DNA of 64,000 nucleotides, from contig DZBJ01000012.1 in assembly GCA_022736275.1 (NCBI GenBank), positions 1 to 64,000 of the forward strand. Reading direction: 5' to 3'. Each line of letters opens with the position of its first letter. The first letter of the stretch is position 1. This document shows, piece by piece, positions 1 to 64,000 of the stretch. The notes beneath the pieces were generated by a model, which saw only the letters and a list, made by a program, of their open reading frames with translations, did not search any database and had not been told where the DNA came from. A program made the translations under genes and the position numbers. This stretch comes from Rikenella microfusus. GTDB lineage: Bacteria > Bacteroidota > Bacteroidia > Bacteroidales > VadinHA17.

Positions 1-85
1 TATATTGTTTTTTCACTGATGTGTCGTTGTTACTGAAGCGCAGATTAAAAATGCACTATATTAGGACCTCGTAAATTACACGGAT

Positions 86-1102
86 ATGATTGACCTTCGC
101 AGTGATACAGTAACAAAACCTTCGGTCGGCATGCTTGAGTTTATGATGAAAGCAAGCGTGGGGGATATGATTTTCGGGGAGGATCCCGCAGTCAATGAGC
201 TCGAACGGATGGCGGCAGACATATTTGGTACGGAAGCTGCTCTCTACTGCCCCTCGGGTACCATGACCAACCAGATTGCGATAAAGGCTCATACCAGTCC
301 GGGTGACGAGGTCATCTGCAGCCGGATGGCCCACATCTACCAGTTTGAAGCAGGAGGTGTGGCCTTTAATTCAGGTGCCTCGGTAGCGCTGATCGACTCT
401 GAAAACGGGACATTCACTGTGGAGGATGTAAAACAGCATATTAACAATCCGGAAGACTGGCATAAGGCATTCACCAGGCTGGTGGAGGTGGAGAACACCG
501 TCAACAGGGGCGCCGGTGCCTGCTGGGATTTTCAGGAGCTGAAGCGCATCCGGGAGCTGTGTGACAGCAGGAATCTGGGTTACCATCTTGACGGCGCCAG
601 GCTTTTCAATGCCATGGCTGCAGACGGCACCAGGCCTGAAGACTACGGTGCACTTTTTGACTCAATCTCAATATGTCTTTCAAAAGGTCTGGGTGCACCT
701 GTCGGTTCTGTGCTTGTAGGGAAGAAGGAGATAATTAAACATGGAACACGCTTAAGGAAGGTCCTGGGCGGTGCGATGAGGCAGGCAGGATATATTGCTG
801 CAGCGGGCATCTATGCACTCAGGAACAATGTATCGCGCCTGACTGATGATCACAGGAACGCCGAGGCCTTGGCAGAAGCACTGAAGGAGTGCCGTCTGAC
901 GGAGACGATTCATTACGGCGGAACCAATATAGTCATCTTCACCCTGAAGCCGCCGGCCACTGCTTCAGACTTCCTCGAAAAGATCAGCCAGCGCGGGATA
1001 CTGGCGTTGAAGACAGGGGAGAGAAGCATAAGGATGGTAACCCATCTCGATCTGAGCGAAGGTCAGATAAAAGAGGCGTGCGAGGTTCTTGCTACCCTTT
1101 GA
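86..1102 (+). CDS. ltaE: Low-specificity L-threonine aldolase
   Basis: PLP-dependent enzyme that cleaves L-threonine or L-allo-threonine to glycine and acetaldehyde in the cytoplasm. At 338 aa it has the family's usual length. It opens with the family signature MIDLRSDTVT. It has the HIYQFEAGG segment with His83, the LDGAR segment with Asp169 (expected PLP pyridine-nitrogen partner) and SICLSKGLGAP, in which Lys200 should form the Schiff base. The 3' end overlaps the convergent DUF486 gene by 11 bp. Single gene with no obvious operon partner; serine-type beta-eliminating fold-I relatives are less likely given the N-terminal signature. Confidence 0.93.
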   Translation: MIDLRSDTVTKPSVGMLEFMMKASVGDMIFGEDPAVNELERMAADIFGTEAALYCPSGTMTNQIAIKAHTSPGDEVICSRMAHIYQFEAGGVAFNSGASVALIDSENGTFTVEDVKQHINNPEDWHKAFTRLVEVENTVNRGAGACWDFQELKRIRELCDSRNLGYHLDGARLFNAMAADGTRPEDYGALFDSISICLSKGLGAPVGSVLVGKKEIIKHGTRLRKVLGGAMRQAGYIAAAGIYALRNNVSRLTDDHRNAEALAEALKECRLTETIHYGGTNIVIFTLKPPATASDFLEKISQRGILALKTGERSIRMVTHLDLSEGQIKEACEVLATL

Positions 1103-1460
1103 AGGTGAAATAGATCGCCCCCATAATGCAGGCGAAAGCCAGCAGGTGATTCAGCCTGAAGGTCTCAGTCCTGAAAAAGACAAGGGTAAAGATCACAAAT
1201 ACAGATATCGAAATCACCTCCTGGATGAGTTTGATCTCAACAAGGGAAAAGGGGCCACCGGTGCCGCGGTAACCTATCCGGTTAGCCGGCACCTGGAAAA
1301 AATATTCAAAAAGGGCTATGCCCCAGCTGGCCAGTACAATCCCCATGAGTCCGAGCAAGGCATTCATTGAAACATTCTGGTACTTGAGATGACCGTACCA
1401 GGCTATGGTCATGAATGAGTTGGAGACGATGAGAAGCAGTATTGACCAGAGTCCCTTCAT
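1092..1460 (-). CDS. DUF486 (DMT-like) small membrane protein
   Basis: A 122-aa protein with four predicted hydrophobic segments (about residues 5-25, 33-53, 77-95 and 102-121). It matches the DUF486 family, small relatives of drug/metabolite transporters. The recognisable features are the N-terminal MKGLWSILLLIVSN segment and the SFMTIAWYGHLK stretch. It is the last gene of the leftward kamA cluster: its start overlaps the GNAT stop by 4 bp, which suggests translational coupling. Transport of the cluster's product is an inference from context only; no DUF486 substrate is known to me. The 3' end overlaps the convergent ltaE end by 11 bp. Confidence 0.8.
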   Translation of the reverse strand: MKGLWSILLLIVSNSFMTIAWYGHLKYQNVSMNALLGLMGIVLASWGIALFEYFFQVPANRIGYRGTGGPFSLVEIKLIQEVISISVFVIFTLVFFRTETFRLNHLLAFACIMGAIYFTFKG

Positions 1461-1936
1461 AAAACCTTCCGGTAAACAAGTTTCGGATCACCGGGGCCGT
1501 AGAACTCACGAAGCGTTGCCTCGAGCTCGTAATCGTTTTTGAGGTAAAAATGGCGGGTAGGCTCGTAGAGAGGCCTTCCCGAGGTTTCAATCCATGCTAT
1601 CTTGCCTCCGACGGACCTTATGCGATTCTCTGTCTCTTTCAGTATCACTGAGCCGTAGTGCTTGCTTCGATGTTCCTGCTGCACGGCAAGCCAGTAAATA
1701 TCCCAGGAATGCACGGATGAAGGATTGGGTCCGAAAGTGGCAAAACCGATCACCTCGCCCTCTTCCAGGAGCCTGACCCAGTAGTAACCGCTCTTTTCTT
1801 CTCCCTGGGCCAGGGTCTCATCGGCCAGGGACAGGGCTACCTCTATCTCGAAGTCGTAAAAGAATCCGGATGAGGCCAGTATCTTTTCGAATGCCGGCCT
1901 GTCGGCAGTCGTAATCTCAAATGAAACTTCCGGCAT
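1457..1936 (-). CDS. GNAT-family N-acetyltransferase
   Basis: A 159-aa acetyltransferase of the GNAT fold. The acetyl-CoA-binding region is visible as QQEHRSKHYGSVILKE (about residues 89-104), a form of the Q/RxxGxG/A loop. It is followed by the usual beta-alpha elements ending in a YLKNDYELEA segment. It starts 10 nt downstream of the second ATP-grasp gene and overlaps DUF486 by 4 bp, so it is part of the kamA operon. In archaea and some bacteria, KamA is paired with a GNAT (AblB) that acetylates beta-lysine. Here the acceptor could be beta-lysine or a peptide made by the ATP-grasp enzymes. That assignment is inference. Confidence 0.8.
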   Translation of the reverse strand: MPEVSFEITTADRPAFEKILASSGFFYDFEIEVALSLADETLAQGEEKSGYYWVRLLEEGEVIGFATFGPNPSSVHSWDIYWLAVQQEHRSKHYGSVILKETENRIRSVGGKIAWIETSGRPLYEPTRHFYLKNDYELEATLREFYGPGDPKLVYRKVL

Positions 1937-1946
1937 GCTATGTTTA

Positions 1947-2915
1947 CTATTTATTAAGGTCGTTTATTATACGCCTGATTATCTCCTGATGCGTGTACCC
2001 GGCGTGCACTGCTGCAGATATGAAGCCGCTGTCGGGAGAGATGCACGGGTTGGCATTCACCTCCAGAACCCAGACGTTTTCATCTGCATCGGTGCGTATA
2101 TCAACCCGGGCGTAGCCCTTCAGGTTAAAGGTTCTCCAGCAATTCAGAACAGCTTCCATTATGTTTTTCAGCATCCTGTCGCTCAGGTCATCAGGAAAAC
2201 TGCGGATGGTATGGTCATACTGGAAGGTGTTTTCGACCCACTTGGCCTTGTAACTCACAATTCGCGGCAGGTCATCAGGGTAATCAATGAAGGCCATCTC
2301 TGCAGGTGGCAGCATCTCAGGACCGTCAGGACCGGCTATGACGCTGACGTTAAACTCTCTGCCGTTGATGTAATCCTCAATAAACCAGTGCTGGTCATTC
2401 TTATCCTTGAGAATTTCCGGAACAGAGCCGCTGAAGGTGAATACCGACTCTTCGGTAATACCAAGCGAACCGTCTTCCCATACCGGCTTGAGGATATACT
2501 TTCTCCCGGGTGCCAGCTCAGCCGCTTCCGACACTTTGTATCCGCCAGCCACAGGTATTCCGTTTGCCTTCATGAAAGTGCGTGCAAGCACTTTGCTGGC
2601 GGTGACGAAGGTTGCTTCCACCGGGCATCCCGTATGGGGAATGTGATGCATGTTCAGAAGGGCAGGGATGAAATAAAGTATTTCAGCCTTTTGGCCGACC
2701 GACTCCACGAGGTTGAAAATGAATTCATAGCCTTCATCTGCGATGTTTGCTATCTCGCTCATGAAGGCATATGTAATGCCCCGCCGGTTGACATCGTATC
2801 CCAATGACTGGAGCGCGGAGTCAATGAAATTAACCTGGTCAAGCACATCAAGCTCGTCAGGAAGAGCATCCGGTGCAGGTTCATTATAGATTATAAGGCA
2901 CCTTTTCTTCATCAT
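1947..2915 (-). CDS. ATP-grasp ligase, D-Ala-D-Ala ligase-like (A)
   Basis: A 322-aa ATP-grasp protein resembling D-alanine-D-alanine ligase in its ATP-binding half. Visible landmarks are KYILKPVWEDGSLGI (ATP-binding lysine and the glycine-containing loop, about residues 138-152), IEDYINGREFNVSV (about 177-190) and the Mg-binding EVNANPCISP near residue 290. The N-terminal third differs from housekeeping Ddl. It is the second of two tandem ligases between kamA and the GNAT gene and overlaps the first by 4 bp. ATP-grasp ligases join a carboxylate to an amine via an acyl-phosphate. A beta-lysine-containing amide is the natural guess, but the substrates cannot be read from the sequence. Confidence 0.85.
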   Translation of the reverse strand: MMKKRCLIIYNEPAPDALPDELDVLDQVNFIDSALQSLGYDVNRRGITYAFMSEIANIADEGYEFIFNLVESVGQKAEILYFIPALLNMHHIPHTGCPVEATFVTASKVLARTFMKANGIPVAGGYKVSEAAELAPGRKYILKPVWEDGSLGITEESVFTFSGSVPEILKDKNDQHWFIEDYINGREFNVSVIAGPDGPEMLPPAEMAFIDYPDDLPRIVSYKAKWVENTFQYDHTIRSFPDDLSDRMLKNIMEAVLNCWRTFNLKGYARVDIRTDADENVWVLEVNANPCISPDSGFISAAVHAGYTHQEIIRRIINDLNK

Positions 2916-3886
2916 GCAATTCCGCAGCGCTTAAGCGCGGATTTCATAATCAGCTGCATCAGTGTCTCAAAGCTCATCCCATTCATGCGTGAGAGCATAG
3001 GCAGGTCGGAGTGCACCGGATTCAATCCTGCAAGCGGATTTGCCTCTATGAAACATATTCTGCCGTTTCTGTCAGCCTTCATGTCAACTCGTCCGGCGTC
3101 AACGGCGCCAAGGGCACGCCAGGCTCCAAGAGCCACCGCATCGCACTCCTGCCGTATAGTATCATTGTAAACCCTGTATTCACAATAATCCTCGTAATGC
3201 TCCTTAACCTCAACTGAATATGGAAGGTTATCCTTGCATATAACCTCCATGCCGCCTGTTACCTTTGCATCTGCACCGGATCCGGTGACACCTACCGTAA
3301 ACTCCCTGCCGGGGAGATACTCCTCAATCAGAACTGGTTGTCTGTATGTTGAAAGCAGCTCATTCACAAGTGCTGCAAGCGTTTCCATGTCTCTGACAAC
3401 ACTTCTTCCGGTAATCCCTTTTCCGGTTCCTTCGGCCACAGGCTTGACAAAGAGTGGAAAGGTCAGTGCACGGGCTCTTGCGAGATCACCAGCCGTTGCT
3501 GCGATTATTCCCGGAGGAACAGGCACGCCGCCGGCTTCAACTACAAGGCGGGCCAGGTATTTGTTAAGGGAGATACCCATAACGACGGGACCGCTGAAGA
3601 CATATGGTATGCGGTACTGGTCGAGCAGGGCAGGAACTACAGACTCTCGTCCGTCGCCGTAAAGTCCTTCGGCAATATTAAAGACCATATCCCATCTCTG
3701 ACCTTCAGACAGCTTCTTTACCAGCTCAAAGATATTTCCGATGCGCACGGTCTCATAACCAAGCTGCCCAAGAACTTCCTCAAGGGCAGCTACAGTTTCC
3801 TCCTTGTCAAACTCAGCCGTCTCATCCATGGTATAACCCCGTTCCAGATACCAGGAACGGAGGTCATACGTCAATCCAATCCTCAT
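2912..3886 (-). CDS. ATP-grasp ligase, D-Ala-D-Ala ligase-like (B)
   Basis: A 324-aa ATP-grasp protein with better Ddl resemblance than its neighbour. Landmarks are FPLFVKPVAEGTGKGI (about residues 143-158), LIEEYLPGREFTVGV (about 187-201), GRVDMKADRNG and the metal-binding FIEANPLAGLNP near residue 284. The N-terminus (MRIGLTYDLRSWYL) is unlike cell-wall Ddl. It starts 7 nt after kamA stops and overlaps ligase A by 4 bp. The two ligases are clearly different in sequence, so they probably perform two successive condensations or form a heteromer. A role in peptidoglycan is not excluded, but the kamA/GNAT context argues for a dedicated product. Confidence 0.87.
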   Translation of the reverse strand: MRIGLTYDLRSWYLERGYTMDETAEFDKEETVAALEEVLGQLGYETVRIGNIFELVKKLSEGQRWDMVFNIAEGLYGDGRESVVPALLDQYRIPYVFSGPVVMGISLNKYLARLVVEAGGVPVPPGIIAATAGDLARARALTFPLFVKPVAEGTGKGITGRSVVRDMETLAALVNELLSTYRQPVLIEEYLPGREFTVGVTGSGADAKVTGGMEVICKDNLPYSVEVKEHYEDYCEYRVYNDTIRQECDAVALGAWRALGAVDAGRVDMKADRNGRICFIEANPLAGLNPVHSDLPMLSRMNGMSFETLMQLIMKSALKRCGIA

Positions 3887-3893
3887 CCCTTCG

Positions 3894-5138
3894 TTACTTT
3901 TTGTTGGGGTAAGTGTACTGATTCTTTTTGTAGTTTCTCAAAACCCATTTTTCAGGTCCGCTCTCCACCACGTATGATGGCAGTATAGGTATTTTGCCTC
4001 CTCCGCCGGGGGCATCGACAACGAACTGGGGTACTGCATAACCGCTGGTATGGCCACGAAGATTTTCTATGATCTCAATCCCCTTTTCGATGGTTGTTCT
4101 GAAGTGGCTCGAGCCCGGTATCAGGTCGCATTGATAGATATAATAAGGCCGTACACGCACGGTCAGAAGCTTCTGCATGAGGCTCTTCATTGTTGCCGGG
4201 TCATCATTCACACCCTTCAGGAGCACTGTCTGGCTTCCCAGGGGTATACCGGCATCAGCAAGCATTTCGCAAGCCTTGCGTGTCTCGGGTGTGAGCTCAT
4301 CGGGGTGAGTGAAATGGACGCTAAGGAAGAGCGGGTGGTATCTGCGGAGCATCGCCACCAGCTGCGGGGTGATCCTCTGGGGGAGGACAACCGGCACCTT
4401 CGTGCCTATTCTCAGTATCTCAATATGCTTGATGGCTCTGAGATTCGAGAGCAGGTATTCAAGCTTGTTGTTGTTCATCGTCAGAGGATCCCCTCCGCTG
4501 ATGATGACATCACGTATCTCAGTGTGTTCCTCGAGATACCTGAAAGCCCTGTCCCATTCACCTTTTGTCAGATGACCGAGCTTGCCCACCGAGTGTGATC
4601 TTGTGCAGTACCTGCAGTAGGAGGAGCAGAACTGAGTCACGGTGAAGAGAGCCCTGTCAGGATAGCGGTGTACAATGCCCGGAACAGGACTGCTTCCCAT
4701 CTCGTTAAGAGGGTCAGCCTTCTCGGCATCGGTGATTTTAAGCTCATCACTCACAGGTATCATAGTGCGGCGAAGCGGAGAATCCGGCTCCGAATCACAC
4801 ATAAGTGACAGATAGTAGGGAGTGATTCTCAGCGGCAGCCTGTTCTTCAGCCCGTGGAGAGTGTTGATCTCGTCATCAGTCAGTGTCATGACACGAGAGA
4901 GGGACTCAGCAGTGGTGAAAGAATTGCGCAGCTGCCAGCGCCAGTCATTCCAGGATTCAGTATTTGCAAGAGGGAAGTAGCGGCGTATGAATTCCGAACT
5001 CCGGTTGCTAACTAAACGATCGTGGGATCCGATCTGCGGGAAGATCATGGTACCCGCGCCAGGTTCTTCGTCAGAAGAACAACCCATAAGGCGGTCCTCA
5101 ACATGAGTGACTTGTGCCTCTTTTCTGTTAGCGTTCAT
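3894..5138 (-). CDS. kamA: KamA-family radical SAM lysine 2,3-aminomutase
   Basis: A 414-aa radical SAM/PLP enzyme predicted to interconvert L-lysine and L-beta-lysine. The radical SAM cluster motif is Cys171-x3-Cys175-x2-Cys178 in FCSSYCRYCTRSHSVG. VVDAPGGGGKIP carries the PLP lysine, Lys382. Asp375 in this motif and Asp338 in YQCDLIPG match the two aspartates that bind the substrate epsilon-amino group in the Clostridium enzyme; glutamate 2,3-aminomutases replace both, so lysine is the predicted substrate. The chain ends about 32 residues after the PLP motif and lacks the cysteine-rich Zn-binding tail of the clostridial enzyme. It heads the operon with two ATP-grasp ligases, a GNAT and DUF486. 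Confidence 0.9.
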   Translation of the reverse strand: MNANRKEAQVTHVEDRLMGCSSDEEPGAGTMIFPQIGSHDRLVSNRSSEFIRRYFPLANTESWNDWRWQLRNSFTTAESLSRVMTLTDDEINTLHGLKNRLPLRITPYYLSLMCDSEPDSPLRRTMIPVSDELKITDAEKADPLNEMGSSPVPGIVHRYPDRALFTVTQFCSSYCRYCTRSHSVGKLGHLTKGEWDRAFRYLEEHTEIRDVIISGGDPLTMNNNKLEYLLSNLRAIKHIEILRIGTKVPVVLPQRITPQLVAMLRRYHPLFLSVHFTHPDELTPETRKACEMLADAGIPLGSQTVLLKGVNDDPATMKSLMQKLLTVRVRPYYIYQCDLIPGSSHFRTTIEKGIEIIENLRGHTSGYAVPQFVVDAPGGGGKIPILPSYVVESGPEKWVLRNYKKNQYTYPNKK

Positions 5139-5391
5139 ACTTCGGTAAAAGACTTTACCTTTTTTTCTGGTTGTTAATTAATCGTTTTAGTTACTAAAAT
5201 GTTTCATAAAATTGTCGCTAAGTTATTAAATGTGTAACCTGCGATAAATCTGCCGGGCAAAAGATATCAACACGCCTGTTGCACCTGTTAATATCTGTTT
5301 TTCAATATTATATCCTTTCATTTTTCGAGTTATTCACCAGTCATTTTAGGAGCATAAAATTAAAGCCCTCATTTTGAGGCGCAAACTTAAA

Positions 5392-6591
5392 TCAAAATCT
5401 GATATACGGATATTTTTCAGCCATTATTTTGAGATTTTTTTCAACCATCTGATCACGCCGGGCAGCACACAGTTGAGTGCGTCCGGAATCCTCAGGAGTG
5501 TTCATTACATAATCAATCAGTTTTTCCATTGTCGTGGTTGCCACGTGCATTCTTGTATCTGAGCTGGCGTAGTAAACAAAGACCGTGCCATCCTCATCGG
5601 CTATCCAGCCGTTACTGAAAACAACATTCGATACATCTCCAACTCTCTCTTCATCAAGTGGTTCTATGAAATGCCCTGAGGGTCTTTTTATCACCTTCCA
5701 CGGCTCCTCGAGTGAGGTCATAAACAGATAAAGTGTATATCGGAGTCCGGCTGCTGTTCTCCTTACTCCGTGGGCCATGTGGATCCAGCCATAATCTGTC
5801 TTAATCGGGGCAGGACCCTGTCCGTTCTTGACCTCCTTCACGGTATGATACTGTCTGGGGTCAACAAGCAGTTCTTTGCCAAGTAATGCATGCTCCATGC
5901 TGTCACAGAATCCGGCAGAGATGCCGCTGTCGCCCGTCTCGATGAACCCTGACTGAGGCCTGGTGTAGATCATATATTTTCCGTTCACGAATTCAGGATG
6001 GAGTACGCAGTTTCGCTGCTGGGCTGCTGCGGATTTCAGGTCATCAAGTCTCTCCCAGTTATCCAGGTCCCTGGTGCGCGCTATACCGCAGCTGGCAAGG
6101 GCTGCAGATGAGTCGTCTGGTTTGCTCCTGTCTTTTCGCTCTGCGCAGAAGAGGCCATAGATCCAACCGTCCTCATGCATGGTCAGCCGCATGTCATAAA
6201 CATTCATCTCAGGGTCAGAGGTGACGGGCATTATAATGGGACGGCTGCGGAAACGCCAGCGGTCGGTGCCGTTGGGGCTCTCGGCAATGGCAAAGAAGGA
6301 TTTCACATCGAAACCCTCAGTACGTATCGCAAGGCAGAATCTGCCCCTGTACTTTATGGCGCCAGCATTAAAGGTGGTGTTGATGCCAAGGCGGGTCATC
6401 AGGTGCGGATTGTTGCGGTAGCCGAGGTCATACCTCCAAAAGACCGGGGTATGGTCACGGGTGATGATGGGATGTATGTACCTGTCGAAGATACCGTTGC
6501 CGCCCTCTCTCTTTACATTGGGCCTGTTGATGAGCTTCTCATGATCATCAAACAGCTTTTTTACTTCGCTGTCAAATTCCTTTTCTGTCAT
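5392..6591 (-). CDS. GH130 4-O-beta-D-mannosyl-D-glucose phosphorylase
   Basis: Phosphorolytic enzyme of glycoside hydrolase family 130, subfamily 1. It converts mannosyl-beta-1,4-glucose plus phosphate to mannose 1-phosphate and glucose, normally as the last step of beta-mannan use. The five-bladed propeller signature motifs of the Bacteroides mannosylglucose phosphorylase are present: RDHTPVFWRYDL, NVYDMRLTMHEDGWIYG, LHPEFVNGKYMIYTRPQ, HTVKEVKNGQGP, MAHGVRRTAAGLRY and YYASSDTRMHVATT. I start it at the ATG at 6591, giving 399 aa and MTEKEFDSEVKKLF, because the longer open frame (to 6645) adds residues foreign to the family. No mannanase or epimerase lies next to it. It is cytoplasmic, with no signal peptide. 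Confidence 0.9.
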   Translation of the reverse strand: MTEKEFDSEVKKLFDDHEKLINRPNVKREGGNGIFDRYIHPIITRDHTPVFWRYDLGYRNNPHLMTRLGINTTFNAGAIKYRGRFCLAIRTEGFDVKSFFAIAESPNGTDRWRFRSRPIIMPVTSDPEMNVYDMRLTMHEDGWIYGLFCAERKDRSKPDDSSAALASCGIARTRDLDNWERLDDLKSAAAQQRNCVLHPEFVNGKYMIYTRPQSGFIETGDSGISAGFCDSMEHALLGKELLVDPRQYHTVKEVKNGQGPAPIKTDYGWIHMAHGVRRTAAGLRYTLYLFMTSLEEPWKVIKRPSGHFIEPLDEERVGDVSNVVFSNGWIADEDGTVFVYYASSDTRMHVATTTMEKLIDYVMNTPEDSGRTQLCAARRDQMVEKNLKIMAEKYPYIRF

Positions 6592-6716
6592 TAATTCCGG
6601 TTTTATTTCCGGGACAAATATAACGGATAACGCAAATGCCGGCATGTGATTGCATTAACCCCCTCCAATTGTCTAAACTTTTATATATTGCAGTTAGATT
6701 AACCAACCTGATCATT

Positions 6717-7862
6717 ATGAAAAATTACCTGGTTCTTGCTTTGGCGCTGATACTTGTGCTTGCCGGATCGTGCGGAATCAGGCCTGTTTCAAACAACTAC
6801 ATGGTGGTTGGATACGTGGCAGGTTTCAGGGATTTTGATTTCTCGAAGATCGATGCCGCGAAACTTACTCATATTAATTATGCTTTCGCGAATATCATTG
6901 ACGGGGAGGTTATGTTCGGCAGCGAAAAGATCGACAATACCGAAATGAACGTGGAGGATGTCAAAGCCCTTGTGGTCCTCAGGGCGATAAACCCTGAGCT
7001 GAAGGTTCTAGTCTCTGTCGGGGGATGGGGATGGTCTGGCAACTTTTCGGATGCTGCGCTGACTGACTCATCACGAAACCGTTTCGGGGCCAGCGCAGCA
7101 AGGTTTGTGAGGGATCACGGGCTTGACGGTATTGACCTTGACTGGGAGTACCCGAACCACCCGGGGGCAGGCAACATCTACAGGCCCGAGGATGTGCGCA
7201 ACTTCACGCTTATGCTTCAGTGTGTCCGCAGGCACATTGATTCGCTGGCGGCAGAGCAGGGGAGGAAAGAGAAGTACCTACTCACCATCGCCACGGGAGC
7301 CAGTGAGCTGTACGCTGCCAATACGGAGCTCGGTGACCAGCAGCAATACCTTGATTTCATCAACATAATGACCTACGATTTTCACCACGGGGCAAGCTAT
7401 CAGACGGGCCATCATTCGAACCTTTATCTCTCCTCATCCGATGCTGCTGACGGAGATGCCACGGAGAGGGCAGTTGATATCCATATCAGGGATGGAGTGC
7501 CGCCGGCAAAAATGAATGTCGGGGTTCCCTTTTACGGCAGGATATGGAAGGGAGTGGAGCCTGTCAACAACGGCCTCTACCAACAGGCACGGACCACTGG
7601 TGCAGGGATGTCCTACCCTGATGTTCTTAAGACTTTGGCTGATCCGGCCTTTGCAAGGCACTATGACTCATCAGCGGCAGCGCCGTTCCTGTGGAATGAG
7701 CGTGATTCGGTCTTTGTATCATACGATGACGATATCTCGCTTGCTGCGAAGATGAAGTTCGTGAAGGAGAGGGGGCTTGGAGGAGTCATGTTCCGGGAAT
7801 ATACCGAAGACGTGAACGGCATGTTGCTGAACTCAATATCCAAAGGCCTGAAGGGCAAATAA
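6717..7862 (+). CDS. GH18 chitinase-like lipoprotein
   Basis: A 381-aa secreted glycoside hydrolase family 18 protein. The catalytic DxxDxDxE motif is intact as DGIDLDWEYP (Asp137, Asp140, Asp142, acid/base Glu144). The SVGGWGW and MTYDFHH strands of the TIM barrel are also recognisable. The start at 6717 gives a lipoprotein signal peptide with Cys19 in LAGSC, so the enzyme is probably anchored in the outer membrane. It should act on chitin, chitooligosaccharide or peptidoglycan-type beta-1,4-GlcNAc; single-domain GH18 enzymes of this size also include endo-GlcNAcases. It is divergent from the GH130 gene, with starts about 125 bp apart. Confidence 0.9.
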   Translation: MKNYLVLALALILVLAGSCGIRPVSNNYMVVGYVAGFRDFDFSKIDAAKLTHINYAFANIIDGEVMFGSEKIDNTEMNVEDVKALVVLRAINPELKVLVSVGGWGWSGNFSDAALTDSSRNRFGASAARFVRDHGLDGIDLDWEYPNHPGAGNIYRPEDVRNFTLMLQCVRRHIDSLAAEQGRKEKYLLTIATGASELYAANTELGDQQQYLDFINIMTYDFHHGASYQTGHHSNLYLSSSDAADGDATERAVDIHIRDGVPPAKMNVGVPFYGRIWKGVEPVNNGLYQQARTTGAGMSYPDVLKTLADPAFARHYDSSAAAPFLWNERDSVFVSYDDDISLAAKMKFVKERGLGGVMFREYTEDVNGMLLNSISKGLKGK

Positions 7863-7924
7863 ACCGGTGGCAACCTATTACGGCTACTGCGCCGCAGAGG
7901 TAGTCGTATTCCTTTGCCGGTCTG

Positions 7925-8827
7925 TCAGATGAAGAAGAATGCCACCCCTGCCACACTGATGATCGCCCCTGCAATCTCCACTGCGGTTATCTTCTCCTTG
8001 TAGATCCATGCCGACGGCGCAAGGATGAGTATCGGCACAATCGCCATAATGGTTGAAGCAATACCTGCCTGTGTATGTTTTACCGAAAGAAGTGAGAAGG
8101 AGATACCGAGGAAAGGGCCAAAGAAGGCCCCAAGGACGAGTACTTTCATTGCCGGAGGGTTCCTCAGTGCTGCTGCCACATTACCCCATCGGCGAAGCAT
8201 TGTAATGATTATCACAAAACCAATAACACCAGCAATAATGCGTATCTGTGTCGAGGCAAATACATCATAGCCCTCCATTCCGTATTTGCTGAGAACAATC
8301 CCCAAACCCTGGCCGATCGCACCTATAAAAGCAAACAATAACCCCGCCGGTGCCATTTTGATAGACAACCGCTCGCCCCTGACCGGCTTATTGAAGATGG
8401 CCATCGTAATCCCCGCTATAACAATTACCATGCCTGCCACCTGCATGATATTCAGCGACTCACCCAGGATAAAATAGCCGAATACCGCTGCCATGGGTGG
8501 AGCGAGCGTCATTAACAGCATTGCAAACCTCGATCCGATCAGGGAGTAGGAACGGAAGAGGTAGTAGTCGCCCAGGACCAACCCCACCACCCCTGACAGG
8601 GCCAGCCACAGCAAGTTATGTGCCGAGGCGTCGACGGGCAGGAAGTGGCCGCGCGAAATGAGAGTAAAGAATCCGATGAAGAAGAAGGCCAGGCTCAGCC
8701 TCAGGACGTTTACCGTGAGAGAGCCTGCCTTGCGGCTGGCCGACTCGAAAGCCAGGGCCGTAATGGTCCAGAAGATGGCCACCGCCAGTGCGGCAAATTC
8801 TCCGGTGTGAGCGATTATGTAATCCAC
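7925..8827 (-). CDS. EamA/DMT-family permease
   Basis: A 300-aa inner-membrane protein with about ten hydrophobic segments arranged as two EamA repeats (roughly residues 1-135 and 155-300). It has the typical internal features LGDYYLFRSYSLIGSRFAM and, near the end of the second repeat, APSAWIYKEKITAVEIAG. EamA proteins export metabolites such as amino acids, purines or drugs. The substrate cannot be deduced here. It is convergent with the GH18 gene (gap 62 bp) and appears monocistronic. Confidence 0.85.
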   Translation of the reverse strand: MDYIIAHTGEFAALAVAIFWTITALAFESASRKAGSLTVNVLRLSLAFFFIGFFTLISRGHFLPVDASAHNLLWLALSGVVGLVLGDYYLFRSYSLIGSRFAMLLMTLAPPMAAVFGYFILGESLNIMQVAGMVIVIAGITMAIFNKPVRGERLSIKMAPAGLLFAFIGAIGQGLGIVLSKYGMEGYDVFASTQIRIIAGVIGFVIIITMLRRWGNVAAALRNPPAMKVLVLGAFFGPFLGISFSLLSVKHTQAGIASTIMAIVPILILAPSAWIYKEKITAVEIAGAIISVAGVAFFFI

Positions 8828-8970
8828 TAGCTTATGAAAAGACAGGGCACAAAAATATACAATCGCCCGAACCCGGAGCTCATTTACACTGGTTAAGCGA
8901 AAAATTTTTCCGGTTGCTGTAACAGAGGCAATTAATATTCATAATTTTGATAAAACAAAAACCCAAACCC

Positions 8971-9282
8971 ATGGATGCAAAAACCAAAGCAATCATTTCA
9001 CATCTCTTTGTAATCGGCTGGATAATAGCAGTCATAGTAAACATGAGCAATAAAGAGGAATATGCAAGTTATTACATCAAGCAGAATCTCGGCATAATAA
9101 TACTTGGTATAGCCCTCAGGATTCTCAATGTGATCCCGGTTTTTGGCCCTGCCCTCATGGTCATAGGAGGTCTGTTGCTGTTCATTTTCTGGCTGATGAG
9201 TTTTATATGGTCCATCCAGGGAGAGATGAAGCCCATTCCCTTGCTCGGGGATAAATTCCAGGACTGGTTTAAAGGGTTCTGA
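8971..9282 (+). CDS. Small DUF4870/Tic20-like membrane protein
   Basis: A 103-aa protein with an N-terminal helix starting MDAKTKAIISHLF and about three hydrophobic segments (residues 10-25, 42-62, 64-88). It resembles the DUF4870/Tic20-like family of small three-helix membrane proteins with a conserved ASYYIKQNLG-type segment. I start it at the ATG at 8971; an upstream TTG at 8947 would add eight polar residues. No function is known for the family in bacteria. It stands alone, between the EamA gene and the VTC operon. Confidence 0.6.
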   Translation: MDAKTKAIISHLFVIGWIIAVIVNMSNKEEYASYYIKQNLGIIILGIALRILNVIPVFGPALMVIGGLLLFIFWLMSFIWSIQGEMKPIPLLGDKFQDWFKGF

Positions 9283-9475
9283 TAGCTCGACCCCTGAAAG
9301 CATGTTTGCTGCCATAAAAAGGTGCTTCAGTTAACGCGGGGACAGACCGGTTTAGCCTGTCAACGCACGACTGCCTTTCACAAATTCTTTAATAAACCCT
9401 TTATTGCCCCCTCTGGATGAAATAAGTGCCGGGGCAATAACGTTTTTCAACAGCGCATCTGGCGGATTTATCAGG

Positions 9476-9507
9476 ACTTTCTTAACTTGAAAAGTCTGTT
9501 ATCTTTG
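9476..9507 (+). promoter_or_regulatory. Bacteroidota promoter of the VTC operon
   Basis: An exact -7 element TATCTTTG lies at 9500-9507, with a T-rich -33 candidate (ACTTTC) about 18 bp upstream. The predicted start of transcription, near 9513, leaves only about 10 nt before the TTG codon at 9523. Confidence 0.65.
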
Positions 9508-9522
9508 CACGGGCTTTGAATT

Positions 9523-10305
9523 TTGGAATTGACGAAAATAACGGATATACTTGCGGAGTTTGAACCGATAGGGCTTGACGGAATGTCAGCAGTCAGGTAC
9601 ATGAACCGTGTCGACACCAAGTATCCCTTTTCAGTCAGCAAGTTGCCGCTGCTCCTTAATAATGTCCGGTCGCTTTACCAAACCCTTGAGATAGCACAGA
9701 AGCGGGAGTTCCGGTACAGGACGGTCTACTTCGATACACCTGACCTTCTCTTCTATAATCAGCATGTGACAGGTAAGCTGAACCGGGCAAAGGTAAGGAT
9801 CAGGACCTACGAATCCAACGGGCTTACCTTCCTGGAGGTAAAGCAGAAGTCAAACAAGGGTCGTACCTCAAAATCGAGGATGGAGAAGGAGCCGGGAAAC
9901 ATGAACCACATTCAGCAGTCAGCCGAATTCCTGGAGGAGCTTATCTCCTCCGGCGCCAGCTCGCTCAAGGCGGTTGTGAATACCGGCTTTACCCGCATCA
10001 CGCTGGTAAGCCTGCCCGAGGCAGAGAGAATCACCATAGACTATGATATCTGCTGGAACAACATGAAGGGTGACTGCGTTAAGATGCCTTTCCTTGCCAT
10101 TGCAGAAATCAAAAGTGAAAAATCCACATCTCTCTCTCCGTTTTTCAGGGAGCTCAAGCTTCTGGGAATTCGCAGTACGGGATTCAGTAAATATGCCATG
10201 GGGATGGCAATGGTCAACGGGGTTTCAAAACAAAATATCTTAAAACCGAAAATTTTATTAATGAACAGGATGAGGGATGAGTATTATTCAAACAGTAATG
10301 CCTGA
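9523..10305 (+). CDS. VTC-domain (polyphosphate polymerase-like) protein
   Basis: A 260-aa cytoplasmic protein with the VTC/CYTH-like tunnel fold related to the catalytic domain of eukaryotic polyphosphate polymerase. Motifs seen are RYMNRVDTKYPF near the N-terminus (basic and acidic tunnel residues), YRTVYFDTPD, RAKVRIRTYE, FLEVKQKSNKGRTSKSR and the C-terminal IAEIKSEK and STGFSKYAMGM. The start is a TTG at 9523, chosen because the exact -7 element ends only 15 nt upstream and the next ATG would remove conserved residues. It overlaps the DUF4956 gene by 29 bp; this pair recurs in bacteria. Whether it makes polyphosphate or another anhydride polymer is not known. Confidence 0.85.
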   Translation: MELTKITDILAEFEPIGLDGMSAVRYMNRVDTKYPFSVSKLPLLLNNVRSLYQTLEIAQKREFRYRTVYFDTPDLLFYNQHVTGKLNRAKVRIRTYESNGLTFLEVKQKSNKGRTSKSRMEKEPGNMNHIQQSAEFLEELISSGASSLKAVVNTGFTRITLVSLPEAERITIDYDICWNNMKGDCVKMPFLAIAEIKSEKSTSLSPFFRELKLLGIRSTGFSKYAMGMAMVNGVSKQNILKPKILLMNRMRDEYYSNSNA

Positions 10306-10975
10306 CATTACCGCTGTCCCGGCATCGGGAATCTTAAGCACAGAAGGATTACCGGAACTTCTGATAAGGTTCGGAATGAACCTGGCGGTGATAATAGTGC
10401 TGGTGCGGTGGCTCTATTACTCTGCGTCAAGGCGAAAGGACTACCTTTTTACATACATACTCATCTCAACGGTTGTCTTTCTGCTTTGCTACCTGCTTGA
10501 GAGCGTCAGCCTGCAGATAGGTTTTGCGCTGGGGCTGTTTGCGATTTTCGGGATAATAAGGTACCGTACCAATCCCATGCCGATAAAGGAGATGACCTAT
10601 CTCTTCCTTGTCATCGGGGTCTCGGTGATCAACGCCCTGACAGCCGGCATAAGCCTGTTTGAGATTCTGTTCGCCAATATAGCCGTCGTGCTTATCACCT
10701 TCGGGCTTGAAAAGATATGGCTGCTCAGACATATTTCCTCAAAGTCGATCATATATGAAAAGATCAACCTGATTGTACCGGAGAAGTATGAAGAGATGAT
10801 TGCCGACCTCCAGCAGCGCACCGGCATAACCGACATCAAAAAGGTTGAGATCGGTGCCATCAACTTCCTCAAGGATACCTGCAGGCTGATAATATATTAT
10901 GAGGAAAAGGATCGGTCAGTGAACATTGCCGACCAGAATGGGTTTGTAAAATCAGACGACAATGATGATGATTAG
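10277..10975 (+). CDS. DUF4956 membrane protein
   Basis: A 232-aa inner-membrane protein with about four transmembrane segments in residues 25-150 and a soluble C-terminal domain of about 80 residues ending in an acidic tail. The family signature IGFALGLFAIFGIIRYRT followed by PIKEMTYLFLVIG is present. DUF4956 proteins commonly accompany VTC-domain proteins and are presumed to be their membrane partner. It overlaps the VTC gene by 29 bp and the DUF2490 gene by 14 bp, so the three are very likely co-translated. Function is unassigned. Confidence 0.85.
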   Translation: MSIIQTVMPDITAVPASGILSTEGLPELLIRFGMNLAVIIVLVRWLYYSASRRKDYLFTYILISTVVFLLCYLLESVSLQIGFALGLFAIFGIIRYRTNPMPIKEMTYLFLVIGVSVINALTAGISLFEILFANIAVVLITFGLEKIWLLRHISSKSIIYEKINLIVPEKYEEMIADLQQRTGITDIKKVEIGAINFLKDTCRLIIYYEEKDRSVNIADQNGFVKSDDNDDD

Positions 10976-11639
10976 AAGATCCATTTATTTAATTCTAAGT
11001 ATGCTTATACCTGTTGCAACGCACGCGCAGAAGACCGATTATGGCATCTGGTACGAGGTCAAGGCCGAAAAAAAAATCATTGACAACCTTCGGTTCGATC
11101 TCGAGACAAGCGTCAGAACCAACGAAAATGCATCCAATATCGAGACATTTTATGTTGAACCGGGCCTGAGATATAAGTTCAACGACTATTTTGCTGCCGG
11201 TATTTATTACCGTTTCATACAACAGGAGGAAAAGGATGATCAATTCCATACCCGTCACCGCTGGTTCGTCCAGGTGAGAGGCACCCTGCTGTCATTTTAC
11301 AGGTTTACTTTTGCGGCCAGATACAGAATGCAGCAGCAGTTTAAAACCTATATTAATGATGTTGAGGACGAGGAGCCTTTATGGTCCCACAGGCTTAGGT
11401 TGGAGCTCGATTACGACATCAAGGGAATTCCTCTCAAGCCTTTTGCCAATGTCGAGATTCATAACCTCCTCTCCAAACCGACAGAATTCACGGTTGATAA
11501 ATGGCGTTATATTGTCGGCGTTGAATATACAATGAATAAAAAGCACACTTTCGGGCTTGAGTACATATATAACGACAGCAGGGTCACCAAGCCTGCTTAT
11601 ATGAACCTCCTCGGGGTCACATATTCAATCAAGCTGTAA
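10962..11639 (+). CDS. DUF2490 outer-membrane beta-barrel protein
   Basis: A 225-aa protein with a signal peptide (about 22 residues, cleavage after THAQ). The mature part is rich in alternating aromatic/polar strands such as YRFTFAARYRMQQQF and ends in an aromatic-hydrophobic beta strand (VTYSIKL), as expected for an outer-membrane barrel of the DUF2490 family. It is third in the VTC-DUF4956 operon, giving a set that spans cytoplasm, inner membrane and outer membrane. That layout suggests export or envelope attachment of whatever the VTC domain produces; this is inference. Confidence 0.8.
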   Translation: MMMIRRSIYLILSMLIPVATHAQKTDYGIWYEVKAEKKIIDNLRFDLETSVRTNENASNIETFYVEPGLRYKFNDYFAAGIYYRFIQQEEKDDQFHTRHRWFVQVRGTLLSFYRFTFAARYRMQQQFKTYINDVEDEEPLWSHRLRLELDYDIKGIPLKPFANVEIHNLLSKPTEFTVDKWRYIVGVEYTMNKKHTFGLEYIYNDSRVTKPAYMNLLGVTYSIKL

Positions 11640-11750
11640 CAGGGTTATCCTTTTTAAACAGGGGACTATAGCTTAATATTGAATATTCCGTGACTGGAAA
11701 TAAACTTTGCAGGGCTGCAAATTGTTATCTGCCAAACTTAATTTACTGAA

Positions 11751-12665
11751 ATGACTAAATGGACAACTGAACTTATAGGAGATCTTAAAGGAAAACGCAT
11801 AATTATCACAGGCGGGGCGAGCGGCATCGGATTTGCTGCAGCCAGGGTGCTTGCATCAAAGGGAGCCGGGCTGGTTATTGCTGTAAGGAGCACAGCCAAA
11901 GGGGAGAAGACGGCAGCAAAGATCAGGGAATCTCATAAGGATGCCGATGTGACGGTGATGCACCTTGACCTTGGCGACCTGGCTTCGGTCAGGCAGTTTG
12001 CCGGTGAGTTCACCGGTCGGTTTGACAGGCTCGACCTGCTCATCAACAACGCGGGTGTCATGGTGCCACCCTTTTCCAAGACAAAGGACGGATTCGAGCT
12101 TCAGTTCGGGACAAACCATTTGGGGCACTTTTCCCTGACAGCCCATCTCCTGCCACTGCTGATTGCCACCCCGCTGTCCAGGATTGTCACTGTCAGCAGT
12201 ATTGCAGCGCGCAGGGCGAAGATCAATTTTACGAACCTCGACGGCTCAAAAGGGTACAATCCAATGACCTTCTACCGTCAGAGCAAGCTGGCTAACCTCC
12301 TCTTTGCCATCGAGCTTCAGCACCGGCTTGAGAGGGCAGGGGCAGGCACAATCAGCGTAGCGTGCCACCCCGGAATAAGTGTAACAAATCTTCTTTCGAG
12401 AGGCTCAGGTCGTGAAACGGGCGTCATTGTCAGAGGGCTCATGGGTCTTGTGGCCCAGCCGGCAGGCAAGGGAGCACTGCCCACCATCTATGCCGCCACG
12501 CACCCTGATCTCAAAGGCGGTGAATATATAGGTCCTGATGGTCCTGGCAACACCAGGGGTAATCCTGTATTGAATAATGATCCTTCCAGACTCTTTAAAA
12601 AGGAATTGGCAGATCGACTCTGGCAGGTCTCCGAGGAGTTGACCGGCGTGAAGTATACAACCTGA
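11751..12665 (+). CDS. Short-chain dehydrogenase/reductase
   Basis: A 304-aa NAD(P)-dependent oxidoreductase of the SDR superfamily. It has the Rossmann motif TGGASGIG (residues 20-27), the NNAG motif (99-102), the catalytic Ser149/Ser150 and the YRQSK motif with Tyr175 and Lys179. The length and C-terminal extension resemble the retinol dehydrogenase/WW-oxidoreductase-like bacterial SDRs, whose substrates are usually unknown. It appears monocistronic and is followed by a dispersed intergenic repeat. Confidence 0.88.
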   Translation: MTKWTTELIGDLKGKRIIITGGASGIGFAAARVLASKGAGLVIAVRSTAKGEKTAAKIRESHKDADVTVMHLDLGDLASVRQFAGEFTGRFDRLDLLINNAGVMVPPFSKTKDGFELQFGTNHLGHFSLTAHLLPLLIATPLSRIVTVSSIAARRAKINFTNLDGSKGYNPMTFYRQSKLANLLFAIELQHRLERAGAGTISVACHPGISVTNLLSRGSGRETGVIVRGLMGLVAQPAGKGALPTIYAATHPDLKGGEYIGPDGPGNTRGNPVLNNDPSRLFKKELADRLWQVSEELTGVKYTT

Positions 12666-12668
12666 CGG

Positions 12669-12749
12669 TCAGTCGGCAGCAGGCAGTCCACAGTCTTCAG
12701 TAAATCAGATATTTAAGAACTGCTGACTGCTACTGCCGACTGCTGACTT
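12669..12749. repeat. Dispersed CAGTCTTCAGT/ACTGCCGACTG intergenic repeat
   Basis: A low-complexity stretch made of short related units (CAGTCTTCAGTAA, ACTGCTGACTG, ACTGCCGACTG). Similar stretches lie at 46812-46866 and 58186-58250 (inverted orientation) and at 62740-62822 (same orientation). In all cases it lies at gene ends and not inside genes. Confidence 0.75.
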
Positions 12750-12767
12750 AATACACTTTTCAGAATT

Positions 12768-13709
12768 TTGCTATCAGCTTTACACCAGAGCGTTTATGCC
12801 GTCCAACCTTTTAAGGATTTCCTGATCCAGAAAAATACCAGGTCTTTTATGATCCTTGTAAATGGACGAATTGTAATGGAGGAGTACTTTAACGGACATA
12901 CTCCAGCCACTACCTGGCAATGGAACAGCACCGGGAAGACATTGGTGGCAACCACAACCGGCATAGCCCGGCAGGAAGGAATACTGGACATTAACAATAA
13001 GGTATCTGACTATCTGGGTACAGGGTGGACCAGTGAACCGACTGAGAAAGAGAATTTAATAACGCTACAACATCTGCTTTCAATGACCTCCGGTATCAAT
13101 GATGAATCCAATCTCGTTATAAAATCGAATCTGACATATCTTGCGGATGCCGGGACCATGTGGTCATACCATAATGTATTTCAGGTATTGATGGATGTCA
13201 TAGCTGATGCCGCCGGTCAGAATTTCGACACTTACTTCAATAACAAACTAAAGGACAGGATCGGGATGGACGGATTCTGGAATAACGGGCTGATATTTAC
13301 TATATACCATAGCAACACCCGTAGCATGGCAAGGTTCGGACTGTTGGCGCTTAATAAGGGGAAATGGATGAACGAACAAATATTGAATGAAGCATTTTTC
13401 ACTGAAAGCATCAGTTCTTCACAAAATATCAATCCATCTTACGGATACTTTTTGTGGTTAAATGGAAAAACGAGTTTTATGGTTCCCGGGTCTCAGACTG
13501 TTTATCAGGGAGCCCTGATACCAAATGCTCCATCAGATATGTATGCTGCAATGGGGGCGGAAGATCAACGCATTTATGTAATTCCCGGCAAAAAAATGGT
13601 TGTTGTAAGAATGGGGGTTGCATCTGATCCGCAAAACCCCAATTTTGCACTTTCCGGATTTGACAATGACCTGTGGGGGGAAATAAATGCCGTGATAAAT
13701 ACAAAATAG
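12768..13709 (+). pseudogene. N-terminally truncated serine hydrolase (beta-lactamase/PBP fold)
   Basis: The frame encodes a class C beta-lactamase-like serine hydrolase. It has the SxxK motif as STGK (around residue 54), a YHN motif in MWSYHNVFQV and a C-terminal segment typical of secreted Bacteroidota hydrolases (NPSYGYFLWLNGK, AMGAEDQRIYVIPGKKMVVVRMG). Full-length relatives have a signal peptide and further N-terminal residues. Here the frame opens only at a TTG at 12768, directly behind a dispersed repeat, with no signal peptide and an in-frame TGA at 12744-12746. I therefore regard it as N-terminally truncated and probably non-functional. If translated it would be a cytoplasmic protein of about 313 aa. 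Confidence 0.65.
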
Positions 13710-13876
13710 CATTCTTGAAATAAGAAAACTCTGAACCCCTGACATGCGCATTAAAACTGACGTGTGTTTCCGACAAATCGACAGAGTCTATGGATTTTTT
13801 GTGTTTGCTACTTATGGTTGTTAAAAAACACCGATATGTAGCTATTTTATAACCAAAAGTACTTGGTAAATATTGA

Positions 13877-13903
13877 TTGTGGTAATGAAGCCTGGTATCT
13901 TTG
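13877..13903 (+). promoter_or_regulatory. Consensus promoter before the HTH pseudogene
   Basis: TTG at 13877-13879, 16 bp spacer, then an exact TATCTTTG at 13896-13903. It lies downstream of the first possible start codon of the frame, which shows that translation would begin at the ATG at 13929 or later. Confidence 0.7.
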
Positions 13904-13928
13904 TTGTGTCACCAAAAAACAAAGAGCC

Positions 13929-14390
13929 ATGCTAACTGCTATGATGATTGGCAATAGAATTGCCGAAGCACGAAAGAAAATAAGTATATCTCAGGCCCAA
14001 CTTGCTCAGAAGCTATTCATCAGTTCACAGGCAGTCGGAAAGTGGGAGCCGGGAGAATCGATGCCGGACATCATTACATTTAACCTTCTTGCGGAACTTC
14101 TGGGTGTTGACCTTAACTTTTTTTCAGAAAACTTCGCATCCGTAATCGCAGAAACGGCAGTTGATAAGCCACTGGATAATCAATCTGAGGAGCTGACTTC
14201 GCCTGTTGTCATGTAATTACCCTCCGGAAAGCAGAAGAAAAAGCATGGCTGGAATATGTCACGCGGAAACTGGGTGGATGCTGACTTTTCCGGCTTGAAA
14301 GAACTGCATGGAAAGTTCAGTTCCTCAAACATGCAGCGCTGCAAGTTTATCAGTTCCGATTTAACCGGTATTACATTGTTAACCCCTTAA
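13929..14390 (+). pseudogene. HTH regulator with C-terminal repeat domain, in-frame stop and 3' truncation
   Basis: The first 95 codons encode an XRE-type helix-turn-helix (IGNRIAEARKKISISQAQLA, then SSQAVGKWEPGESMPDI). They end at an in-frame TAA at 14214-14216. The same frame continues after the stop with GNWVDADFSGLKELHGKF and SSNMQRCKFISSDLTG and ends at 14390. In intact Bacteroidota relatives these segments belong to one protein, in which the HTH is followed by pentapeptide-like repeats several hundred residues long. The gene therefore carries a nonsense mutation and has lost most of its repeat domain. The HTH part (95 aa) could still be made from the consensus promoter upstream. Confidence 0.75.
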
Positions 14391-14541
14391 GTCGGACTCC
14401 TGCACCCCTGACAGATTTGTTATGCCGGATTAATAAAATTGACTTCTCCCTCTTTTTGTAGTAAATTTGGTTTTGGCTTAATAGTACCTGGTATTTTTTA
14501 AGTCGATTAAGTAATCACAAACTATAACAGGAGCAATTACC

Positions 14542-14985
14542 ATGAGCAATGAAACTATTTTGCGTCGCATTCTGTTTGTCGGGGCCGGACTCGTCATAGT
14601 GGTTATCCTGATCCTTGCTTTAATTGTAATTCCGTCTGTTATTAAAGATACATCCCCTCAGGCAGCACCAAAAACTGCAGTACCAGGTATTATTTTTGTC
14701 ATTATTATCCATTTGCTTATTGTCGCAGCTTTTGTACGGACAATCTATGCTAACCGACGAGGTGGTCATATTGAAAAAGGACTACTTATAGGTATTGGAG
14801 TTGTGCTGATATTATTTAGTCTCATGATATTGGATGGTGCATCAGCTTATTTGGACCATCCAGATCCTATTATGCATAGAGTGTCTGTTTCAATGTACGT
14901 TTGCACCGGATTCAACTTATTTGCAAGTGTATTGGTCTTAGTGACTGCATTTTTTTCAAGGCTATTTAAGGCAGCATCGAAGTGA
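14542..14985 (+). CDS. Four-helix membrane protein of unknown function
   Basis: A 147-aa protein that I do not recognise. It has about four hydrophobic segments (residues 9-33, 47-66, 80-97, 117-140) separated by short loops, with basic residues at the N-terminus and at RRGGHIEKG. The start codon is preceded by AGGAG 10-14 nt upstream. It is followed after 40 bp by the SRPBCC gene on the same strand, so the two may form a small operon. Base composition is slightly more AT-rich than the housekeeping genes. Confidence 0.6.
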   Translation: MSNETILRRILFVGAGLVIVVILILALIVIPSVIKDTSPQAAPKTAVPGIIFVIIIHLLIVAAFVRTIYANRRGGHIEKGLLIGIGVVLILFSLMILDGASAYLDHPDPIMHRVSVSMYVCTGFNLFASVLVLVTAFFSRLFKAASK

Positions 14986-15025
14986 GGCTTCCTTTGACAA
15001 ACGGAAAAACGAAAAGGAGGTAACA

Positions 15026-15466
15026 ATGACTGAAATCAAACAATCAATAATGATCGATGCCCCGGCATCCAAAGTTTTTGAATATGCTTCAGACTACCGT
15101 AACTGGCCAGAATTTTTTGAAGGTCTTTCAGATGTCAGGTCTGTGACAGAAACAACAGATGATAATGGGGCAAGATTCATCTATAAGGCAAAAATGATGG
15201 GAATGAAAGTCTCTGTAGGGACTGAGTTCCAGCAATTCAATATAAACGAAGGTTGGATTGGCAAATCATTTAAAGGACTTGAACACCAGACTCAATGGAT
15301 TTTCAAAGATGTTAAGGGCAGTACCGAGTTTACTTATATTCAGAAATATTCATTGCCTTTTTACATAGGAGGTAAACTTATAGACAAATTGTTTCTTCAA
15401 CCGACCTGGAACAAAATAATTGACAGATCCCTTAAAAACCTTAAACGAATCAACGAAGAAAAATAA
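15026..15466 (+). CDS. SRPBCC-family (START-like) protein
   Basis: A 146-aa protein of the polyketide cyclase/SRPBCC fold, a helix-grip barrel that binds hydrophobic ligands. It begins IKQSIMIDAPASKVFEYASD, the usual first strand and helix, followed by YRNWPEFFEGLSDVRSV, and ends in the long C-terminal helix WNKIIDRSLKNLKRIN. The ATG is preceded by a strong AAGGAGG five bases upstream, which is unusual in Bacteroidota and may point to a recent arrival. Ligand unknown. Confidence 0.8.
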   Translation: MTEIKQSIMIDAPASKVFEYASDYRNWPEFFEGLSDVRSVTETTDDNGARFIYKAKMMGMKVSVGTEFQQFNINEGWIGKSFKGLEHQTQWIFKDVKGSTEFTYIQKYSLPFYIGGKLIDKLFLQPTWNKIIDRSLKNLKRINEEK

Positions 15467-15794
15467 AGTTAAAAGGACAGCGCTTAACTCCACGGGTCAG
15501 GAGGGTAAAACAGGCACTGCATCTGAGAGGTTCTGCCATAATAAGATATGACCTGTCAAGAAGATTACAATAGGTCAATGCATTTAGTTCTTATTGTCCG
15601 GTGCAGGAATTGTTGTTGCAATAATCATAGGTTCAATTGTTTTAAAACTTGGTGGTTGTTGATTTCCGGGGGCAAATCCGAATACTATCCTTACGGTGCA
15701 AATATATCTTGAGAGGAATAATGATCCTTCACTGAAAATGAACCATATGCCGGACAGTGTTGTTTAACATGATCTGACTTATCAATTCATCCAA
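15467..15794. other. Intergenic stretch with possible gene relics
   Basis: This 328-bp gap has no convincing gene. A short hydrophobic reading frame at 15592-15661 (reading SGAGIVVAIIIGSIVLKLGG before a stop) looks like the last membrane helix of a lost protein and has no start of its own beyond a TTG. The rest is AT-rich sequence with no repeat or terminator I can identify. Confidence 0.4.
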
Positions 15795-16220
15795 ATGGGA
15801 ACAATCAATGTCAATTACTGGGCTGTTGCTACAGGAAGTGTCTTGTCGCTGGTTATCGGGGCAATCTGGTATGGTCCGCTGTTCGGCAAGAAATGGGCTG
15901 AGATACTCGGCGCAGACATGGACGATCCGGAAACCAGGAAAAAAATGCAGAAATCGGCTGGTCCGTTATATTTTGTACAGTTTATCATGACTTTGTTCCA
16001 GGTCCTGGTACTGGCACACCTGATAGCCGATACAAAGCTGGCAGGGGGACTTGAGAGGTCACTGTGGATATGGGCTGCATTCGTAATACCTACGCTCGCA
16101 GGAGCAGTGATGTGATCAAATGAGAGCGGAAAACTGAAATGGACACGCTTCCTGATACAGGGCGGTTATCAGTTGATCCTGTTCATTACCTTCGGATTAC
16201 TTCTGCAGTTTTGGAAGTGA
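15795..16220 (+). pseudogene. DUF1761 membrane protein interrupted by in-frame TGA
   Basis: Codons 1-106 encode the DUF1761 family of small four-helix membrane proteins (NYWAVATGSVLSLVIGAIWY near the start, GPLFGKKWAE next). A TGA at 16113-16115 stops the frame just after TLAGAVM. The same frame then continues with SNESGKLKWTRFLIQGGYQL and ends LLQFWK at 16220. In the family a tryptophan normally sits at the stop position, so a single TGG to TGA change explains the interruption. No frameshift is needed. The gene is probably a young pseudogene; a sequencing error is the alternative. Confidence 0.78.
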
Positions 16221-16281
16221 CCTTAATAACCAGGTTAAAAAAACGTTCACACTGGCAAATAACAGACCAAACATAAATACC

Positions 16282-16550
16282 ATGTCAAGGGTTACAACAC
16301 ACGAGAAGTTCTCAACGAATCAACGCGATGAGCTTTTCAGAACATTGAAAAACCGTTTTGAGGAGAACATGAATCGCCACAAAGACCTTGAATGGCATGC
16401 AGTATATACAAGATTGGAGGCCAGTCCCGGTAAATTATGGTCACTGAATGAAATGGAAGGGACCGCCGCTATGATCATGTCTTTGTCTATCACAACGGAG
16501 CCTCCTCTTACTATGCTGCCAGAGGGTTTCGGGGTTTGCTCAGGGTCTGA
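16282..16550 (+). pseudogene. DUF4256 gene with internal deletion and frameshift
   Basis: The first 60 codons match the DUF4256 N-terminus (RDELFRTLKNRFEENMNRHK and LWSLNEME). From 16461 the family's C-terminus is readable in another frame as DRRYDHVFVYHNGASSYYAA followed by RGFRGLLRV and a TGA at 16548-16550. About 110 residues normally found between these two parts are missing and the frame has shifted, so an internal deletion has destroyed the gene. The open frame that continues to 16611 is not meaningful. Confidence 0.78.
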
Positions 16551-16620
16551 AACTAACCTGCTGATGCCGGTCAGGCAAAGGGCAGAGTGGATCAGCTGTT
16601 TTCGGGGCTAAATCCCAAGG

Positions 16621-17154
16621 CTAAAAAATAAGTGTCAGGGCGATGTATTTTACTCCCAGACCGAGGACGGTGAAGATCAGTGTGTCCCTGATCCTTAGCC
16701 GCAACATCCCGGCCGCAAGTGATATAACCGGAGAGGAGAGGGGCAGAGCGTTGAAGACAAATATTGTGACGTTGCCGTACTTTTCAATATACTTTTCTGC
16801 TTTAATGTATCTCTTCCGGCCAATGAGGTTGTCAATGAACCTGTTGCTCATCAGGAGGCCGATTGAATAGTCAATGGCCTGTGAAAAGAGTGCCGTGCCG
16901 ATTGCTACCGCGTTCAGCGCCAGAATGCTTATATCACCCTGAAGATAATAGACAAAGGCCACCTCAACCGGCATGATGAGAAAGAAGAGATAGCCGCAGG
17001 CGTTCACGATTGCAAAAGAGAGCATCCCCTCGTCGCGTGAGCCGTAATAGATGTCGAGTCCCACGGTTATTGATGCGATCACAATGGCTGCTATCAGCAG
17101 CAGGGATGCAATAATAATATGGATTATCTCAGTCCGGCTCTTTTTTATCATCAC
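16621..17154 (-). CDS. VTT/DedA-like (SNARE-associated) membrane protein
   Basis: A 177-aa inner-membrane protein with an N-terminal helix (residues 10-32) and the C-terminal VTT-domain signature: YIEKYGNVTIFVFNALPLSS, then PVISLAAGMLRLRIRDTLIF. VTT/DedA proteins are linked to lipid scrambling or proton-dependent membrane functions. This is a short member. It overlaps the CYTH gene upstream by 4 bp, so the two are co-translated; no functional link between the families is known to me. Confidence 0.78.
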   Translation of the reverse strand: MMIKKSRTEIIHIIIASLLLIAAIVIASITVGLDIYYGSRDEGMLSFAIVNACGYLFFLIMPVEVAFVYYLQGDISILALNAVAIGTALFSQAIDYSIGLLMSNRFIDNLIGRKRYIKAEKYIEKYGNVTIFVFNALPLSSPVISLAAGMLRLRIRDTLIFTVLGLGVKYIALTLIF

Positions 17155-17618
17155 CAGCGGCTGAAAGGTTTGACTGAGAGTGCTGAATTATAGTACCGGG
17201 GGTCTGCTGAGACCTCTTCACCAAGCCAGGGAGGTTTCTCGAAAGCCTCGTCAACCGACCTGAGCTCGATCTCAGCCATCACAAGTCCGTTGTTCGCCCC
17301 GTGAAAAACATCCACCTCGAAGAGATGGCCTCTGTAAGTCACCAGGTAACGGGTCTTCTCCACCGGAAACGGCTCACAGAGCTTCAGGAGTTCGCTGGCA
17401 TCGTCAACGGGGATCTCCTTCTCCCACTCATATCTCTCAATGCCTGCCTTATCCGATCTGCCCTTGACGGTGATATACCCTTTATCACCACGGATACGTA
17501 TCCTGACAGTGCTGCCCGTCGACGAAGAGAGATACCCCTGCACTATCTCAGATGATTCCGTAGCTTCATCCCTGAACTCGCCACAGACAAGAAACTTCCT
17601 TTCAATCTCGTATGACAT
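17151..17618 (-). CDS. CYTH-domain protein (triphosphate tunnel metalloenzyme-like)
   Basis: A 155-aa protein of the CYTH superfamily. The ExExK signature is present at the N-terminus as EIERKFLV (Glu4, Glu6, Lys8). The tunnel strands STVRIRIRGDKGYITVKGR and YEWEKEIP follow, then VEKTRYLVTYRGHLFEVDVF and GLVMAEIEL. CYTH proteins hydrolyse inorganic triphosphate or act as adenylate cyclases; bacterial proteins of this length are most often triphosphatases. I start it at the ATG at 17618, which gives the canonical MSYEIERK start. A longer frame begins at 17639. Confidence 0.85.
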   Translation of the reverse strand: MSYEIERKFLVCGEFRDEATESSEIVQGYLSSSTGSTVRIRIRGDKGYITVKGRSDKAGIERYEWEKEIPVDDASELLKLCEPFPVEKTRYLVTYRGHLFEVDVFHGANNGLVMAEIELRSVDEAFEKPPWLGEEVSADPRYYNSALSVKPFSRW

Positions 17619-17721
17619 ATTATGAAAATAAAGATACACCTTAAGATGAAAAAAGAAAGAATCATAAATTATTTTTGCGTTTTTTTATTTTTTCTGATTT
17701 TTGTGTACTTTAGCGTCCGAA

Positions 17722-17796
17722 ATGATGAAAATAATCGAAGTATACGATTTTTCTTTTTACTTTTTCTATTACCATCCGGAAAGAGGGACTGAATAG
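17722..17796 (+). CDS. Phe/Tyr-rich leader peptide of the aromatic amino acid operon
   Basis: A 24-codon open frame begins ATG ATG AAA at 17722 and ends TAG at 17794-17796. Codons 10-17 read Phe-Ser-Phe-Tyr-Phe-Phe-Tyr-Tyr; in total four Phe and four Tyr occur among 24 residues. It lies 170 bp upstream of an aromatic amino acid biosynthesis operon and just before a terminator hairpin that can be competed by an antiterminator, the arrangement of a ribosome-stalling attenuator. A near -7 sequence (TACTTTAG, 17706-17713) lies immediately upstream, so the message would have a very short 5' end. Confidence 0.82.
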   Translation: MMKIIEVYDFSFYFFYYHPERGTE

Positions 17797-17864
17797 TTGT
17801 ATATCTGTGTAAAAGAATAAAGAAATATGATGAAGACAGTCCCGCAGAAGCGGGACTTTTTTTT
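17785..17864 (+). promoter_or_regulatory. Transcription attenuator: antiterminator and terminator
   Basis: The terminator is AGTCCCGC (17838-17845), loop AGAA, GCGGGACT (17850-17857) and a run of eight T ending at 17864. GGGACTG at 17785-17791, in the last codons of the leader peptide, can instead pair with CAGTCCC at 17837-17843, which would prevent the terminator. A ribosome stalled at the Phe/Tyr codons (17749-17772) leaves 17785-17791 free, giving readthrough. A ribosome that reaches the stop codon covers it, giving termination. Confidence 0.82.
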
Positions 17865-17966
17865 GAGATAGAAGAACGAAAAAACGATGTCATTGGTGAA
17901 TTCAGGCAGGGACTAATGCCCTATTCTGCCGGAAAAAACTGAAGAGAACCGAAAAAAGTGTAACTG

Positions 17967-19142
17967 ATGAATAACCCGGTGATAAAAGCAGCCTCGCGCA
18001 CAGGACTTGTGAATGAGTACTACTTCTCAACCAAGCTGGCAGAGATATCGCGCATGAGGCAGCAGGGCATTGACGTCATCAGCCTGGGCATTGGCAGTCC
18101 CGACATGCCACCTGCAGACAACGTTATTGAGGAACTGGGCAGATGTGCATCCGTCAGCCATAATCACGGTTACCAGGGCTACAGGGGCATACCGGCCCTC
18201 AGGGGAGCATTTGCGGCCTGGTATATGAAGTATTTCAGGGTGGATATTGATGCTGAGACAGAAATCCTGCCCCTGATAGGATCCAAAGAGGGAATCATGC
18301 ACATCAGCATGGCCTACCTCGATAACGGTGATGAAGTCCTTGTACCTGATCCCGGATACCCGGCTTATAGCGCTGCTTCGAAACTGGCAGGAGGCCTTCC
18401 CAGACCCTATGACCTCCATGAGAAGAACGGATGGTTGCCTGACATTGAGGCAATTGAAGCTTCAGGCGTGGAGAAGGTAAAGATCATGTGGATCAATTAC
18501 CCGCATATGCCAACCGGCGCAAGGGCCAATCCGGAACTCTTTAAAAGGCTTGTAGCTTTTGCCCGTCGGAACAGCATCCTGTTATGCCACGACAATCCAT
18601 ACAGCTTTATACTTAACAGCGAGCACCTGAGTCTCTTCTCAGTACCCGGAGCCCGTGATGTGGCTCTGGAGCTGAACTCGCTAAGCAAATCGCATAACAT
18701 GGCTGGCTGGAGGATTGGCATGGTAGCCGGCAACAGTTCATTTATCAATGACATCCTGAAGATTAAGAGCAACATGGACTCCGGCATGTTCCAGCCCTTG
18801 CAGGCCGCTGCCACCAGGGCACTATCGGCACCGGATGAATGGTACGCACATCTCAATGAGGTCTACCGCCGGCGTCGCGACAGAGCCGCGGAGATAATGA
18901 ACGCCCTGTTATGCTCCTTTGACCCCGCCCAGTCGGGTCTCTTCCTCTGGGGAAAAATCCCGACACAGTTCACTGACGCCGTTGAGATGACTGAGAAACT
19001 GCTGCACGAGAATCATCTCTTTATCACCCCGGGGTCAGTCTTCGGTGACAACGGAAAGAGATTCATCAGGATATCGCTCTGCGCAAGCGAGGAACTCCTC
19101 ACTGCAGCACTGGCAAGAATTAACTTAAAAATCTGGCAATAA
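17967..19142 (+). CDS. Class I/II aminotransferase (aromatic amino acid pathway)
   Basis: A 391-aa PLP-dependent fold-I aminotransferase. Expected residues are Lys241 in LSKSHNMAGWRIG (Schiff base), Arg249 in the same motif (carboxylate contact region), Asn177 in INYPHMPTG and Asp209 with Tyr212 in CHDNPYSF. In this operon it most likely transaminates phenylpyruvate or hydroxyphenylpyruvate (or prephenate) to the amino acid. The LL-diaminopimelate-aminotransferase-like overall form is common for such Bacteroidota enzymes. It is the first gene after the Phe/Tyr attenuator and is 23 bp upstream of tyrA. Confidence 0.85.
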   Translation: MNNPVIKAASRTGLVNEYYFSTKLAEISRMRQQGIDVISLGIGSPDMPPADNVIEELGRCASVSHNHGYQGYRGIPALRGAFAAWYMKYFRVDIDAETEILPLIGSKEGIMHISMAYLDNGDEVLVPDPGYPAYSAASKLAGGLPRPYDLHEKNGWLPDIEAIEASGVEKVKIMWINYPHMPTGARANPELFKRLVAFARRNSILLCHDNPYSFILNSEHLSLFSVPGARDVALELNSLSKSHNMAGWRIGMVAGNSSFINDILKIKSNMDSGMFQPLQAAATRALSAPDEWYAHLNEVYRRRRDRAAEIMNALLCSFDPAQSGLFLWGKIPTQFTDAVEMTEKLLHENHLFITPGSVFGDNGKRFIRISLCASEELLTAALARINLKIWQ

Positions 19143-19165
19143 CCAATTAAACAACTTAAAATCAG

Positions 19166-20017
19166 ATGTCTGCAAATATATGTATAGTTGGCCTGGGTCT
19201 CATTGGAGGTTCCCTGGCGCGAAGCCTCAGGCTTAACGGCTTCTCCGGCAGGATCACCGGTGTAGAGAGCAACCCGCATCATTGTACGATAGCAATGTAC
19301 CGTGGCCTGGCCGATGAGTTCCTGCCTCTTGAGGAGGCTGTCGAGAGATCGGAGATCATCATCCTATCTGCTCCTGTAGATATCAACTGCCTGCTTCTGC
19401 CCCGGGTTCTGGATCTTATCCGGGGTACAACAAAGGTGGTTACTGACATGGGATCGACCAAGGCTGACATAGCTGCCGTTGCCGCTGCTCACCCCGCCAG
19501 AGGCAGATATGTATCAGCCCATCCTATGGCAGGAACAGAGCATTCCGGTCCGGCTGCGGCCGTCGAAAGGCTCTTCCATGACAAGGTGGCAATAATATGC
19601 GACTCCGGGAGCAGCGACGAGGATGCCCTGGAGCTGATAACAGCCCTGTTCCAGTCTTTTAACATGCATATCCGGTATATGAAGTCATCAGACCACGATG
19701 TGCACGTGGCCTACGTGTCGCACATATCGCACATTACCTCCTTCGCGCTTGCGCTGTGTGTACTTGAGAAGGAGAAGAACACCGAGAACATCATGTCCCT
19801 CGCCGCCGGAGGGTTTGAGAGCACGGTGCGCCTCTCAAAGAGCAGTGGGGAGACCTGGGCCCCGATCTTCATTGGCAACTCAGGTCCCATACTTGAGGTT
19901 ATTGACACTTATATCGAAAAGATGCGCCTTTTCAAGACTTACATCAGGAACGGAGACAGTGCAAGCCTCCGGGAAATAATGAAGTCAGCCAACGAGATTG
20001 GAATGATACTCAAATGA
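19166..20017 (+). CDS. tyrA: Prephenate dehydrogenase
   Basis: A 283-aa NAD-dependent enzyme making 4-hydroxyphenylpyruvate from prephenate, the tyrosine branch. It has the N-terminal NAD fingerprint GLGLIGGS (residues 9-16), DMGSTKAD, SAHPMAGTEHSG (catalytic histidine and substrate-binding residues) and the helical C-terminal dimerisation domain with ISHITSFALA and LAAGGFES. No fused chorismate mutase or ACT domain is present; the mutase activity comes from the next gene. It is second in the attenuated operon. Confidence 0.92.
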   Translation: MSANICIVGLGLIGGSLARSLRLNGFSGRITGVESNPHHCTIAMYRGLADEFLPLEEAVERSEIIILSAPVDINCLLLPRVLDLIRGTTKVVTDMGSTKADIAAVAAAHPARGRYVSAHPMAGTEHSGPAAAVERLFHDKVAIICDSGSSDEDALELITALFQSFNMHIRYMKSSDHDVHVAYVSHISHITSFALALCVLEKEKNTENIMSLAAGGFESTVRLSKSSGETWAPIFIGNSGPILEVIDTYIEKMRLFKTYIRNGDSASLREIMKSANEIGMILK

Positions 20018-20124
20018 AAATTGCGTGAACAAAATCGTGCTTAACGACTTACATATTAAATTTAATGCAATTTCAATCAGACCAAAGAAAAAGTACCAAT
20101 TAATCGAGAAATAATCATCTGATC

Positions 20125-21240
20125 ATGGATAAATCAATAAAAGGCATCACCAGGGACAGATTGAAGATCGCCCCAATAGATGAGTGGCATATATATAAGC
20201 AGCGGCCGCTGGTGATTGCAGGGCCCTGCAGTGCCGAGAGCGAAGAGCAGGTGATGCTCACCGCCGCCGGGCTGGCAGCCACGGGCAGGGTTGACCTGTT
20301 CCGTGCCGGCGTCTGGAAGCCACGCACTCGTCCTGACCAATTTGAAGGCGTTGGCACCGTCGGGCTGAAATGGCTGCGCCAGGCCAGGGAGGAGTATGGC
20401 CTCCCCGTAGCTGTTGAAGTAGCCACCGAAAAGCACGTTTATGAAGCACTGAAACATGGTGTTGATGCCGTATGGATAGGCGCCCGGACCAGTGTAAATC
20501 CATTTGCCCTTCAGGAGATAGCATCAGCACTCAAAGGAGCTGATGTGATGGTTTTCGTCAAGAATCCCATCAATCCTGATCTTGAGCTCTGGATAGGCGC
20601 AATTGAAAGGATAAGCAAAGCCGGAATCAGCCGGATTGCTGCCATCCATCGCGGTTTCTCGTCGTGGGAGAAGAGCGCCTTCCGCAACCAGCCACGCTGG
20701 CAGATACCAGTTGAGATGCGCCAGCGTATACCGGACCTGCCGATGATATGCGATCCGAGTCACATGGGTGGCGACAGGTCATTCATCGCTGACCTGTCAC
20801 AGAAGGCGATGGACCTGAACTACGACGGCCTGATGATTGAGTCGCACATCGAACCGGCTAGTGCACTGAGCGACAGTAAACAACAGGTCACACCAGCGGA
20901 GTTGACTGAGATACTGGACAGCCTTGTGCTCAGATCACCCACATCGGATGACCCGGAATTCCTTGAGACGATTGAGGACCTTCGCAGCCAGATAGATGTA
21001 TATGACAACCTGCTCCTTGATATCCTCGAGAGCCGGATGCAGGTGGCTGAGACAATCGGCAGGTATAAGAAGGAACATGGCATAACCATACTTCAGAGCT
21101 CCAGGTGGAAGGAGATAAAGGACAACGCTGTTGACAAGGGGGTAAGGAAAGGGCTGACCCCTGAGTTCATTCAGACGTTCCTTGAAGCAATTCACCAGGA
21201 ATCGATAACCCACCAGATGAGAGTAATGAAAGAAGATTAA
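20125..21240 (+). CDS. DAHP synthase fused to chorismate mutase
   Basis: A 371-aa bifunctional protein. Residues 1 to about 265 are a type I-beta 3-deoxy-7-phosphoheptulonate synthase (VIAGPCSAESEEQVM, FRAGVWKPRTRPDQFEG, DPSHMGGDRSFI, GLMIESHIEPA). Residues about 275-371 are an AroQ-type chorismate mutase helix bundle (LRSQIDVYDNLLLDILESRM, IGRYKKEHG). The fusion allows allosteric control of the pathway entry by prephenate or chorismate at the mutase site. It lies 107 bp after tyrA and 48 bp before aroA. The domain order (DAHP synthase first) is the Bacteroidota form. Confidence 0.93.
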   Translation: MDKSIKGITRDRLKIAPIDEWHIYKQRPLVIAGPCSAESEEQVMLTAAGLAATGRVDLFRAGVWKPRTRPDQFEGVGTVGLKWLRQAREEYGLPVAVEVATEKHVYEALKHGVDAVWIGARTSVNPFALQEIASALKGADVMVFVKNPINPDLELWIGAIERISKAGISRIAAIHRGFSSWEKSAFRNQPRWQIPVEMRQRIPDLPMICDPSHMGGDRSFIADLSQKAMDLNYDGLMIESHIEPASALSDSKQQVTPAELTEILDSLVLRSPTSDDPEFLETIEDLRSQIDVYDNLLLDILESRMQVAETIGRYKKEHGITILQSSRWKEIKDNAVDKGVRKGLTPEFIQTFLEAIHQESITHQMRVMKED

Positions 21241-21288
21241 TTTAGTATACTTGTAACCAGATCACATCTCTGAATTATAGACCGTTCA

Positions 21289-22539
21289 ATGGATATCACC
21301 GTCCATCCGTCAAGCCTTAAAGGAGAGGTTGATGCGCCACCAAGCAAAAGCCTCACGCAGAGAGCAATAGCTGCAGGACTTCTGGCCCGGGGAACAACAG
21401 TGATACACAATCCCTCATTCTGCAATGACAGCATGGCAGCCATGAATATGGCCGGTGCCCTTGGCGCGTTTATCACAAGTGAGCATGGTTCAATCACCGT
21501 ACAGTCAGGTATCAGACCTGTCTCACAAGTAACCCTTCACTGCGGGGAGTCAGGCCTGGCGTTGAGAATGTTTGCTCCCATCGCTGCACTGCTTTCGGAT
21601 AATGCGACTCTCTCCGGTGAGGGCTCCCTTCTCCGGAGGCCAGTTAACATGATAGTTGCCGCCCTGAGCCAGCTTGGAGTGGAGGCAAAGACCAGAGGCG
21701 GTTTTCTGCCAGTGACCCTGACGGGCAGACTGAGAGGTGACCTGGCGGTCATTGACGGCTCCACGGGGTCACAGCTGCTGACGGGACTCCTCATGGCGTT
21801 GCCGCTGGCAGGAGAGGAGAGTAAAATTCAGGTCAACGGACTGAGGAGCAGGCCTTATATCAGCCTTACGCTGAAGTTGCTGGAAGATTTTGGCATCACA
21901 GTGGACAACAGGAATTTCAGCCATTTCTCAATACCGGGGAATCAGTCATACCGTGCTCGTGAATACAATATTGAGGGCGACTGGAGTGGGGCTGCATTCC
22001 TTCTTGTTGCAGGGGCTCTGGCCGGCGAGGTATCTGTCAGAAACCTTAGCGGCAGCAGCCTGCAGGCCGACAGGGCAATAATGCAGGCACTGCGCGATGC
22101 AGGTTGTCTTCTTACTGAGGCAGTTGAAGGGGTCAAATCTGAGAAGTCTGATCTTCACGCATTTAATATTGATGCTACTGATTCACCTGACCTCTTCCCG
22201 CCGTTAGCGGCGCTGGCATCACGCTGCAGGGGCACAAGCCGCATCCGGGGAGTCAGCCGCCTGCAGTACAAGGAGAGTGACAGGGCTGGAGCAATAGCCG
22301 ATGTAATGGGAATGACGGGTATAAAAGTAAACTTCGAGGGTGATGAGATGCTTATTACGGGAGGTGATATTCAGGGTGCAGTGGTCTCATCGCATAACGA
22401 CCACCGCATTGCAATGATGGCGGCGGTGATGGCCACCGCTGCCAGCGGACCGGTGATAATTACCGGCGCCGAAGCGGTGGACAAATCGTTCCCTGAATTC
22501 TTTAGAGCACTTGAACGCGCAGGGGCAGCATTAGGTTGA
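21289..22539 (+). CDS. aroA: EPSP synthase (3-phosphoshikimate 1-carboxyvinyltransferase)
   Basis: A 416-aa enzyme of the shikimate pathway that transfers enolpyruvate from PEP to shikimate 3-phosphate. It has the N-terminal PPSKSLTQRAI (substrate-binding Lys-Ser), the CGESGLALRMFAPIAA segment (form of the LxNxGTxxR/LxCGESG motif), EGDWSGAAFLLVAGAL and the C-terminal YKESDRAGAIADVM and SHNDHRIAMMAAVMA. The CGESG version and shorter length match the Bacteroidota class. It is last in the operon. No terminator is obvious directly after it. Confidence 0.92.
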   Translation: MDITVHPSSLKGEVDAPPSKSLTQRAIAAGLLARGTTVIHNPSFCNDSMAAMNMAGALGAFITSEHGSITVQSGIRPVSQVTLHCGESGLALRMFAPIAALLSDNATLSGEGSLLRRPVNMIVAALSQLGVEAKTRGGFLPVTLTGRLRGDLAVIDGSTGSQLLTGLLMALPLAGEESKIQVNGLRSRPYISLTLKLLEDFGITVDNRNFSHFSIPGNQSYRAREYNIEGDWSGAAFLLVAGALAGEVSVRNLSGSSLQADRAIMQALRDAGCLLTEAVEGVKSEKSDLHAFNIDATDSPDLFPPLAALASRCRGTSRIRGVSRLQYKESDRAGAIADVMGMTGIKVNFEGDEMLITGGDIQGAVVSSHNDHRIAMMAAVMATAASGPVIITGAEAVDKSFPEFFRALERAGAALG

Positions 22540-22683
22540 AGGTCTTTCATGGCCTTCGCTGAAAGTCATCTCTTAATGTGCTAATACTCATCCATTGCAC
22601 TATTCTGCTCATCATAAACCGGTTCCTGCTAATTCAATCTTGATACAGGCTAACTGCTGACATAACTTTGTCAAAATAACGGT

Positions 22684-23469
22684 ATGGATATGAAAGGAAT
22701 CAGCAGTTTCTGGATTTGCGCCATGGTGTTTGCAGGAATGTTACTGACAGCAAACAAATGCGAAAAGGGAGAGGATACTGAAGAGGATATCCCCACCATT
22801 ACTGATGTCGAAGGTAATGAATATGAGATTGTGGAAATAGGCACCCAGTGGTGGATGGCGGAGAATCTGAAGGTCACGAAATACAACAACGGTGATCTGA
22901 TAGGCACAACCAATCCTGCAACCCTTGACCTGAGTGATCAGGCTCATGATGCAGGCAAGCCAAGATACCAGTGGGCATATGACGGTAATGAAGCCAACGT
23001 GGATCTTTATGGCAGGCTCTATACCTGGTATGCTGTCACTGATCCAAGGGGAGTGTGTCCGACCGGATGGCATGTTCCTTCCTACAACGAATGGATCGCT
23101 CTGCAGGATAACCTGATTGCAGGTGGATTCAACTATGACGGCACCACTACCGGAAACAAGATTGCCAAGGCGATGGCATCACTGACCAACTGGATTGCAT
23201 CTTCAACCGAGGGTTCGGCAGGCAATATTGACTATCCGGCCAAACGAAATACTTCGGGTTTCAAGGCACTTCCCGCCGGCATACGGTGGACTGACGGAGA
23301 GTTTGACGGACTGGGTATCTCCGGGAACTGGTTCACATCGACGAATTACTACGATGATTACGACGGAATATTCTGGGGATTTGTGATATTCAACTCATCC
23401 TGGGGTCTCAGTGCCGGCACATGCGATCACGAGCCGGATGCCCTGTCAGTGAGGTGCGTTAAGAACTGA
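22684..23469 (+). CDS. FISUMP-domain secreted protein
   Basis: A 261-aa protein with an N-terminal hydrophobic signal (residues 4-22) ending near a cysteine (LLTANKC), probably a lipoprotein although the lipobox is atypical. The mature region is a Fibrobacter succinogenes major paralogous domain: [59 protein letters not shown] and the end SVRCVKN. These domains are surface or periplasmic modules with unknown role. A second, diverged copy follows at 23890. Its last 24 bp overlap the convergent CDGSH gene. Confidence 0.87.
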
Positions 23470-23742
23470 CCGGGAAGGTGGCCTGCATGGTTTGCGTTTT
23501 GACAGTTTGTTGTGGGTGCCGTCGCAGAAGGGCGGTGTACCGGTTCTCTTGCATCCGCAAAGCCATGCCTTGCCTGTTTCTGCGGCGGTAAAATTCAGAG
23601 GTCTCAGTCCGGTGCCCCTGTGTGAGCCATCGCAATGGGGCTGCCTCAGGCTCAGACCGCAGGAACACCAGTGATATCTTTTGCCTTCAATGAGATCCAG
23701 TTCATATGGCCCTTTCTGCGCGATTTCAGGTTCTGTCGTCAT
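23446..23742 (-). CDS. Double CDGSH iron-sulfur domain protein
   Basis: A 98-aa protein with two CDGSH motifs, each expected to bind a 2Fe-2S cluster through three Cys and one His: [17 protein letters not shown] (about residues 25-41) and [17 protein letters not shown] (about 61-77). It is probably an electron-transfer or redox-sensing protein in the cytoplasm. The last part of the C-terminus is basic and overlaps the 3' end of the FISUMP gene on the other strand, so the final residues may be unconserved. Confidence 0.88.
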
Positions 23743-23889
23743 CTTAAATTGCTTTCTGCAAAAGTAGAATTCCTGACTTACACTATTGCAGGTTTGGTAA
23801 ATAGTTTTAAATTAGATGCAATGGAGCGTACCTCAAACTAAAATCTGGATAAAAAAATACTCTATTATCAATCGCTTATCCGACTACGT

Positions 23890-24609
23890 ATGAAAAATGC
23901 CCTAAAAAAGATTCTTCCGGCAGCTGCAGCCGGAATACTATGTCTGTTTGTTGCTGTAAGATGCCAGAAGGAGGAGACAGACACTGTAACTGACATTGAC
24001 GGCAATCTATACAAAACAATTGTCATAGGTGGAAATACCTGGATGGCAGAGAACCTGCGAACGACAAAATTCAGGGATGGCACAGCCATTCCCCTGGTAA
24101 CCGCTGAGGCCGAGTGGGCTGGTCTCACCGGCGCCGCCTACTGTTGGCCGGAGAATAATGCTACCAACAAATCTACCTATGGAGGTTTCTATAATGGATA
24201 CGCGGTGTTCGACAGCCACGGCTTGTGCCCTACAGGTTGGCATATCCCCTCCGATGGGGATTGGATTGATCTCGAGCTGGAACTGGGTATGCCACAGGGA
24301 GAAGCATATCTTGATGCAATAAGGGCCGAAACCCAGAATGTAGGAGGGAAGCTTAAGGCCACTGTAAATTGGGATGCTCCGAACCTGGGAGCAAACAATA
24401 GCTCTGATTTTACAGCATACGGCACAGGTTACAGAAGGCCATCCGGCGAATTCGCCTGGTTCAGGCAGTGGACGGGATATCTTACAACTACTCCTGCAAC
24501 GACCCAGGGGAACTGCTGGATGCGTTACCTTGGTTATGACATACAAGGAATAGACAGGCATGAGAGAGACAGGCAATATGGCTATTCAGTCAGGTGCGTG
24601 AAGGACTGA
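23890..24609 (+). CDS. FISUMP-domain lipoprotein
   Basis: A 239-aa protein with a lipoprotein-type signal peptide (hydrophobic residues 8-24, cysteine in FVAVRC at about 25). The FISUMP domain follows: TDIDGNLYKTIVIGGNTWM, AENLRTTKFRDGT, YGGFYNGYAVFDSHGLCPTGW, HIPSDGDW and the end GYSVRCVKD. It is a paralogue of the protein at 22684. It lies 21 bp upstream of the DUF6064 gene and may be co-transcribed with it. Function unknown. Confidence 0.88.
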   Translation: MKNALKKILPAAAAGILCLFVAVRCQKEETDTVTDIDGNLYKTIVIGGNTWMAENLRTTKFRDGTAIPLVTAEAEWAGLTGAAYCWPENNATNKSTYGGFYNGYAVFDSHGLCPTGWHIPSDGDWIDLELELGMPQGEAYLDAIRAETQNVGGKLKATVNWDAPNLGANNSSDFTAYGTGYRRPSGEFAWFRQWTGYLTTTPATTQGNCWMRYLGYDIQGIDRHERDRQYGYSVRCVKD

Positions 24610-24630
24610 TTAAGGTTCATAAGTAATGAG

Positions 24631-25275
24631 ATGAGTATTCCATTTACTTTTGATGAGTTTCTGGAAATGCTGGCCCGGTTCAACACCGGTTGGTGGCCGA
24701 TGCATCTGGTCATGTATGCGTTGGCGTTTGCCTCCATATATTTCGCTATCAGAAAAACCCGCTGGTCCGCCAAAGTTGTTACCGGGATACTCGTATTTTT
24801 CTGGATCTGGGTAGGGACAGTCTTCAACCTGCTTTGCTTCAGCAGGCTGTACCCCATGGCTTACATTTTCGTGGTGCTGTATTACCTTGAAGGGATAATA
24901 CTTACATGGGTTGGTTTCGTTGGGAAAAAACTCTCGTACAGTGTCAAAGCTGACCTCTTTGGTGTAACAGGTGCGATTATGATCATCTATGCACTGATCG
25001 GCTACCCTTTAATCGGTTATGTTACAGGCAGAGGTCCTGATCACCTCCTTTACACGGGAATGATGCCATGCCCGACTGCCATCTTCACACTGGGATTGCT
25101 CTTGTGGGCAGAAAAACCAATACCAAAAATAGTTTTTGTCATTCCTGTGGTTTACGCCTTAACCGGTTTTGTTCCGGTCATTTTGGGAATAGTTGAAGAT
25201 ATCGGTCTTATTGCAGGAGGTATTTTAACTGCCATCCTTCTATTATATCGTGATCGAAAGGTCAGGGCACTGTGA
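24631..25275 (+). CDS. DUF6064 family membrane protein
   Basis: A 214-aa integral membrane protein with about six or seven transmembrane segments. It starts with the short amphipathic MSIPFTFDEFLEMLARFNTG motif typical of the DUF6064 family, then helices at about 21-37, 48-66, 72-92, 105-125, 145-160 and 165-205. No function is known to me for this family. It directly follows the second FISUMP gene. Confidence 0.75.
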   Translation: MSIPFTFDEFLEMLARFNTGWWPMHLVMYALAFASIYFAIRKTRWSAKVVTGILVFFWIWVGTVFNLLCFSRLYPMAYIFVVLYYLEGIILTWVGFVGKKLSYSVKADLFGVTGAIMIIYALIGYPLIGYVTGRGPDHLLYTGMMPCPTAIFTLGLLLWAEKPIPKIVFVIPVVYALTGFVPVILGIVEDIGLIAGGILTAILLLYRDRKVRAL

Positions 25276-25388
25276 AAAGGGAAATATCTGACGCTCGATT
25301 AGCTGAAAAATAAATTTGACTTAGCATTGTGCAGAATGTAAATTTACATTGAAATTTAATTGCTAAAAGGGTTACCTAAACTGTTGAC

Positions 25389-25637
25389 ATGGCATCTTTT
25401 GAGATCCGCACTTCAACTGCTCTGAGCATTCTTATTATTATTGCAGGATTGCTGATTGGCGGTTTGATACTGCTATTCGGACTGGCCAACCTTATTCATC
25501 CGGATGTCCCGGATGAGTACCTTAAACAGAATACAATAATTTGTATTTCATTTTGCATATTAGGTGTTTTGGCCCTGTTACCGGCAATTGCGGCTTTCCG
25601 GGGAATCCTTCACAGAAAAAGACGACAGGCAGATTAA
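25389..25637 (+). CDS. Small two-helix membrane protein, unknown
   Basis: An 82-aa protein with two hydrophobic segments (about residues 11-37 and 49-70) and a basic C-terminal tail (HRKRRQAD). I do not recognise a family. It has an ATG start and lies 33 bp upstream of the next gene on the same strand. Confidence 0.55.
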   Translation: MASFEIRTSTALSILIIIAGLLIGGLILLFGLANLIHPDVPDEYLKQNTIICISFCILGVLALLPAIAAFRGILHRKRRQAD

Positions 25638-25670
25638 TAAACACACTACTGACCTGTAGTTTCAGAAAAA

Positions 25671-26165
25671 ATGAAAGCTTTTGTACCCTTTCTTCTCCTG
25701 ACAGTAGTTGTTCTCAGTCCCCTGAAAGCTCAGGATACAGATACCAAAACCGCAGGCATTGAATCAATCAGAAAAAACTCGCTCTACTTTGAAATTCTGG
25801 GCAACGGGGTCGTATATTCAATAAATTTTGAACGGATAATTTTCACCAGGGAAAAGACTGCTCTTTTTTTAAGAATAGGTGGAAATGAATATCATGGATC
25901 ATCCGCAGATACACTTAGCTTTAATTTTATTGCTGCTGCCGGTATTCTATACGGCGGTCCCTGGCATTATATTGAACCAGGCATAGGATTTACATATTTT
26001 AGCGGTTTTCCTGACCGTCTTGTTGTTATGTCAACTGGCTACCGTTATCAGGGCAGGAGTGGTTTTACCTTCAGATCTACGCCAATGTACATTATCAATT
26101 CCGAAAAGGAAGATTCTTTCGGAAATTCTTTATGGATTGGGTTGTCTGTGGGTTATTCATTTTAA
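25671..26165 (+). CDS. Secreted small beta-barrel-like protein, unknown
   Basis: A 164-aa protein with a clear Sec signal peptide (residues 1-20, ending LKAQ). The mature part reads as alternating beta strands rich in Phe, Tyr and Gly (SLYFEILGNGVVYSINFER, WHYIEPGIGFTYFSGFP) and ends in IGLSVGYSF, a typical C-terminal strand for an outer-membrane barrel. No family name can be given with confidence. It may be co-transcribed with the preceding 82-aa gene. Confidence 0.6.
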   Translation: MKAFVPFLLLTVVVLSPLKAQDTDTKTAGIESIRKNSLYFEILGNGVVYSINFERIIFTREKTALFLRIGGNEYHGSSADTLSFNFIAAAGILYGGPWHYIEPGIGFTYFSGFPDRLVVMSTGYRYQGRSGFTFRSTPMYIINSEKEDSFGNSLWIGLSVGYSF

Positions 26166-26220
26166 GAAAAAACATTTTCGCCTTTTTCCGTATATTTATG
26201 TCTGATACCCTGACCAAGAA

Positions 26221-27177
26221 ATGTCTGTCGGATTGATTCTGCTTGTTGTTGCAGCAGGAGTAGCCCTCCTTCTTCTGTTGGTATTAAAAGTAAGGATAAA
26301 CGCTTTCATTTCACTTGTGATCACTGCAATCCTTGTGGGGATCCTTGCCGGCATGCCGCTTAAGGAGGTGACTGTTGCCATACAGTAGGGAATGGGTGAG
26401 ACACTCGGATTCATTGCAGTGGTTGTCGGGTTGGGCGCCATCTTCGGGCATATCCTCGAGAGCTCCGGCGGGGCTCATGCGCTGGCGGATTTCCTGCTGA
26501 ATAAATTCGGACAGCGGAGGGCATCATGGGCAATGATGTTCACAGGGTTCATTGTCGCAATTCCAGTCTTCTTCGACGTCGGTCTTATTATTTTCATTCC
26601 CTTCTTCTATGCCCTGGGAAGGGAAACCGGCAAATCACTCCTGTACTACGGAATACCGCTGCTTGCCATCTGGCTGCTGGGCATCAGGCGGGGAATGCCA
26701 CGAGACAGGATCATGTCACTCAGCACAAAAGCTCTGGGCCCGGCAGGAGTCATAATCCTCGTCACCGGAGCCGGAGGCGTTCTTAAGGAGGTTCTGGTTC
26801 AAAGCGGCATCGGAACAATCCTGGCCGATTCGGTGACCGGGACAGCTCTATCACCGATATTGCTGGCATGGATGATTGAAGCTGTGGTGCGTCTTACCCA
26901 GGGATCAGCCACTGTCGCCATGATCACCGCAGCAGGAATTGTGGCGCCAATTCTTCCTGCTTTTGCAATAAGTGATCCTCACAGGGCACTGATCGTCATT
27001 GCCATTTCATCCGGTGTTACTATAACCTCGCATGTCAACGACAGCGGGTTCTGGCTGGTAAGCAAGTACTTTGGGATGAACGAGAAACAAACACTGCAGT
27101 CGTGGACGGTGATGGAGACAATCATCTCCCTGTGCGGACTGACATTCGCCCTCACTGCCAGCCTCCTTTTTCGTTAA
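26221..27177 (+). pseudogene. GntP-family permease gene with amber stop and internal deletion
   Basis: From the ATG at 26221 the frame encodes the first helices of a gluconate permease family protein, until a TAG at 26386-26388 (codon 56, after VTVAIQ). The same frame continues with GMGETLGFIAVVVGLGAIFG, a signature of the family. Further on, LLYYGIPLLA is joined directly to WLLGIRRGMPRDRIMSL. In intact permeases of about 440 aa, well over 100 residues separate these two segments. The gene therefore has both a nonsense codon and an in-frame internal deletion, and at 319 codons is too short for a working transporter. Confidence 0.82.
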
Positions 27178-27183
27178 GAGGTA

Positions 27184-28587
27184 TTACTTGCCAATGCAGA
27201 AGTGTGAGAATATCTCACCCAGGATATCTTCGGGTGTGATCTTTCCCGTTATCACCCCAAGGTAATAGACTGCCTGGCGCACGTCAGTTGCAATCAGCAC
27301 CGTTGGGATGCCGTCACGGAAGCCGTCCAGGACGCGCTGAAGACTCTCTGAAACATTCTTCAATGCCTCATAATGCCTGGCATTGGTGACAATATACTGC
27401 GGGGCATCAAGCCGGCCAGTCTCAACAGCAGCTGTCAGCACCATTCTAAGTTCATCCATTCCCGATGTCGTTACAGCAGAGATGAAGACCGCCGGAAGGT
27501 CGCAAAGACGCGGCAACTCCTTTTTCAGTCGAGTAATCTCTCCGCTACCGGCCAGGTCGGACTTATTAATGACAAGAATTATCTTCGCCCCGCTATCACC
27601 TGAAAGCTCAGCCAAAGATCGTGCAAATCCTGCAATATCTTCAGCGCGGTCAGTGGCCTCGGCCACAGCCAGCACAACCTCTGCCTCCTTCAGCCTGCCG
27701 TGAGTCCGCTCAATACCCATCTCCTCAATCCTGTCACCGGCATCTCTCAGCCCTGCTGTGTCAATGAACCGGAACAAGAGGCCGCCGACGTGTAACACCT
27801 CCTCAACAGTATCACGCGTGGTGCCGGGAATATCAGAGACGATAGCCCGCTCTTCCTGAAGAAGCAGGTTGAGCAGTGAAGATTTGCCAACATTTGGCCT
27901 CCCGGCAATAACAACCGGCATGCCCTTCTTAATAGCATTACCCAGACGGAATGATGCTGCCAGCCTGTCGACCAGGCTCTTTATTTTAATGACAGTCTCC
28001 GTAAGGGCGAAGCGGTCTGCGAACTTCACATCTTCCTCACTGAAATCGAGCTCCAACTCAATGAGTGAGGCAAATGAGAGGAGCTCCATCCTCAGCTTCT
28101 CGATCTCTTTTGAAAAACCACCGCGAAGCTGGGTAGAAGCAAGACGATGTGCCGCCGCTGAATCGGAGGCGATAATATCAGCTACCGCTTCGGCCTGTGA
28201 AAGGTCCATTTTGCCGTTCATGAAAGCCCTCATGGTGAACTCCCCCGGAGAGGCAGTTTGCACCCCCCTCTCAATGAGAATTTCGATAATGCGACGCTGT
28301 ATGAAAGGCGAGGCATGGCAGCTTATCTCTGCCATCTCCTCCCCGGTGTAGGAGTGAGGCGCCCGGAAGAGCGAAACAAGTACCTCATCAATGAATTCGT
28401 CCTGCGAAGATATAGTCCCGTAAATTAATGAGTACCCATTCGCTTTGATAATATCTATCTGATCATCAACTGGTTTGAATATTCCGGCCAATGTTTCAAT
28501 TGTTCCGGGGCCGGAGAGCCTGATCAGAGCTATTGCACCCCCACCTGAGGTGGCCGGCGCGCATATTATTGTCCCCTTTTGTGCCAT
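27184..28587 (-). CDS. mnmE: tRNA modification GTPase MnmE
   Basis: A 467-aa GTPase that, with MnmG, modifies the wobble uridine (cmnm5U) of several tRNAs. It has an N-terminal formyl-THF-binding domain starting TIICAPATSGGGAIALIRLS, a central helical domain, and an inserted G domain with GRPNVGKSSLLNLLL (P-loop), the DIPGTTRDT switch and DTAGLRD. The C-terminus ends FCIGK with the catalytic cysteine. An exact minus-strand -7 element (TACCTTTG, 28608-28601) lies just upstream, which leaves a very short leader. It is convergent with the gntP pseudogene. Confidence 0.95.
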   Translation of the reverse strand: MAQKGTIICAPATSGGGAIALIRLSGPGTIETLAGIFKPVDDQIDIIKANGYSLIYGTISSQDEFIDEVLVSLFRAPHSYTGEEMAEISCHASPFIQRRIIEILIERGVQTASPGEFTMRAFMNGKMDLSQAEAVADIIASDSAAAHRLASTQLRGGFSKEIEKLRMELLSFASLIELELDFSEEDVKFADRFALTETVIKIKSLVDRLAASFRLGNAIKKGMPVVIAGRPNVGKSSLLNLLLQEERAIVSDIPGTTRDTVEEVLHVGGLLFRFIDTAGLRDAGDRIEEMGIERTHGRLKEAEVVLAVAEATDRAEDIAGFARSLAELSGDSGAKIILVINKSDLAGSGEITRLKKELPRLCDLPAVFISAVTTSGMDELRMVLTAAVETGRLDAPQYIVTNARHYEALKNVSESLQRVLDGFRDGIPTVLIATDVRQAVYYLGVITGKITPEDILGEIFSHFCIGK

Positions 28588-28616
28588 AATTTATCAGGGA
28601 CAAAGGTAATGTAATT

Positions 28617-29396
28617 CTACCTCGAGAGGTTGTCAGCAATGAAGGTATTATCCGGTATCGATGCGGATGTATTCACCTGGTCAAACTTGACTCTTGAACT
28701 TCTGCCGTTGAGGTAATTTTTTGCAAGCATATCTGTCATGACATACCCCTCTTTTCCCTCCAGAGGCTGGGTGGCCACTATCTCAATAGTCTTGAACAGT
28801 TCGTTATCAAAATTATAAAAGTCGATCTTCTTTGTTTTCAGACTGCTCTTTTCGAGAAAGGTTATCTTTTTTGAAAAACCGTATTCATCGGCTTTGTCAT
28901 CACTTACAGGCAGACTCTCTATTACCCAGGTCTCATTCTTTCCTGATTCGGGCAGATGTCTTATTTTGAAGTCAGCGTTGCTGCCGCTTGACATGTCTGC
29001 ATTTGAAAACTCAGAGCTCATGAAGCTCTTGCCTTTTTCAGTACTGAAAATCCGTCTTGTTTTTTTCAGGGCCGGAAGGTATATCCACATATCGTCCTGC
29101 ACATCCTTATTGTCTATGATAAGCATCGCGGTGCCTCTCACATCGGCCGGATCAAGGAATTTCACCATTCTCTTGATGGTGCCGTCATTATATGATTTGG
29201 TCATCATATTCAGCTTTCGCATCCTTACCGAGCCGTTCCTTTCGGTTATTGTAAGTGTAACCGTCGACTGAATGTTCCCTGACATTGTCAGGTCACGGCT
29301 TCTCTCCATCAGCTGTACGGGATCAGACTGCTGCGCCAGGGTGACCTGCAGTGACAGCGTCAACACCGCTGGCAATAGGAATAACATCTTCTTCAT
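28617..29396 (-). CDS. LolA-like outer-membrane lipoprotein-sorting protein
   Basis: A 259-aa periplasmic protein with a signal peptide (residues 1-21, cleavage after LAQ) followed by a LolA-like incomplete barrel (KRMVKFLDPADVRGTAMLI, DDMWIYLPALKKTRRI). These proteins recur next to MMPL/RND transporters and are thought to shuttle lipid or lipoprotein cargo through the periplasm. The first 74 bp overlap the end of the MMPL gene in a different frame, an unusually long overlap. A role as acceptor for cargo extracted by that transporter is inferred. Confidence 0.87.
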   Translation of the reverse strand: MKKMLFLLPAVLTLSLQVTLAQQSDPVQLMERSRDLTMSGNIQSTVTLTITERNGSVRMRKLNMMTKSYNDGTIKRMVKFLDPADVRGTAMLIIDNKDVQDDMWIYLPALKKTRRIFSTEKGKSFMSSEFSNADMSSGSNADFKIRHLPESGKNETWVIESLPVSDDKADEYGFSKKITFLEKSSLKTKKIDFYNFDNELFKTIEIVATQPLEGKEGYVMTDMLAKNYLNGRSSRVKFDQVNTSASIPDNTFIADNLSR

Positions 29397-31680
29397 TATT
29401 TTCCTTGTTTTTATTTATTAGTTTGAATTTTGTCTCAATGAATTCTGGTTTGAAGTACAGCATGAATGCAGGCATCACTATGATGGCATAAATAAGACAG
29501 GAGCCTATGGCCAGAAGCGTCAGGTAACCGAAGAACCTTATTGACAGGAATCCTGATATAAAAGTTGCAGAGAAACCGGCCATCACGCTCAGGCCATTGA
29601 TGACAATGCTCCGCCCTGTGGTTTTAAAGGTGGCAGAAATGGCCTCCTGGTGTGTGACACCTCTGGAGAGTTCATTCTTGTATCTCCAGAGGAACTGGAT
29701 GGTGAAGTCAATGCCAACACCTATCATTATTGATGAAAGGAGTGCGGTTGCGGCGTCGATGGCGACACCTGTGATTCCCATTACACCAAACTGTATGATT
29801 ATTGATGCTGCCAGGGGGATTGATCCTATCAGTCCTCCCTTCAACGACCGGAATATAATCGCCAGGAGTATCAGTACTATAAGGAGGGCAAAAACCAGTG
29901 AGGAGACCTGGCCACTGATTATTTTCTGTGCAAAATCAATCATGATGATCGCATAGCCGCCCGTGGTTACTTTCGCCGGGAAATCTGCAGTGAAGCTCTT
30001 TATCTCATCCCTGATATCCCTGACAGTTTTGTTGTCCGGGTTCGAAAAGCGGATCAGCAGGTGAGCCTTTGTGTTTTCGAAGTTCATCAGCTGCTTGAAA
30101 TCGTCGGGATTGCCACTCATGTTATAGAGTTCGAACATCTGTGCGATGGCACCGGCGGATGAGGGTATCCTGTCATATTCCTCCTCTGTGGGCTCATAAA
30201 GCGCCTTGCTCATCTCCCTCACTACATCGGAGATGGAAAAGACGCCGCCAACGCCATCCGAACCCTTCAGGTGCGTTGTAAGATCATCTATCTTCTGCAT
30301 CAGCACCGGGTCCTTGATGTCGCCGCTGATCATCACCGAGATGGTCTGGGACCCCCCGAATTTCGAATTGATGATTTCGGAGGCCATCCTGAGAGGGTGT
30401 TTGTGGGGAAAGAAATTCTCCTGGTTGGTGTCAATTTTAAGGAAACCTATACCGGTACCCAGGAGTAGAGTCAGGACCATGGACACCAGGAGCACTCTGC
30501 CGGGGCGCCTGATAACAATTGAAGAAATCTTTGCCAGGAAGCGGGTGATCAGGTCATTCTTGTCTCTCCGCGGAGGGCGTGGTCTCCTTCCTGGTGTGTG
30601 CTGCAAATATATCAGTGAAGGAATCAATAACAGGCTCATTGCCAAAGCCAGGCTGACGCCGGCAACTGACAGTATTCCAACCTGCCTGGCAGGAATTATG
30701 GAATGGGTCAGGAGTCCGAGCAATCCTGCAATGGTGGTCAGCCCGCTGAATAATATCGGCATATTCAGCGACCCGGTAATTGACTTTATCATCTCTTTTC
30801 CGGTCACCGGCAGATCGGACCGTCTTAGCTCCTGGTGCCTGGAAACGAGGTAAATCCCGTAATTGTTTGCAACAGATACAAGTATAATGGGAGCAAGGCA
30901 CATAATGATTGAGAACTTCCATCCGAGCAATGGGATCATACCCAGGGTGATTACAGTTGAGAGTAAAACCACCGTGAAGGGAATGAAAACGCTTCTCCAG
31001 TCGCCAAGCGACAGTTTCAGTACGGTCAGCATGATAAGCAGGGCCACGGGGATAAGAATCATGGCATCATGGTTGACATCTTTGCTAATGAACTGCCTTA
31101 TATATGGCAGTCCGCCCGTAAGTATCCGCGCATCACCCTGCTGTGCCGCAATGACTGAATCGACCTTGTTGAGGGTCTCATACTCCGGCACGCTTGAGTT
31201 GATGGTCCCGGTGATTGCAGCGGCGGTCATGTCTGATGAAACCACAATATCACGGGCAAACCGGTTGGCCAGGATGTCCTGCCTGAGGGTCTCCAAATCT
31301 TCATCTGTTTCGGGAATTCTGTCAATAAGAGGATCAACTACCATCATGCCATCTCTACCCTCAATCTTCCGAGCGGTATAGAGGGAGTTGACCGTCCCTA
31401 TGCCTTCCATCCTCGAGAATGCCCTGTCAACCTCCTTTACCTGTCTCAGGACACCCTGATTTAAAATGGTGCTGTCAGTAAAGAGCACCATGATCATATC
31501 CTGAACACCGAACTCTTTTTCGATGGAGTCATTGGTGACCCTGGAAGCCATGTTCCGTGGTATGTAATTTCTGATGTCAGGATCAGTCTCTGATGAGGGT
31601 ATAGGGATGCCCAGTCCCACTGTCAGGGCAACTGACAATGATATTATCGCCCACCTGTATTTGATTATAAAGTCTGTCAT
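29323..31680 (-). CDS. MMPL/RND-family transporter
   Basis: A 785-aa inner-membrane protein of the RND superfamily (MMPL/HpnN type). It has two halves, each with a first transmembrane helix, a large periplasmic loop (about residues 30-195 and 410-590) and a bundle of five helices with GLTTIAGLLGLLTHS-type and IMIGVGIDFTIQF-type sterol-sensing-like segments. It lies between the LolA-like gene and a DUF1302-like outer-membrane barrel, so the three could move a lipid from inner to outer membrane. The cargo is unknown. The C-terminal 25 residues are hydrophilic and overlap the next gene. Confidence 0.88.
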   Translation of the reverse strand: MTDFIIKYRWAIISLSVALTVGLGIPIPSSETDPDIRNYIPRNMASRVTNDSIEKEFGVQDMIMVLFTDSTILNQGVLRQVKEVDRAFSRMEGIGTVNSLYTARKIEGRDGMMVVDPLIDRIPETDEDLETLRQDILANRFARDIVVSSDMTAAAITGTINSSVPEYETLNKVDSVIAAQQGDARILTGGLPYIRQFISKDVNHDAMILIPVALLIMLTVLKLSLGDWRSVFIPFTVVLLSTVITLGMIPLLGWKFSIIMCLAPIILVSVANNYGIYLVSRHQELRRSDLPVTGKEMIKSITGSLNMPILFSGLTTIAGLLGLLTHSIIPARQVGILSVAGVSLALAMSLLLIPSLIYLQHTPGRRPRPPRRDKNDLITRFLAKISSIVIRRPGRVLLVSMVLTLLLGTGIGFLKIDTNQENFFPHKHPLRMASEIINSKFGGSQTISVMISGDIKDPVLMQKIDDLTTHLKGSDGVGGVFSISDVVREMSKALYEPTEEEYDRIPSSAGAIAQMFELYNMSGNPDDFKQLMNFENTKAHLLIRFSNPDNKTVRDIRDEIKSFTADFPAKVTTGGYAIIMIDFAQKIISGQVSSLVFALLIVLILLAIIFRSLKGGLIGSIPLAASIIIQFGVMGITGVAIDAATALLSSIMIGVGIDFTIQFLWRYKNELSRGVTHQEAISATFKTTGRSIVINGLSVMAGFSATFISGFLSIRFFGYLTLLAIGSCLIYAIIVMPAFMLYFKPEFIETKFKLINKNKENNEEDVIPIASGVDAVTAGHPGAAV

Positions 31681-31684
31681 AGTA

Positions 31685-33031
31685 TTAGAAATCTATCCTT
31701 AAAGAGAAATATGCCGCATTCATGAAATCATCAATAATATCATAAAGCCCGCCTTCAATACCTGAGTAATGCTCATACCCCGCACTCAGGGTCACACTGT
31801 CCGCAGGTTTGTATTTCAAGACGGGGCGAAACAGAAGGTCACTGGAAGTGAAGTTGTAAACAGTTGTTATTGAAGGATAAAGCCTGCCATGGAATAATTC
31901 AGCCTCAAACCTCAGTCCTGCAGCATGGTAATACTCGTACAGCTGATTGTTATAAAGTCTGTTAAATGCTTCGATCTGCAATCTCGTAAACTCCACAGGG
32001 TCAAATCCAGGGGTACTGAAAAGCTCCATCATCTCCTCCATGTCGATAGTAGTGCCTATAATAGGATCATATGGCGCTTCATAGAAATCGAGTACTTTTT
32101 TTCCTGAGTATTCGGCGGTGATTCTTAATACACCGGGCATCCAGTCGAACCCTGCCACCCACTCAACCTGGGAGAAGGGAATCTCCTCATTGCCTTCTTT
32201 TTCTTCGGCAGGATTTGTATAAGCCAATGTACCGCGAATAACAATGGGCGACAGCACGGTTTCAAAATCGAAGCCGGCGCTGTTAATTATATATGGTACA
32301 CCTTTGACGGCAATGGACGGTTCAATCGGGTTGGTGTAGTCGGCGTTGGTCAGCGTCAATCCCGGCATCAGGTCAGGACCATGGTACCATTGCAGCCCTG
32401 CATCAAAATTACCGATGGTGAAATCACCCCTGAAACCGTAGGAGTAATATCCGTTTTCGGTATTCAGTCCTTCAGGAAGCTCCACCAGCATGTTCGCAGG
32501 CAGTGGGATCGGTTCAATAATCAGTATTGACGGATTCCAGAATGGAGCTGCTACTGCTGACAGCTTAAAAAAGGGAGCAGGGGTGCAGGTTACCTCACCC
32601 AGGAGATTACCCAGTTCCGCATCTTCAAAATCAGGACTCCGCAGTGTATAGTCCAGGGGGGAGAATCGCGACAGGGGAGTGAACATGTCGGTTTTGCCCC
32701 ACTTGATGATCTTTTGTCCTGCCGAAACACTCATGAATTTGTTGTAGTACATCCCCCAGGCCTCCCGCAGGATAATTGAATTCACATTTTCCCCGAACTG
32801 CTGACCCAGTCGCACCCTGATATCGGTAAATCCCTTAAAGCTGAAGTTATCCGTGGCAGTGAGCGTCAGTGCGGCATCGCCAAAAGCTGCATTGACATCA
32901 TTCTCATAATCACCTGCACTTAAAAAAACACCACCTCGGATAAATCCTCCGGCAGTTAATGATTTTTCCTGTGAAAGAAGTGACAAGGGGACGAGTAAAA
33001 ATAGAATCAACAAGCCTGACCTGCGGTTCAT
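31685..33031 (-). CDS. DUF1302-like outer-membrane beta-barrel protein
   Basis: A 448-aa secreted protein with a signal peptide (residues 1-20, ending LLSQ). It has barrel-type strands throughout, including REAWGMYYNKFMSVSAGQKI followed by WGKTDMFTPLSRFSP. This sequence resembles the DUF1302 proteins that accompany MMPL transporters. The C-terminus ends AAYFSLRIDF, an outer-membrane insertion strand. I chose the ATG at 33031 over an upstream TTG at 33052. It is the first gene of the DUF1302-MMPL-LolA operon (4 bp before MMPL). A near-consensus -7 (GATCTTTG, 33056-33049) lies just upstream. Confidence 0.78.
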   Translation of the reverse strand: MNRRSGLLILFLLVPLSLLSQEKSLTAGGFIRGGVFLSAGDYENDVNAAFGDAALTLTATDNFSFKGFTDIRVRLGQQFGENVNSIILREAWGMYYNKFMSVSAGQKIIKWGKTDMFTPLSRFSPLDYTLRSPDFEDAELGNLLGEVTCTPAPFFKLSAVAAPFWNPSILIIEPIPLPANMLVELPEGLNTENGYYSYGFRGDFTIGNFDAGLQWYHGPDLMPGLTLTNADYTNPIEPSIAVKGVPYIINSAGFDFETVLSPIVIRGTLAYTNPAEEKEGNEEIPFSQVEWVAGFDWMPGVLRITAEYSGKKVLDFYEAPYDPIIGTTIDMEEMMELFSTPGFDPVEFTRLQIEAFNRLYNNQLYEYYHAAGLRFEAELFHGRLYPSITTVYNFTSSDLLFRPVLKYKPADSVTLSAGYEHYSGIEGGLYDIIDDFMNAAYFSLRIDF

Positions 33032-33136
33032 AATATGATGCTTTTGATGCAAAGATCATAATCGATAATACAGCAGGCGACCTGACCACGCGGGTCAGAC
33101 GATATCAGGCGGGAAAACTTGTTTCAGCCGCTCGGA

Positions 33137-34285
33137 TCACACCTTTTCCGGGGGTTGTGTCAGATTGTTCCGGTACTCACTCGGGGTCTTGCCGGTGTAG
33201 GCCTTGAAGATGGTGTTGAAGGTTGATTTTGAGTTGAATCCGGCATCAAAGGCTATTGCAAGGATGGTATAATGCTGATACTTCGGGTCATTTATGCGGC
33301 TGATAACCTCTGTTACCCTGTACTCATTGACAAAAGTAAAAAAGTTGCGCCCGTATTTTTCATTCAGCACCTCGGTAATGTAATGGCGTGGTATGCCGGT
33401 TTTTTGAGAAAGGTGATGAATGGTCATGTCGCCGTCGAGATATGGTTTCTCCTCATCCATGAAATTCAGCAGTCTTGTCAGGTATTCCTCTGCCTGCTCC
33501 TTCCTCAGTCCGCTTTTTGCATATTTGCCTCCGCCTGCAAGGGTTTCCTTTTCATGTTCTTCCATTGATGAGCCGGCAGGATAGTCGAGTATTTCAGGCT
33601 GGCGGATGGCATAAAAACTGTAGGCGAATGAGAAGGAGGCTACGAAGAAAAATGTGAGGATATACGGATCAAACGGGACAAGTCCTGCAATAATGTCAAT
33701 CCCGCCGAGAATAAAGACAACCACATAACCCACGTAGAAGGTAATTGACAGAATCTTCATCCAGTTAAGTGTGATTTTATCTGATGTATAAGAGACTATA
33801 TCACGCAGATGGAGCTGGTGGCGTCGTATCTGGATGAATGACAGGATGCTGTAGACGGTCACTGAGAGGAAGAAGCAGACGCCATAGGCGATCCTGAGTG
33901 GTGTAAATCTGTCAAATGTGAAAAATCCGCTCAGATCATCGAAGAACGACCTGGAACGGAATATGACTGAGACGGCAAAGAAGACGAAGAAAGGAATGAA
34001 ATGGAGTGTATGCCATAACTGATACTTCAGCGACGGGTTAGCCATGTGCCTTACGTACAAATAAAGCAGTGGTCCGTATGTGAAGGAAATGAACGGGAAG
34101 GAGTACATCTCCAGGACCGTATGGTTTACCAGGGCAAATATCATTTCAATGCAGAAGAGAAATACCCATGCCGTCATTATGCGGTTGGCAGTGGTAAAAG
34201 GCCTTCTGGTTGCAATGAGGAGACCGGCAAAGAAAGACTGTGAAATGCCAATATAGAGGACAGGTTCAATGTAATCCATGGTCAT
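33137..34285 (-). CDS. AraC-family regulator with seven-helix N-terminal domain
   Basis: A 382-aa protein. The N-terminal 230 residues contain about seven hydrophobic helices, so it is a membrane-anchored regulator. The C-terminal 100 residues are an AraC/XylS DNA-binding domain (MTIHHLSQKTGIPRHYITEV, LAIAFDAGFNSKSTFNTIFK, TGKTPSEYRNNL). Such proteins sense an unknown signal in or through the membrane. I use the ATG at 34285; a longer frame to 34393 runs into the promoter of the divergent sucD gene. Target genes are unknown. Confidence 0.83.
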   Translation of the reverse strand: MTMDYIEPVLYIGISQSFFAGLLIATRRPFTTANRIMTAWVFLFCIEMIFALVNHTVLEMYSFPFISFTYGPLLYLYVRHMANPSLKYQLWHTLHFIPFFVFFAVSVIFRSRSFFDDLSGFFTFDRFTPLRIAYGVCFFLSVTVYSILSFIQIRRHQLHLRDIVSYTSDKITLNWMKILSITFYVGYVVVFILGGIDIIAGLVPFDPYILTFFFVASFSFAYSFYAIRQPEILDYPAGSSMEEHEKETLAGGGKYAKSGLRKEQAEEYLTRLLNFMDEEKPYLDGDMTIHHLSQKTGIPRHYITEVLNEKYGRNFFTFVNEYRVTEVISRINDPKYQHYTILAIAFDAGFNSKSTFNTIFKAYTGKTPSEYRNNLTQPPEKV

Positions 34286-34301
34286 GATAATATTCAGTAA
34301 A

Positions 34302-34335
34302 TTTAGCAAAAGGAAGAAAAAATACCTTACATTTG
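34302..34335 (+). promoter_or_regulatory. Promoter of sucD
   Basis: An exact -7 element TACATTTG at 34328-34335 with a -33-like TTTAG at 34302-34306 (21-bp spacer). This gives a leader of about 25 nt before the sucD ATG. Confidence 0.7.
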
Positions 34336-34365
34336 AAATATAAGGTAATAAAAGAGCATAATGAT

Positions 34366-35238
34366 ATGAGTATATTGCTGAACTCCGGATCAAGAGTGAT
34401 TGTACAGGGATTTACTGGCAGCGAAGGCACATTTCATGCCGGTCAGATGATCGAATACGGAACTAAGGTTGTGGGAGGCGTCACTCCCGGCAAAGGAGGC
34501 CAGACTCATCTCGGACTGCCAGTCTTCAATACGGTCAGGGAGGCAGTAAAGGCTACCGGTGCAGATACCTCCGTTATCTTCGTTCCGCCGGCATTTGCCT
34601 CGGACTCAATCATTGAGGCTGCTGAGGCCGGAATAAAGCTCATCGTGACAATCACTGAGGGCATTCCGGTTGCCGACATGGTTCGGGTAAAGAAGCTTCT
34701 GAAGGAGTATGACACCGTCCTTATCGGTCCTAACTGTCCGGGTGTCATCACCCCGGGCGAGGCAAAGGTGGGCATCATGCCCGGGTTCATTCACAAGAGA
34801 GGAAGGGTAGGGGTTATCTCCCGTTCAGGAACCCTTACCTATGAGGCCGTAGACCAGTTGACCAAGCTTGGACTGGGACAGTCGACCTGTGTAGGCATAG
34901 GGGGAGACCCGGTAATTGGTTCCACCTCTCTTGATATTTTGAAAATGATGATGGATGACAGGGATACCGACGCAGTGGTGCTCATTGGTGAGATCGGAGG
35001 GGTTATGGAGGCTGATGTGGCGCACTGGGTGAAGGAAAACGGCACCAAACCTGTTGTGGGCTTCATAGCAGGACAGACTGCACCGAAAGGCAGGCGCATG
35101 GGCCATGCAGGAGCCATCATAGGAGGAGCTAACGACACAGCCGAAGCCAAGATGAAGATCATGGCGGAATGCGGCATCCACGTGGTGAAATCACCGGCTG
35201 ACATAGGCGCCACGGTGGCAGATGTGCTGCGTAAATAA
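34366..35238 (+). CDS. sucD: Succinyl-CoA synthetase alpha subunit
   Basis: A 290-aa subunit that binds CoA and carries the phosphohistidine in the ADP/GDP-forming succinate-CoA ligase of the TCA cycle. It has the CoA-binding Rossmann segment [27 protein letters not shown] and the active-site His247 in RRMGHAGAI. The ATG at 34366 gives the standard length; a TTG further upstream lies inside the promoter. The beta subunit sucC, usually adjacent, is not in this window. It is followed by fabG, which has its own promoter. Confidence 0.95.
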
Positions 35239-35243
35239 TTTTT

Positions 35244-35251
35244 TATCTTTG
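35244..35251 (+). promoter_or_regulatory. -7 promoter element of fabG
   Basis: Exact TATCTTTG, 20 bp upstream of the fabG ATG and directly after the sucD stop. No good -33 element is visible. Confidence 0.6.
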
Positions 35252-35270
35252 TGGCCAAAATTTTAACAAA

Positions 35271-36017
35271 ATGAAACTACTTGAAGGAAAGACTGCCGTG
35301 ATAACCGGCGGATCAAGAGGCATAGGCAAAGGGATTGCACTTCGGTTTGCCGCTGAGGGAGCCAACATTGCTCTTACAAATATCATTGACAATGAAGAGT
35401 TTGCCGATGCAATGAAAGAGATAGCAGCGCTGGGAGTAAAGGCGAAGGGATATGTTTCCGATGCATCGGTATATGCTGACTCCGAGAAGGTGATTGATGA
35501 GATAGTGAAGGATTTTGGCAGGGTTGATATCCTGGTGAACAATGCCGGCATTACCCGTGATACCCTTTTAATGAGGATGACCGAGGAGCAGTGGGACCAG
35601 GTTCTTACTGTCAACCTGAAATCAGTTTTCAACCTTACCAAGGCAGCCATCAGGCCGATGATGAAGCAGAAGAGCGGTTCGATTATCAACATGAGCTCCG
35701 TGGTTGGTGTGAGCGGTAATGCAGGCCAGTCGAACTATTCGGCTTCAAAAGCGGGGATACTGGGTTTCACCAAGAGCGTGGCCAAGGAACTTGGCTCGCG
35801 CAACGTGAGGTGCAATGCCATTGCCCCCGGCTTTATCCTGACGGAGATGACCAGCAAGCTGCCTGAGGATGTCAAGAGCGACTGGATCATGAAGATACCC
35901 CTTCGTCGCGGTGGTTTGCCGGATGACGTTGCCAACGTGGCTCTTTTCCTGGCATCGGATCTTTCGTCGTACGTTACCGGCCAGACAGTAAGTGTCTGCG
36001 GTGGCATGGCCATGTAA
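35271..36017 (+). CDS. fabG: 3-oxoacyl-ACP reductase
   Basis: A 248-aa SDR enzyme that reduces 3-oxoacyl-ACP with NADPH in fatty acid elongation. Motifs: TGGSRGIGKG at the N-terminus, NNAGITRD, the catalytic Ser-Tyr-Lys as MSSVVGVSG and YSASKAG, and the C-terminal GGMAM typical of true FabG. The length matches the family exactly. It lies between sucD and the RNA genes. Confidence 0.93.
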   Translation: MKLLEGKTAVITGGSRGIGKGIALRFAAEGANIALTNIIDNEEFADAMKEIAALGVKAKGYVSDASVYADSEKVIDEIVKDFGRVDILVNNAGITRDTLLMRMTEEQWDQVLTVNLKSVFNLTKAAIRPMMKQKSGSIINMSSVVGVSGNAGQSNYSASKAGILGFTKSVAKELGSRNVRCNAIAPGFILTEMTSKLPEDVKSDWIMKIPLRRGGLPDDVANVALFLASDLSSYVTGQTVSVCGGMAM

Positions 36018-36023
36018 AAACAA

Positions 36024-36051
36024 TTTGGAATTAAATTATTTATTATATTTG
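36024..36051 (+). promoter_or_regulatory. Consensus promoter of the small RNA/tRNA region
   Basis: TTTG at 36024-36027, 16-bp spacer and an exact -7 element TATATTTG at 36044-36051. The expected transcript start is at about 36057, exactly where the outer stem of the following RNA structure begins. Confidence 0.75.
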
Positions 36052-36056
36052 CAACG

Positions 36057-36141
36057 GCAGGGCGCTATTCCCTCAGCACGAGGAAATGCAGCGAGACATA
36101 ATTATTCCACACTTATTTCTTAAGCGCCCTGCTTTTTTTTT
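36057..36141 (+). ncRNA. Putative 85-nt small RNA with closed end stem and T-run
   Basis: GCAGGGCGCT at 36057-36066 pairs perfectly with AGCGCCCTGC at 36123-36132, followed by nine T (36133-36141). An inner hairpin is possible between TTCCCTC (36068-36074, one bulge) and GAGGAA (36080-36085). Together with the consensus promoter whose start falls on the first stem base, this looks like an independent small RNA of about 85 nt. The alternative is a long-loop terminator after fabG or a leader processed from the tRNA-Thr transcript, because tRNA-Thr begins only 9 nt downstream. Confidence 0.55.
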
Positions 36142-36149
36142 GTATATAT

Positions 36150-36221
36150 GCCTCCTTAGCTCAGTGGTAGAGCAGCTCACTCGTAATGAGCAGGTCGTGG
36201 GTTCAACTCCCATGGGAGGCT
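36150..36221 (+). tRNA. tRNA-Thr (anticodon CGT)
   Basis: A 72-nt cloverleaf. Acceptor GCCTCCT pairs with GGGAGGC, the D-arm is TTAGCTCAGTGGTAGAGC, the anticodon loop CTCGTAA lies within the stem GCTCA/TGAGC, and the T-arm is GTGGGTTCAACTCCCAT. The discriminator is U and the CCA end is not encoded. It reads ACG codons. Confidence 0.95.
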
Positions 36222-36250
36222 CGGGTAGGCAATGAGAAGTAGGCAATAGG

Positions 36251-36345
36251 CAGTAGGCAGTAGGGTGATACGCCGTAGGCGTTAAAGTATTGTAGGACAA
36301 TAGTCAGGAAGTAACAAATACGCCGTAGGCGTTAAAGTATTGTAG
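36251..36345 (+). repeat. Hairpin-repeat doublet 1 (GTA-loop element)
   Basis: Two copies of a 26-bp unit at 36270-36295 and 36320-36345. Each is a 5-bp stem with a GTA loop, ACGCC-GTA-GGCGT, followed by TAAAGTATTGTAG. A GGCAGTAG-type repeat precedes the doublet. The second unit ends directly at the first base of tRNA-Gly. Related doublets occur at 58081-58157 and 59548-59622. Confidence 0.88.
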
Positions 36346-36417
36346 GCGGGAGTAGCTCAGGGGTAGAGCATCAGCTTCCCAAGCTGAGGGCCGTGGGTTC
36401 GAATCCCATTTCCCGCT
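36346..36417 (+). tRNA. tRNA-Gly (anticodon CCC)
   Basis: A 72-nt cloverleaf. Acceptor GCGGGAG pairs with TTCCCGC (G-T at the last pair), the D-arm is TAGCTCAGGGGTAGAGC, the anticodon stem TCAGC/GCTGA encloses the loop TTCCCAA, and the T-arm is GTGGGTTCGAATCCCAT. The discriminator is U, as usual for glycine. CCA is not encoded. It reads GGG codons. Confidence 0.95.
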
Positions 36418-36422
36418 CAAAC

Positions 36423-36455
36423 AAAAAGTCCCGTCCGCCAACTGGCGGATCGGGG
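36423..36455 (-). terminator. Hairpin with T-run on the minus strand
   Basis: Stem formed by CCCGTCCGCCA (36430-36440) and TGGCGGATCGGG (36443-36454, one bulged T), followed on the minus strand by TTTTTG. It may back up the terminator at 36563, or act weakly for tRNA-Gly on the plus strand. Confidence 0.6.
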
Positions 36456-36562
36456 CTATTGTTATTTAGACTGCCCGACTCTGATGTATCAGAGGGAGGG
36501 TCTGAAGTCTTGGACCAAATAAGCCACCGGACCTTCAGCCAAAAGACCTTAGGGCTGCAGGA

Positions 36563-36596
36563 CAAAAGAGCCTCCGGACTCTGATACCGGAGGCTC
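36563..36596 (-). terminator. Terminator of the 36624-37043 gene
   Basis: Perfect 10-bp stem GAGCCTCCGG (36568-36577) / CCGGAGGCTC (36587-36596) with a 9-nt loop. On the minus strand it is followed by TTTTG, 28 nt after the stop codon of the gene. Confidence 0.65.
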
Positions 36597-36623
36597 ACGA
36601 AAAATGGGGGACTGAACCTAAAC

Positions 36624-37043
36624 TCAGTGGCACGTGGAATGACAATCAATCATCTCCCAGTTTGTGGTTTCAAATACCATTCTCACAATATAATGGTTAC
36701 CCATATTTCCATTCAGATTCATACGCCAGGTAAAATAGCCTTTTGCGTATTCCTTTTCCAGATCATGTGCCTTGAATACCTCACCGGTTATCTTACTTGT
36801 ATATAATGCATTATTAAGCAGATACTTAGACCATATGATTTCTCCTTTTTTCATATGCTCTATGATCCTTAACTCAAAGTACAGAGGAAAATTCAGCACA
36901 TCAACCTCTTCACCGTTGCAAAGGATCGGGATATCATAGGTGTTATCTACAATTGCTTCGACCCAGACAGAGGTCTGAGCCGAAAGTCGCATCAATCCAA
37001 TACCTGATAACAGGCATACCAGCAAAAATGTTTTTGTTTTCAT
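36624..37043 (-). CDS. Secreted protein of unknown function
   Basis: A 139-aa protein with a Sec signal peptide (residues 1-22, ending LSAQ). The mature part, about 117 residues, contains many charged and aromatic residues (FPLYFELRIIEHMKKGEIIW) and ends in MIDCHSTCH, with two cysteines and two histidines near the C-terminus that could bind a metal. I do not recognise a family. It is monocistronic, with a terminator directly downstream. Confidence 0.65.
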   Translation of the reverse strand: MKTKTFLLVCLLSGIGLMRLSAQTSVWVEAIVDNTYDIPILCNGEEVDVLNFPLYFELRIIEHMKKGEIIWSKYLLNNALYTSKITGEVFKAHDLEKEYAKGYFTWRMNLNGNMGNHYIVRMVFETTNWEMIDCHSTCH

Positions 37044-37173
37044 AGCCGTTTTGGTTTAGGTTTAAATTATACCTAAAGTTCGGCTGAAAAACCCTGGTGT
37101 GCTTAGCAATTTTAAAGTGAAAACTTGCAATTTTAAGGCAGGAAATTGAACTTTTCGGATAACCCTACAAATT

Positions 37174-39228
37174 CTACCTGGAAGCAGTCTTCCTTCCCTC
37201 CTCAAGATGAAGATAAAGTTTGTGGAGATATATAGGCCTCAGATCCCAGCTCTTTTCGAGCAGCCCGAGAGCTTCACTGTACTTCCCCTTTTTATATAAT
37301 CCCCATCCCTTTGTGTGAAAGCAGGTATAGTTATCAGGTGTAATCTCCAGCGCTTTGTCCACGAGATCAATGCCTTCGTCAATATTCCGATCCTTATCTA
37401 TCAGGAAATAGGCCAGGGCATTCATCCTCGCAGGGTTTTCAGGTTCAAGCAAAAGTGCCTGCCGGTAAGATTCTTCTTCCTTTTCGGGCATTCCCGCCAT
37501 GGAATAGACATACGCAAGATAACTGGCTATGCGTGCCTCAGACCACGATTCCTTCCTACGGACGGCAATTAATTCCTCCAGATGGCGGTTTGCCCCGGCA
37601 GTATCACCCAGGGCAAAATCAAGCCATGCATACTGGTCCATCAGCATAGGATCACCCGGAAAGTCTCTGTCCGCCTTCCTGTAAAGCTTCTTTTCCTTCT
37701 TATACTGCCCGGTCCTGTGATAACAGATCCCAAGCTCGTAATAGAATGCACCCCAATAGGGCTTTGTTTCCCATTTTTGAAAGAATTCAAGCGCTTTCTC
37801 AAAACAGGGGATGGCTTTTTCATCCTCAAACATTTCAAAGTAACTGTCTCCGATGTTAAACCATACCATCGGATTTTGGTCATCAAGAGCAACCAGTTGC
37901 CGCAGGTAGCCAATCCGGTCGTTGAGTGTCCTGAAATATATCGCATACAAAGCATCATTCCTGATCTTGTCCTTCAAAGACATCTGATCATAGAGCTCAC
38001 GGCTCTTTAAACACCACTCTTTCCCAATCGTATAATTACTCAGGTTGTAATATGCTGTCGAAATACCAGTCATTGCACTTACAAGTGACGAATCAACCGA
38101 CAGTGCCTGTAAAAAGTACTCTATTGCTGTGGAAAAGTCGTTTTTATAGTAAGCACCCTGACCCATAAGATAGTACCTGTAGGCCTCAGGTGACTGAGTC
38201 GGGAAATTGTGCTTTTTTGGGAGCAGGTCAGGTCTTTCTTTTTCAAGTCTGGAAATCAACAGTGAATTTTGAATCAGTGTGGCAATCGAATCTATTGTTT
38301 GCAGTATCAACTCCGGCGTGCCATCCAATTGAAAAGAGCTTTGTGTTTCCTCAGTCTTCGAATCAGTCAACCGGGCATTTAACCGAATTGTATTTCCTGC
38401 CTGGCTTATGCTGCCGCTGACGAAAAATGCTGCATCAAGGCTCTGTGATACCGAACTGGCAACCGATGGAGTGATCGACATGTAAGTTGTGTATCCTTTT
38501 GCCTTAAGCAGGCCGTTGACTGTTTCAGTCTGCCTGACCTTCAGCATTTCCGAATTGGAAAGAGACGTGATGAGATTTAGCTGAATACCGTTCTGCCAGA
38601 TATCCCAGACGGTATCATTGGTCATGTTCTGAAACGGCATGACAGCAATTGAAATTCTGCCATCGGGCGGCATAAGTTCATTTTTCTGGTCGGCCTTATG
38701 AACCCTTGTGTAAATGAAAAAAGCAACAGCAGCAGTTGCCAGAATGACGATCAGGGTACCTGCAAAAGGAATCATTCCGGGTTGCCTTGATTTTTTTTTC
38801 GGATCGCCGTTACCGATGCTATCCATAATAATAATCGGCTCACCGTTGTCATTTAACCCTGCCTGTGAATCGGCTTTCTGGATGACATTGCCTCCCTTTC
38901 TGATTTTCCCCGGGGAGAACCCGAAATGTTCATGAAAACATTTATTGAAATATGCAGGACTACCGAAACCGGTCCTGTATGCCACCTCGGATACTGAGTA
39001 CTCTTCATTCCGAAGCAACTCCATAGCCCTCTGCAGACGCAACTCCCTGATGAACTGATTAACAGTTTTCCCGTTGATTGAATGGAGCCTGCGGCCCAAA
39101 GTGTAAAGGCTCAGGCCAGATTCTCTGGCAAGTTCATTGACTCCGAAGGATTCATTACCGATATTGGAATCGATAATGCCAGTCAGCTTACTGATAAAAG
39201 CCTGATCCCTTGGGGAGACAGTGGTCAT
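37174..39228 (-). CDS. AraC DNA-binding domain - TM - TPR regulator
   Basis: A 684-aa protein with an unusual order of parts. Residues about 10-110 form an N-terminal AraC-type HTH (LARESGLSLYTLGRRLHSI, SVSEVAYRTGFGSPAYFNKC). One transmembrane helix follows (about 150-172). After it comes a TolB/FlgO-like domain (RISIAVMPFQNMTNDTVWD, about 190-320), and then roughly eight TPR-like repeats to the C-terminus. The DNA-binding part faces the cytoplasm and the remainder probably the periplasm, so it can act as a one-component membrane sensor. Proteins of this kind with LuxR or OmpR-type HTHs (CadC-like) are known; the AraC version is less common. Target genes are unknown. Confidence 0.82.
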   Translation of the reverse strand: MTTVSPRDQAFISKLTGIIDSNIGNESFGVNELARESGLSLYTLGRRLHSINGKTVNQFIRELRLQRAMELLRNEEYSVSEVAYRTGFGSPAYFNKCFHEHFGFSPGKIRKGGNVIQKADSQAGLNDNGEPIIIMDSIGNGDPKKKSRQPGMIPFAGTLIVILATAAVAFFIYTRVHKADQKNELMPPDGRISIAVMPFQNMTNDTVWDIWQNGIQLNLITSLSNSEMLKVRQTETVNGLLKAKGYTTYMSITPSVASSVSQSLDAAFFVSGSISQAGNTIRLNARLTDSKTEETQSSFQLDGTPELILQTIDSIATLIQNSLLISRLEKERPDLLPKKHNFPTQSPEAYRYYLMGQGAYYKNDFSTAIEYFLQALSVDSSLVSAMTGISTAYYNLSNYTIGKEWCLKSRELYDQMSLKDKIRNDALYAIYFRTLNDRIGYLRQLVALDDQNPMVWFNIGDSYFEMFEDEKAIPCFEKALEFFQKWETKPYWGAFYYELGICYHRTGQYKKEKKLYRKADRDFPGDPMLMDQYAWLDFALGDTAGANRHLEELIAVRRKESWSEARIASYLAYVYSMAGMPEKEEESYRQALLLEPENPARMNALAYFLIDKDRNIDEGIDLVDKALEITPDNYTCFHTKGWGLYKKGKYSEALGLLEKSWDLRPIYLHKLYLHLEEGRKTASR

Positions 39229-39350
39229 GACTAATACAATGAGATAATCTTTGTGTCAGAAAGGGTTATCAATCAAAGTTCTGTAATTGCATCAATTAGT
39301 GCAAATATTTTTGATGAAGGTTAAGTTATTTATTGCCAATGTCCGCACTG

Positions 39351-39368
39351 ACGAAAGTCAACTTTCGT
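39351..39368. promoter_or_regulatory. 18-bp palindrome, candidate operator
   Basis: ACGAAAGT-CA-ACTTTCGT, perfect 8-bp arms, in the 248-bp gap upstream of the AraC-TPR gene (start 39228). It is the only strong symmetry in this gap; no T-run follows, so it is not a terminator. Confidence 0.4.
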
Positions 39369-39476
39369 TACCACCCGGTTCACGGACGGATATCAGGCGA
39401 ATGAAAGGCTGACAAAGATGAGAGGAGGTGCTGACTGCACAGTGCCTTTCCTTAACCTGGGAGAAGCCTGCCAGCG

Positions 39477-40196
39477 TCAGAACTTGTTCAGCAAAGTTAT
39501 AATATCAGCCTCCGGATCAGAGGCAGTCTTTTCATTGAAATTGCTCTCAATCAGCTCTTTCTTGTCAGGGAACGTCTTAATCAGAGACTTTCGGGTGAGC
39601 TGAACCCGGTAAAAGACCGAATCGGGACCCTGGATGTAATACCTGCTGACAAGCTTGAACTCATCGTAGCGTCTGTCAGGACTGTATACACGCTGATAAT
39701 CAGCTTCGTAAAACTCTTTGACTGGAATCTTTATGAACTGATAAGGTCCCTCCGTGAGTACCTCATAAAACTTGTTCTCCTGAATCTCCTTGTCGAACCT
39801 GGCTCCCGCGGTGGTTTTGAACAGCAATTCCCCGTCATCCTTATGAATGATCAGTTCTTCAATATGGTCCGACTTAATCTCCATAACCTCTCCGGAGGTT
39901 GATTCTGCAATGAGGAGCGTGTTTCTGACAAGATCCAGGTCACACAGCATGCGGTAGTATTTTTTTTCTCCACTGATCAGGAAAGAGGTGGTGATAAGAG
40001 TGTCAAACAACCTTGGAGTGCCCTTGACTCCCATGTACCTGTTATCAAATCCGAGAGCACCGGCATAAGGTGAAATGTTGACGACAGTCTTCAGATTCTG
40101 CTCGCTGGTAACCCCGGCCTGGTAACCTATCGACTTCTGTGCCAATAGTCCGGTTGAGCACATAAAAAGAATTCCCAGGATAGTAATCGATTTCAT
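39477..40196 (-). CDS. Secreted protein of unknown function
   Basis: A 239-aa protein with a signal peptide (residues 1-20, ending LLAQ). The mature part contains a segment on dealing with a regulatory-looking strand pattern (YYRMLCDLDLVRNTLLIAES, YEVLTEGPYQFIKIPVKEFY) and a charged C-terminus. I see no family signature. The ATG at 40196 is preferred to a GTG at 40202. It lies 36 bp downstream of the M48 protease gene on the same strand and may be its operon partner. Confidence 0.65.
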   Translation of the reverse strand: MKSITILGILFMCSTGLLAQKSIGYQAGVTSEQNLKTVVNISPYAGALGFDNRYMGVKGTPRLFDTLITTSFLISGEKKYYRMLCDLDLVRNTLLIAESTSGEVMEIKSDHIEELIIHKDDGELLFKTTAGARFDKEIQENKFYEVLTEGPYQFIKIPVKEFYEADYQRVYSPDRRYDEFKLVSRYYIQGPDSVFYRVQLTRKSLIKTFPDKKELIESNFNEKTASDPEADIITLLNKF

Positions 40197-40232
40197 AAGC
40201 ACGATTATTTATTAGAATACTTAGCCTTAATG

Positions 40233-41168
40233 TCAGAACTGCCTTAGCAGGGCTATCCGTTTTTCTATAGGCGGATGGGTCATAAATAATGAACTGACCT
40301 GAAAAGATGCCGGCCTCTCTTTTTTTGGCTGGGGATTATCAATGAACATCTGTGCGACATCGTTACGCCTGACAGCCTCAATCGCCGGGTCTGCCGAGAT
40401 TTTTTCCAGGGCAGAGGCAAGTGCAAGGGGATTTTTTGTCATGTTTGCCGATCCGGCGTCAGCCATAAACTCACGCTGACGTGAGATGGCAAACCGGAAG
40501 AGAGATGACAGTAAATATCCGACAGCGGCCAGAAGCAGGGCCAGGAGAACCACCCTGCCATCCTTTTTGCCTTTGCCGCCTCCGCTGAACCTGACAGAGC
40601 GGACCAGCGCTTCAGTAATAAAAGCGAATATGCCGACAAAGATTATGGATATGATCAGCAGCCTTACATCACGGTTTCTTATGTGTGTGAGCTCATGTGC
40701 TATAACCGCTTCCAGTTCGTCATCGCCGAGCTTGTTGATGATACCTCTTGAAAGAGATACAGTGAAAGTGGATGTGTTTATGCCACTGGCAAAAGCATTC
40801 AGAGAGTCATCCTGTATGATGTTTATCTTAGGCAGTGGCATTCCGCTTCCTATGCAGAGGTTTTCAACCAGGTTGTAAATCCGCTTGTTCTCTTTCCTGC
40901 TCAGCGGAACGGAGCCGGTTGCCTTCTCTATCATTGCGGTATGAGAAAACCAGGCTATGGCAAACCATGTCAGAACCACGACGGCAACCCATGGTGCAGT
41001 CCTGACGAATATGCTGTTTGTCCCCGTAACACTGTACTGCTCCGTGGGCTGAATCAGGAAAATAAAGAGCCACACCAATCCCAGGAGCACCAGGGGGAAC
41101 ATAATAAGCAAAATAACAGATTTGAAATTGTTTGACCAGATCTGCTGATTTAGCCCGATATACTTCAT
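40233..41168 (-). CDS. htpX: M48 family zinc metalloprotease (HtpX-like)
   Basis: A 311-aa membrane protease. Zinc motif His158-Glu159-x2-His162 in IAHELTHIRNRD, third ligand in the REFMADAGS segment (about residue 235), and transmembrane segments at about 18-38, 58-75, 172-195 and 205-225. HtpX-type proteases cut misfolded membrane proteins. It lies 6 bp downstream of lemA, a pairing found in many bacteria. The symbol is by family; orthology with E. coli HtpX is approximate. Confidence 0.88.
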   Translation of the reverse strand: MKYIGLNQQIWSNNFKSVILLIMFPLVLLGLVWLFIFLIQPTEQYSVTGTNSIFVRTAPWVAVVVLTWFAIAWFSHTAMIEKATGSVPLSRKENKRIYNLVENLCIGSGMPLPKINIIQDDSLNAFASGINTSTFTVSLSRGIINKLGDDELEAVIAHELTHIRNRDVRLLIISIIFVGIFAFITEALVRSVRFSGGGKGKKDGRVVLLALLLAAVGYLLSSLFRFAISRQREFMADAGSANMTKNPLALASALEKISADPAIEAVRRNDVAQMFIDNPQPKKERPASFQVSSLFMTHPPIEKRIALLRQF

Positions 41169-41174
41169 AACTCT

Positions 41175-41729
41175 CTAGAAGTTCAGTTTAGGCGTCTCCT
41201 CAGCCTGAGCCCTGTTCTCTGCCAGGTCATACATCGTTTCACGCTTGAATCCGAACATACCCGCAATGAGGTTCGACGGGAATGTCTCAACGGCGTTATT
41301 CAGCTCCCTGGTGGCCGAATTGAAGAACCTGCGGGCAGCTGCCAGTTTGTTCTCAATGTCAGAGATTTCCTCCTGGAGTTGCATGAAGTTGGTGCTTGCC
41401 TTCAGGTCAGGGTATGCTTCAACTGCAACCCTCAGTCCCTGCAGAGCCGATGAAAGGCGACCGTCAGCCGCTATCTTCTCGTCAATGCCCTTTGCCTCCA
41501 GGGCGCTGGCGCGCGCCTTTGTGATTTCGGTAAGAACAGTGCTTTCATGTTTCATGTAAGCCTTGACAGCCTCAACCAGCTGAGGGATAAGGTCAAGTCT
41601 CTGCTTCAGCTGGACATCGATGTCGGCAAACGCATTCTCACGGCTGTTCCTGAGTTTCACAAGCCTGTTGTAGAGGTTCACTGCGAACAGGGCCAGCACG
41701 GCAATAATGATCAGTAGTACATAGAACAT
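41175..41729 (-). CDS. lemA: LemA family protein
   Basis: A 184-aa protein with an N-terminal transmembrane helix (residues 2-20) and a long helical bundle. It has the family features NLYNRLVKLRNSRENAFADI, QLKQRLDLIPQLVEAVKAYM and a C-terminal RREL-like segment near the end. Molecular role is unknown. It is co-transcribed with the downstream M48 protease. Confidence 0.9.
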   Translation of the reverse strand: MFYVLLIIIAVLALFAVNLYNRLVKLRNSRENAFADIDVQLKQRLDLIPQLVEAVKAYMKHESTVLTEITKARASALEAKGIDEKIAADGRLSSALQGLRVAVEAYPDLKASTNFMQLQEEISDIENKLAAARRFFNSATRELNNAVETFPSNLIAGMFGFKRETMYDLAENRAQAEETPKLNF

Positions 41730-41782
41730 CTCTTTTCTATTTTTAATTTGTCATGTAAAAATACAATTAAAATGAATTATGT

Positions 41783-42424
41783 TTAAGTATTCCACTCCCT
41801 GAAGAACTGCTCGAGGTACTTCACCATGAAATCATGTCTCTCATCCGCCAGTTTCCTTCCTGTGGCGGTGTTCATCATTTCCCTGAGCATAAGCAGCTTA
41901 TCGTAGAAATGATGCACCGTGGATGCGGAGTTTTTACTTGATGAAGCGAGTCCTGGCTGACCGGCCAGACCTGCCCGGGGGTCATAGATATCACGTCCCC
42001 TGAATCCTCCGTAACCGAATGCTCTGGCAATGCCTATGGCGCCGATGGCATCAAGCCTGTCTGCATCCTGGACGATCTGAAGCTCATCGCTTTTAACCAC
42101 AGCATGACTCCCCTTTGAGAAGGAGATATTCTCATTGATGTTTACAACCTCATCTGTTACACGGGTATCAACCCCGAGGCTGCCAAGCAGCCTGCGTATC
42201 TCAGCAGGTCCGTCATGAGCGGCAAACTTATGATCTCCCACGTCATGCATCAACGCCCCCAGCTCAATGGTAAACCTGTCACCCCTGCCTTCGGATTCGT
42301 AAATAGCCAGGGCCAGCCTGACAACCCTTTCAATATGAGACCATCCGTGTCCGCTGTCATGTTGTTGCATTGCCTCTCTTACGAAATCACTGACTTCTGT
42401 TATTATCTCCTCTTCGCTTTTCAT
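41783..42424 (-). CDS. HD-domain phosphohydrolase
   Basis: A 213-aa metal-dependent HD hydrolase. Motifs: HDSGHGWSHIERV (first His), LMHDVGDHK (HD pair) and VQDADRLDAIGAIGIARAF (last Asp). This is the YedJ/YpgQ-like group, which acts on nucleotides; the substrate is not certain. It is divergent from cinA, with 71 bp between starts. Confidence 0.87.
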   Translation of the reverse strand: MKSEEEIITEVSDFVREAMQQHDSGHGWSHIERVVRLALAIYESEGRGDRFTIELGALMHDVGDHKFAAHDGPAEIRRLLGSLGVDTRVTDEVVNINENISFSKGSHAVVKSDELQIVQDADRLDAIGAIGIARAFGYGGFRGRDIYDPRAGLAGQPGLASSSKNSASTVHHFYDKLLMLREMMNTATGRKLADERHDFMVKYLEQFFREWNT

Positions 42425-42458
42425 CTGATGAACTCACATTTCTGACACAAAATATAGA

Positions 42459-42490
42459 TAAATTTGCCTCCTTCACCAAACAGCGGAGGT
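42459..42490 (+). promoter_or_regulatory. cinA promoter and ribosome-binding site
   Basis: Exact -7 element TAAATTTG at 42459-42466 and GGAGG at 42486-42490, six bases before the cinA ATG. A Shine-Dalgarno match of this strength is rare in this window. Confidence 0.65.
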
Positions 42491-42495
42491 TAAAT

Positions 42496-43740
42496 ATGAA
42501 CAGCGCCGAAATTATCACAATAGGAGATGAGATCCTCATCGGCCAGACCGTTGACACCAACTCGGCATGGATAGGTATGCAACTGAACCTGCTCGGCGTG
42601 ATGGTCAGCCGCATCACATCAGTCTCTGACAGGAGGGAAGAGATCAAAAGTGCCCTCAGCGAAGCCCTGGGGCGTACCGGGCTGGTTCTGATGACCGGCG
42701 GACTTGGTCCGACCAGCGATGATATTACAAAAGAGACCCTTGCTGAATATTTCGGCTCGAAGCTGGTGACTGACGGAGAGGTTCTGGCCGTGGTCACCGA
42801 AAGACTCAGGAAAAGGAACCTCGAACTGACCGACAATAACCGGCGGCAGGCGCTTGTGCCCGACAACTGCACAGTACTCGCCAACCATATGGGTACAGCT
42901 CCGGGCATGCTGTTCAATGCGGATGGAAAGATCATTATCTCCATGCCCGGGGTCCCTTCAGAGATGCAACACATCATGCAGGAGCATGTGCTGCCGCTCG
43001 TTGCGTCCAGGGCCGGAGGAAGGGTGATAATTCACAAGAATATCATGACCTACGGAACCTTCGAGGCAAAACTTGCAGAGAGACTTATGATTTTTGAGCA
43101 GGAGCTTCCCCGTGAGGTCAGGCTTGCCTACCTGCCTGCCTGGGGTGTGATAAAGCTGCGCCTGACCGGTATCGGTGATGACAGGAATTCGATTTCAGGT
43201 ATGATTGATGAGCAGGTCAGGAAGCTCTATTCCATCATTCCTGATGTGATATATGGCGAAGATGAAGCAACTCTTGAGGAGATAATAGGCAATTTACTCT
43301 TAGACAATCATTTAACTCTGTCAACTGCTGAGAGCTGCACCGGCGGAAAGATAGCATCGCTGATCACTTCGGTGCCTGGCAGTTCAGCCTGGTTCAGGGG
43401 CTCGGTGGTAGCTTATGACAACAGCATCAAGACCAGCCTGCTCCACGTTGATCCTGAGACAATCAGGCTTCACGGAGCTGTCAGTGAGGAGACGGCAGTG
43501 GCCATGGCACGGGGTATACGGAAGCTCACGGGAACTGATTATTCCGTTGCTGTGACGGGTATTGCAGGACCGGCAGGAGGGACTCCTGAAAAACCGGTCG
43601 GAACGGTTTGGATTGCTGTGGCCTCTTACAGTGGCGTAGTGGTTGAGAAACACAGTTTTGCCGACAACAGGATCATCAATATATCGAGGTCGGCAACCAC
43701 TGCCCTTAATATGCTTAGAAAACAGATAATCAGCAGGTAA
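42496..43740 (+). CDS. cinA: CinA-like competence/damage-inducible protein, NMN amidase
   Basis: A 414-aa two-domain protein. Residues 1-170 are a MoCF-like domain (IITIGDEILIGQTVDTNSAW, MTGGLGPTSDDITKE). Residues about 255-414 are the PncC nicotinamide-mononucleotide deamidase domain (TLSTAESCTGGKIASLITS, VTGIAGPAGGTPEKPVGTVW). It recycles pyridine nucleotides after NAD breakdown and may repair ADP-ribose-type damage. The usual full length for the family is reached. Confidence 0.93.
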   Translation: MNSAEIITIGDEILIGQTVDTNSAWIGMQLNLLGVMVSRITSVSDRREEIKSALSEALGRTGLVLMTGGLGPTSDDITKETLAEYFGSKLVTDGEVLAVVTERLRKRNLELTDNNRRQALVPDNCTVLANHMGTAPGMLFNADGKIIISMPGVPSEMQHIMQEHVLPLVASRAGGRVIIHKNIMTYGTFEAKLAERLMIFEQELPREVRLAYLPAWGVIKLRLTGIGDDRNSISGMIDEQVRKLYSIIPDVIYGEDEATLEEIIGNLLLDNHLTLSTAESCTGGKIASLITSVPGSSAWFRGSVVAYDNSIKTSLLHVDPETIRLHGAVSEETAVAMARGIRKLTGTDYSVAVTGIAGPAGGTPEKPVGTVWIAVASYSGVVVEKHSFADNRIINISRSATTALNMLRKQIISR

Positions 43741-43782
43741 GCGTTTGCATGGGAACCTTGTTGGAAAAAAATAAGGGAATTA

Positions 43783-43814
43783 TTTGGTTAATAGAATAAA
43801 AATCACGTATTTTG
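43783..43814 (+). promoter_or_regulatory. Promoter of the rpmB-rpmG-DUF4295 operon
   Basis: TTTG at 43783-43786, 21-bp spacer, and TATTTTG at 43808-43814 (consensus -7 with one base missing). The ATG is 48 nt downstream. Confidence 0.5.
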
Positions 43815-43861
43815 CGAACCGATTTTTGGAGTTTTTCAGAACATTTAAAAAAGTAATAATA

Positions 43862-44101
43862 ATGTCAAAGGTTTGTCAGGTCACCGGCAAGAAAGCAGTA
43901 GTCGGAAACAACGTTTCCCACTCGAAGAGGAGGACCAAAAGAAAATTCATGGCCAACCTGTTCACCAAGAGGTATTACCTTCCCGAGGAGAGCAGATGGA
44001 TCACCCTTAAGGTATCAGCAGCAGGAATGAGGAACATCAACAAGAACGGCCTTACCTCGGTTCTTAAGGAAGCAAGGGAAAAAGGTTACATTATCAACTA
44101 A
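43862..44101 (+). CDS. rpmB: 50S ribosomal protein L28
   Basis: A 79-aa basic ribosomal protein starting [20 protein letters not shown], with the L28 signature [11 protein letters not shown] and [16 protein letters not shown]. The open frame extends further upstream, but the ATG at 43862 gives the standard N-terminus. It is first in a three-gene ribosomal operon, 16 bp before rpmG. Confidence 0.97.
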
Positions 44102-44117
44102 TTAAACCGGACACAAA

Positions 44118-44306
44118 ATGGCAAAGAAGAGCAAAGGCAACAGGGTGCAGGTGATCCTTGAATGCACAGAGCATAAGGAATCCGGTCAGCCGGGCACCTC
44201 CAGGTACATCACCACCAAGAATCGCAAGAACACTCCTGACCGTCTTGAGAGAAAAAAATATAATCCAATTCTTAAAAAAATGACCCTTCACAGGGAAATT
44301 AAATAA
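44118..44306 (+). CDS. rpmG: 50S ribosomal protein L33
   Basis: A 62-aa basic ribosomal protein ([34 protein letters not shown]). It lacks the CxxC zinc motif pairs, so it is the zinc-independent form, with a single Cys. It is followed 10 bp later by the DUF4295 gene. Confidence 0.96.
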
Positions 44307-44316
44307 TCAATGAGTT

Positions 44317-44472
44317 ATGGCAAAGAAAGTTGTTGCGACACTAAAGACAGGAACCGGAAGGTCATTCACCAAATGCATCAAGGTGGTGAAGTCAGACAAG
44401 TCCGGCGCTTACCAGTTCAGGGAAGAAATTGTTCATAACGATCACGTTAAGGACTTCTTTTCAAAGAAATAA
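44317..44472 (+). CDS. DUF4295 small protein, likely ribosomal
   Basis: A 51-aa basic protein (MAKKVVATLKTGTGRSFTKC at the start, HVKDFFSKK at the end). It matches the Bacteroidota-specific DUF4295 family, almost always encoded directly after rpmB-rpmG. From memory, structural work on a Flavobacterium ribosome assigned a new large-subunit protein (bL38) in this group; I am not certain of that match. It overlaps nothing and is followed by a strong terminator, so it ends the operon. Confidence 0.9.
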   Translation: MAKKVVATLKTGTGRSFTKCIKVVKSDKSGAYQFREEIVHNDHVKDFFSKK

Positions 44473-44501
44473 GATCACTTTATCTGATCATGCTTTACAG
44501 G

Positions 44502-44530
44502 GAGACGCCGATAAGTGCGTCTCTTTTTTT
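44502..44530 (+). terminator. Terminator of the rpmB operon
   Basis: GAGACGC (44502-44508), 8-nt loop, GCGTCTC (44517-44523) and seven T (44524-44530), 30 nt after the DUF4295 stop. Confidence 0.9.
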
Positions 44531-44556
44531 AATTTTGACGGATCAATACTCACGTG

Positions 44557-45522
44557 ATGGCATTATTCGGACTGTTCAGGAAAGAGGAGAAGGAGATACT
44601 TGACAGGGGGCTGGTGAAGACCCGTGAGAATGTCTTTGCCAGGCTCACCCGTGCTGTTGCGGGCAAATCGAAGGTTGACGACGAGGTGCTTGACAACCTG
44701 GAGGAGGTTCTTGTCTCATCTGACGTAGGTGTTGAGACCACTCTCAGGATAATTGAGAGGGTGTCAAAGCGTGTGGCGCGCGACAAGTATGTGGGTACCT
44801 CTGAGCTTAATGCCATCCTTCGCGAGGAGATCGCCGGGCTTTTGGAGGAGAACAGGAGCAGCCAGGACACCTCATCGGGATTTGAAGCACCGCTGCCGCA
44901 AAAACCGTACGTGATACTTGTAGTAGGCGTGAACGGGGTGGGGAAGACCACCACCATTGCCAAGATGGCATACAACTTCAGGATGGCAGGCCGGAGCGTG
45001 CTGCTGGGAGCTGCCGACACCTTTCGTGCGGCAGCGATAGATCAGTTGAAAATATGGTCTCAGCGTGCAGGAGTGCCCATGATCAGCCAGCAGATGGGAG
45101 CCGATCCTGCCTCAGTAGCCTTTGACACCGTCACTTCAGCGGTTGCATCAGGCACTGACATAGTAATAATAGATACCGCCGGGAGGCTCCATAACAAGAT
45201 CGGCCTGATGAATGAGCTCTCGAAAATAAGAAGAGTCATGGAGAAGGTCATCCCGTCGGCTCCTCATGAGGTGCTGCTTGTCCTCGACGGCTCAACGGGA
45301 CAGAATGCCTTTGAACAGGCGAGGCAGTTCACCGCCGCAACGGAGGTAAATGCACTGGCAGTCACCAAGCTCGACGGCACTGCCAAGGGTGGTGTTGTCA
45401 TAGGTATATCCGACCAGTTCAAAATACCCGTCAAGTATATCGGCGTTGGGGAAAAGATGGAGGACCTGAGGATATTCGACCGCTACGCCTTCGTCGACTC
45501 ACTCTTCAGCGACCGCAGTTGA
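44557..45522 (+). CDS. ftsY: Signal recognition particle receptor FtsY
   Basis: A 321-aa SRP GTPase that docks ribosome-nascent chain-SRP complexes at the inner membrane. It has an N domain with LDNLEEVLVSSDVGVETT, then the G domain: GVNGVGKTTTIAKMA (G1), DTFRAAAIDQL, DTAGRLHNK, TKLDGTAKGG and the C-terminal GVGEKMEDLRIFD. It is short because it lacks the acidic A domain of E. coli FtsY. Start: ATG at 44557, with a GTG directly before it. Its stop overlaps the rimO start (TGATG). Confidence 0.96.
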   Translation: MALFGLFRKEEKEILDRGLVKTRENVFARLTRAVAGKSKVDDEVLDNLEEVLVSSDVGVETTLRIIERVSKRVARDKYVGTSELNAILREEIAGLLEENRSSQDTSSGFEAPLPQKPYVILVVGVNGVGKTTTIAKMAYNFRMAGRSVLLGAADTFRAAAIDQLKIWSQRAGVPMISQQMGADPASVAFDTVTSAVASGTDIVIIDTAGRLHNKIGLMNELSKIRRVMEKVIPSAPHEVLLVLDGSTGQNAFEQARQFTAATEVNALAVTKLDGTAKGGVVIGISDQFKIPVKYIGVGEKMEDLRIFDRYAFVDSLFSDRS

Positions 45523-46814
45523 TGAACGGAAACAGGGTTAACATTATCACCCTGGGGTGTTCAAAGAACACCGTCGATTCCCAGAAACTGATGCGCCAGC
45601 TTCAGGCCGGAGGTTACATGGTCAATGCCGGGTCATCCGATCCGGTTGATATTGTAATCATCAACACCTGCGGCTTCATCCGCGATGCAAAGGAGGAGAG
45701 TGTCGATACAATAATCAAGTATGCCAACGCGCTGCAAAAAGAGGGCAGGGGCAAGCTCATTGTAATGGGCTGTCTGGTGGAACGCTACCGGAAGGAGCTT
45801 GAGGATACTCTTCCTGAGGTCGATACATGGTTCGGCGTCAACAGGCCGGGAGAGATTATAAGACACCTCGGCCTGGCTTACCATGAGGAGCTGACCGGAG
45901 AGCGCGTCATCACCGGGCCTCGCCACTACGCCTATCTGAAGATTTCCGAGGGTTGCGACCGCACCTGCGCTTTCTGCGCGATACCCGAAATACGCGGCCG
46001 CTATCTTTCCTCACCTGTTGAAGATCTGGTTGCCGAAGCCCGGTTCCTGGTATCGGAAGGGGTGAAGGAACTGATTCTCATAGCCCAGGACCTCACCCTC
46101 TACGGTACGGATATTTATGGCAGGCAGATGCTGCCGGAGCTGGTCCGCCGGCTCTCAGCCATCGACGGCCTTGGATGGATACGTCTCCACTATCTCTATC
46201 CGGCAGGATTTCCGTATGAGATCCTTGAAATGATGCAGACCTACCCGAAGATTTGCAGGTACATTGACATCCCCGTGCAGCATATCTCAGACACGATGCT
46301 CAGGAAGATGCGCCGTGAGCACGACGGTGCCGGAACGCGGCGCCTTCTGAGCGACATACGCCGGATGGTGCCTGACGCCGCAATACGTACAACGGTCATC
46401 GCCGGCCATCCGGGGGAGACAGAGCAGGAGTTCCGCGAGCTGCTTAAGTTCATAGAGGAGCAGAGGTTTGACCGCCTGGGTGCCTTCCGCTATTCACATG
46501 AGGAAAACACTCACGGGTTCCTTCATTACAGTGATGACATTCACGAAAAGACAAAGGAGAGGAGGGTGGCCCGGATCATGGAACTGCAGCAGTTGATATC
46601 GGCAGAGAAGAATGCCGCGCTGACCGGCTCGGTCATCAAGGTCATCATAGACCGGAAGGAGGGACTGTTCCATATCGGGCGAAGCCAGCATGACTCTCCC
46701 GAAGTGGATCAGGAGATACTCATCAAAAGCAGTAAAAAGATTGAACCCGGCACCTTCGTTGATGTCAAGATTACCGGGTCCACGGATTTCGATTTGTATG
46801 CTGTACAAGTCTGA
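45522..46814 (+). CDS. rimO: Ribosomal protein S12 methylthiotransferase RimO
   Basis: A 430-aa radical SAM enzyme that methylthiolates an aspartate of ribosomal protein S12. It has the N-terminal UPF0004 domain with Cys residues in TLGCSKNTVDS, INTCGFI and VMGCLVERY (second Fe-S cluster), the radical SAM motif Cys-x3-Cys-x2-Cys in EGCDRTCAFCAIP, and a C-terminal TRAM domain. The ATG at 45522 shares bases with the ftsY stop, so translation is probably coupled. Confidence 0.95.
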   Translation: MNGNRVNIITLGCSKNTVDSQKLMRQLQAGGYMVNAGSSDPVDIVIINTCGFIRDAKEESVDTIIKYANALQKEGRGKLIVMGCLVERYRKELEDTLPEVDTWFGVNRPGEIIRHLGLAYHEELTGERVITGPRHYAYLKISEGCDRTCAFCAIPEIRGRYLSSPVEDLVAEARFLVSEGVKELILIAQDLTLYGTDIYGRQMLPELVRRLSAIDGLGWIRLHYLYPAGFPYEILEMMQTYPKICRYIDIPVQHISDTMLRKMRREHDGAGTRRLLSDIRRMVPDAAIRTTVIAGHPGETEQEFRELLKFIEEQRFDRLGAFRYSHEENTHGFLHYSDDIHEKTKERRVARIMELQQLISAEKNAALTGSVIKVIIDRKEGLFHIGRSQHDSPEVDQEILIKSSKKIEPGTFVDVKITGSTDFDLYAVQV

Positions 46815-46866
46815 AGTCCAGTCGGCAGTCAGCACTGAAGACTGAGGACTGAGGACTGAGGACTGG
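46812..46866. repeat. Dispersed GACTGAGGACTG intergenic repeat
   Basis: Tandem copies of GGACTGA (three in a row at about 46843-46863), preceded by CAGTCGGCAGTCAGC. It fills the gap between the convergent rimO and clpC ends and is related to the stretches at 12669, 58186 and 62740. Confidence 0.8.
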
Positions 46867-49419
46867 CTACTGAGACGTCTCTTCCTCCGCCTGTTCCTCT
46901 GCATCCTTTTTGCCTGCCACCTTGAACGACAGCTCCTCCTTACCCTTTGTGTAGCCCACGCTGATGGTGGCTCCTTCTGTGACGGAGGCCTTGATGATCA
47001 CTTCGGCAAGAGGATCTTCAAGATACTTCTGGATGGCTCGCTTGAGCGGACGGGCTCCGTACTGGATGTCAAAACCACGGTCAGCCATGAAGTCGCGCGC
47101 CGAGGCGCTGAGCTTCATCCTGTACCCGAGTGCTTCAATCCTGTCATACAGTCCCTTGAGCTCTATATCGATTATTTTGTCAATATCTTCCCTTGAGAGG
47201 TGGTTGAACATAACCACGTCATCTATCCTGTTAAGAAACTCCGGGGCGAAGGTTTTCTGGAGCGCCTTCTGCAGAATGCTCTTTGTCTGGTCGTCGCGCG
47301 TGGTTCTCTTTGCCGTAGTCTCAAATCCGACACCTGTTCCGAACTCCGAAAGCTGCCTGGTACCGATGTTTGAAGTCATTATGACTATCGTGTTGCGGAA
47401 GTCGACCCTGCGTCCGAGGCTGTCGGTAAGCTGGCCCTCGTCAAGCACCTGGAGAAGGATGTGGAAGACATCCGGGTGAGCCTTCTCTATCTCATCGAGC
47501 AGTACGACTGAGTAGGGTTTGCGACGCACCTTCTCCGTAAGCTGTCCGCCCTCCTCGTACCCCACGTATCCCGGAGGTGCTCCGACAAGCCGGGAGACCG
47601 AGAACTTCTCCATGTACTCGCTCATGTCAACCCTGATCAGATTTTCTGTTGAGTCAAAAAGGAATTTCGCAAGCACCTTGGCGAGCTGTGTCTTACCGAC
47701 TCCCGTGGGACCCAGGAATATGAAGGTGCCGATTGGCTTGTTCGGATCTTTCAGTCCGGCCCGGTTACGCTGTATCGACTTGACTATCTTTGCTATGGCC
47801 TGATCCTGCCCTATAATGCTTCCCTTCAGTTCCTCACCCATCTGCAGCAGGCGGGTACCCTCTGTTTCAGCTATTCTCTGCACGGGTACGCCTGTCATCA
47901 TGGCAACCACTTCGGCCACCTTCTCGGCATCGACGGTCTCACGGTTCATCGCCAGCTCCTTCTCCCAGCGCTTCTTCTCAGCCTCAATCAGATCTAGCAC
48001 GTCGCGCTCCTTATCCCTGTAGCTGGCAGCCCGTTCATAGTTCTGATTCTTGACGGCATTGCTCTTCTCCTTCTTGGTTTCCTCAAGCTGTTTCTCGAGG
48101 GCAAGAATCTTTTCAGGGACGACGATATTCGAAATGTGCACCCTCGATCCTGACTCATCAAGTGCGTCTATGGCTTTGTCAGGCAGGTTCCTGTCGCTGA
48201 TGTACCGGTTTGTCAGCCTCACGCAGGCCTCAATGGCATCTGGTGTGTAGGTGACGTTGTGATGTTCCTCGTAACGGTCCTTGATATTATTGAGAATTTC
48301 CAGAGTCTCATCTATGGTCGTCGGGTCAACCAGCACCTTCTGAAATCTGCGTTCCAGTGCGCCGTCCTTCTCAATATGCTGCCGGTATTCATCGAGTGTT
48401 GTTGCGCCTATGCACTGGATCTCCCCGCGTGCCAGGGCAGGCTTGAGCATGTTGGCTGCATCGAGCGAGCCGCTGGCGCCTCCGGCGCCCACTATGGTGT
48501 GGATTTCATCAATGAAAAGGATGATATTGTCATTCTTTGCCAGCTCATTGAGTATGGCCTTCATCCTCTCCTCGAACTGTCCGCGGTACTTGGTGCCGGC
48601 CACAATGGAGGCAAGGTCAAGGGCGACCACCCTTTTGTTGAAGAGCACCCTTGATACATTCCTCTTGGTGATCCTTAATGCCAGTCCCTCGGCGATTGCC
48701 GACTTACCCACTCCTGGTTCACCGATCAGAACCGGGTTGTTCTTCTTTCGTCTTGAGAGTATCTGTGCCAGTCGTTCTATCTCACGTTCGCGGCCTACGA
48801 CCGGGTCAAGCCGCCCCTCCTCGGCGGCCTTGGTGAGGTCAATGCCGAAGTTGTCAAGGACAGGTGTCTCTGTAGAGCTCCTCTGTGCCTGCTGTCCGCC
48901 CTGCGGCTGTTTTCCCTGGCCTGCTCCTGAAAACATGCTCTCGTCGTCCTCATCCCGGGGGTAGTCTGCCTGAGCGGCAGGATTTCCTGCCTCGACTGAC
49001 TTTTTGACAAGTGAATAGTCGATGTCAAGTTCTGTCAGGAACCTTGTCACCAGGTTGCTTTCATCGCGAAGAATGGCCATCAGCAGGTGCTCTGTATCTA
49101 TCACCCTCGTTTTCAATGCCTTTGCTTCGATATGCACCAGCCTCAGAACACGCTCGGTGCTCTTGAGGAGAGGCAGTATCTCATTGTCAGCCATTGCTAT
49201 GGGTTTGTCTGCCTTGATGCTTTTTTCTATCGACCCCTTAAGCATAAGCAGGTCAACACCGTTATTCAGAAGAATATCCACTGCCACGCCTTCGCCTTCG
49301 CGCAAGATGCCGAGGAAGAGGTGCTCAGGACTGATATGGCTGTTGCCCAGCCTTATAGCTTCCTCTTTGCTGTAACCAAGGATATCGTTAACTCTCTGTG
49401 AGAAATGTGCGTCCATCAT
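46867..49419 (-). CDS. clpC: ATP-dependent Clp protease ATP-binding subunit ClpC
   Basis: An 850-aa Hsp100 unfoldase. It has an N-terminal ClpN double repeat (RVNDILGYSKEEAIRLGN, HISPEHLFLGILREGEG), a first AAA module with GEPGVGKSAIAEGLA, a UVR-like middle domain (about residues 440-500), a second AAA module with GPTGVGKTQLAKVLAKF, and a ClpP-docking loop VGF in GTGVGFETTAK. It feeds substrates to ClpP and is part of protein quality control. I start it at the ATG at 49419 (or 49416); the longer frame adds residues outside the family. An exact promoter -7 lies 68 nt upstream. Confidence 0.94.
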   Translation of the reverse strand: MMDAHFSQRVNDILGYSKEEAIRLGNSHISPEHLFLGILREGEGVAVDILLNNGVDLLMLKGSIEKSIKADKPIAMADNEILPLLKSTERVLRLVHIEAKALKTRVIDTEHLLMAILRDESNLVTRFLTELDIDYSLVKKSVEAGNPAAQADYPRDEDDESMFSGAGQGKQPQGGQQAQRSSTETPVLDNFGIDLTKAAEEGRLDPVVGREREIERLAQILSRRKKNNPVLIGEPGVGKSAIAEGLALRITKRNVSRVLFNKRVVALDLASIVAGTKYRGQFEERMKAILNELAKNDNIILFIDEIHTIVGAGGASGSLDAANMLKPALARGEIQCIGATTLDEYRQHIEKDGALERRFQKVLVDPTTIDETLEILNNIKDRYEEHHNVTYTPDAIEACVRLTNRYISDRNLPDKAIDALDESGSRVHISNIVVPEKILALEKQLEETKKEKSNAVKNQNYERAASYRDKERDVLDLIEAEKKRWEKELAMNRETVDAEKVAEVVAMMTGVPVQRIAETEGTRLLQMGEELKGSIIGQDQAIAKIVKSIQRNRAGLKDPNKPIGTFIFLGPTGVGKTQLAKVLAKFLFDSTENLIRVDMSEYMEKFSVSRLVGAPPGYVGYEEGGQLTEKVRRKPYSVVLLDEIEKAHPDVFHILLQVLDEGQLTDSLGRRVDFRNTIVIMTSNIGTRQLSEFGTGVGFETTAKRTTRDDQTKSILQKALQKTFAPEFLNRIDDVVMFNHLSREDIDKIIDIELKGLYDRIEALGYRMKLSASARDFMADRGFDIQYGARPLKRAIQKYLEDPLAEVIIKASVTEGATISVGYTKGKEELSFKVAGKKDAEEQAEEETSQ

Positions 49420-49486
49420 ATCGTGTTTTTGGGCTTCATGCAAATGTGTCATAAATACTGACAGAAATACATATAACGCCCGATTT

Positions 49487-49520
49487 CAAAGTTAATTCTA
49501 TTGTAATTATACTTAGGCAA
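49487..49520 (-). promoter_or_regulatory. clpC promoter
   Basis: On the minus strand: TTG (49520-49518), 23-bp spacer, and an exact -7 element TAACTTTG (49494-49487). The predicted start near 49480 gives a leader of about 60 nt. Confidence 0.65.
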
Positions 49521-49659
49521 TAATTGTGCCCGTTTTTTAACACCCAATGTTAACAAATAGACGGCGTAAAAGGTTAAAAAATGAGACCTTTTCATTATTT
49601 TCGTGCATCAATTTGAAAGTATAAGATTATTAACTTAATATGCTAAATATCAGTCTGAT

Positions 49660-52158
49660 ATGTCAGATCAATCAAAAATCATCAAAGTAAATATCGAGGA
49701 GGAGATGAAGTCGGCTTACATCGATTATTCGATGTCAGTCATCGTATCAAGGGCATTACCCGATGTCAGGGACGGGCTCAAACCCGTACACAGGAGGGTT
49801 CTCTTCGGTATGTCTGAGCTTGGAGTTAACTCAAACAGGGCTTATAAAAAATCTGCAAGGATAGTGGGGGAGGTGCTGGGTAAATATCATCCGCACGGAG
49901 ATTCATCAGTGTATGACGCCATGGTACGCATGGCACAGGAATGGTCGCTGCGCTACCCGCTGGTAGACGGGCAGGGTAACTTCGGGTCAATTGACGGGGA
50001 CAGTCCTGCAGCGATGCGGTACACCGAGGCGAGGCTCAAGCGCATAGCGGAAGAGACGCTATCGGATATTGAAAAGGGAACCGTAGATTTCCAGCCTAAT
50101 TTTGACGACACATTGCAGGAACCCACGGTGCTTCCCACCAGGATACCCAACCTCCTGGTGAACGGAGCCTCGGGTATTGCAGTGGGAATGGCAACCAACA
50201 TGCCGCCGCATAACCTGACTGAATCGGTCAATGCCATCATCGCCTATATAGACAATCCGGAGATAACCATAGAAGAGCTCATGCATCATATCAAGGGTCC
50301 CGACTTTCCGACAGGAGGGATCATTTATGGAGAGCAGGGGATAAAAGAAGCATTCGAAACAGGAAGGGGGCGCATTATTGTCCGGGCCAGGACCGAGATT
50401 GAGCTCACCCATTCCGGAAGGGAATGCATCATCGTCACCGAGATACCTTATATGGTAAACAAGGCGGAGATGATAAAGAGGATCGCCGACCTGATAAACG
50501 AGAAGAAGCTTGAGGGCATTTCATATATCAATGATGAGTCTGACAGAAACGGTATGAGGGTGGTCATCATTCTCAAGAAAGAGATGCCGGCCAATGTCAT
50601 TCTGAACCATCTTTACAAACACTCTCAGCTCCAGACATCATTCAATGTCAATAACATAGCCCTTGTCAAAGGCCGCCCAAAAACACTCTCCCTGAAGGAG
50701 ATCATCGACAGCTTCGTAAAGCACAGGCATGACATAATCATCCGCAGGGCGAAGTTCGATCTTGATCAGGCGGAGAAGAGGGCTCATATACTTGAAGGTC
50801 TGATCATTGCAAGTGATAATATAGATGAGGTGATTGCCATAATCAGATCATCGCCGAATGCCGACGTCGCCCGGGAACGGCTGATGGAGCGATTCGCCCT
50901 CTCTGATCAGCAGTCGAGGGCCATCGTTGAGATGCGCCTGAGACAGCTTACCGGCCTCGAACAGGATAAACTGAGGGCTGAGTATGAGGAGGTCCGGAAA
51001 CTGATAGATTACCTTAATAAAGTGCTTTCGGATGAGGCGCTGCAGATGCAGATCATAAAGGATGAGCTTATTGAGATCAGGGATAAGTTTGGAGATGAGC
51101 GCCGTACGGAGATAATACCTGCAGCAGGGGAATTCAATCCCGAGGATTTCTATGCCGATGATGAGATGGTGATCACCATATCGCATATGGGTTATATCAA
51201 GCGTACCCCTCTGACCGAATTCCGCCGCCAAAACCGGGGCGGCACAGGATTCAAGGGCAGCAACACGCGCGACGAGGACTTCATTGAACACCTCTATGTT
51301 GCCACAATGCACAACACCATGCTCTTCTTCACACGGAACGGCAAGTGCTACTGGCAGAAGGTTTATGAACTCCCCGAGGGGACTAGGACGAGTAAGGGCA
51401 GAGCGATCCAGAACCTGATCAACATAGAGTCGAATGACAGTGTCATGGCTTTCATCAATGTCAAAACCCTTGATGATGAGGAATATATTAACAACAACTA
51501 CATGGTTCTCTGTACCCGCAAGGGGATCATCAAGAAGACCTCTCTCGAAGCCTATTCACGTCCCAGGGCCAACGGCGTCAATGCCATTACCGTCAGGGAG
51601 GGAGATGAACTGCTTGAGGCCAGGATGACCAACGGTCAGCATGAGATAATGCTCGCGGTGAGATCAGGACGCGCCGTCAGATTCAAGGAGTCGACCGTCA
51701 GGCCTATGGGCCGGACCGCCTCAGGGGTGAGGGGCATAACACTTACCGGCAACGATGACATGGTTGTCGGAATGATAACTGTTCTGAATGAGTCGGAGGA
51801 TGTCCTGGTTGTTTCCGAGAATGGCTACGGGAAGAGATCGTCGATAGGCGACTACCGAATCACCAACAGGGGTGGAAAAGGAGTGAAGACCATCAACGTG
51901 ACCGATAAGACCGGAAAATTAATTGCCCTTAAGGATGTCACTGACCAGAATGATCTCATGATAATTACCCATGCTGGCAATATCCTGAGAATACCCGTGA
52001 GCAGCCTTAGAGTGATGGGAAGAGCCACACAAGGCGTCAGGCTGATAAATATCAAAGAAAATGATTCTATTGCATCAGTAGCCTATGTAGATGTCAGTGA
52101 GGAAGATAGCGTTGGTGAAACGGAAAATACGGAGCCTTCGGAGGAAGCTGCTGAGTAA
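49660..52158 (+). CDS. gyrA: DNA gyrase subunit A
   Basis: An 832-aa type II topoisomerase subunit. The catalytic tyrosine is Tyr121 in [10 protein letters not shown]. The quinolone-resistance region reads [17 protein letters not shown], with Ser82 and Asp86 at the positions equal to E. coli Ser83 and Asp87, so no classical resistance substitution is seen. The C-terminal beta-pinwheel contains a GyrA-box-like [10 protein letters not shown], which supports gyrase and not topoisomerase IV. The acidic tail is about 20 residues. It is divergent from clpC, with 240 bp between starts. Confidence 0.95.
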
Positions 52159-52232
52159 TTTGGCAAATTATTTGAAGAATATATTCGAAAGTTATATTTT
52201 TGGAACAACATTTAAAAGCAAATTATCTAGAC

Positions 52233-53378
52233 ATGAAGAAGATCACATTAGTACTACTTGCAGTAATAATCTCGGCTGCTGCATCGGCACAGAAGGGAAA
52301 AATTACAGCTGCAGAAACTTTTATCAAGGAAGGTGCATTTGACAAGGCAAAGGAAGCGATAGAAGAGGCTATCGTTAATCCCAAGTCGATGGGCCTGGCA
52401 AAGACCTATTATGTAAAAGGTGAGCTCTGCCTGGGTGCATTTGATTCGGGCGACCCGAAGTTTATGGGACTTTATCCTGATATTCTGATGGAAGCTTACA
52501 ACAATTTTGAAAAAGCCGCTCAGATTGATCCGAAATTGAAGAACAGGTTTATTCAGGAGAATTTGTATGCTCTTCTTAGCAACTCACTCCTGAATGATGC
52601 CATCGCCAAATTCAATGATAAGGATTTCAAAGGAGCCATGCAGTCGTTCGAAAGAAACGTAATGGTCTCTGCAAGCGATATGTATGTGGGGCTGGTTGAT
52701 ACCCTTGTGATCTTCAATGCAGGCCTTGCAGCCTACAATGCAGAGCTGTATAATGAGGCAATCGCTCATTTCCGCACCTGCACCATTTCAGGTACTGAAG
52801 ATACCAAGCCCTATATCTTCATCAGCGACAGCTATCTGAAGATGAAGGACACACTCAATGCCGAAGCAGCTCTTATTGAAGGCGTCAACGCTTACCCTGA
52901 TACACTCGATATAATATTGCAGGCCACCCAGTTCTATCTGGATGCCAACAACTCCACCAAGGCCTTCGAGTTCGTTCACAAAGCCATGGAGAAGGATCCC
53001 GGCAACTATATCCTGTATCTTGTTGAGGGCAGCCTTTTCATGAAGATGGAGGATTATCCCAAGGCAATTGAAGCGCTGAAAGCATCACTCGAAAGGAAAC
53101 CTGATCAGTTTGAAAGCAACTATAACATCGGCCTCTGCTATGTATCGATTGCCAACACCATGCTTAATGAGGCAAACCTGATTGCCGACAACAAGGAGTA
53201 CGAGCTTGCCAAGGCCAAGGCTTTTGAGGAGATGAAAAAGGCAGTGCCGTTCTTCCTTGACGCTGAGAAGGCAAATCCGACATCGCTTGCCACCCTGGAG
53301 TTCCTTCGCGAGATCTACCTTAAGCTGAAAATGATGCCCGAGTTCGAGGCATACAAGGCAAAGGTTGAAAATTTGTAG
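52233..53378 (+). CDS. Secreted TPR-repeat protein
   Basis: A 381-aa protein with a signal peptide (MKKITLVLLAVIISAAASAQ) and TPR-like repeats through most of its length (EAYNNFEKAAQIDPKLKNRF, ALKASLERKPDQFESNYNIG). The ATG at 52233 is chosen because it begins the signal peptide; the open frame extends to 52200. TPR lipidless periplasmic proteins of this kind act as scaffolds; no partner is indicated by the neighbours. A strong terminator follows. Confidence 0.85.
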   Translation: MKKITLVLLAVIISAAASAQKGKITAAETFIKEGAFDKAKEAIEEAIVNPKSMGLAKTYYVKGELCLGAFDSGDPKFMGLYPDILMEAYNNFEKAAQIDPKLKNRFIQENLYALLSNSLLNDAIAKFNDKDFKGAMQSFERNVMVSASDMYVGLVDTLVIFNAGLAAYNAELYNEAIAHFRTCTISGTEDTKPYIFISDSYLKMKDTLNAEAALIEGVNAYPDTLDIILQATQFYLDANNSTKAFEFVHKAMEKDPGNYILYLVEGSLFMKMEDYPKAIEALKASLERKPDQFESNYNIGLCYVSIANTMLNEANLIADNKEYELAKAKAFEEMKKAVPFFLDAEKANPTSLATLEFLREIYLKLKMMPEFEAYKAKVENL

Positions 53379-53405
53379 TAAGCGATAAAACCAAAATCGA
53401 ATAAG

Positions 53406-53436
53406 GAAGGTGCCTTGACGGGCACCTTCTTTTTTT
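53406..53436 (+). terminator. Terminator of the TPR gene
   Basis: GAAGGTGCC (53406-53414), loop TTGACG, GGCACCTTC (53421-53429), then seven T. Confidence 0.9.
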
Positions 53437-53756
53437 ATGCCGGTTTGCGGAAGTGGGGAAGGAGAATGATATCCGGAAGACTTTCATTCAGATATGCACC
53501 TTAAAGTATCTATTTAACATAATATTAATTATAGGCAAATATACAATAGATTCTGATCACGGCTGTTTGACGCAATTAACATGAAATCAGATATTGGTTG
53601 CGAAGCATGCCATGTACTGGTGCAAATCGCCACCCAGTTCAAGCATTCACCGGATATTTATCAAATGCTGAAAGAATTTGCAATTATATCTCTCGTCAGG
53701 ATTTGATAAAGCAATTCCTCGCAATTTTCCGATATTTGAAAAAAATTATCTGAGCT
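53437..53756 (+). other. AT-rich gap with a doubtful 41-codon frame
   Basis: This gap of 320 bp after the terminator is mostly AT-rich. It holds one small frame with an ATG at 53581 and a stop at 53704-53706, reading MKSDIGCEACHVLVQIATQF and continuing for 21 more residues. It has no clear ribosome-binding site or known family, and could be chance. The promoter of the DUF2461 gene should also lie here. Confidence 0.35.
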
Positions 53757-54416
53757 ATGTTACGGATAAGCAAATCAACTCTCACCTTTCTTACAGACCT
53801 GAAAAATCATAATGACAGAACGTGGTTCAATGATAACCGTCCCAGGTATGATGAAGCCCGCCTGAATTTCGTGGCCTTCATCCAGGGCACCATTGACGAG
53901 ATCGTCAAGTTCGATCCGATTTTCAAGGGTCTGGAAGCCAAAAGCTGCATCTTCAGGATTAATCGGGACACCAGATTCTCGCACGACAAGTCGGTTTACA
54001 AGACCAATTTCGGCGCCTTCATGGTGCGCGGTGGCAAAAAGAGCAGTGACCGGTTTCCCGGGTATTATCTGCACATTGAACCGGGCGCATCATTTGTGGC
54101 AGGTGGCGCTTACATTCCGCCCGCACCGTGGCTTAATGCGATTCGCGATAGAATTGATTCCGGCGGTGATGAACTGCTTCGCATCATTAGCAGTAAGGGG
54201 TATAAAAAGTATTTCAACGGCCTTGAGGGTGAAAAGCTTAAGGTTCCGCCACGGGGTTATTCAAAGAATAATCCTCATATAGAGCTACTTAAGATGAAGA
54301 GTTTTCTGGCAGAGAGATTCTTTAATGACAGGGAGGTTCTTGCAGATGACTTTTATAATGTTGTTACCGGTGCCTTCCGGGCAATGAAACCGCTGAATGA
54401 TTTTCTAACTATCTGA
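53757..54416 (+). CDS. DUF2461 family protein
   Basis: A 219-aa protein of the DUF2461/TIGR02453 family. The conserved features are FLTDLKNHNDRTWFNDNRPR at the N-terminus, FRINRDTRFSHDKSVYKTNF in the middle and GYYLHIEPGASFVAGGAYIP. No reaction is known; the conserved Asn/Arg/Asp/His pattern suggests an enzyme or nucleotide-binding protein. It appears monocistronic. Confidence 0.9.
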   Translation: MLRISKSTLTFLTDLKNHNDRTWFNDNRPRYDEARLNFVAFIQGTIDEIVKFDPIFKGLEAKSCIFRINRDTRFSHDKSVYKTNFGAFMVRGGKKSSDRFPGYYLHIEPGASFVAGGAYIPPAPWLNAIRDRIDSGGDELLRIISSKGYKKYFNGLEGEKLKVPPRGYSKNNPHIELLKMKSFLAERFFNDREVLADDFYNVVTGAFRAMKPLNDFLTI

Positions 54417-54530
54417 ATATTAAGTCTATAAGAGATTGCCGATTTGAGATTTAATTAAGTCTCCTTATTGATAATTGCCGAGGCAGCTTCTGGCGGCCTG
54501 TACGACTCTCAAGGTTCTCCCTGCCGGATA

Positions 54531-54716
54531 TTATGTCAGTCCCTGCTCACGCCTGATAACCTGCTCCTTACCCTTGCGGGTATATTTCTTCTTATTCCTG
54601 AAGACCTTCGTTCCGGTTAATTTGTCAATGCCGGCCTCACGGAGTGCCTTCCGCACGGCGCTCTTGTATGCCCGTCTCCGATCCTTCCCGGTCAGCTGAA
54701 CCTTTTTAATCTTCAT
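54531..54716 (-). CDS. Small basic protein, unknown
   Basis: A 61-aa very basic protein (about one third Lys plus Arg) starting MKIKKVQLTGKDRRRAYKSA and ending VIRREQGLT, with RNKKKYTRKGKEQ in between. It resembles nucleic-acid- or ribosome-binding small proteins, but I cannot name a family. I use the ATG at 54716; the open frame upstream of it (to 54869) has a different, non-basic composition and is likely not coding. Confidence 0.55.
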   Translation of the reverse strand: MKIKKVQLTGKDRRRAYKSAVRKALREAGIDKLTGTKVFRNKKKYTRKGKEQVIRREQGLT

Positions 54717-54917
54717 CGCCCACGGTTGTTTTGTCAAATTTAAGACTAATAATATAATGTAACGGATCTCATGATAAGGTATTGATGACAGGTAAAATTC
54801 CGGATCTGCAGGTGCAGCGTGAAATGCGGGGATGACATCCTCGTACACAATTTCAGACAATTTGTGCATGATTATTAAAAAATTGTATCTTTCGGTTCAA
54901 TTAAAGAACCGCTAAAA

Positions 54918-55451
54918 ATGAAAAAACTGTTATTCACTGTTCTGCTGGCAGCCTTCATACTGCCATATGCCGCCTCACAGGGTAAGCTAACGGTCGGGCA
55001 GAAAGCTCCCGAATGGGTTTTCCCCGACTCTGACAAAAAGGATTTCACAATGGACTCATGGCCTGGTAAGGTACTCCAGATCAACTATGTCGATCCTGAC
55101 GAATCTGATCTCAACGATGCTTTCAACGATGCCGTCAATAAAGCAACCGATGTTGACAAGCTCATTAATCAGGATTATTTCAAGGGCTTTGGAATTGTCG
55201 ACTGTAAATCAACCTGGAAGCCTGACGGGCTGGTACGCTCAATTGCCGGTAAGAAGGCGAAGAAATATGACACCACCATTCTCTTCGATTATAAGGGCAA
55301 GCTGCAGACCAACTGGGGTATGCCGGAGGACAGTTATACCGTTGTCATCCTTGACAAAAACAGGATTGTAAGAGGGGTATATGAGGGCAAAATAGCAGAT
55401 GCTGACATACCACCTATAATTGATATGATCATCCAGCTTACCAAGGAATAA
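54918..55451 (+). CDS. YtfJ-like secreted thioredoxin-fold protein
   Basis: A 177-aa protein with a Sec signal peptide (residues 1-20, ending AASQ). The mature part resembles the YtfJ family: LTVGQKAPEWVFPDSDKKDF, GKVLQINYVDPDE, FKGFGIVDCKSTWKPDG, TTILFDYKGKLQ and SYTVVILDKNRIVRGVYEGK. It has a thioredoxin-like fold order but no CxxC, so it is not a classical disulfide oxidoreductase. It is followed by a strong terminator. Confidence 0.78.
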   Translation: MKKLLFTVLLAAFILPYAASQGKLTVGQKAPEWVFPDSDKKDFTMDSWPGKVLQINYVDPDESDLNDAFNDAVNKATDVDKLINQDYFKGFGIVDCKSTWKPDGLVRSIAGKKAKKYDTTILFDYKGKLQTNWGMPEDSYTVVILDKNRIVRGVYEGKIADADIPPIIDMIIQLTKE

Positions 55452-55460
55452 TAAAACAGA

Positions 55461-55486
55461 AAACCGGCGAAAGCCGGTTTCTTTTT
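55461..55486 (+). terminator. Terminator of the YtfJ-like gene
   Basis: AAACCGGC (55461-55468), GAAA tetraloop, GCCGGTTT (55473-55480), then CTTTTT. Confidence 0.9.
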
Positions 55487-55502
55487 ATGATTGAACGTCT
55501 GT

Positions 55503-55958
55503 CTAGGCGCAGAGGGCAGATTGATTCAATCTGAACCTTATCCTTAAGACGCCGGCATTAAAATCTGCCGAGGTTATTGAAAAGGTGCCGATCTCTGATG
55601 TATTTGAGACATGCTGACCTATGCAAGGACACGCATCAAATTGGCCGATGGTTATTATGCGTACTCGCTCACCCGCATCATCCGGCAGTTTGCCGGTAAA
55701 ATACCTTTCGTCAGCCTCCCTCCTGCCGACCATCTCCTCTCCCACCGGTATATTCAGCTTAATTATCTCATTTACTGTTCTTTCCACTGCCGATATCTCC
55801 CTGTCAGTCAACCCTTTCTTAATACGGTAGTCGCATTTGCTCTTCCGCTCTTCTATATGGCTGTTGAACGACCGTCCGCAGTGATACATCTTATCCATCA
55901 CCGAGTTGAGGATATGTTCTGCGGTATGCATGGCTCTGTTGTACTCTTTTCCCGACAT
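55503..55958 (-). CDS. AlaX-like tRNA editing (SAD domain) protein
   Basis: A 151-aa protein with the second additional domain (SAD) of alanyl/threonyl-tRNA synthetases. It has the metal motif HTAEH in MSGKEYNRAMHTAEHIL and the second motif with Cys and His in FDACPCIGQHVSNTSEIG. Free-standing versions (AlaX) deacylate mischarged Ser-tRNA(Ala) in trans. I use the ATG at 55958, which directly precedes the HTAEH motif. The longer frame to 56042 lacks family similarity and would overlap the next gene region. Confidence 0.8.
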   Translation of the reverse strand: MSGKEYNRAMHTAEHILNSVMDKMYHCGRSFNSHIEERKSKCDYRIKKGLTDREISAVERTVNEIIKLNIPVGEEMVGRREADERYFTGKLPDDAGERVRIITIGQFDACPCIGQHVSNTSEIGTFSITSADFNAGVLRIRFRLNQSALCA

Positions 55959-56099
55959 GACTGTTTTTGTAACAGAATTAAAAACGCTGGTGCGGACCTT
56001 ATATTTTACGCTACCCGGCGGTAAATTGCCTGAAGGTTGCAAATATCATCCGCACATCAGGCATTTCCAGACTGCAATAAGTTCATATTATGGCAACCG

Positions 56100-57038
56100 T
56101 CATCTGTTCCGGGTAAGGCTGATCCATTCCATTGAGAAGCAGGATATTGTATCTGAGTGTGTGACTGCCCTTGTGCGGGCATCCGGGAAAAATCCCTGTG
56201 TGGATCCAAGGTAGTAGTTCCCCATGAGCTCACCGTATGCAAGCACCTTGGTCAGCATAGAGCCCAGGATCGCAGGGCTCTTGCCATATGCTTCGAGGAC
56301 TGACACCGCGCACTGGTCGGCCGTCAGTTCCTGCAGGGAATTGAACCTGACAACATTTCCCAGGGCAAGAGGAGTCTCCAGAAGCAAAAGATTCTTGTAG
56401 TTTTTCAGATGATGATCCAGTGCAAAGTGGGCTACTTCCTGGGCCATCAGTGCCATCATTTCCAGCTCGCAGTTCACGGCAGTAATCATGCCCGTGGTGA
56501 TCACCAGTGTGCCGTCGGGCCCCATCCAGGCGTCGGGCATAATATCCTACAGTATTCGGAGGCTGATAATCCCCGGGCGCTTGTCGGTATGGCGAACCGG
56601 GCAGACCTTTCTCAGGATGCCGTAAAGCCTCGATTCAAGGTAGCTGTCGATATAGAATGAACCGTTCTGCTCGGCGATGTTCATGAATTCACTCATCTTT
56701 TCCTCCATGGCATAGCGGGCGGGATAATTATACCCGGAGCTGAGGAGGTCGTCGTAAACCTTCAGCTCGAGCATTTTGAGCTGCCACAGGGATGTGATAT
56801 CCCCGGGGATAATCTCATATTTCTTCAGGTCAGCAGTACTGATGGGTGTCCGTTCACCTGTTACCGGATCGGGGGTGGTCAGGAGAGTCATACGGCCACC
56901 GGGACGGGCAACGCTTTTAAAGATTGTTTCCTCGCCGGTAGCCCGGTTTCGGGCTTTGAGGTTTACAGGTATCTGGCTGAAAGTTCCTGTTGTAGCCAAC
57001 AGGAGAAGTGACACAAATAAAATGGCAGGTCTGTTCAT
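56100..57038 (-). pseudogene. M48 peptidase gene with in-frame amber stop
   Basis: The frame from 57038 encodes a secreted protein (signal peptide ending GTFSQ) with the M48-type N-terminal region ending in VRHTDKRPGIISLRIL, then stops at TAG (56549-56547). The same frame continues with DIMPDAWMGPDGTLVITTGM and the protease core down to 56100. The zinc motif reads AQEVAHFALDHH, with glutamine in place of the first histidine of HExxH. The later ELTADQCA segment (third ligand region) is present. The gene therefore has one nonsense codon and a lost catalytic ligand. Both changes argue for a decaying gene. Confidence 0.77.
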
Positions 57039-57132
57039 GGAGGAGGTATTATTAACCTGTACTAAAGCTACAAAAATCGTACAATTAAGCGGGCTTATAA
57101 GTCAGAATGCAATTATTTCCCCCCCGCCCGGG

Positions 57133-57957
57133 TCACAATTCCGTTGCATCCTCAATATCCCTGCCGATGCTCTTCTTTAACTGATAGAGGTCCTGCTTCA
57201 TGGAGGCGACAGTGCGGAGCAGCTGTTTTTCAGGCAGGACCGGTTCCGGCAGCTCATCGCTGATGTAATGGACAAACTTCCATATCTCTCTGACGTCGTT
57301 TATATGGACCTCATAGGGTTCATACAACGGGTTGAGTGAATAGAGAATCAATTTGCCGCTCTGTTCAATGGTGTTCTCCACCACCTTGAATACGATACCG
57401 TCATTTGAGGTGAGAATTATATAGGCCTTACCGCTCTTTATCTCATGCCAGTCCTGCATATACTCACCGGTCACCCACGACCTGTCAGGGATGGGCAGCA
57501 TGGAGTCTCCCTTGAGCTGGAAGGTGCGGTACTTGCGGTTTTGTGACAGGAAAGGGAGGTTGAACAGCGGCAGATCGCCTATGAACTCGGGGTCAGCATA
57601 GCCTGTTGTGTAGCCCGCTTTGGCCTTCTCGCTGACAAGCTCGATGTTTTCGCGGTTGTCGGTGGTTACGGTGGTTGCCAGCACCCTGAGGTTACTGCCT
57701 TTGATATAGGCATCATATCCCCTCTCGAGTTCACCCAGCTGGCTTTGAGAGAGCTGTGTGAGGTCGATCTTGAGCATAGTGTCAAGCGAGATGTTGTAGT
57801 ATCCGGAGAAAGCCACCAGGGCCTCAATGCCGGGCTGTGCCACGCCGTTCTCATATCCGCTTAGGGTTGACCTCTTCATCTGCAGCGCCGATGCCACGTC
57901 GTCCTGAGTGCGTCCGCGACGCTTTCTCAAAAATTTTATGTTCGATGCGAAGTACAT
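57133..57957 (-). CDS. XRE-S24 LexA-like repressor
   Basis: A 274-aa regulator. Residues 5-60 are an XRE helix-turn-helix (RTQDDVASALQMKRSTLSGY). The C-terminal half is an S24/LexA-like self-cleaving domain. The catalytic Ser is Ser152 in LKGDSMLPI and the Lys is Lys191 in IVFKVVENT. The likely cleavage bond is Ala114-Gly115 in KAKAGYTTGY, 37 residues before Ser152, close to the LexA spacing of 34. DNA damage should therefore inactivate it. It is divergent from the dinB-type gene. Two identical operator boxes lie in the intergenic region, one overlapping its own promoter. It is a probable SOS-like repressor of the polymerase genes. Confidence 0.87.
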   Translation of the reverse strand: MYFASNIKFLRKRRGRTQDDVASALQMKRSTLSGYENGVAQPGIEALVAFSGYYNISLDTMLKIDLTQLSQSQLGELERGYDAYIKGSNLRVLATTVTTDNRENIELVSEKAKAGYTTGYADPEFIGDLPLFNLPFLSQNRKYRTFQLKGDSMLPIPDRSWVTGEYMQDWHEIKSGKAYIILTSNDGIVFKVVENTIEQSGKLILYSLNPLYEPYEVHINDVREIWKFVHYISDELPEPVLPEKQLLRTVASMKQDLYQLKKSIGRDIEDATEL

Positions 57958-57967
57958 ATTATAAAAA

Positions 57968-58036
57968 TTGATTATATTGTAATCATAAGTTTGATTAATT
58001 TCTAATCAAAGATAAATGAAGTTTTTGAAATAACAA
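57968..58036. promoter_or_regulatory. Two operators on face-to-face promoters of the S24 and polymerase genes
   Basis: Box 1 (57969-57985) and box 2 (57992-58008) both read TGATTA-N5-TAATCA (spacers TATTG and ATTTC), with centres 23 bp apart. Minus-strand promoter for the S24 gene: TTG 58036-58034, 19-bp spacer, TATCTTTG 58014-58007, overlapping box 2. Plus-strand promoter for dinB: TTG 57968-57970, TAAGTTTG 57986-57993 between the boxes. Both transcripts would start near 58000. A protein bound to the boxes would block both promoters. Confidence 0.82.
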
Positions 58037-58056
58037 GCATAAAATGAAAAAAATCA

Positions 58057-58157
58057 GGCAGTAGGCAGTAGTGGGGATTTACGCCGTAGGCGTTAAAGAA
58101 TTGTAGTGCAAGGGTACGAAAAAAAATAAATACGTCGTAGACGTTAAAGAATTGCAG
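58057..58157 (+). repeat. Hairpin-repeat doublet 2
   Basis: Two units at 58081-58106 and 58132-58157. The first is ACGCC-GTA-GGCGT; the second is ACGTC-GTA-GACGT, a compensated base-pair change. Each is followed by TAAAGAATTG(T/C)AG. A GGCAGTAGGCAGTAG stretch precedes them. They lie in the predicted leader of the polymerase transcript. Confidence 0.88.
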
Positions 58158-58185
58158 AATGCAGGACAGAAAATCAATAATTGAC

Positions 58186-58289
58186 TATAAATCGGCAGTC
58201 GGCAAATTACTGATTAAATGGCGACTGAGGACTGGAGACTGAAGACTGACTTTACTGACTTTACGGACTTTCGACTTTATGGACTTTAC
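58186..58289 (+). repeat. Intergenic repeats before the dinB-type gene
   Basis: A GACTGAGGACTGGAGACTGA-type stretch (58222-58250), followed by near-tandem GACTTTAC units (58248-58289). The ATG of the polymerase gene at 58279 lies inside the last units. A closely related GACTTTAC block lies directly before the dnaE-type gene (59656-59691). Confidence 0.8.
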
Positions 58290-59529
58290 ATCTCGCAACA
58301 TACTGCATCTTGATCTCGACACCTTTTTCGTCTCGGTGGAGAGGGTGCGAGACAGTCGTCTCAACGGACGTCCCGTGATCATCGGCGGCAGCTCGGACCG
58401 CGGGGTGGTCTCGAGCTGCAGCTATGAGGCCCGCAGCTTCGGTGTCAGCTCTGCCATGCCGATGAAGATGGCCCGTGCCATGTGTCCGGAGGCGGTATAC
58501 ATACGCGGCGACATGGAGATGTACACGAAGTATTCGCGGATGGTGACCGCGATCATTGCGGAGAGGTCGCCGCTTTATGAGAAGGCTTCGGTGGATGAGC
58601 ACTATATTGACCTCACGGGGATGGAGCGCTTCCACGGCTGTGCACGGTGGGCGCACGAGTTGCGCAACACGATCATTAAGGAGACCGGGCTCCCCATCTC
58701 TATGGGGCTCTCGGTCAACAAGACCGTCTCGAAGATCGCTGCCGGCGAGGCCAAGCCCAACGGCGAGAGGGAGGTGGCGCAGCAGCAGGTTCTGCCCTTC
58801 CTTGACCCGTTGTCTATCAGGAAGATACCCATGATCGGGCAGAAGACCTATCACACGCTGCGATCGATGGGTATCTCCACCATATGTACCCTGCGTGGCA
58901 TCCCGGCCGAGATGCTGGTGTCGCTCATGGGGCAGAACGGCACGGATATATGGAAGAAGGCCAACGGCATAGACACCACTCCCGTCATCAGCTACTCCGA
59001 GCAGAAGTCGATCAGCACCGAGCACACCTTTGACCGCGACACCACTGACACGGTGATGCTCAACCAGCTGATAGTGAGCATGACCGAGAAGCTGGCCTAT
59101 GAGTTGCGCCGCCAGGAGAAGCTGGCATCGTGTCTCACGGTGCGCATACGGTACTCCGATTTCGACACGCACACCCTGCAGCAGCGGATACCCTACACCG
59201 CCTTCGATCATGTGCTCATAGGCGAGGCGCAGAGCCTGTTCCGCCGTCTATGGCAGCGTCGCATGCTCATCAGGCTGATAGGCGTGAAGGTCAGCGGACT
59301 GGTGCGGGGAGTGCAGCAGCTTGACATGTTCGAAGACACACCCGAGATGGTGAGTCTCTATATGACTATGGATAACCTGCGGGGGCGTTTTGGCCGTCAT
59401 GCCATACGCCGTGCCGCCGGGGTGATGACCGCCGCGGAGCGCAGCGAGCGCGAGCTCAGAAAGGCGTCGGAACTTATGGCCGAGAAGTCGCGCATGGAGG
59501 AACGGCTGCGCGGCTGGCATTATCATTAG
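58279..59529 (+). CDS. Y-family DNA polymerase (DinB/UmuC-like)
   Basis: A 416-aa translesion polymerase. The catalytic acidic residues are Asp12 (HLDLDTFFVSVE) and Asp106-Glu107 (KASVDEHYID), all present. The little-finger domain follows (about 245-345), then the beta-clamp motif QQLDMF at 346-351. The C-terminal 60 residues are charged and helical. The early methionine lies within a repeat, and translation may instead start slightly later. With the S24 repressor and the DnaE-type gene it forms a damage-inducible mutasome cassette. The G+C content seems higher than in the neighbouring housekeeping genes. It could be called dinB, but family assignment (DinB versus UmuC) is uncertain. Confidence 0.9.
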   Translation: MDFTSRNILHLDLDTFFVSVERVRDSRLNGRPVIIGGSSDRGVVSSCSYEARSFGVSSAMPMKMARAMCPEAVYIRGDMEMYTKYSRMVTAIIAERSPLYEKASVDEHYIDLTGMERFHGCARWAHELRNTIIKETGLPISMGLSVNKTVSKIAAGEAKPNGEREVAQQQVLPFLDPLSIRKIPMIGQKTYHTLRSMGISTICTLRGIPAEMLVSLMGQNGTDIWKKANGIDTTPVISYSEQKSISTEHTFDRDTTDTVMLNQLIVSMTEKLAYELRRQEKLASCLTVRIRYSDFDTHTLQQRIPYTAFDHVLIGEAQSLFRRLWQRRMLIRLIGVKVSGLVRGVQQLDMFEDTPEMVSLYMTMDNLRGRFGRHAIRRAAGVMTAAERSERELRKASELMAEKSRMEERLRGWHYH

Positions 59530-59530
59530 T

Positions 59531-59691
59531 AGGCAGTAGTGAGGAATTGGCCGTAGGCCATAAAGTATTGTAGATCAAGGTATTGAATATATAATTTGGC
59601 TGTAGGCCATTAAGAATTGTAAATAATCACAAGTCACGAGTCCTTACATACTTTTGACTTTACAGACTTTAAGGACTTTCGACTCTACGAC
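59531..59691 (+). repeat. Hairpin-repeat doublet 3 and GACTTTAC block
   Basis: Units at 59548-59573 (TGGCC-GTA-GGCCA) and 59597-59622 (TGGCT-GTA-GGCCA, one G-U pair). Each is followed by TAAAG/TTAAG and an ATTGTA segment, and preceded by GGCAGTAG. A GACTTTAC-type block (59656-59691) then runs up to the start codon of the dnaE-type gene. Confidence 0.87.
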
Positions 59692-62600
59692 ATGTATTTA
59701 AATTGCCATTCATACTACAGTCTGAGATACGGCACCCTGACGGTGGAGCGCCTTTCTGAGCTCGCCGCGGCTGCCGGCCTGCAGCGCCTGGTACTCACCG
59801 ACATCAACAACACCACCGGCGTACCCGACTTCGTGCGTGAGTGTCGCAGCCGCGGCATCACCCCGGCGGCCGGCATCGAGTTCCGCGACGGCAACACGCT
59901 GTTATACATAGGTATAGCACGCAATAACGAGGGCTTCCGCGAGCTGAACGAGTTCCTCACCCACCATAACCTCTCCGCCGAGCCCCTCCCTCCCAGGCCT
60001 CCCTCCTTCCCCAATGCATATGTGATCTACCCGGCCGGCGGCGGCGCCAACGGCAGCACCGCACCGAGGAACAATGGGTCCAACGGAGGGGTCAGCGGCG
60101 GCGCGGCAGCCCATGTCAACGGCTCCGGCAGCGGGGGTGTTGCCGGCACCGGCATCACCCCCGCCATGCTGCGTGACAATGAGTTCCTGGGCATCCGTCC
60201 CTCCGCCGCCGGCCGCCTGCTCTCCGCGGCGAAAAGCGAACTGTCAAAATACGTTATCCTCCAGCCTGTTACGATAGAGTCGCCGGCTGACTACCCCGTG
60301 CACCGCAGCCTGCGCGCCGTAGACAACAACCTCCTCCTCAGCCGACTGGAACCCGGCATGACCGCCTCTCCCGATGAGATCATAACACCTGAGAGCGAAC
60401 TGATCCGCCCGTTCAGCATGTGGCCACAGGTGGCTGAGAACACGCGCAGGCTGCTCAGCGACTGCTCCCTGGAGATAGACTTCACCACGCACAAGAACAA
60501 GAAGATATACTCGGCAAGCCGGTATGACGACAAGCTGCTGCTGGAGAAGCTGGCATGGGACGGCATGAAGTACCGCTACGGGACAAAGAACAGGGTTGCC
60601 GAAGAGAGGGTGAGGCATGAACTGGAGATCATTGACCGCCTCGGTTTTTCGGCATACTTCCTCATAACATGGGATATAATACGCTATTCGATGGCCTGCG
60701 GCTTCTACCACGTTGGCCGTGGCAGCGGGGCCAACTCCGTGGTTGCCTACTGCCTGAAGATCACCAATGTTGATCCCATTGACCTGAACCTTTACTTCGA
60801 GCGCTTCATCAACCCCAAACGCACCTCGCCGCCCGACTTCGACATAGACTATTCATGGAAGGAGCGCGACACCGTCACGGAGTATATCTTCCGCCGTTAC
60901 GGCCACCGCCATACAGCGCTGCTGGGCACCATCAACACCTTCCGCGGCAAGTCGATCGTCCGCGAGCTGGGCAAGGTCCACGGACTGCCCGTTGAAGAGA
61001 TTGACGCTCTGATCACCGATCCGTCAGCCGAGAGCAATCGCGGTGAGATACAGGATCTTATCTTCGAAACAGGCAACAAGATAGCGGACTTCCCCAACCT
61101 GCGCAGCATACACGCCGGCGGGGTGCTTATCTCCGAAGAGCCCGTCTGCTGCTATACGGCGCTTGATATGCCGCCGAAAGGTTTTCCGACAACGCAGTGG
61201 GACATGTACACTGCCGAAGAGCTGGGCTACGAAAAGCTTGACATACTGAGCCAGAGAGGCATTGGTCACATAAAGGAGAGCGCCGAGGTGATACGCGCCA
61301 ACCGTGGCGTGGATGTCGACGTGCATGCCATACAGCAGTTCAAGAACGATCCGCTGGTGAAGGACCGACTGCGTCGCGGCGACGCGAAGGGGTGCTTTTA
61401 CATAGAGAGTCCCTCGATGCGAGGACTGCTGCAGAAGCTGAGGTGCGATGATTACCTGACGCTTGTGGCGGCCAGCTCGGTCATCAGGCCGGGGGTGGCA
61501 CGCTCGGGCATGATGCGCCAGTTCATCTACCGCTTCCACAACCCTGACAAATTCGAGTATATCCACCCCGTGATGAAGGATCTCCTCAGTGAGACCTTCG
61601 GGGTGATGGTCTACCAGGAGGATGTGCTGAAGGTGTGCCACCACTTTGCGGGGCTCGACCTCTCCGACGCCGACACGCTCCGCCGGGCCATGAGCGGCAA
61701 ATACCGCTCAAGGAAGGAGATGCAGAAGATCACCGAACGCTTCTTTGCCAACTGCCGCGCAAAGGGCTATCCCGAATCGATAACACAGGAGGTCTGGCGC
61801 CAGATAGAGTCGTTCGCCGGCTACTCCTTCTCCAAGGCGCACTCGGCCTCCTACGCCGTGGAGAGCTTCCAGAGCCTCTGGCTCAAGGCTCACTATCCCC
61901 TCGAGTTCATGGTAGCCGTGATCAACAACTTCGGGGGGTTCTACCGCACATGGGTCTATGTGCACGAAGCAAAACGCGAGGGAGCCGTCATAGAAGCACC
62001 GTGCATAAACCGAAGCACATACAAAACCACCATATACGAAAAGACCATCTTCATCGGGCTGATACACATACAGGGACTGGAGGCAAACCTTGCCAGGGCA
62101 ATAATTACCGATCGTGATAACAATGTCAATTTCAATGGCATAGAGGACTTCATCTCACGTATCGGTCCTGGTCTCGAGCAGACCGTCATACTGATACGCA
62201 CCGGCGCCTTCCGGTTCACCGGTAAGAGTAAGGCACTGCTGCTGTGGGAGGCCCATTTACTGATCAACAGGGGTAAGACCGAAACGGCCCGTACCCTGTT
62301 CAACCCCGAACCGAAGAAGTTTGTCATGCCGCCCTTTGAACAGTCGAGGCTTGAGGACGCCTACGATGAGATCGAACTGCTGGGTTTTCCGGTCACACTG
62401 ACATGGTTTGACATGCTGCAGACCGGTTTCAGGGGCGAGGCCACGGTAGCCGAACTGAAGGGGATGGTGGGACGCAGGGTCAGGATGGTGGGTCAACTCG
62501 TTAATGTGAAGTATATCAAGACTGTAAAGAATGAATGGATGAACTTCGGGTGCTTCATTGACCGCAGCGGAGAGTTCTTTGACACGTCCCACTTTTCGCA

Positions 62601-62736
62601 GTCGCTTGTCAGCTGGCCATTCCGGGGCAGCGGCATCTATCTGATTCAGGGCAAGGTTGTTGAAGAGTTCGGCAGTGTCAGCCTTGAAGTTGAGAAGATG
62701 GCCAAGCTGCCAGTGCAGCCTGATCCGAGGTATTGA
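59692..62736 (+). CDS. DnaE-type (error-prone) DNA polymerase III alpha subunit
   Basis: A 1014-aa C-family polymerase. Catalytic aspartates Asp384 and Asp386 lie in PPDFDIDYSW, with the third in the GYEKLDILSQRG segment. An OB-fold at the C-terminus is followed by a short tail. It is shorter than housekeeping DnaE and has a degenerate N-terminal PHP domain: the usual HxH becomes NCHSYYS (His6 only) and the TDHN motif becomes TDIN (residues 36-39), so proofreading by PHP is unlikely. Residues 116-154 are a Gly/Asn/Ser-rich insertion. It is third in the S24-Y polymerase-DnaE cassette, like DnaE2 in ImuAB systems. It is probably used in mutagenic repair, not replication. Confidence 0.88.
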   Translation: MYLNCHSYYSLRYGTLTVERLSELAAAAGLQRLVLTDINNTTGVPDFVRECRSRGITPAAGIEFRDGNTLLYIGIARNNEGFRELNEFLTHHNLSAEPLPPRPPSFPNAYVIYPAGGGANGSTAPRNNGSNGGVSGGAAAHVNGSGSGGVAGTGITPAMLRDNEFLGIRPSAAGRLLSAAKSELSKYVILQPVTIESPADYPVHRSLRAVDNNLLLSRLEPGMTASPDEIITPESELIRPFSMWPQVAENTRRLLSDCSLEIDFTTHKNKKIYSASRYDDKLLLEKLAWDGMKYRYGTKNRVAEERVRHELEIIDRLGFSAYFLITWDIIRYSMACGFYHVGRGSGANSVVAYCLKITNVDPIDLNLYFERFINPKRTSPPDFDIDYSWKERDTVTEYIFRRYGHRHTALLGTINTFRGKSIVRELGKVHGLPVEEIDALITDPSAESNRGEIQDLIFETGNKIADFPNLRSIHAGGVLISEEPVCCYTALDMPPKGFPTTQWDMYTAEELGYEKLDILSQRGIGHIKESAEVIRANRGVDVDVHAIQQFKNDPLVKDRLRRGDAKGCFYIESPSMRGLLQKLRCDDYLTLVAASSVIRPGVARSGMMRQFIYRFHNPDKFEYIHPVMKDLLSETFGVMVYQEDVLKVCHHFAGLDLSDADTLRRAMSGKYRSRKEMQKITERFFANCRAKGYPESITQEVWRQIESFAGYSFSKAHSASYAVESFQSLWLKAHYPLEFMVAVINNFGGFYRTWVYVHEAKREGAVIEAPCINRSTYKTTIYEKTIFIGLIHIQGLEANLARAIITDRDNNVNFNGIEDFISRIGPGLEQTVILIRTGAFRFTGKSKALLLWEAHLLINRGKTETARTLFNPEPKKFVMPPFEQSRLEDAYDEIELLGFPVTLTWFDMLQTGFRGEATVAELKGMVGRRVRMVGQLVNVKYIKTVKNEWMNFGCFIDRSGEFFDTSHFSQSLVSWPFRGSGIYLIQGKVVEEFGSVSLEVEKMAKLPVQPDPRY

Positions 62737-62840
62737 AGGTCAGTCACCAGTCTCCAGCCTCCAGTCTTCAGTAAGTTTCTGATTATTAATTACTGCCGAC
62801 TGGCACTGCTGACTGCCGACTGAGGGCTTCTGACTGAAGA
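62737..62840. repeat. Dispersed CAGTCTTCAGT/ACTGCCGACTG intergenic repeat
   Basis: It fills the gap between the convergent dnaE-type and relA genes with CAGTCTTCAGTAAG, ACTGCCGACTG and ACTGCTGACTG units, matching the stretch at 12669. No terminator hairpin is obvious. Confidence 0.75.
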
Positions 62841-64000
62841 CTAGCCGTCTACCCGTATGACCCGGGTGATGCCCTTGACTGACTGTATATTCTTGATCAG
62901 GCCGTAAAGCACGTTCACATTGGGAACCAGAAGCTCAATCCGGCCTTCGAACATTCCGTTATCCATCTTATAGGTGAAGTTCTTGACAGATACCTTAAAC
63001 TCTGCCAGGATTTCGGAAATCCGCGTCACTATCCCAAGGTTCTCCACACCCGTCAGTCTAACTGATGTCAGGAAGCCGCGTGAAGCATCCAGCCTTGTCC
63101 ACCGCGCACGCAGAACCCTGTATGGGAAGCTGGAGATCAAGAAATCGGCATTGGGACATGATGCCCTGTGTATCTTTATACCTTCGAGGACCGTCACAAA
63201 CCCGAAGATGCGATCGCCAAAGACCGGGTTGCAGCATTTTGACAGTTTGTAATCGAGGCCTTCAACCCTTTCATCTATAACAAGATAATCAGAACCTCCG
63301 GAAACCGGTTCTTCATATTGCTGGGGTGCCGTGGTCTTCGGGGCTGTCTCATCAGGATACGCCTCCTGCCGGAGAAGTGCTTTCTTGGCTTCCAGGAGAT
63401 CAATATCACCTATTGCAATGCTGAAGTACAGATCCTGGGATGTCTTCAGTTCATATTCATTGAGCAGCTTCATCACGGTGGCATCGCCATACGGGATCTT
63501 CCAGTTCTTCAGCCTCCGTGTAAGTATCTCCTTTCCTTCGGCTGCCAGCCTGACCTTCTCCTCATTGAGTGCCTGCCTGATCCTGGAGCGGGCCTTATTT
63601 GTGATGACATATGAAAGCCAGTCGCGCTTGGGCGACTGTTTTACCGATGTGATGACCGAGACGTGGTCGCCATTCTGAAGCTTCTGTTTCAGCTGCACAT
63701 TGCGTCCGTTGACCTTCCCTCCGACGCATTTCGACCCCACTTCCGTATGGATGTCGAAAGCGAAGTCGAGAAGCGTGGCTCCGGCGGGCAACTGTCTCAC
63801 CTCCCCCTTGGGTGTGAAGACGAAGACCTCGTCAGAATAGAGTCCCGGCCTTATCTCCCCGATGAAATCAGTATCCTCCTTCTCAGCAGACCCCAGCACC
63901 TCGCGCATCTGAGACATCCAGGCATCGAGACCACCTTCGCCCTTGAGTCCCTTGTAACGGAAGTGCGCGGCGAGTCCTCTCTCTGCTATCTCATCCATTC
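62841..64000 (-). CDS. RelA/SpoT-family (p)ppGpp protein, C-terminal part
   Basis: Partial: the gene runs off the right end of the window, and the 386 codons seen are the C-terminal part. Visible are the end of the synthetase domain (GLAAHFRYKGLKGE), the TGS domain (VFVFTPKGEVRQLPAGATLLD, FAFDIHTEVGSKCVGGKVNG), a CC-type domain with LSKCCNPVFGDRI, and a C-terminal ACT domain (VRLTGVENLGIVTRISEILA). The catalytic N-terminal part lies beyond the window, so synthetase versus hydrolase function cannot be judged. It is convergent with the dnaE-type gene. Confidence 0.93.
   Translation of the reverse strand, partial: MDEIAERGLAAHFRYKGLKGEGGLDAWMSQMREVLGSAEKEDTDFIGEIRPGLYSDEVFVFTPKGEVRQLPAGATLLDFAFDIHTEVGSKCVGGKVNGRNVQLKQKLQNGDHVSVITSVKQSPKRDWLSYVITNKARSRIRQALNEEKVRLAAEGKEILTRRLKNWKIPYGDATVMKLLNEYELKTSQDLYFSIAIGDIDLLEAKKALLRQEAYPDETAPKTTAPQQYEEPVSGGSDYLVIDERVEGLDYKLSKCCNPVFGDRIFGFVTVLEGIKIHRASCPNADFLISSFPYRVLRARWTRLDASRGFLTSVRLTGVENLGIVTRISEILAEFKVSVKNFTYKMDNGMFEGRIELLVPNVNVLYGLIKNIQSVKGITRVIRVDG

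Follow-up and report, generated by a model that had tools for sequence, protein, structure and literature searches.

This locus raises the question of how a repressor-like gene and a divergent pair of polymerase genes are controlled from the intergenic region between them. In the window (the whole 64-kb stretch of DNA analysed here), a leftward gene for a 274-aa XRE-S24 repressor (57133-57957, minus strand) faces away from a rightward pair made up of a Y-family DNA polymerase gene (PolY; 58279-59529, plus strand) and a DnaE-type, DnaE2-like polymerase gene (59692-62736, plus strand), and two palindromic boxes of the form TGATTA-N5-TAATCA sit between them. Box 1 (TGATTATATTGTAATCA, 57969-57985, spacer TATTG) lies on the regulator-gene side and box 2 (TGATTAATTTCTAATCA, 57992-58008, spacer ATTTC) on the polymerase side, neither being assigned a strand. 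Both are perfect matches with identical arms, as the initial annotation had described them; their starts are 23 bp apart, and they are the only perfect matches in the window, which holds seven places at up to two mismatches against a mean of 3.1 in shuffled sequence. Column frequencies in the aligned loci lengthen the arms of box 2 by flanking bases to TTTGATTA and TAATCAAA. Tandem phage operators have a spacing like that of boxes 1 and 2. The LexA boxes of E. coli and Bacillus differ from this pattern, in agreement with what had been remarked earlier. We consider it likely that the boxes form the tandem operator of an autorepressed, RecA-cleavable, non-canonical LexA-type switch that governs the mutasome.

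Relatives of the regulator were found in 103 of 117 genomes of the family (E ≤ 1e-20), in 132 of 294 genomes sampled from the order (E ≤ 1e-15; the order as used here may exceed the NCBI order) and in 229 of 296 genomes of the class (E ≤ 1e-10, paralogues included). The 80 relative loci with names belong mostly to Bacteroidales, Bacteroidetes, Bacteroidota or Bacteroidia, and one of them, from Bacteroidales bacterium isolate WOFB09 (L119), encodes a regulator with 94% identity to that of the window. With loci identical in their first 75 nt and a paralogue of 34% identity (L058) removed, the Bacteroidales set comprised 122 loci with at least 75 nt of upstream sequence. The box pair was present in 109 of these 122 loci at no more than 3 mismatches over 24 arm positions and a spacing of 23 or 24 bp, while 13 loci had no good pair. 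Conservation of the boxes beside orthologous S24 genes and polymerase cassettes had been proposed as the check on the shared-operator reading, and these 109 loci provide it. At the 23-bp spacing, 105 of the 122 loci carried a pair whose 24 arm positions held up to 5 mismatches; the pair was perfect in 53 of the 122. When each upstream sequence was shuffled once (mononucleotide shuffle), none of the 122 reached 7 mismatches or fewer, all having at least 8, and control spacings of 20, 21, 22, 25 and 26 bp yielded no locus among the 122 at up to 3 mismatches. The 24-bp spacing gave 10 loci at that threshold, which we take to be real variants. Among the 26 best-matching loci outside the window's family, at least one locus at up to 3 mismatches was found in 12 of 16 families.

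The arrangement of genes around the boxes is kept as well. Of 105 loci, 94 have a box with the spacer TATTG or TATTA next to the regulator. Where the upstream sequence reaches 1 kb or more (112 loci), PolY is found on the opposite strand within 1.6 kb in 107; where it reaches 3 kb or more (45 loci), DnaE follows PolY in 42. PolY is missing from five loci, of which four (L067, L082, L089 and L174) also lack a pair at up to 3 mismatches and the fifth (L075) has one; thus boxes, regulator and PolY go together. With position, spacing and divergent order preserved across the order, the proposal that the S24 regulator and the polymerase genes share the boxes as operators is supported.

The regulator protein itself combines HTH_3 (54.7 bits) with Peptidase_S24 (23.9 bits, barely above the 23.3 cut-off). 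The Ser, Lys and Ala-Gly bond that the initial annotation had read as self-cleavage residues are present as S152, K191 and A114-G115, and all four positions are unchanged throughout the 152 Bacteroidales sequences (genomes present twice counted); the 35 class relatives of other groups show a single change, a Ser for the Gly in one CTAA-type row. The winged HTH of canonical LexA (PF01726) is absent from the regulator, which matches HTH_3, HTH_31 and HTH_19 instead. AlphaFold, given 22 sequences, produced a model of moderate quality (pLDDT 64.0, pTM 0.39) that matches LexA structures best among PDB entries, with the HTH domains of DdrO, SinR and P22 c2 also matching; searched against the PDB by sequence, without structure, the regulator matched HTH domains alone. 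This moderate model suggests a LexA-like C-terminal fold. The regulator protein had one match in its own genome at E ≤ 1e-10, in a search that could miss distant S24 proteins, and a PF00717 profile search of the same genome missed even the window regulator and is therefore uninformative on other S24 proteins.

On the other side of the boxes, PolY (IMS and IMS_C domains) is the one Y-family gene in the genome search. All 101 aligned sequences have its residues D12, D14, D106 and E107 and the clamp-type motif Q(L/I)x(M/L/I)F, here QLDMF, so that PolY is apparently an active polymerase, judging from its residues. After the clamp motif, the tail has a conserved LYxamDxlRxRfG, which on comparison by eye is a candidate for a RecA-NT-like motif. 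The DnaE2-like gene is the second DnaE gene of the genome, and the other copy, on contig C117, matches the general DnaE model better. The DnaE2-type protein also has a Gly/Asn/Ala-rich low-complexity stretch at residues ~112-153, after the PHP match.

We also considered where transcription could start. A regulator promoter overlapping box 2 is well supported by sequence: its -7 element (TATCTTTG, TAnnTTTG, 58014-58007, minus strand) overlaps the box and is conserved in 94 of the 105 aligned loci, and a TTG 19 nt upstream (58034-58036, minus strand) is its likely -33 element, with TTG found 19 or 20 nt upstream of TAnnTTTG in 27 and 54 of the 105 loci, respectively. This promoter fits the sigma-ABfr consensus as quoted in PMC7366714. 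The initial annotation had placed two opposing TAnnTTTG promoters here, with a common start point and mutual competition. Both elements are exact in this genome and the regulator's is conserved, but the proposed polymerase -7 element (TAAGTTTG, 57986-57993, plus strand) occurs at the same place in only 22 of the 105 loci; two promoters competing from one start point are therefore not a conserved property. On the polymerase side, AAAA stands at the -33 distance and the nearest plus-strand TTG (57968-57970) is only 15 nt upstream; a search for TAnnTTTG on this side, beginning 20 nt ahead of box 1 and ending at the PolY start, gave a best place shared by 19 of 97 loci. As a guess, part of the polymerase promoter may reside in the asymmetric spacer of box 1, which is conserved.

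Putting these elements together, the S24 protein would bind both boxes with one dimer on each, and the two repressor dimers would probably be adjacent and cooperative, since the spacing of the boxes is fixed. Bound dimers would cover the regulator promoter, with its -7 element overlapping box 2, and would prevent transcription of the PolY-DnaE2 operon from starting, such that the repressor would limit its own expression and hold the mutasome off. Upon DNA damage, RecA filaments would induce the repressor to cut itself between Ala114 and Gly115 via Ser152 and Lys191, and both transcription units would be released by this self-cleavage.

The boxes were also followed beyond this promoter. In its own genome, the perfect TGATTA-N5-TAATCA pattern occurs 3 times versus 0 for a reversed-pattern control, and at up to one mismatch 13 places were found versus 1. 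A wide regulon in this genome was considered and rejected: the ten one-mismatch places are scattered, several being intragenic. recA, which follows another gene of the same strand, has no perfect box in its locus and is not a visible target in this genome. Across the 117 family genomes there are 210 perfect boxes against 19 of the reversed pattern; 96 of the genomes have at least one, and the commonest count is two (48 genomes). The switch would be mainly a one-promoter device. The third perfect box of the own genome (L031:3007-3023, contig C121) overlaps the ligA 3' end and stop codon, so coding constraint is possible there besides an operator role. It lies 47 bp upstream of a 188-aa DUF6913 gene, and in two genomes of the same genus (G093 and G094; L286 and L287) a perfect box also stands 47-48 bp before a similar 188-aa gene.

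Further perfect places in the relatives were inspected at 41 loci (14 + 27). In 17 of them the box was intragenic, and at L302 it belonged to a copy of the main operator pair located at the edge of a contig; intergenic boxes recurred at DUF3795, rSAM_link_UDG (L305, L308) and Eco57I-type methylase genes, the remainder being single cases. DUF3795 genes with a perfect box 29-40 bp upstream were found in four genomes of one sister genus (G029, G030, G068 and G085; L263, L264, L296 and L303), and are a possible further target of the repressor, in a set that was discovered via the box and is hence not an independent test. rSAM_link_UDG, a putative repair gene (TIGR03916, which we take to correspond to COG4277), scores above its curated cut-off in 4 of the 117 family genomes, with weak partial matches in 18 more and no TIGR03916 match in the window's own genome. 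A perfect box lies just upstream of the gene in all four genomes that have it; G088 and G090 were discovered via the box, and G064 and G089 are independent. G064, which is 75% complete, gave no regulator match. The gene after rSAM_link_UDG in the two loci examined (L314, L315) is TIGR03915, a putative DNA repair protein. The UDG repair system COG1573-COG4277 is named among the SOS-regulated genes of the phylum in the published account (PMC8565304). rSAM_link_UDG appears as a second repair target of the switch in related genomes. As side observations, perfect boxes stand 146 and 72 bp before Eco57I-type DNA methylase genes in L260 (G043) and L270 (G039), respectively, and L259:2001-2040 (G043) has a copy of perfect box 1 with a half-degenerate box 2 23 bp on, before a 343-aa gene without a Pfam match, which looks like a decayed or borrowed operator copy.

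The closest described systems are the XRE-S24 SOS repressors of Bacteroidetes reported by Sanchez-Osuna et al. 2021 (PMC8565304), which have CTAA-N5-TTAG or GGA-N5-TCC operators; as stated there, both operator groups are absent from Bacteroidales. According to the same account, mitomycin C induces these non-canonical LexA proteins, whose binding sites are palindromes with a 5-bp spacer, and a diverged member in E. anophelis has a TTAC-N5-GTAA site with an error-prone polymerase gene opposite. As far as they are described in PMC8565304, they have in common with the window's regulator the XRE-type HTH (PF01381) joined to S24, the Ala-Gly bond, the Ser-Lys dyad, a 5-bp-spacer palindrome in their own promoter and error-prone polymerases as targets. 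The window type differs from them in its TGATTA arms, where theirs are CTAA or GGA, in its occurrence in Bacteroidales and in that recA is no visible target here. The 300 nt upstream of the regulator contain neither CTAA-N5-TTAG nor GGA-N5-TCC in the 122 Bacteroidales loci, the window's own included. HdiR and UmuDAb, from other phyla, are likewise S24 repressors of mainly error-prone polymerases with a minimal SOS-like regulon, but they are assigned to different lineages from the window type in PMC8565304. The PolY-DnaE2 couple of Bacteroidetes, with an active PolY, was published in 2019 and 2026, the later account describing DnaE2B-PolY-RecA (PMC6511836, PMC12926913). This mutasome and the window share a Y-family polymerase with catalytic acids next to DnaE2, while the regulator and operator found here are not described in the parts of those accounts that were available. 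No paper on a TGATTA operator or on such regulators in Bacteroidales was found in the literature searched, and Table S10 of PMC8565304 could list the operator. The repressor family and the PolY-DnaE2 system are thus known already; what is new is an operator variant in a group reported to be without the family, and the kind of mechanism is not new.

A tree of 95 regulator rows (quick method, midpoint root) was built without the published reference proteins, with the CTAA group recognised by its boxes and with operator labels that are plain pattern matches, 39 of the 95 rows being labelled as other. The window protein falls in a set of 22 rows (support 99), 20 of which carry a TGATTA box; 4 of 24 TGATTA-labelled rows lie outside this set and the TGAC label is unclustered. 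A separate 24-row set (support 97) contains 14 of the 15 CTAA-labelled rows, and the deepest split of the tree is weak (69). The window protein thus appears to lie outside the CTAA-N5-TTAG clade. A close relative of it occurs together with a CTAA-type protein in six class genomes (G522, G669, G496, G568, G468 and G587). Half-sites of window-type class relatives are TGAC, GATTGT and GTTA, and the recognition helix reads KRSTLSGYEN with TGATTA, KRSSLSGYE with TGAC, SRSTLNSYEN with GATTGT and KRxxVGAYEE with CTAA, in groups for which some rows were regrouped by tree position and of which the TGAC and GATTGT groups differ from the tree labels. The agreement between helix and operator could reflect shared descent alone. 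By ancestry, the regulator seemingly belongs to the non-canonical LexA proteins of Bacteroidetes, as a subfamily with its own operator.

Several other explanations of the boxes were weighed against this switch. That they are chance palindromes has a negligible probability: the region is AT-rich and one-mismatch boxes exist elsewhere in the genome, several of them within genes, but the order-wide conservation, control spacings and shuffles, together with the excess over the reversed pattern, exclude it. It is also improbable that a regulator other than the S24 protein binds them. Binding by the S24 protein is something we infer, and other XRE proteins exist in such genomes; against this, the boxes sit at the promoter of the regulator itself, 20 of the 22 rows of its clade carry them, and most loci without PolY (4 of 5) lack a good pair too. 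A somewhat larger but still small chance is given to mirror-image TAnnTTTG promoters that share a start point and compete with each other, as the initial annotation had it. Such promoters are exact on both strands in this genome and at 21 of 105 aligned loci, and a few loci whose PolY start codon lies only 4 to 34 nt past box 2 require a start near the boxes, but the polymerase-side element is present in just 22 of the 105 loci and lacks a -33 element at the normal distance.

Slightly more probable than competing promoters, though still unlikely, is a phage-type local repressor that was captured beside the polymerase cassette. It would use the same operator and autorepression, and its release would come from an antirepressor, a protease or the like, not from RecA. 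The CI-like HTH and the matches of the regulator to phage repressor families would fit such an origin, as would boxes nearly confined to one promoter, with two perfect boxes as the commonest count per genome, and the lack of a perfect box at recA. However, the self-cleavage residues are all retained, neighbours and second targets are repair genes, not phage genes, and the published relatives respond to mitomycin C as described in PMC8565304.

On a broader scale, we give even weight to the view that these proteins are a third LexA-like subfamily of Bacteroidetes, which would act as a class-wide, dedicated mutasome repressor, coexist with CTAA-type LexA in other orders and be the only regulator of SOS type in many lineages of Bacteroidales, its operator having drifted among orders (TGATTA, TGAC, GATTGT and GTTA arms) with the recognition helix. 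If this is true, one orthologue set would provide a natural series for the rewiring of SOS operators, and the parallel helix and operator changes in class relatives would let the evolution of LexA-type operators be tested directly. The importance of the locus lies in a relative with a conserved new operator beside the mutasome, in an order reported to be without both 2021 groups (PMC8565304). If the switch is confirmed, environmental Bacteroidales would possess a damage-inducible mutagenesis switch, with targets predictable by a 17-bp pattern.

The region covered by the initial annotation ends at 58278, the last base before the PolY start codon, and 58030-58278 is mostly a leader that carries a pair of repeats (58081-58103 and 58132-58154). 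The repeat, ACG(C/T)CGTAG(G/A)CGTTAAAG(A/T)ATTG, forms two pairs with copies ~50 bp apart, the other pair standing just before a tRNA-Gly gene (36270-36292 and 36320-36342). In the whole genome, at up to one mismatch, it was found at six places versus 0 for the control.
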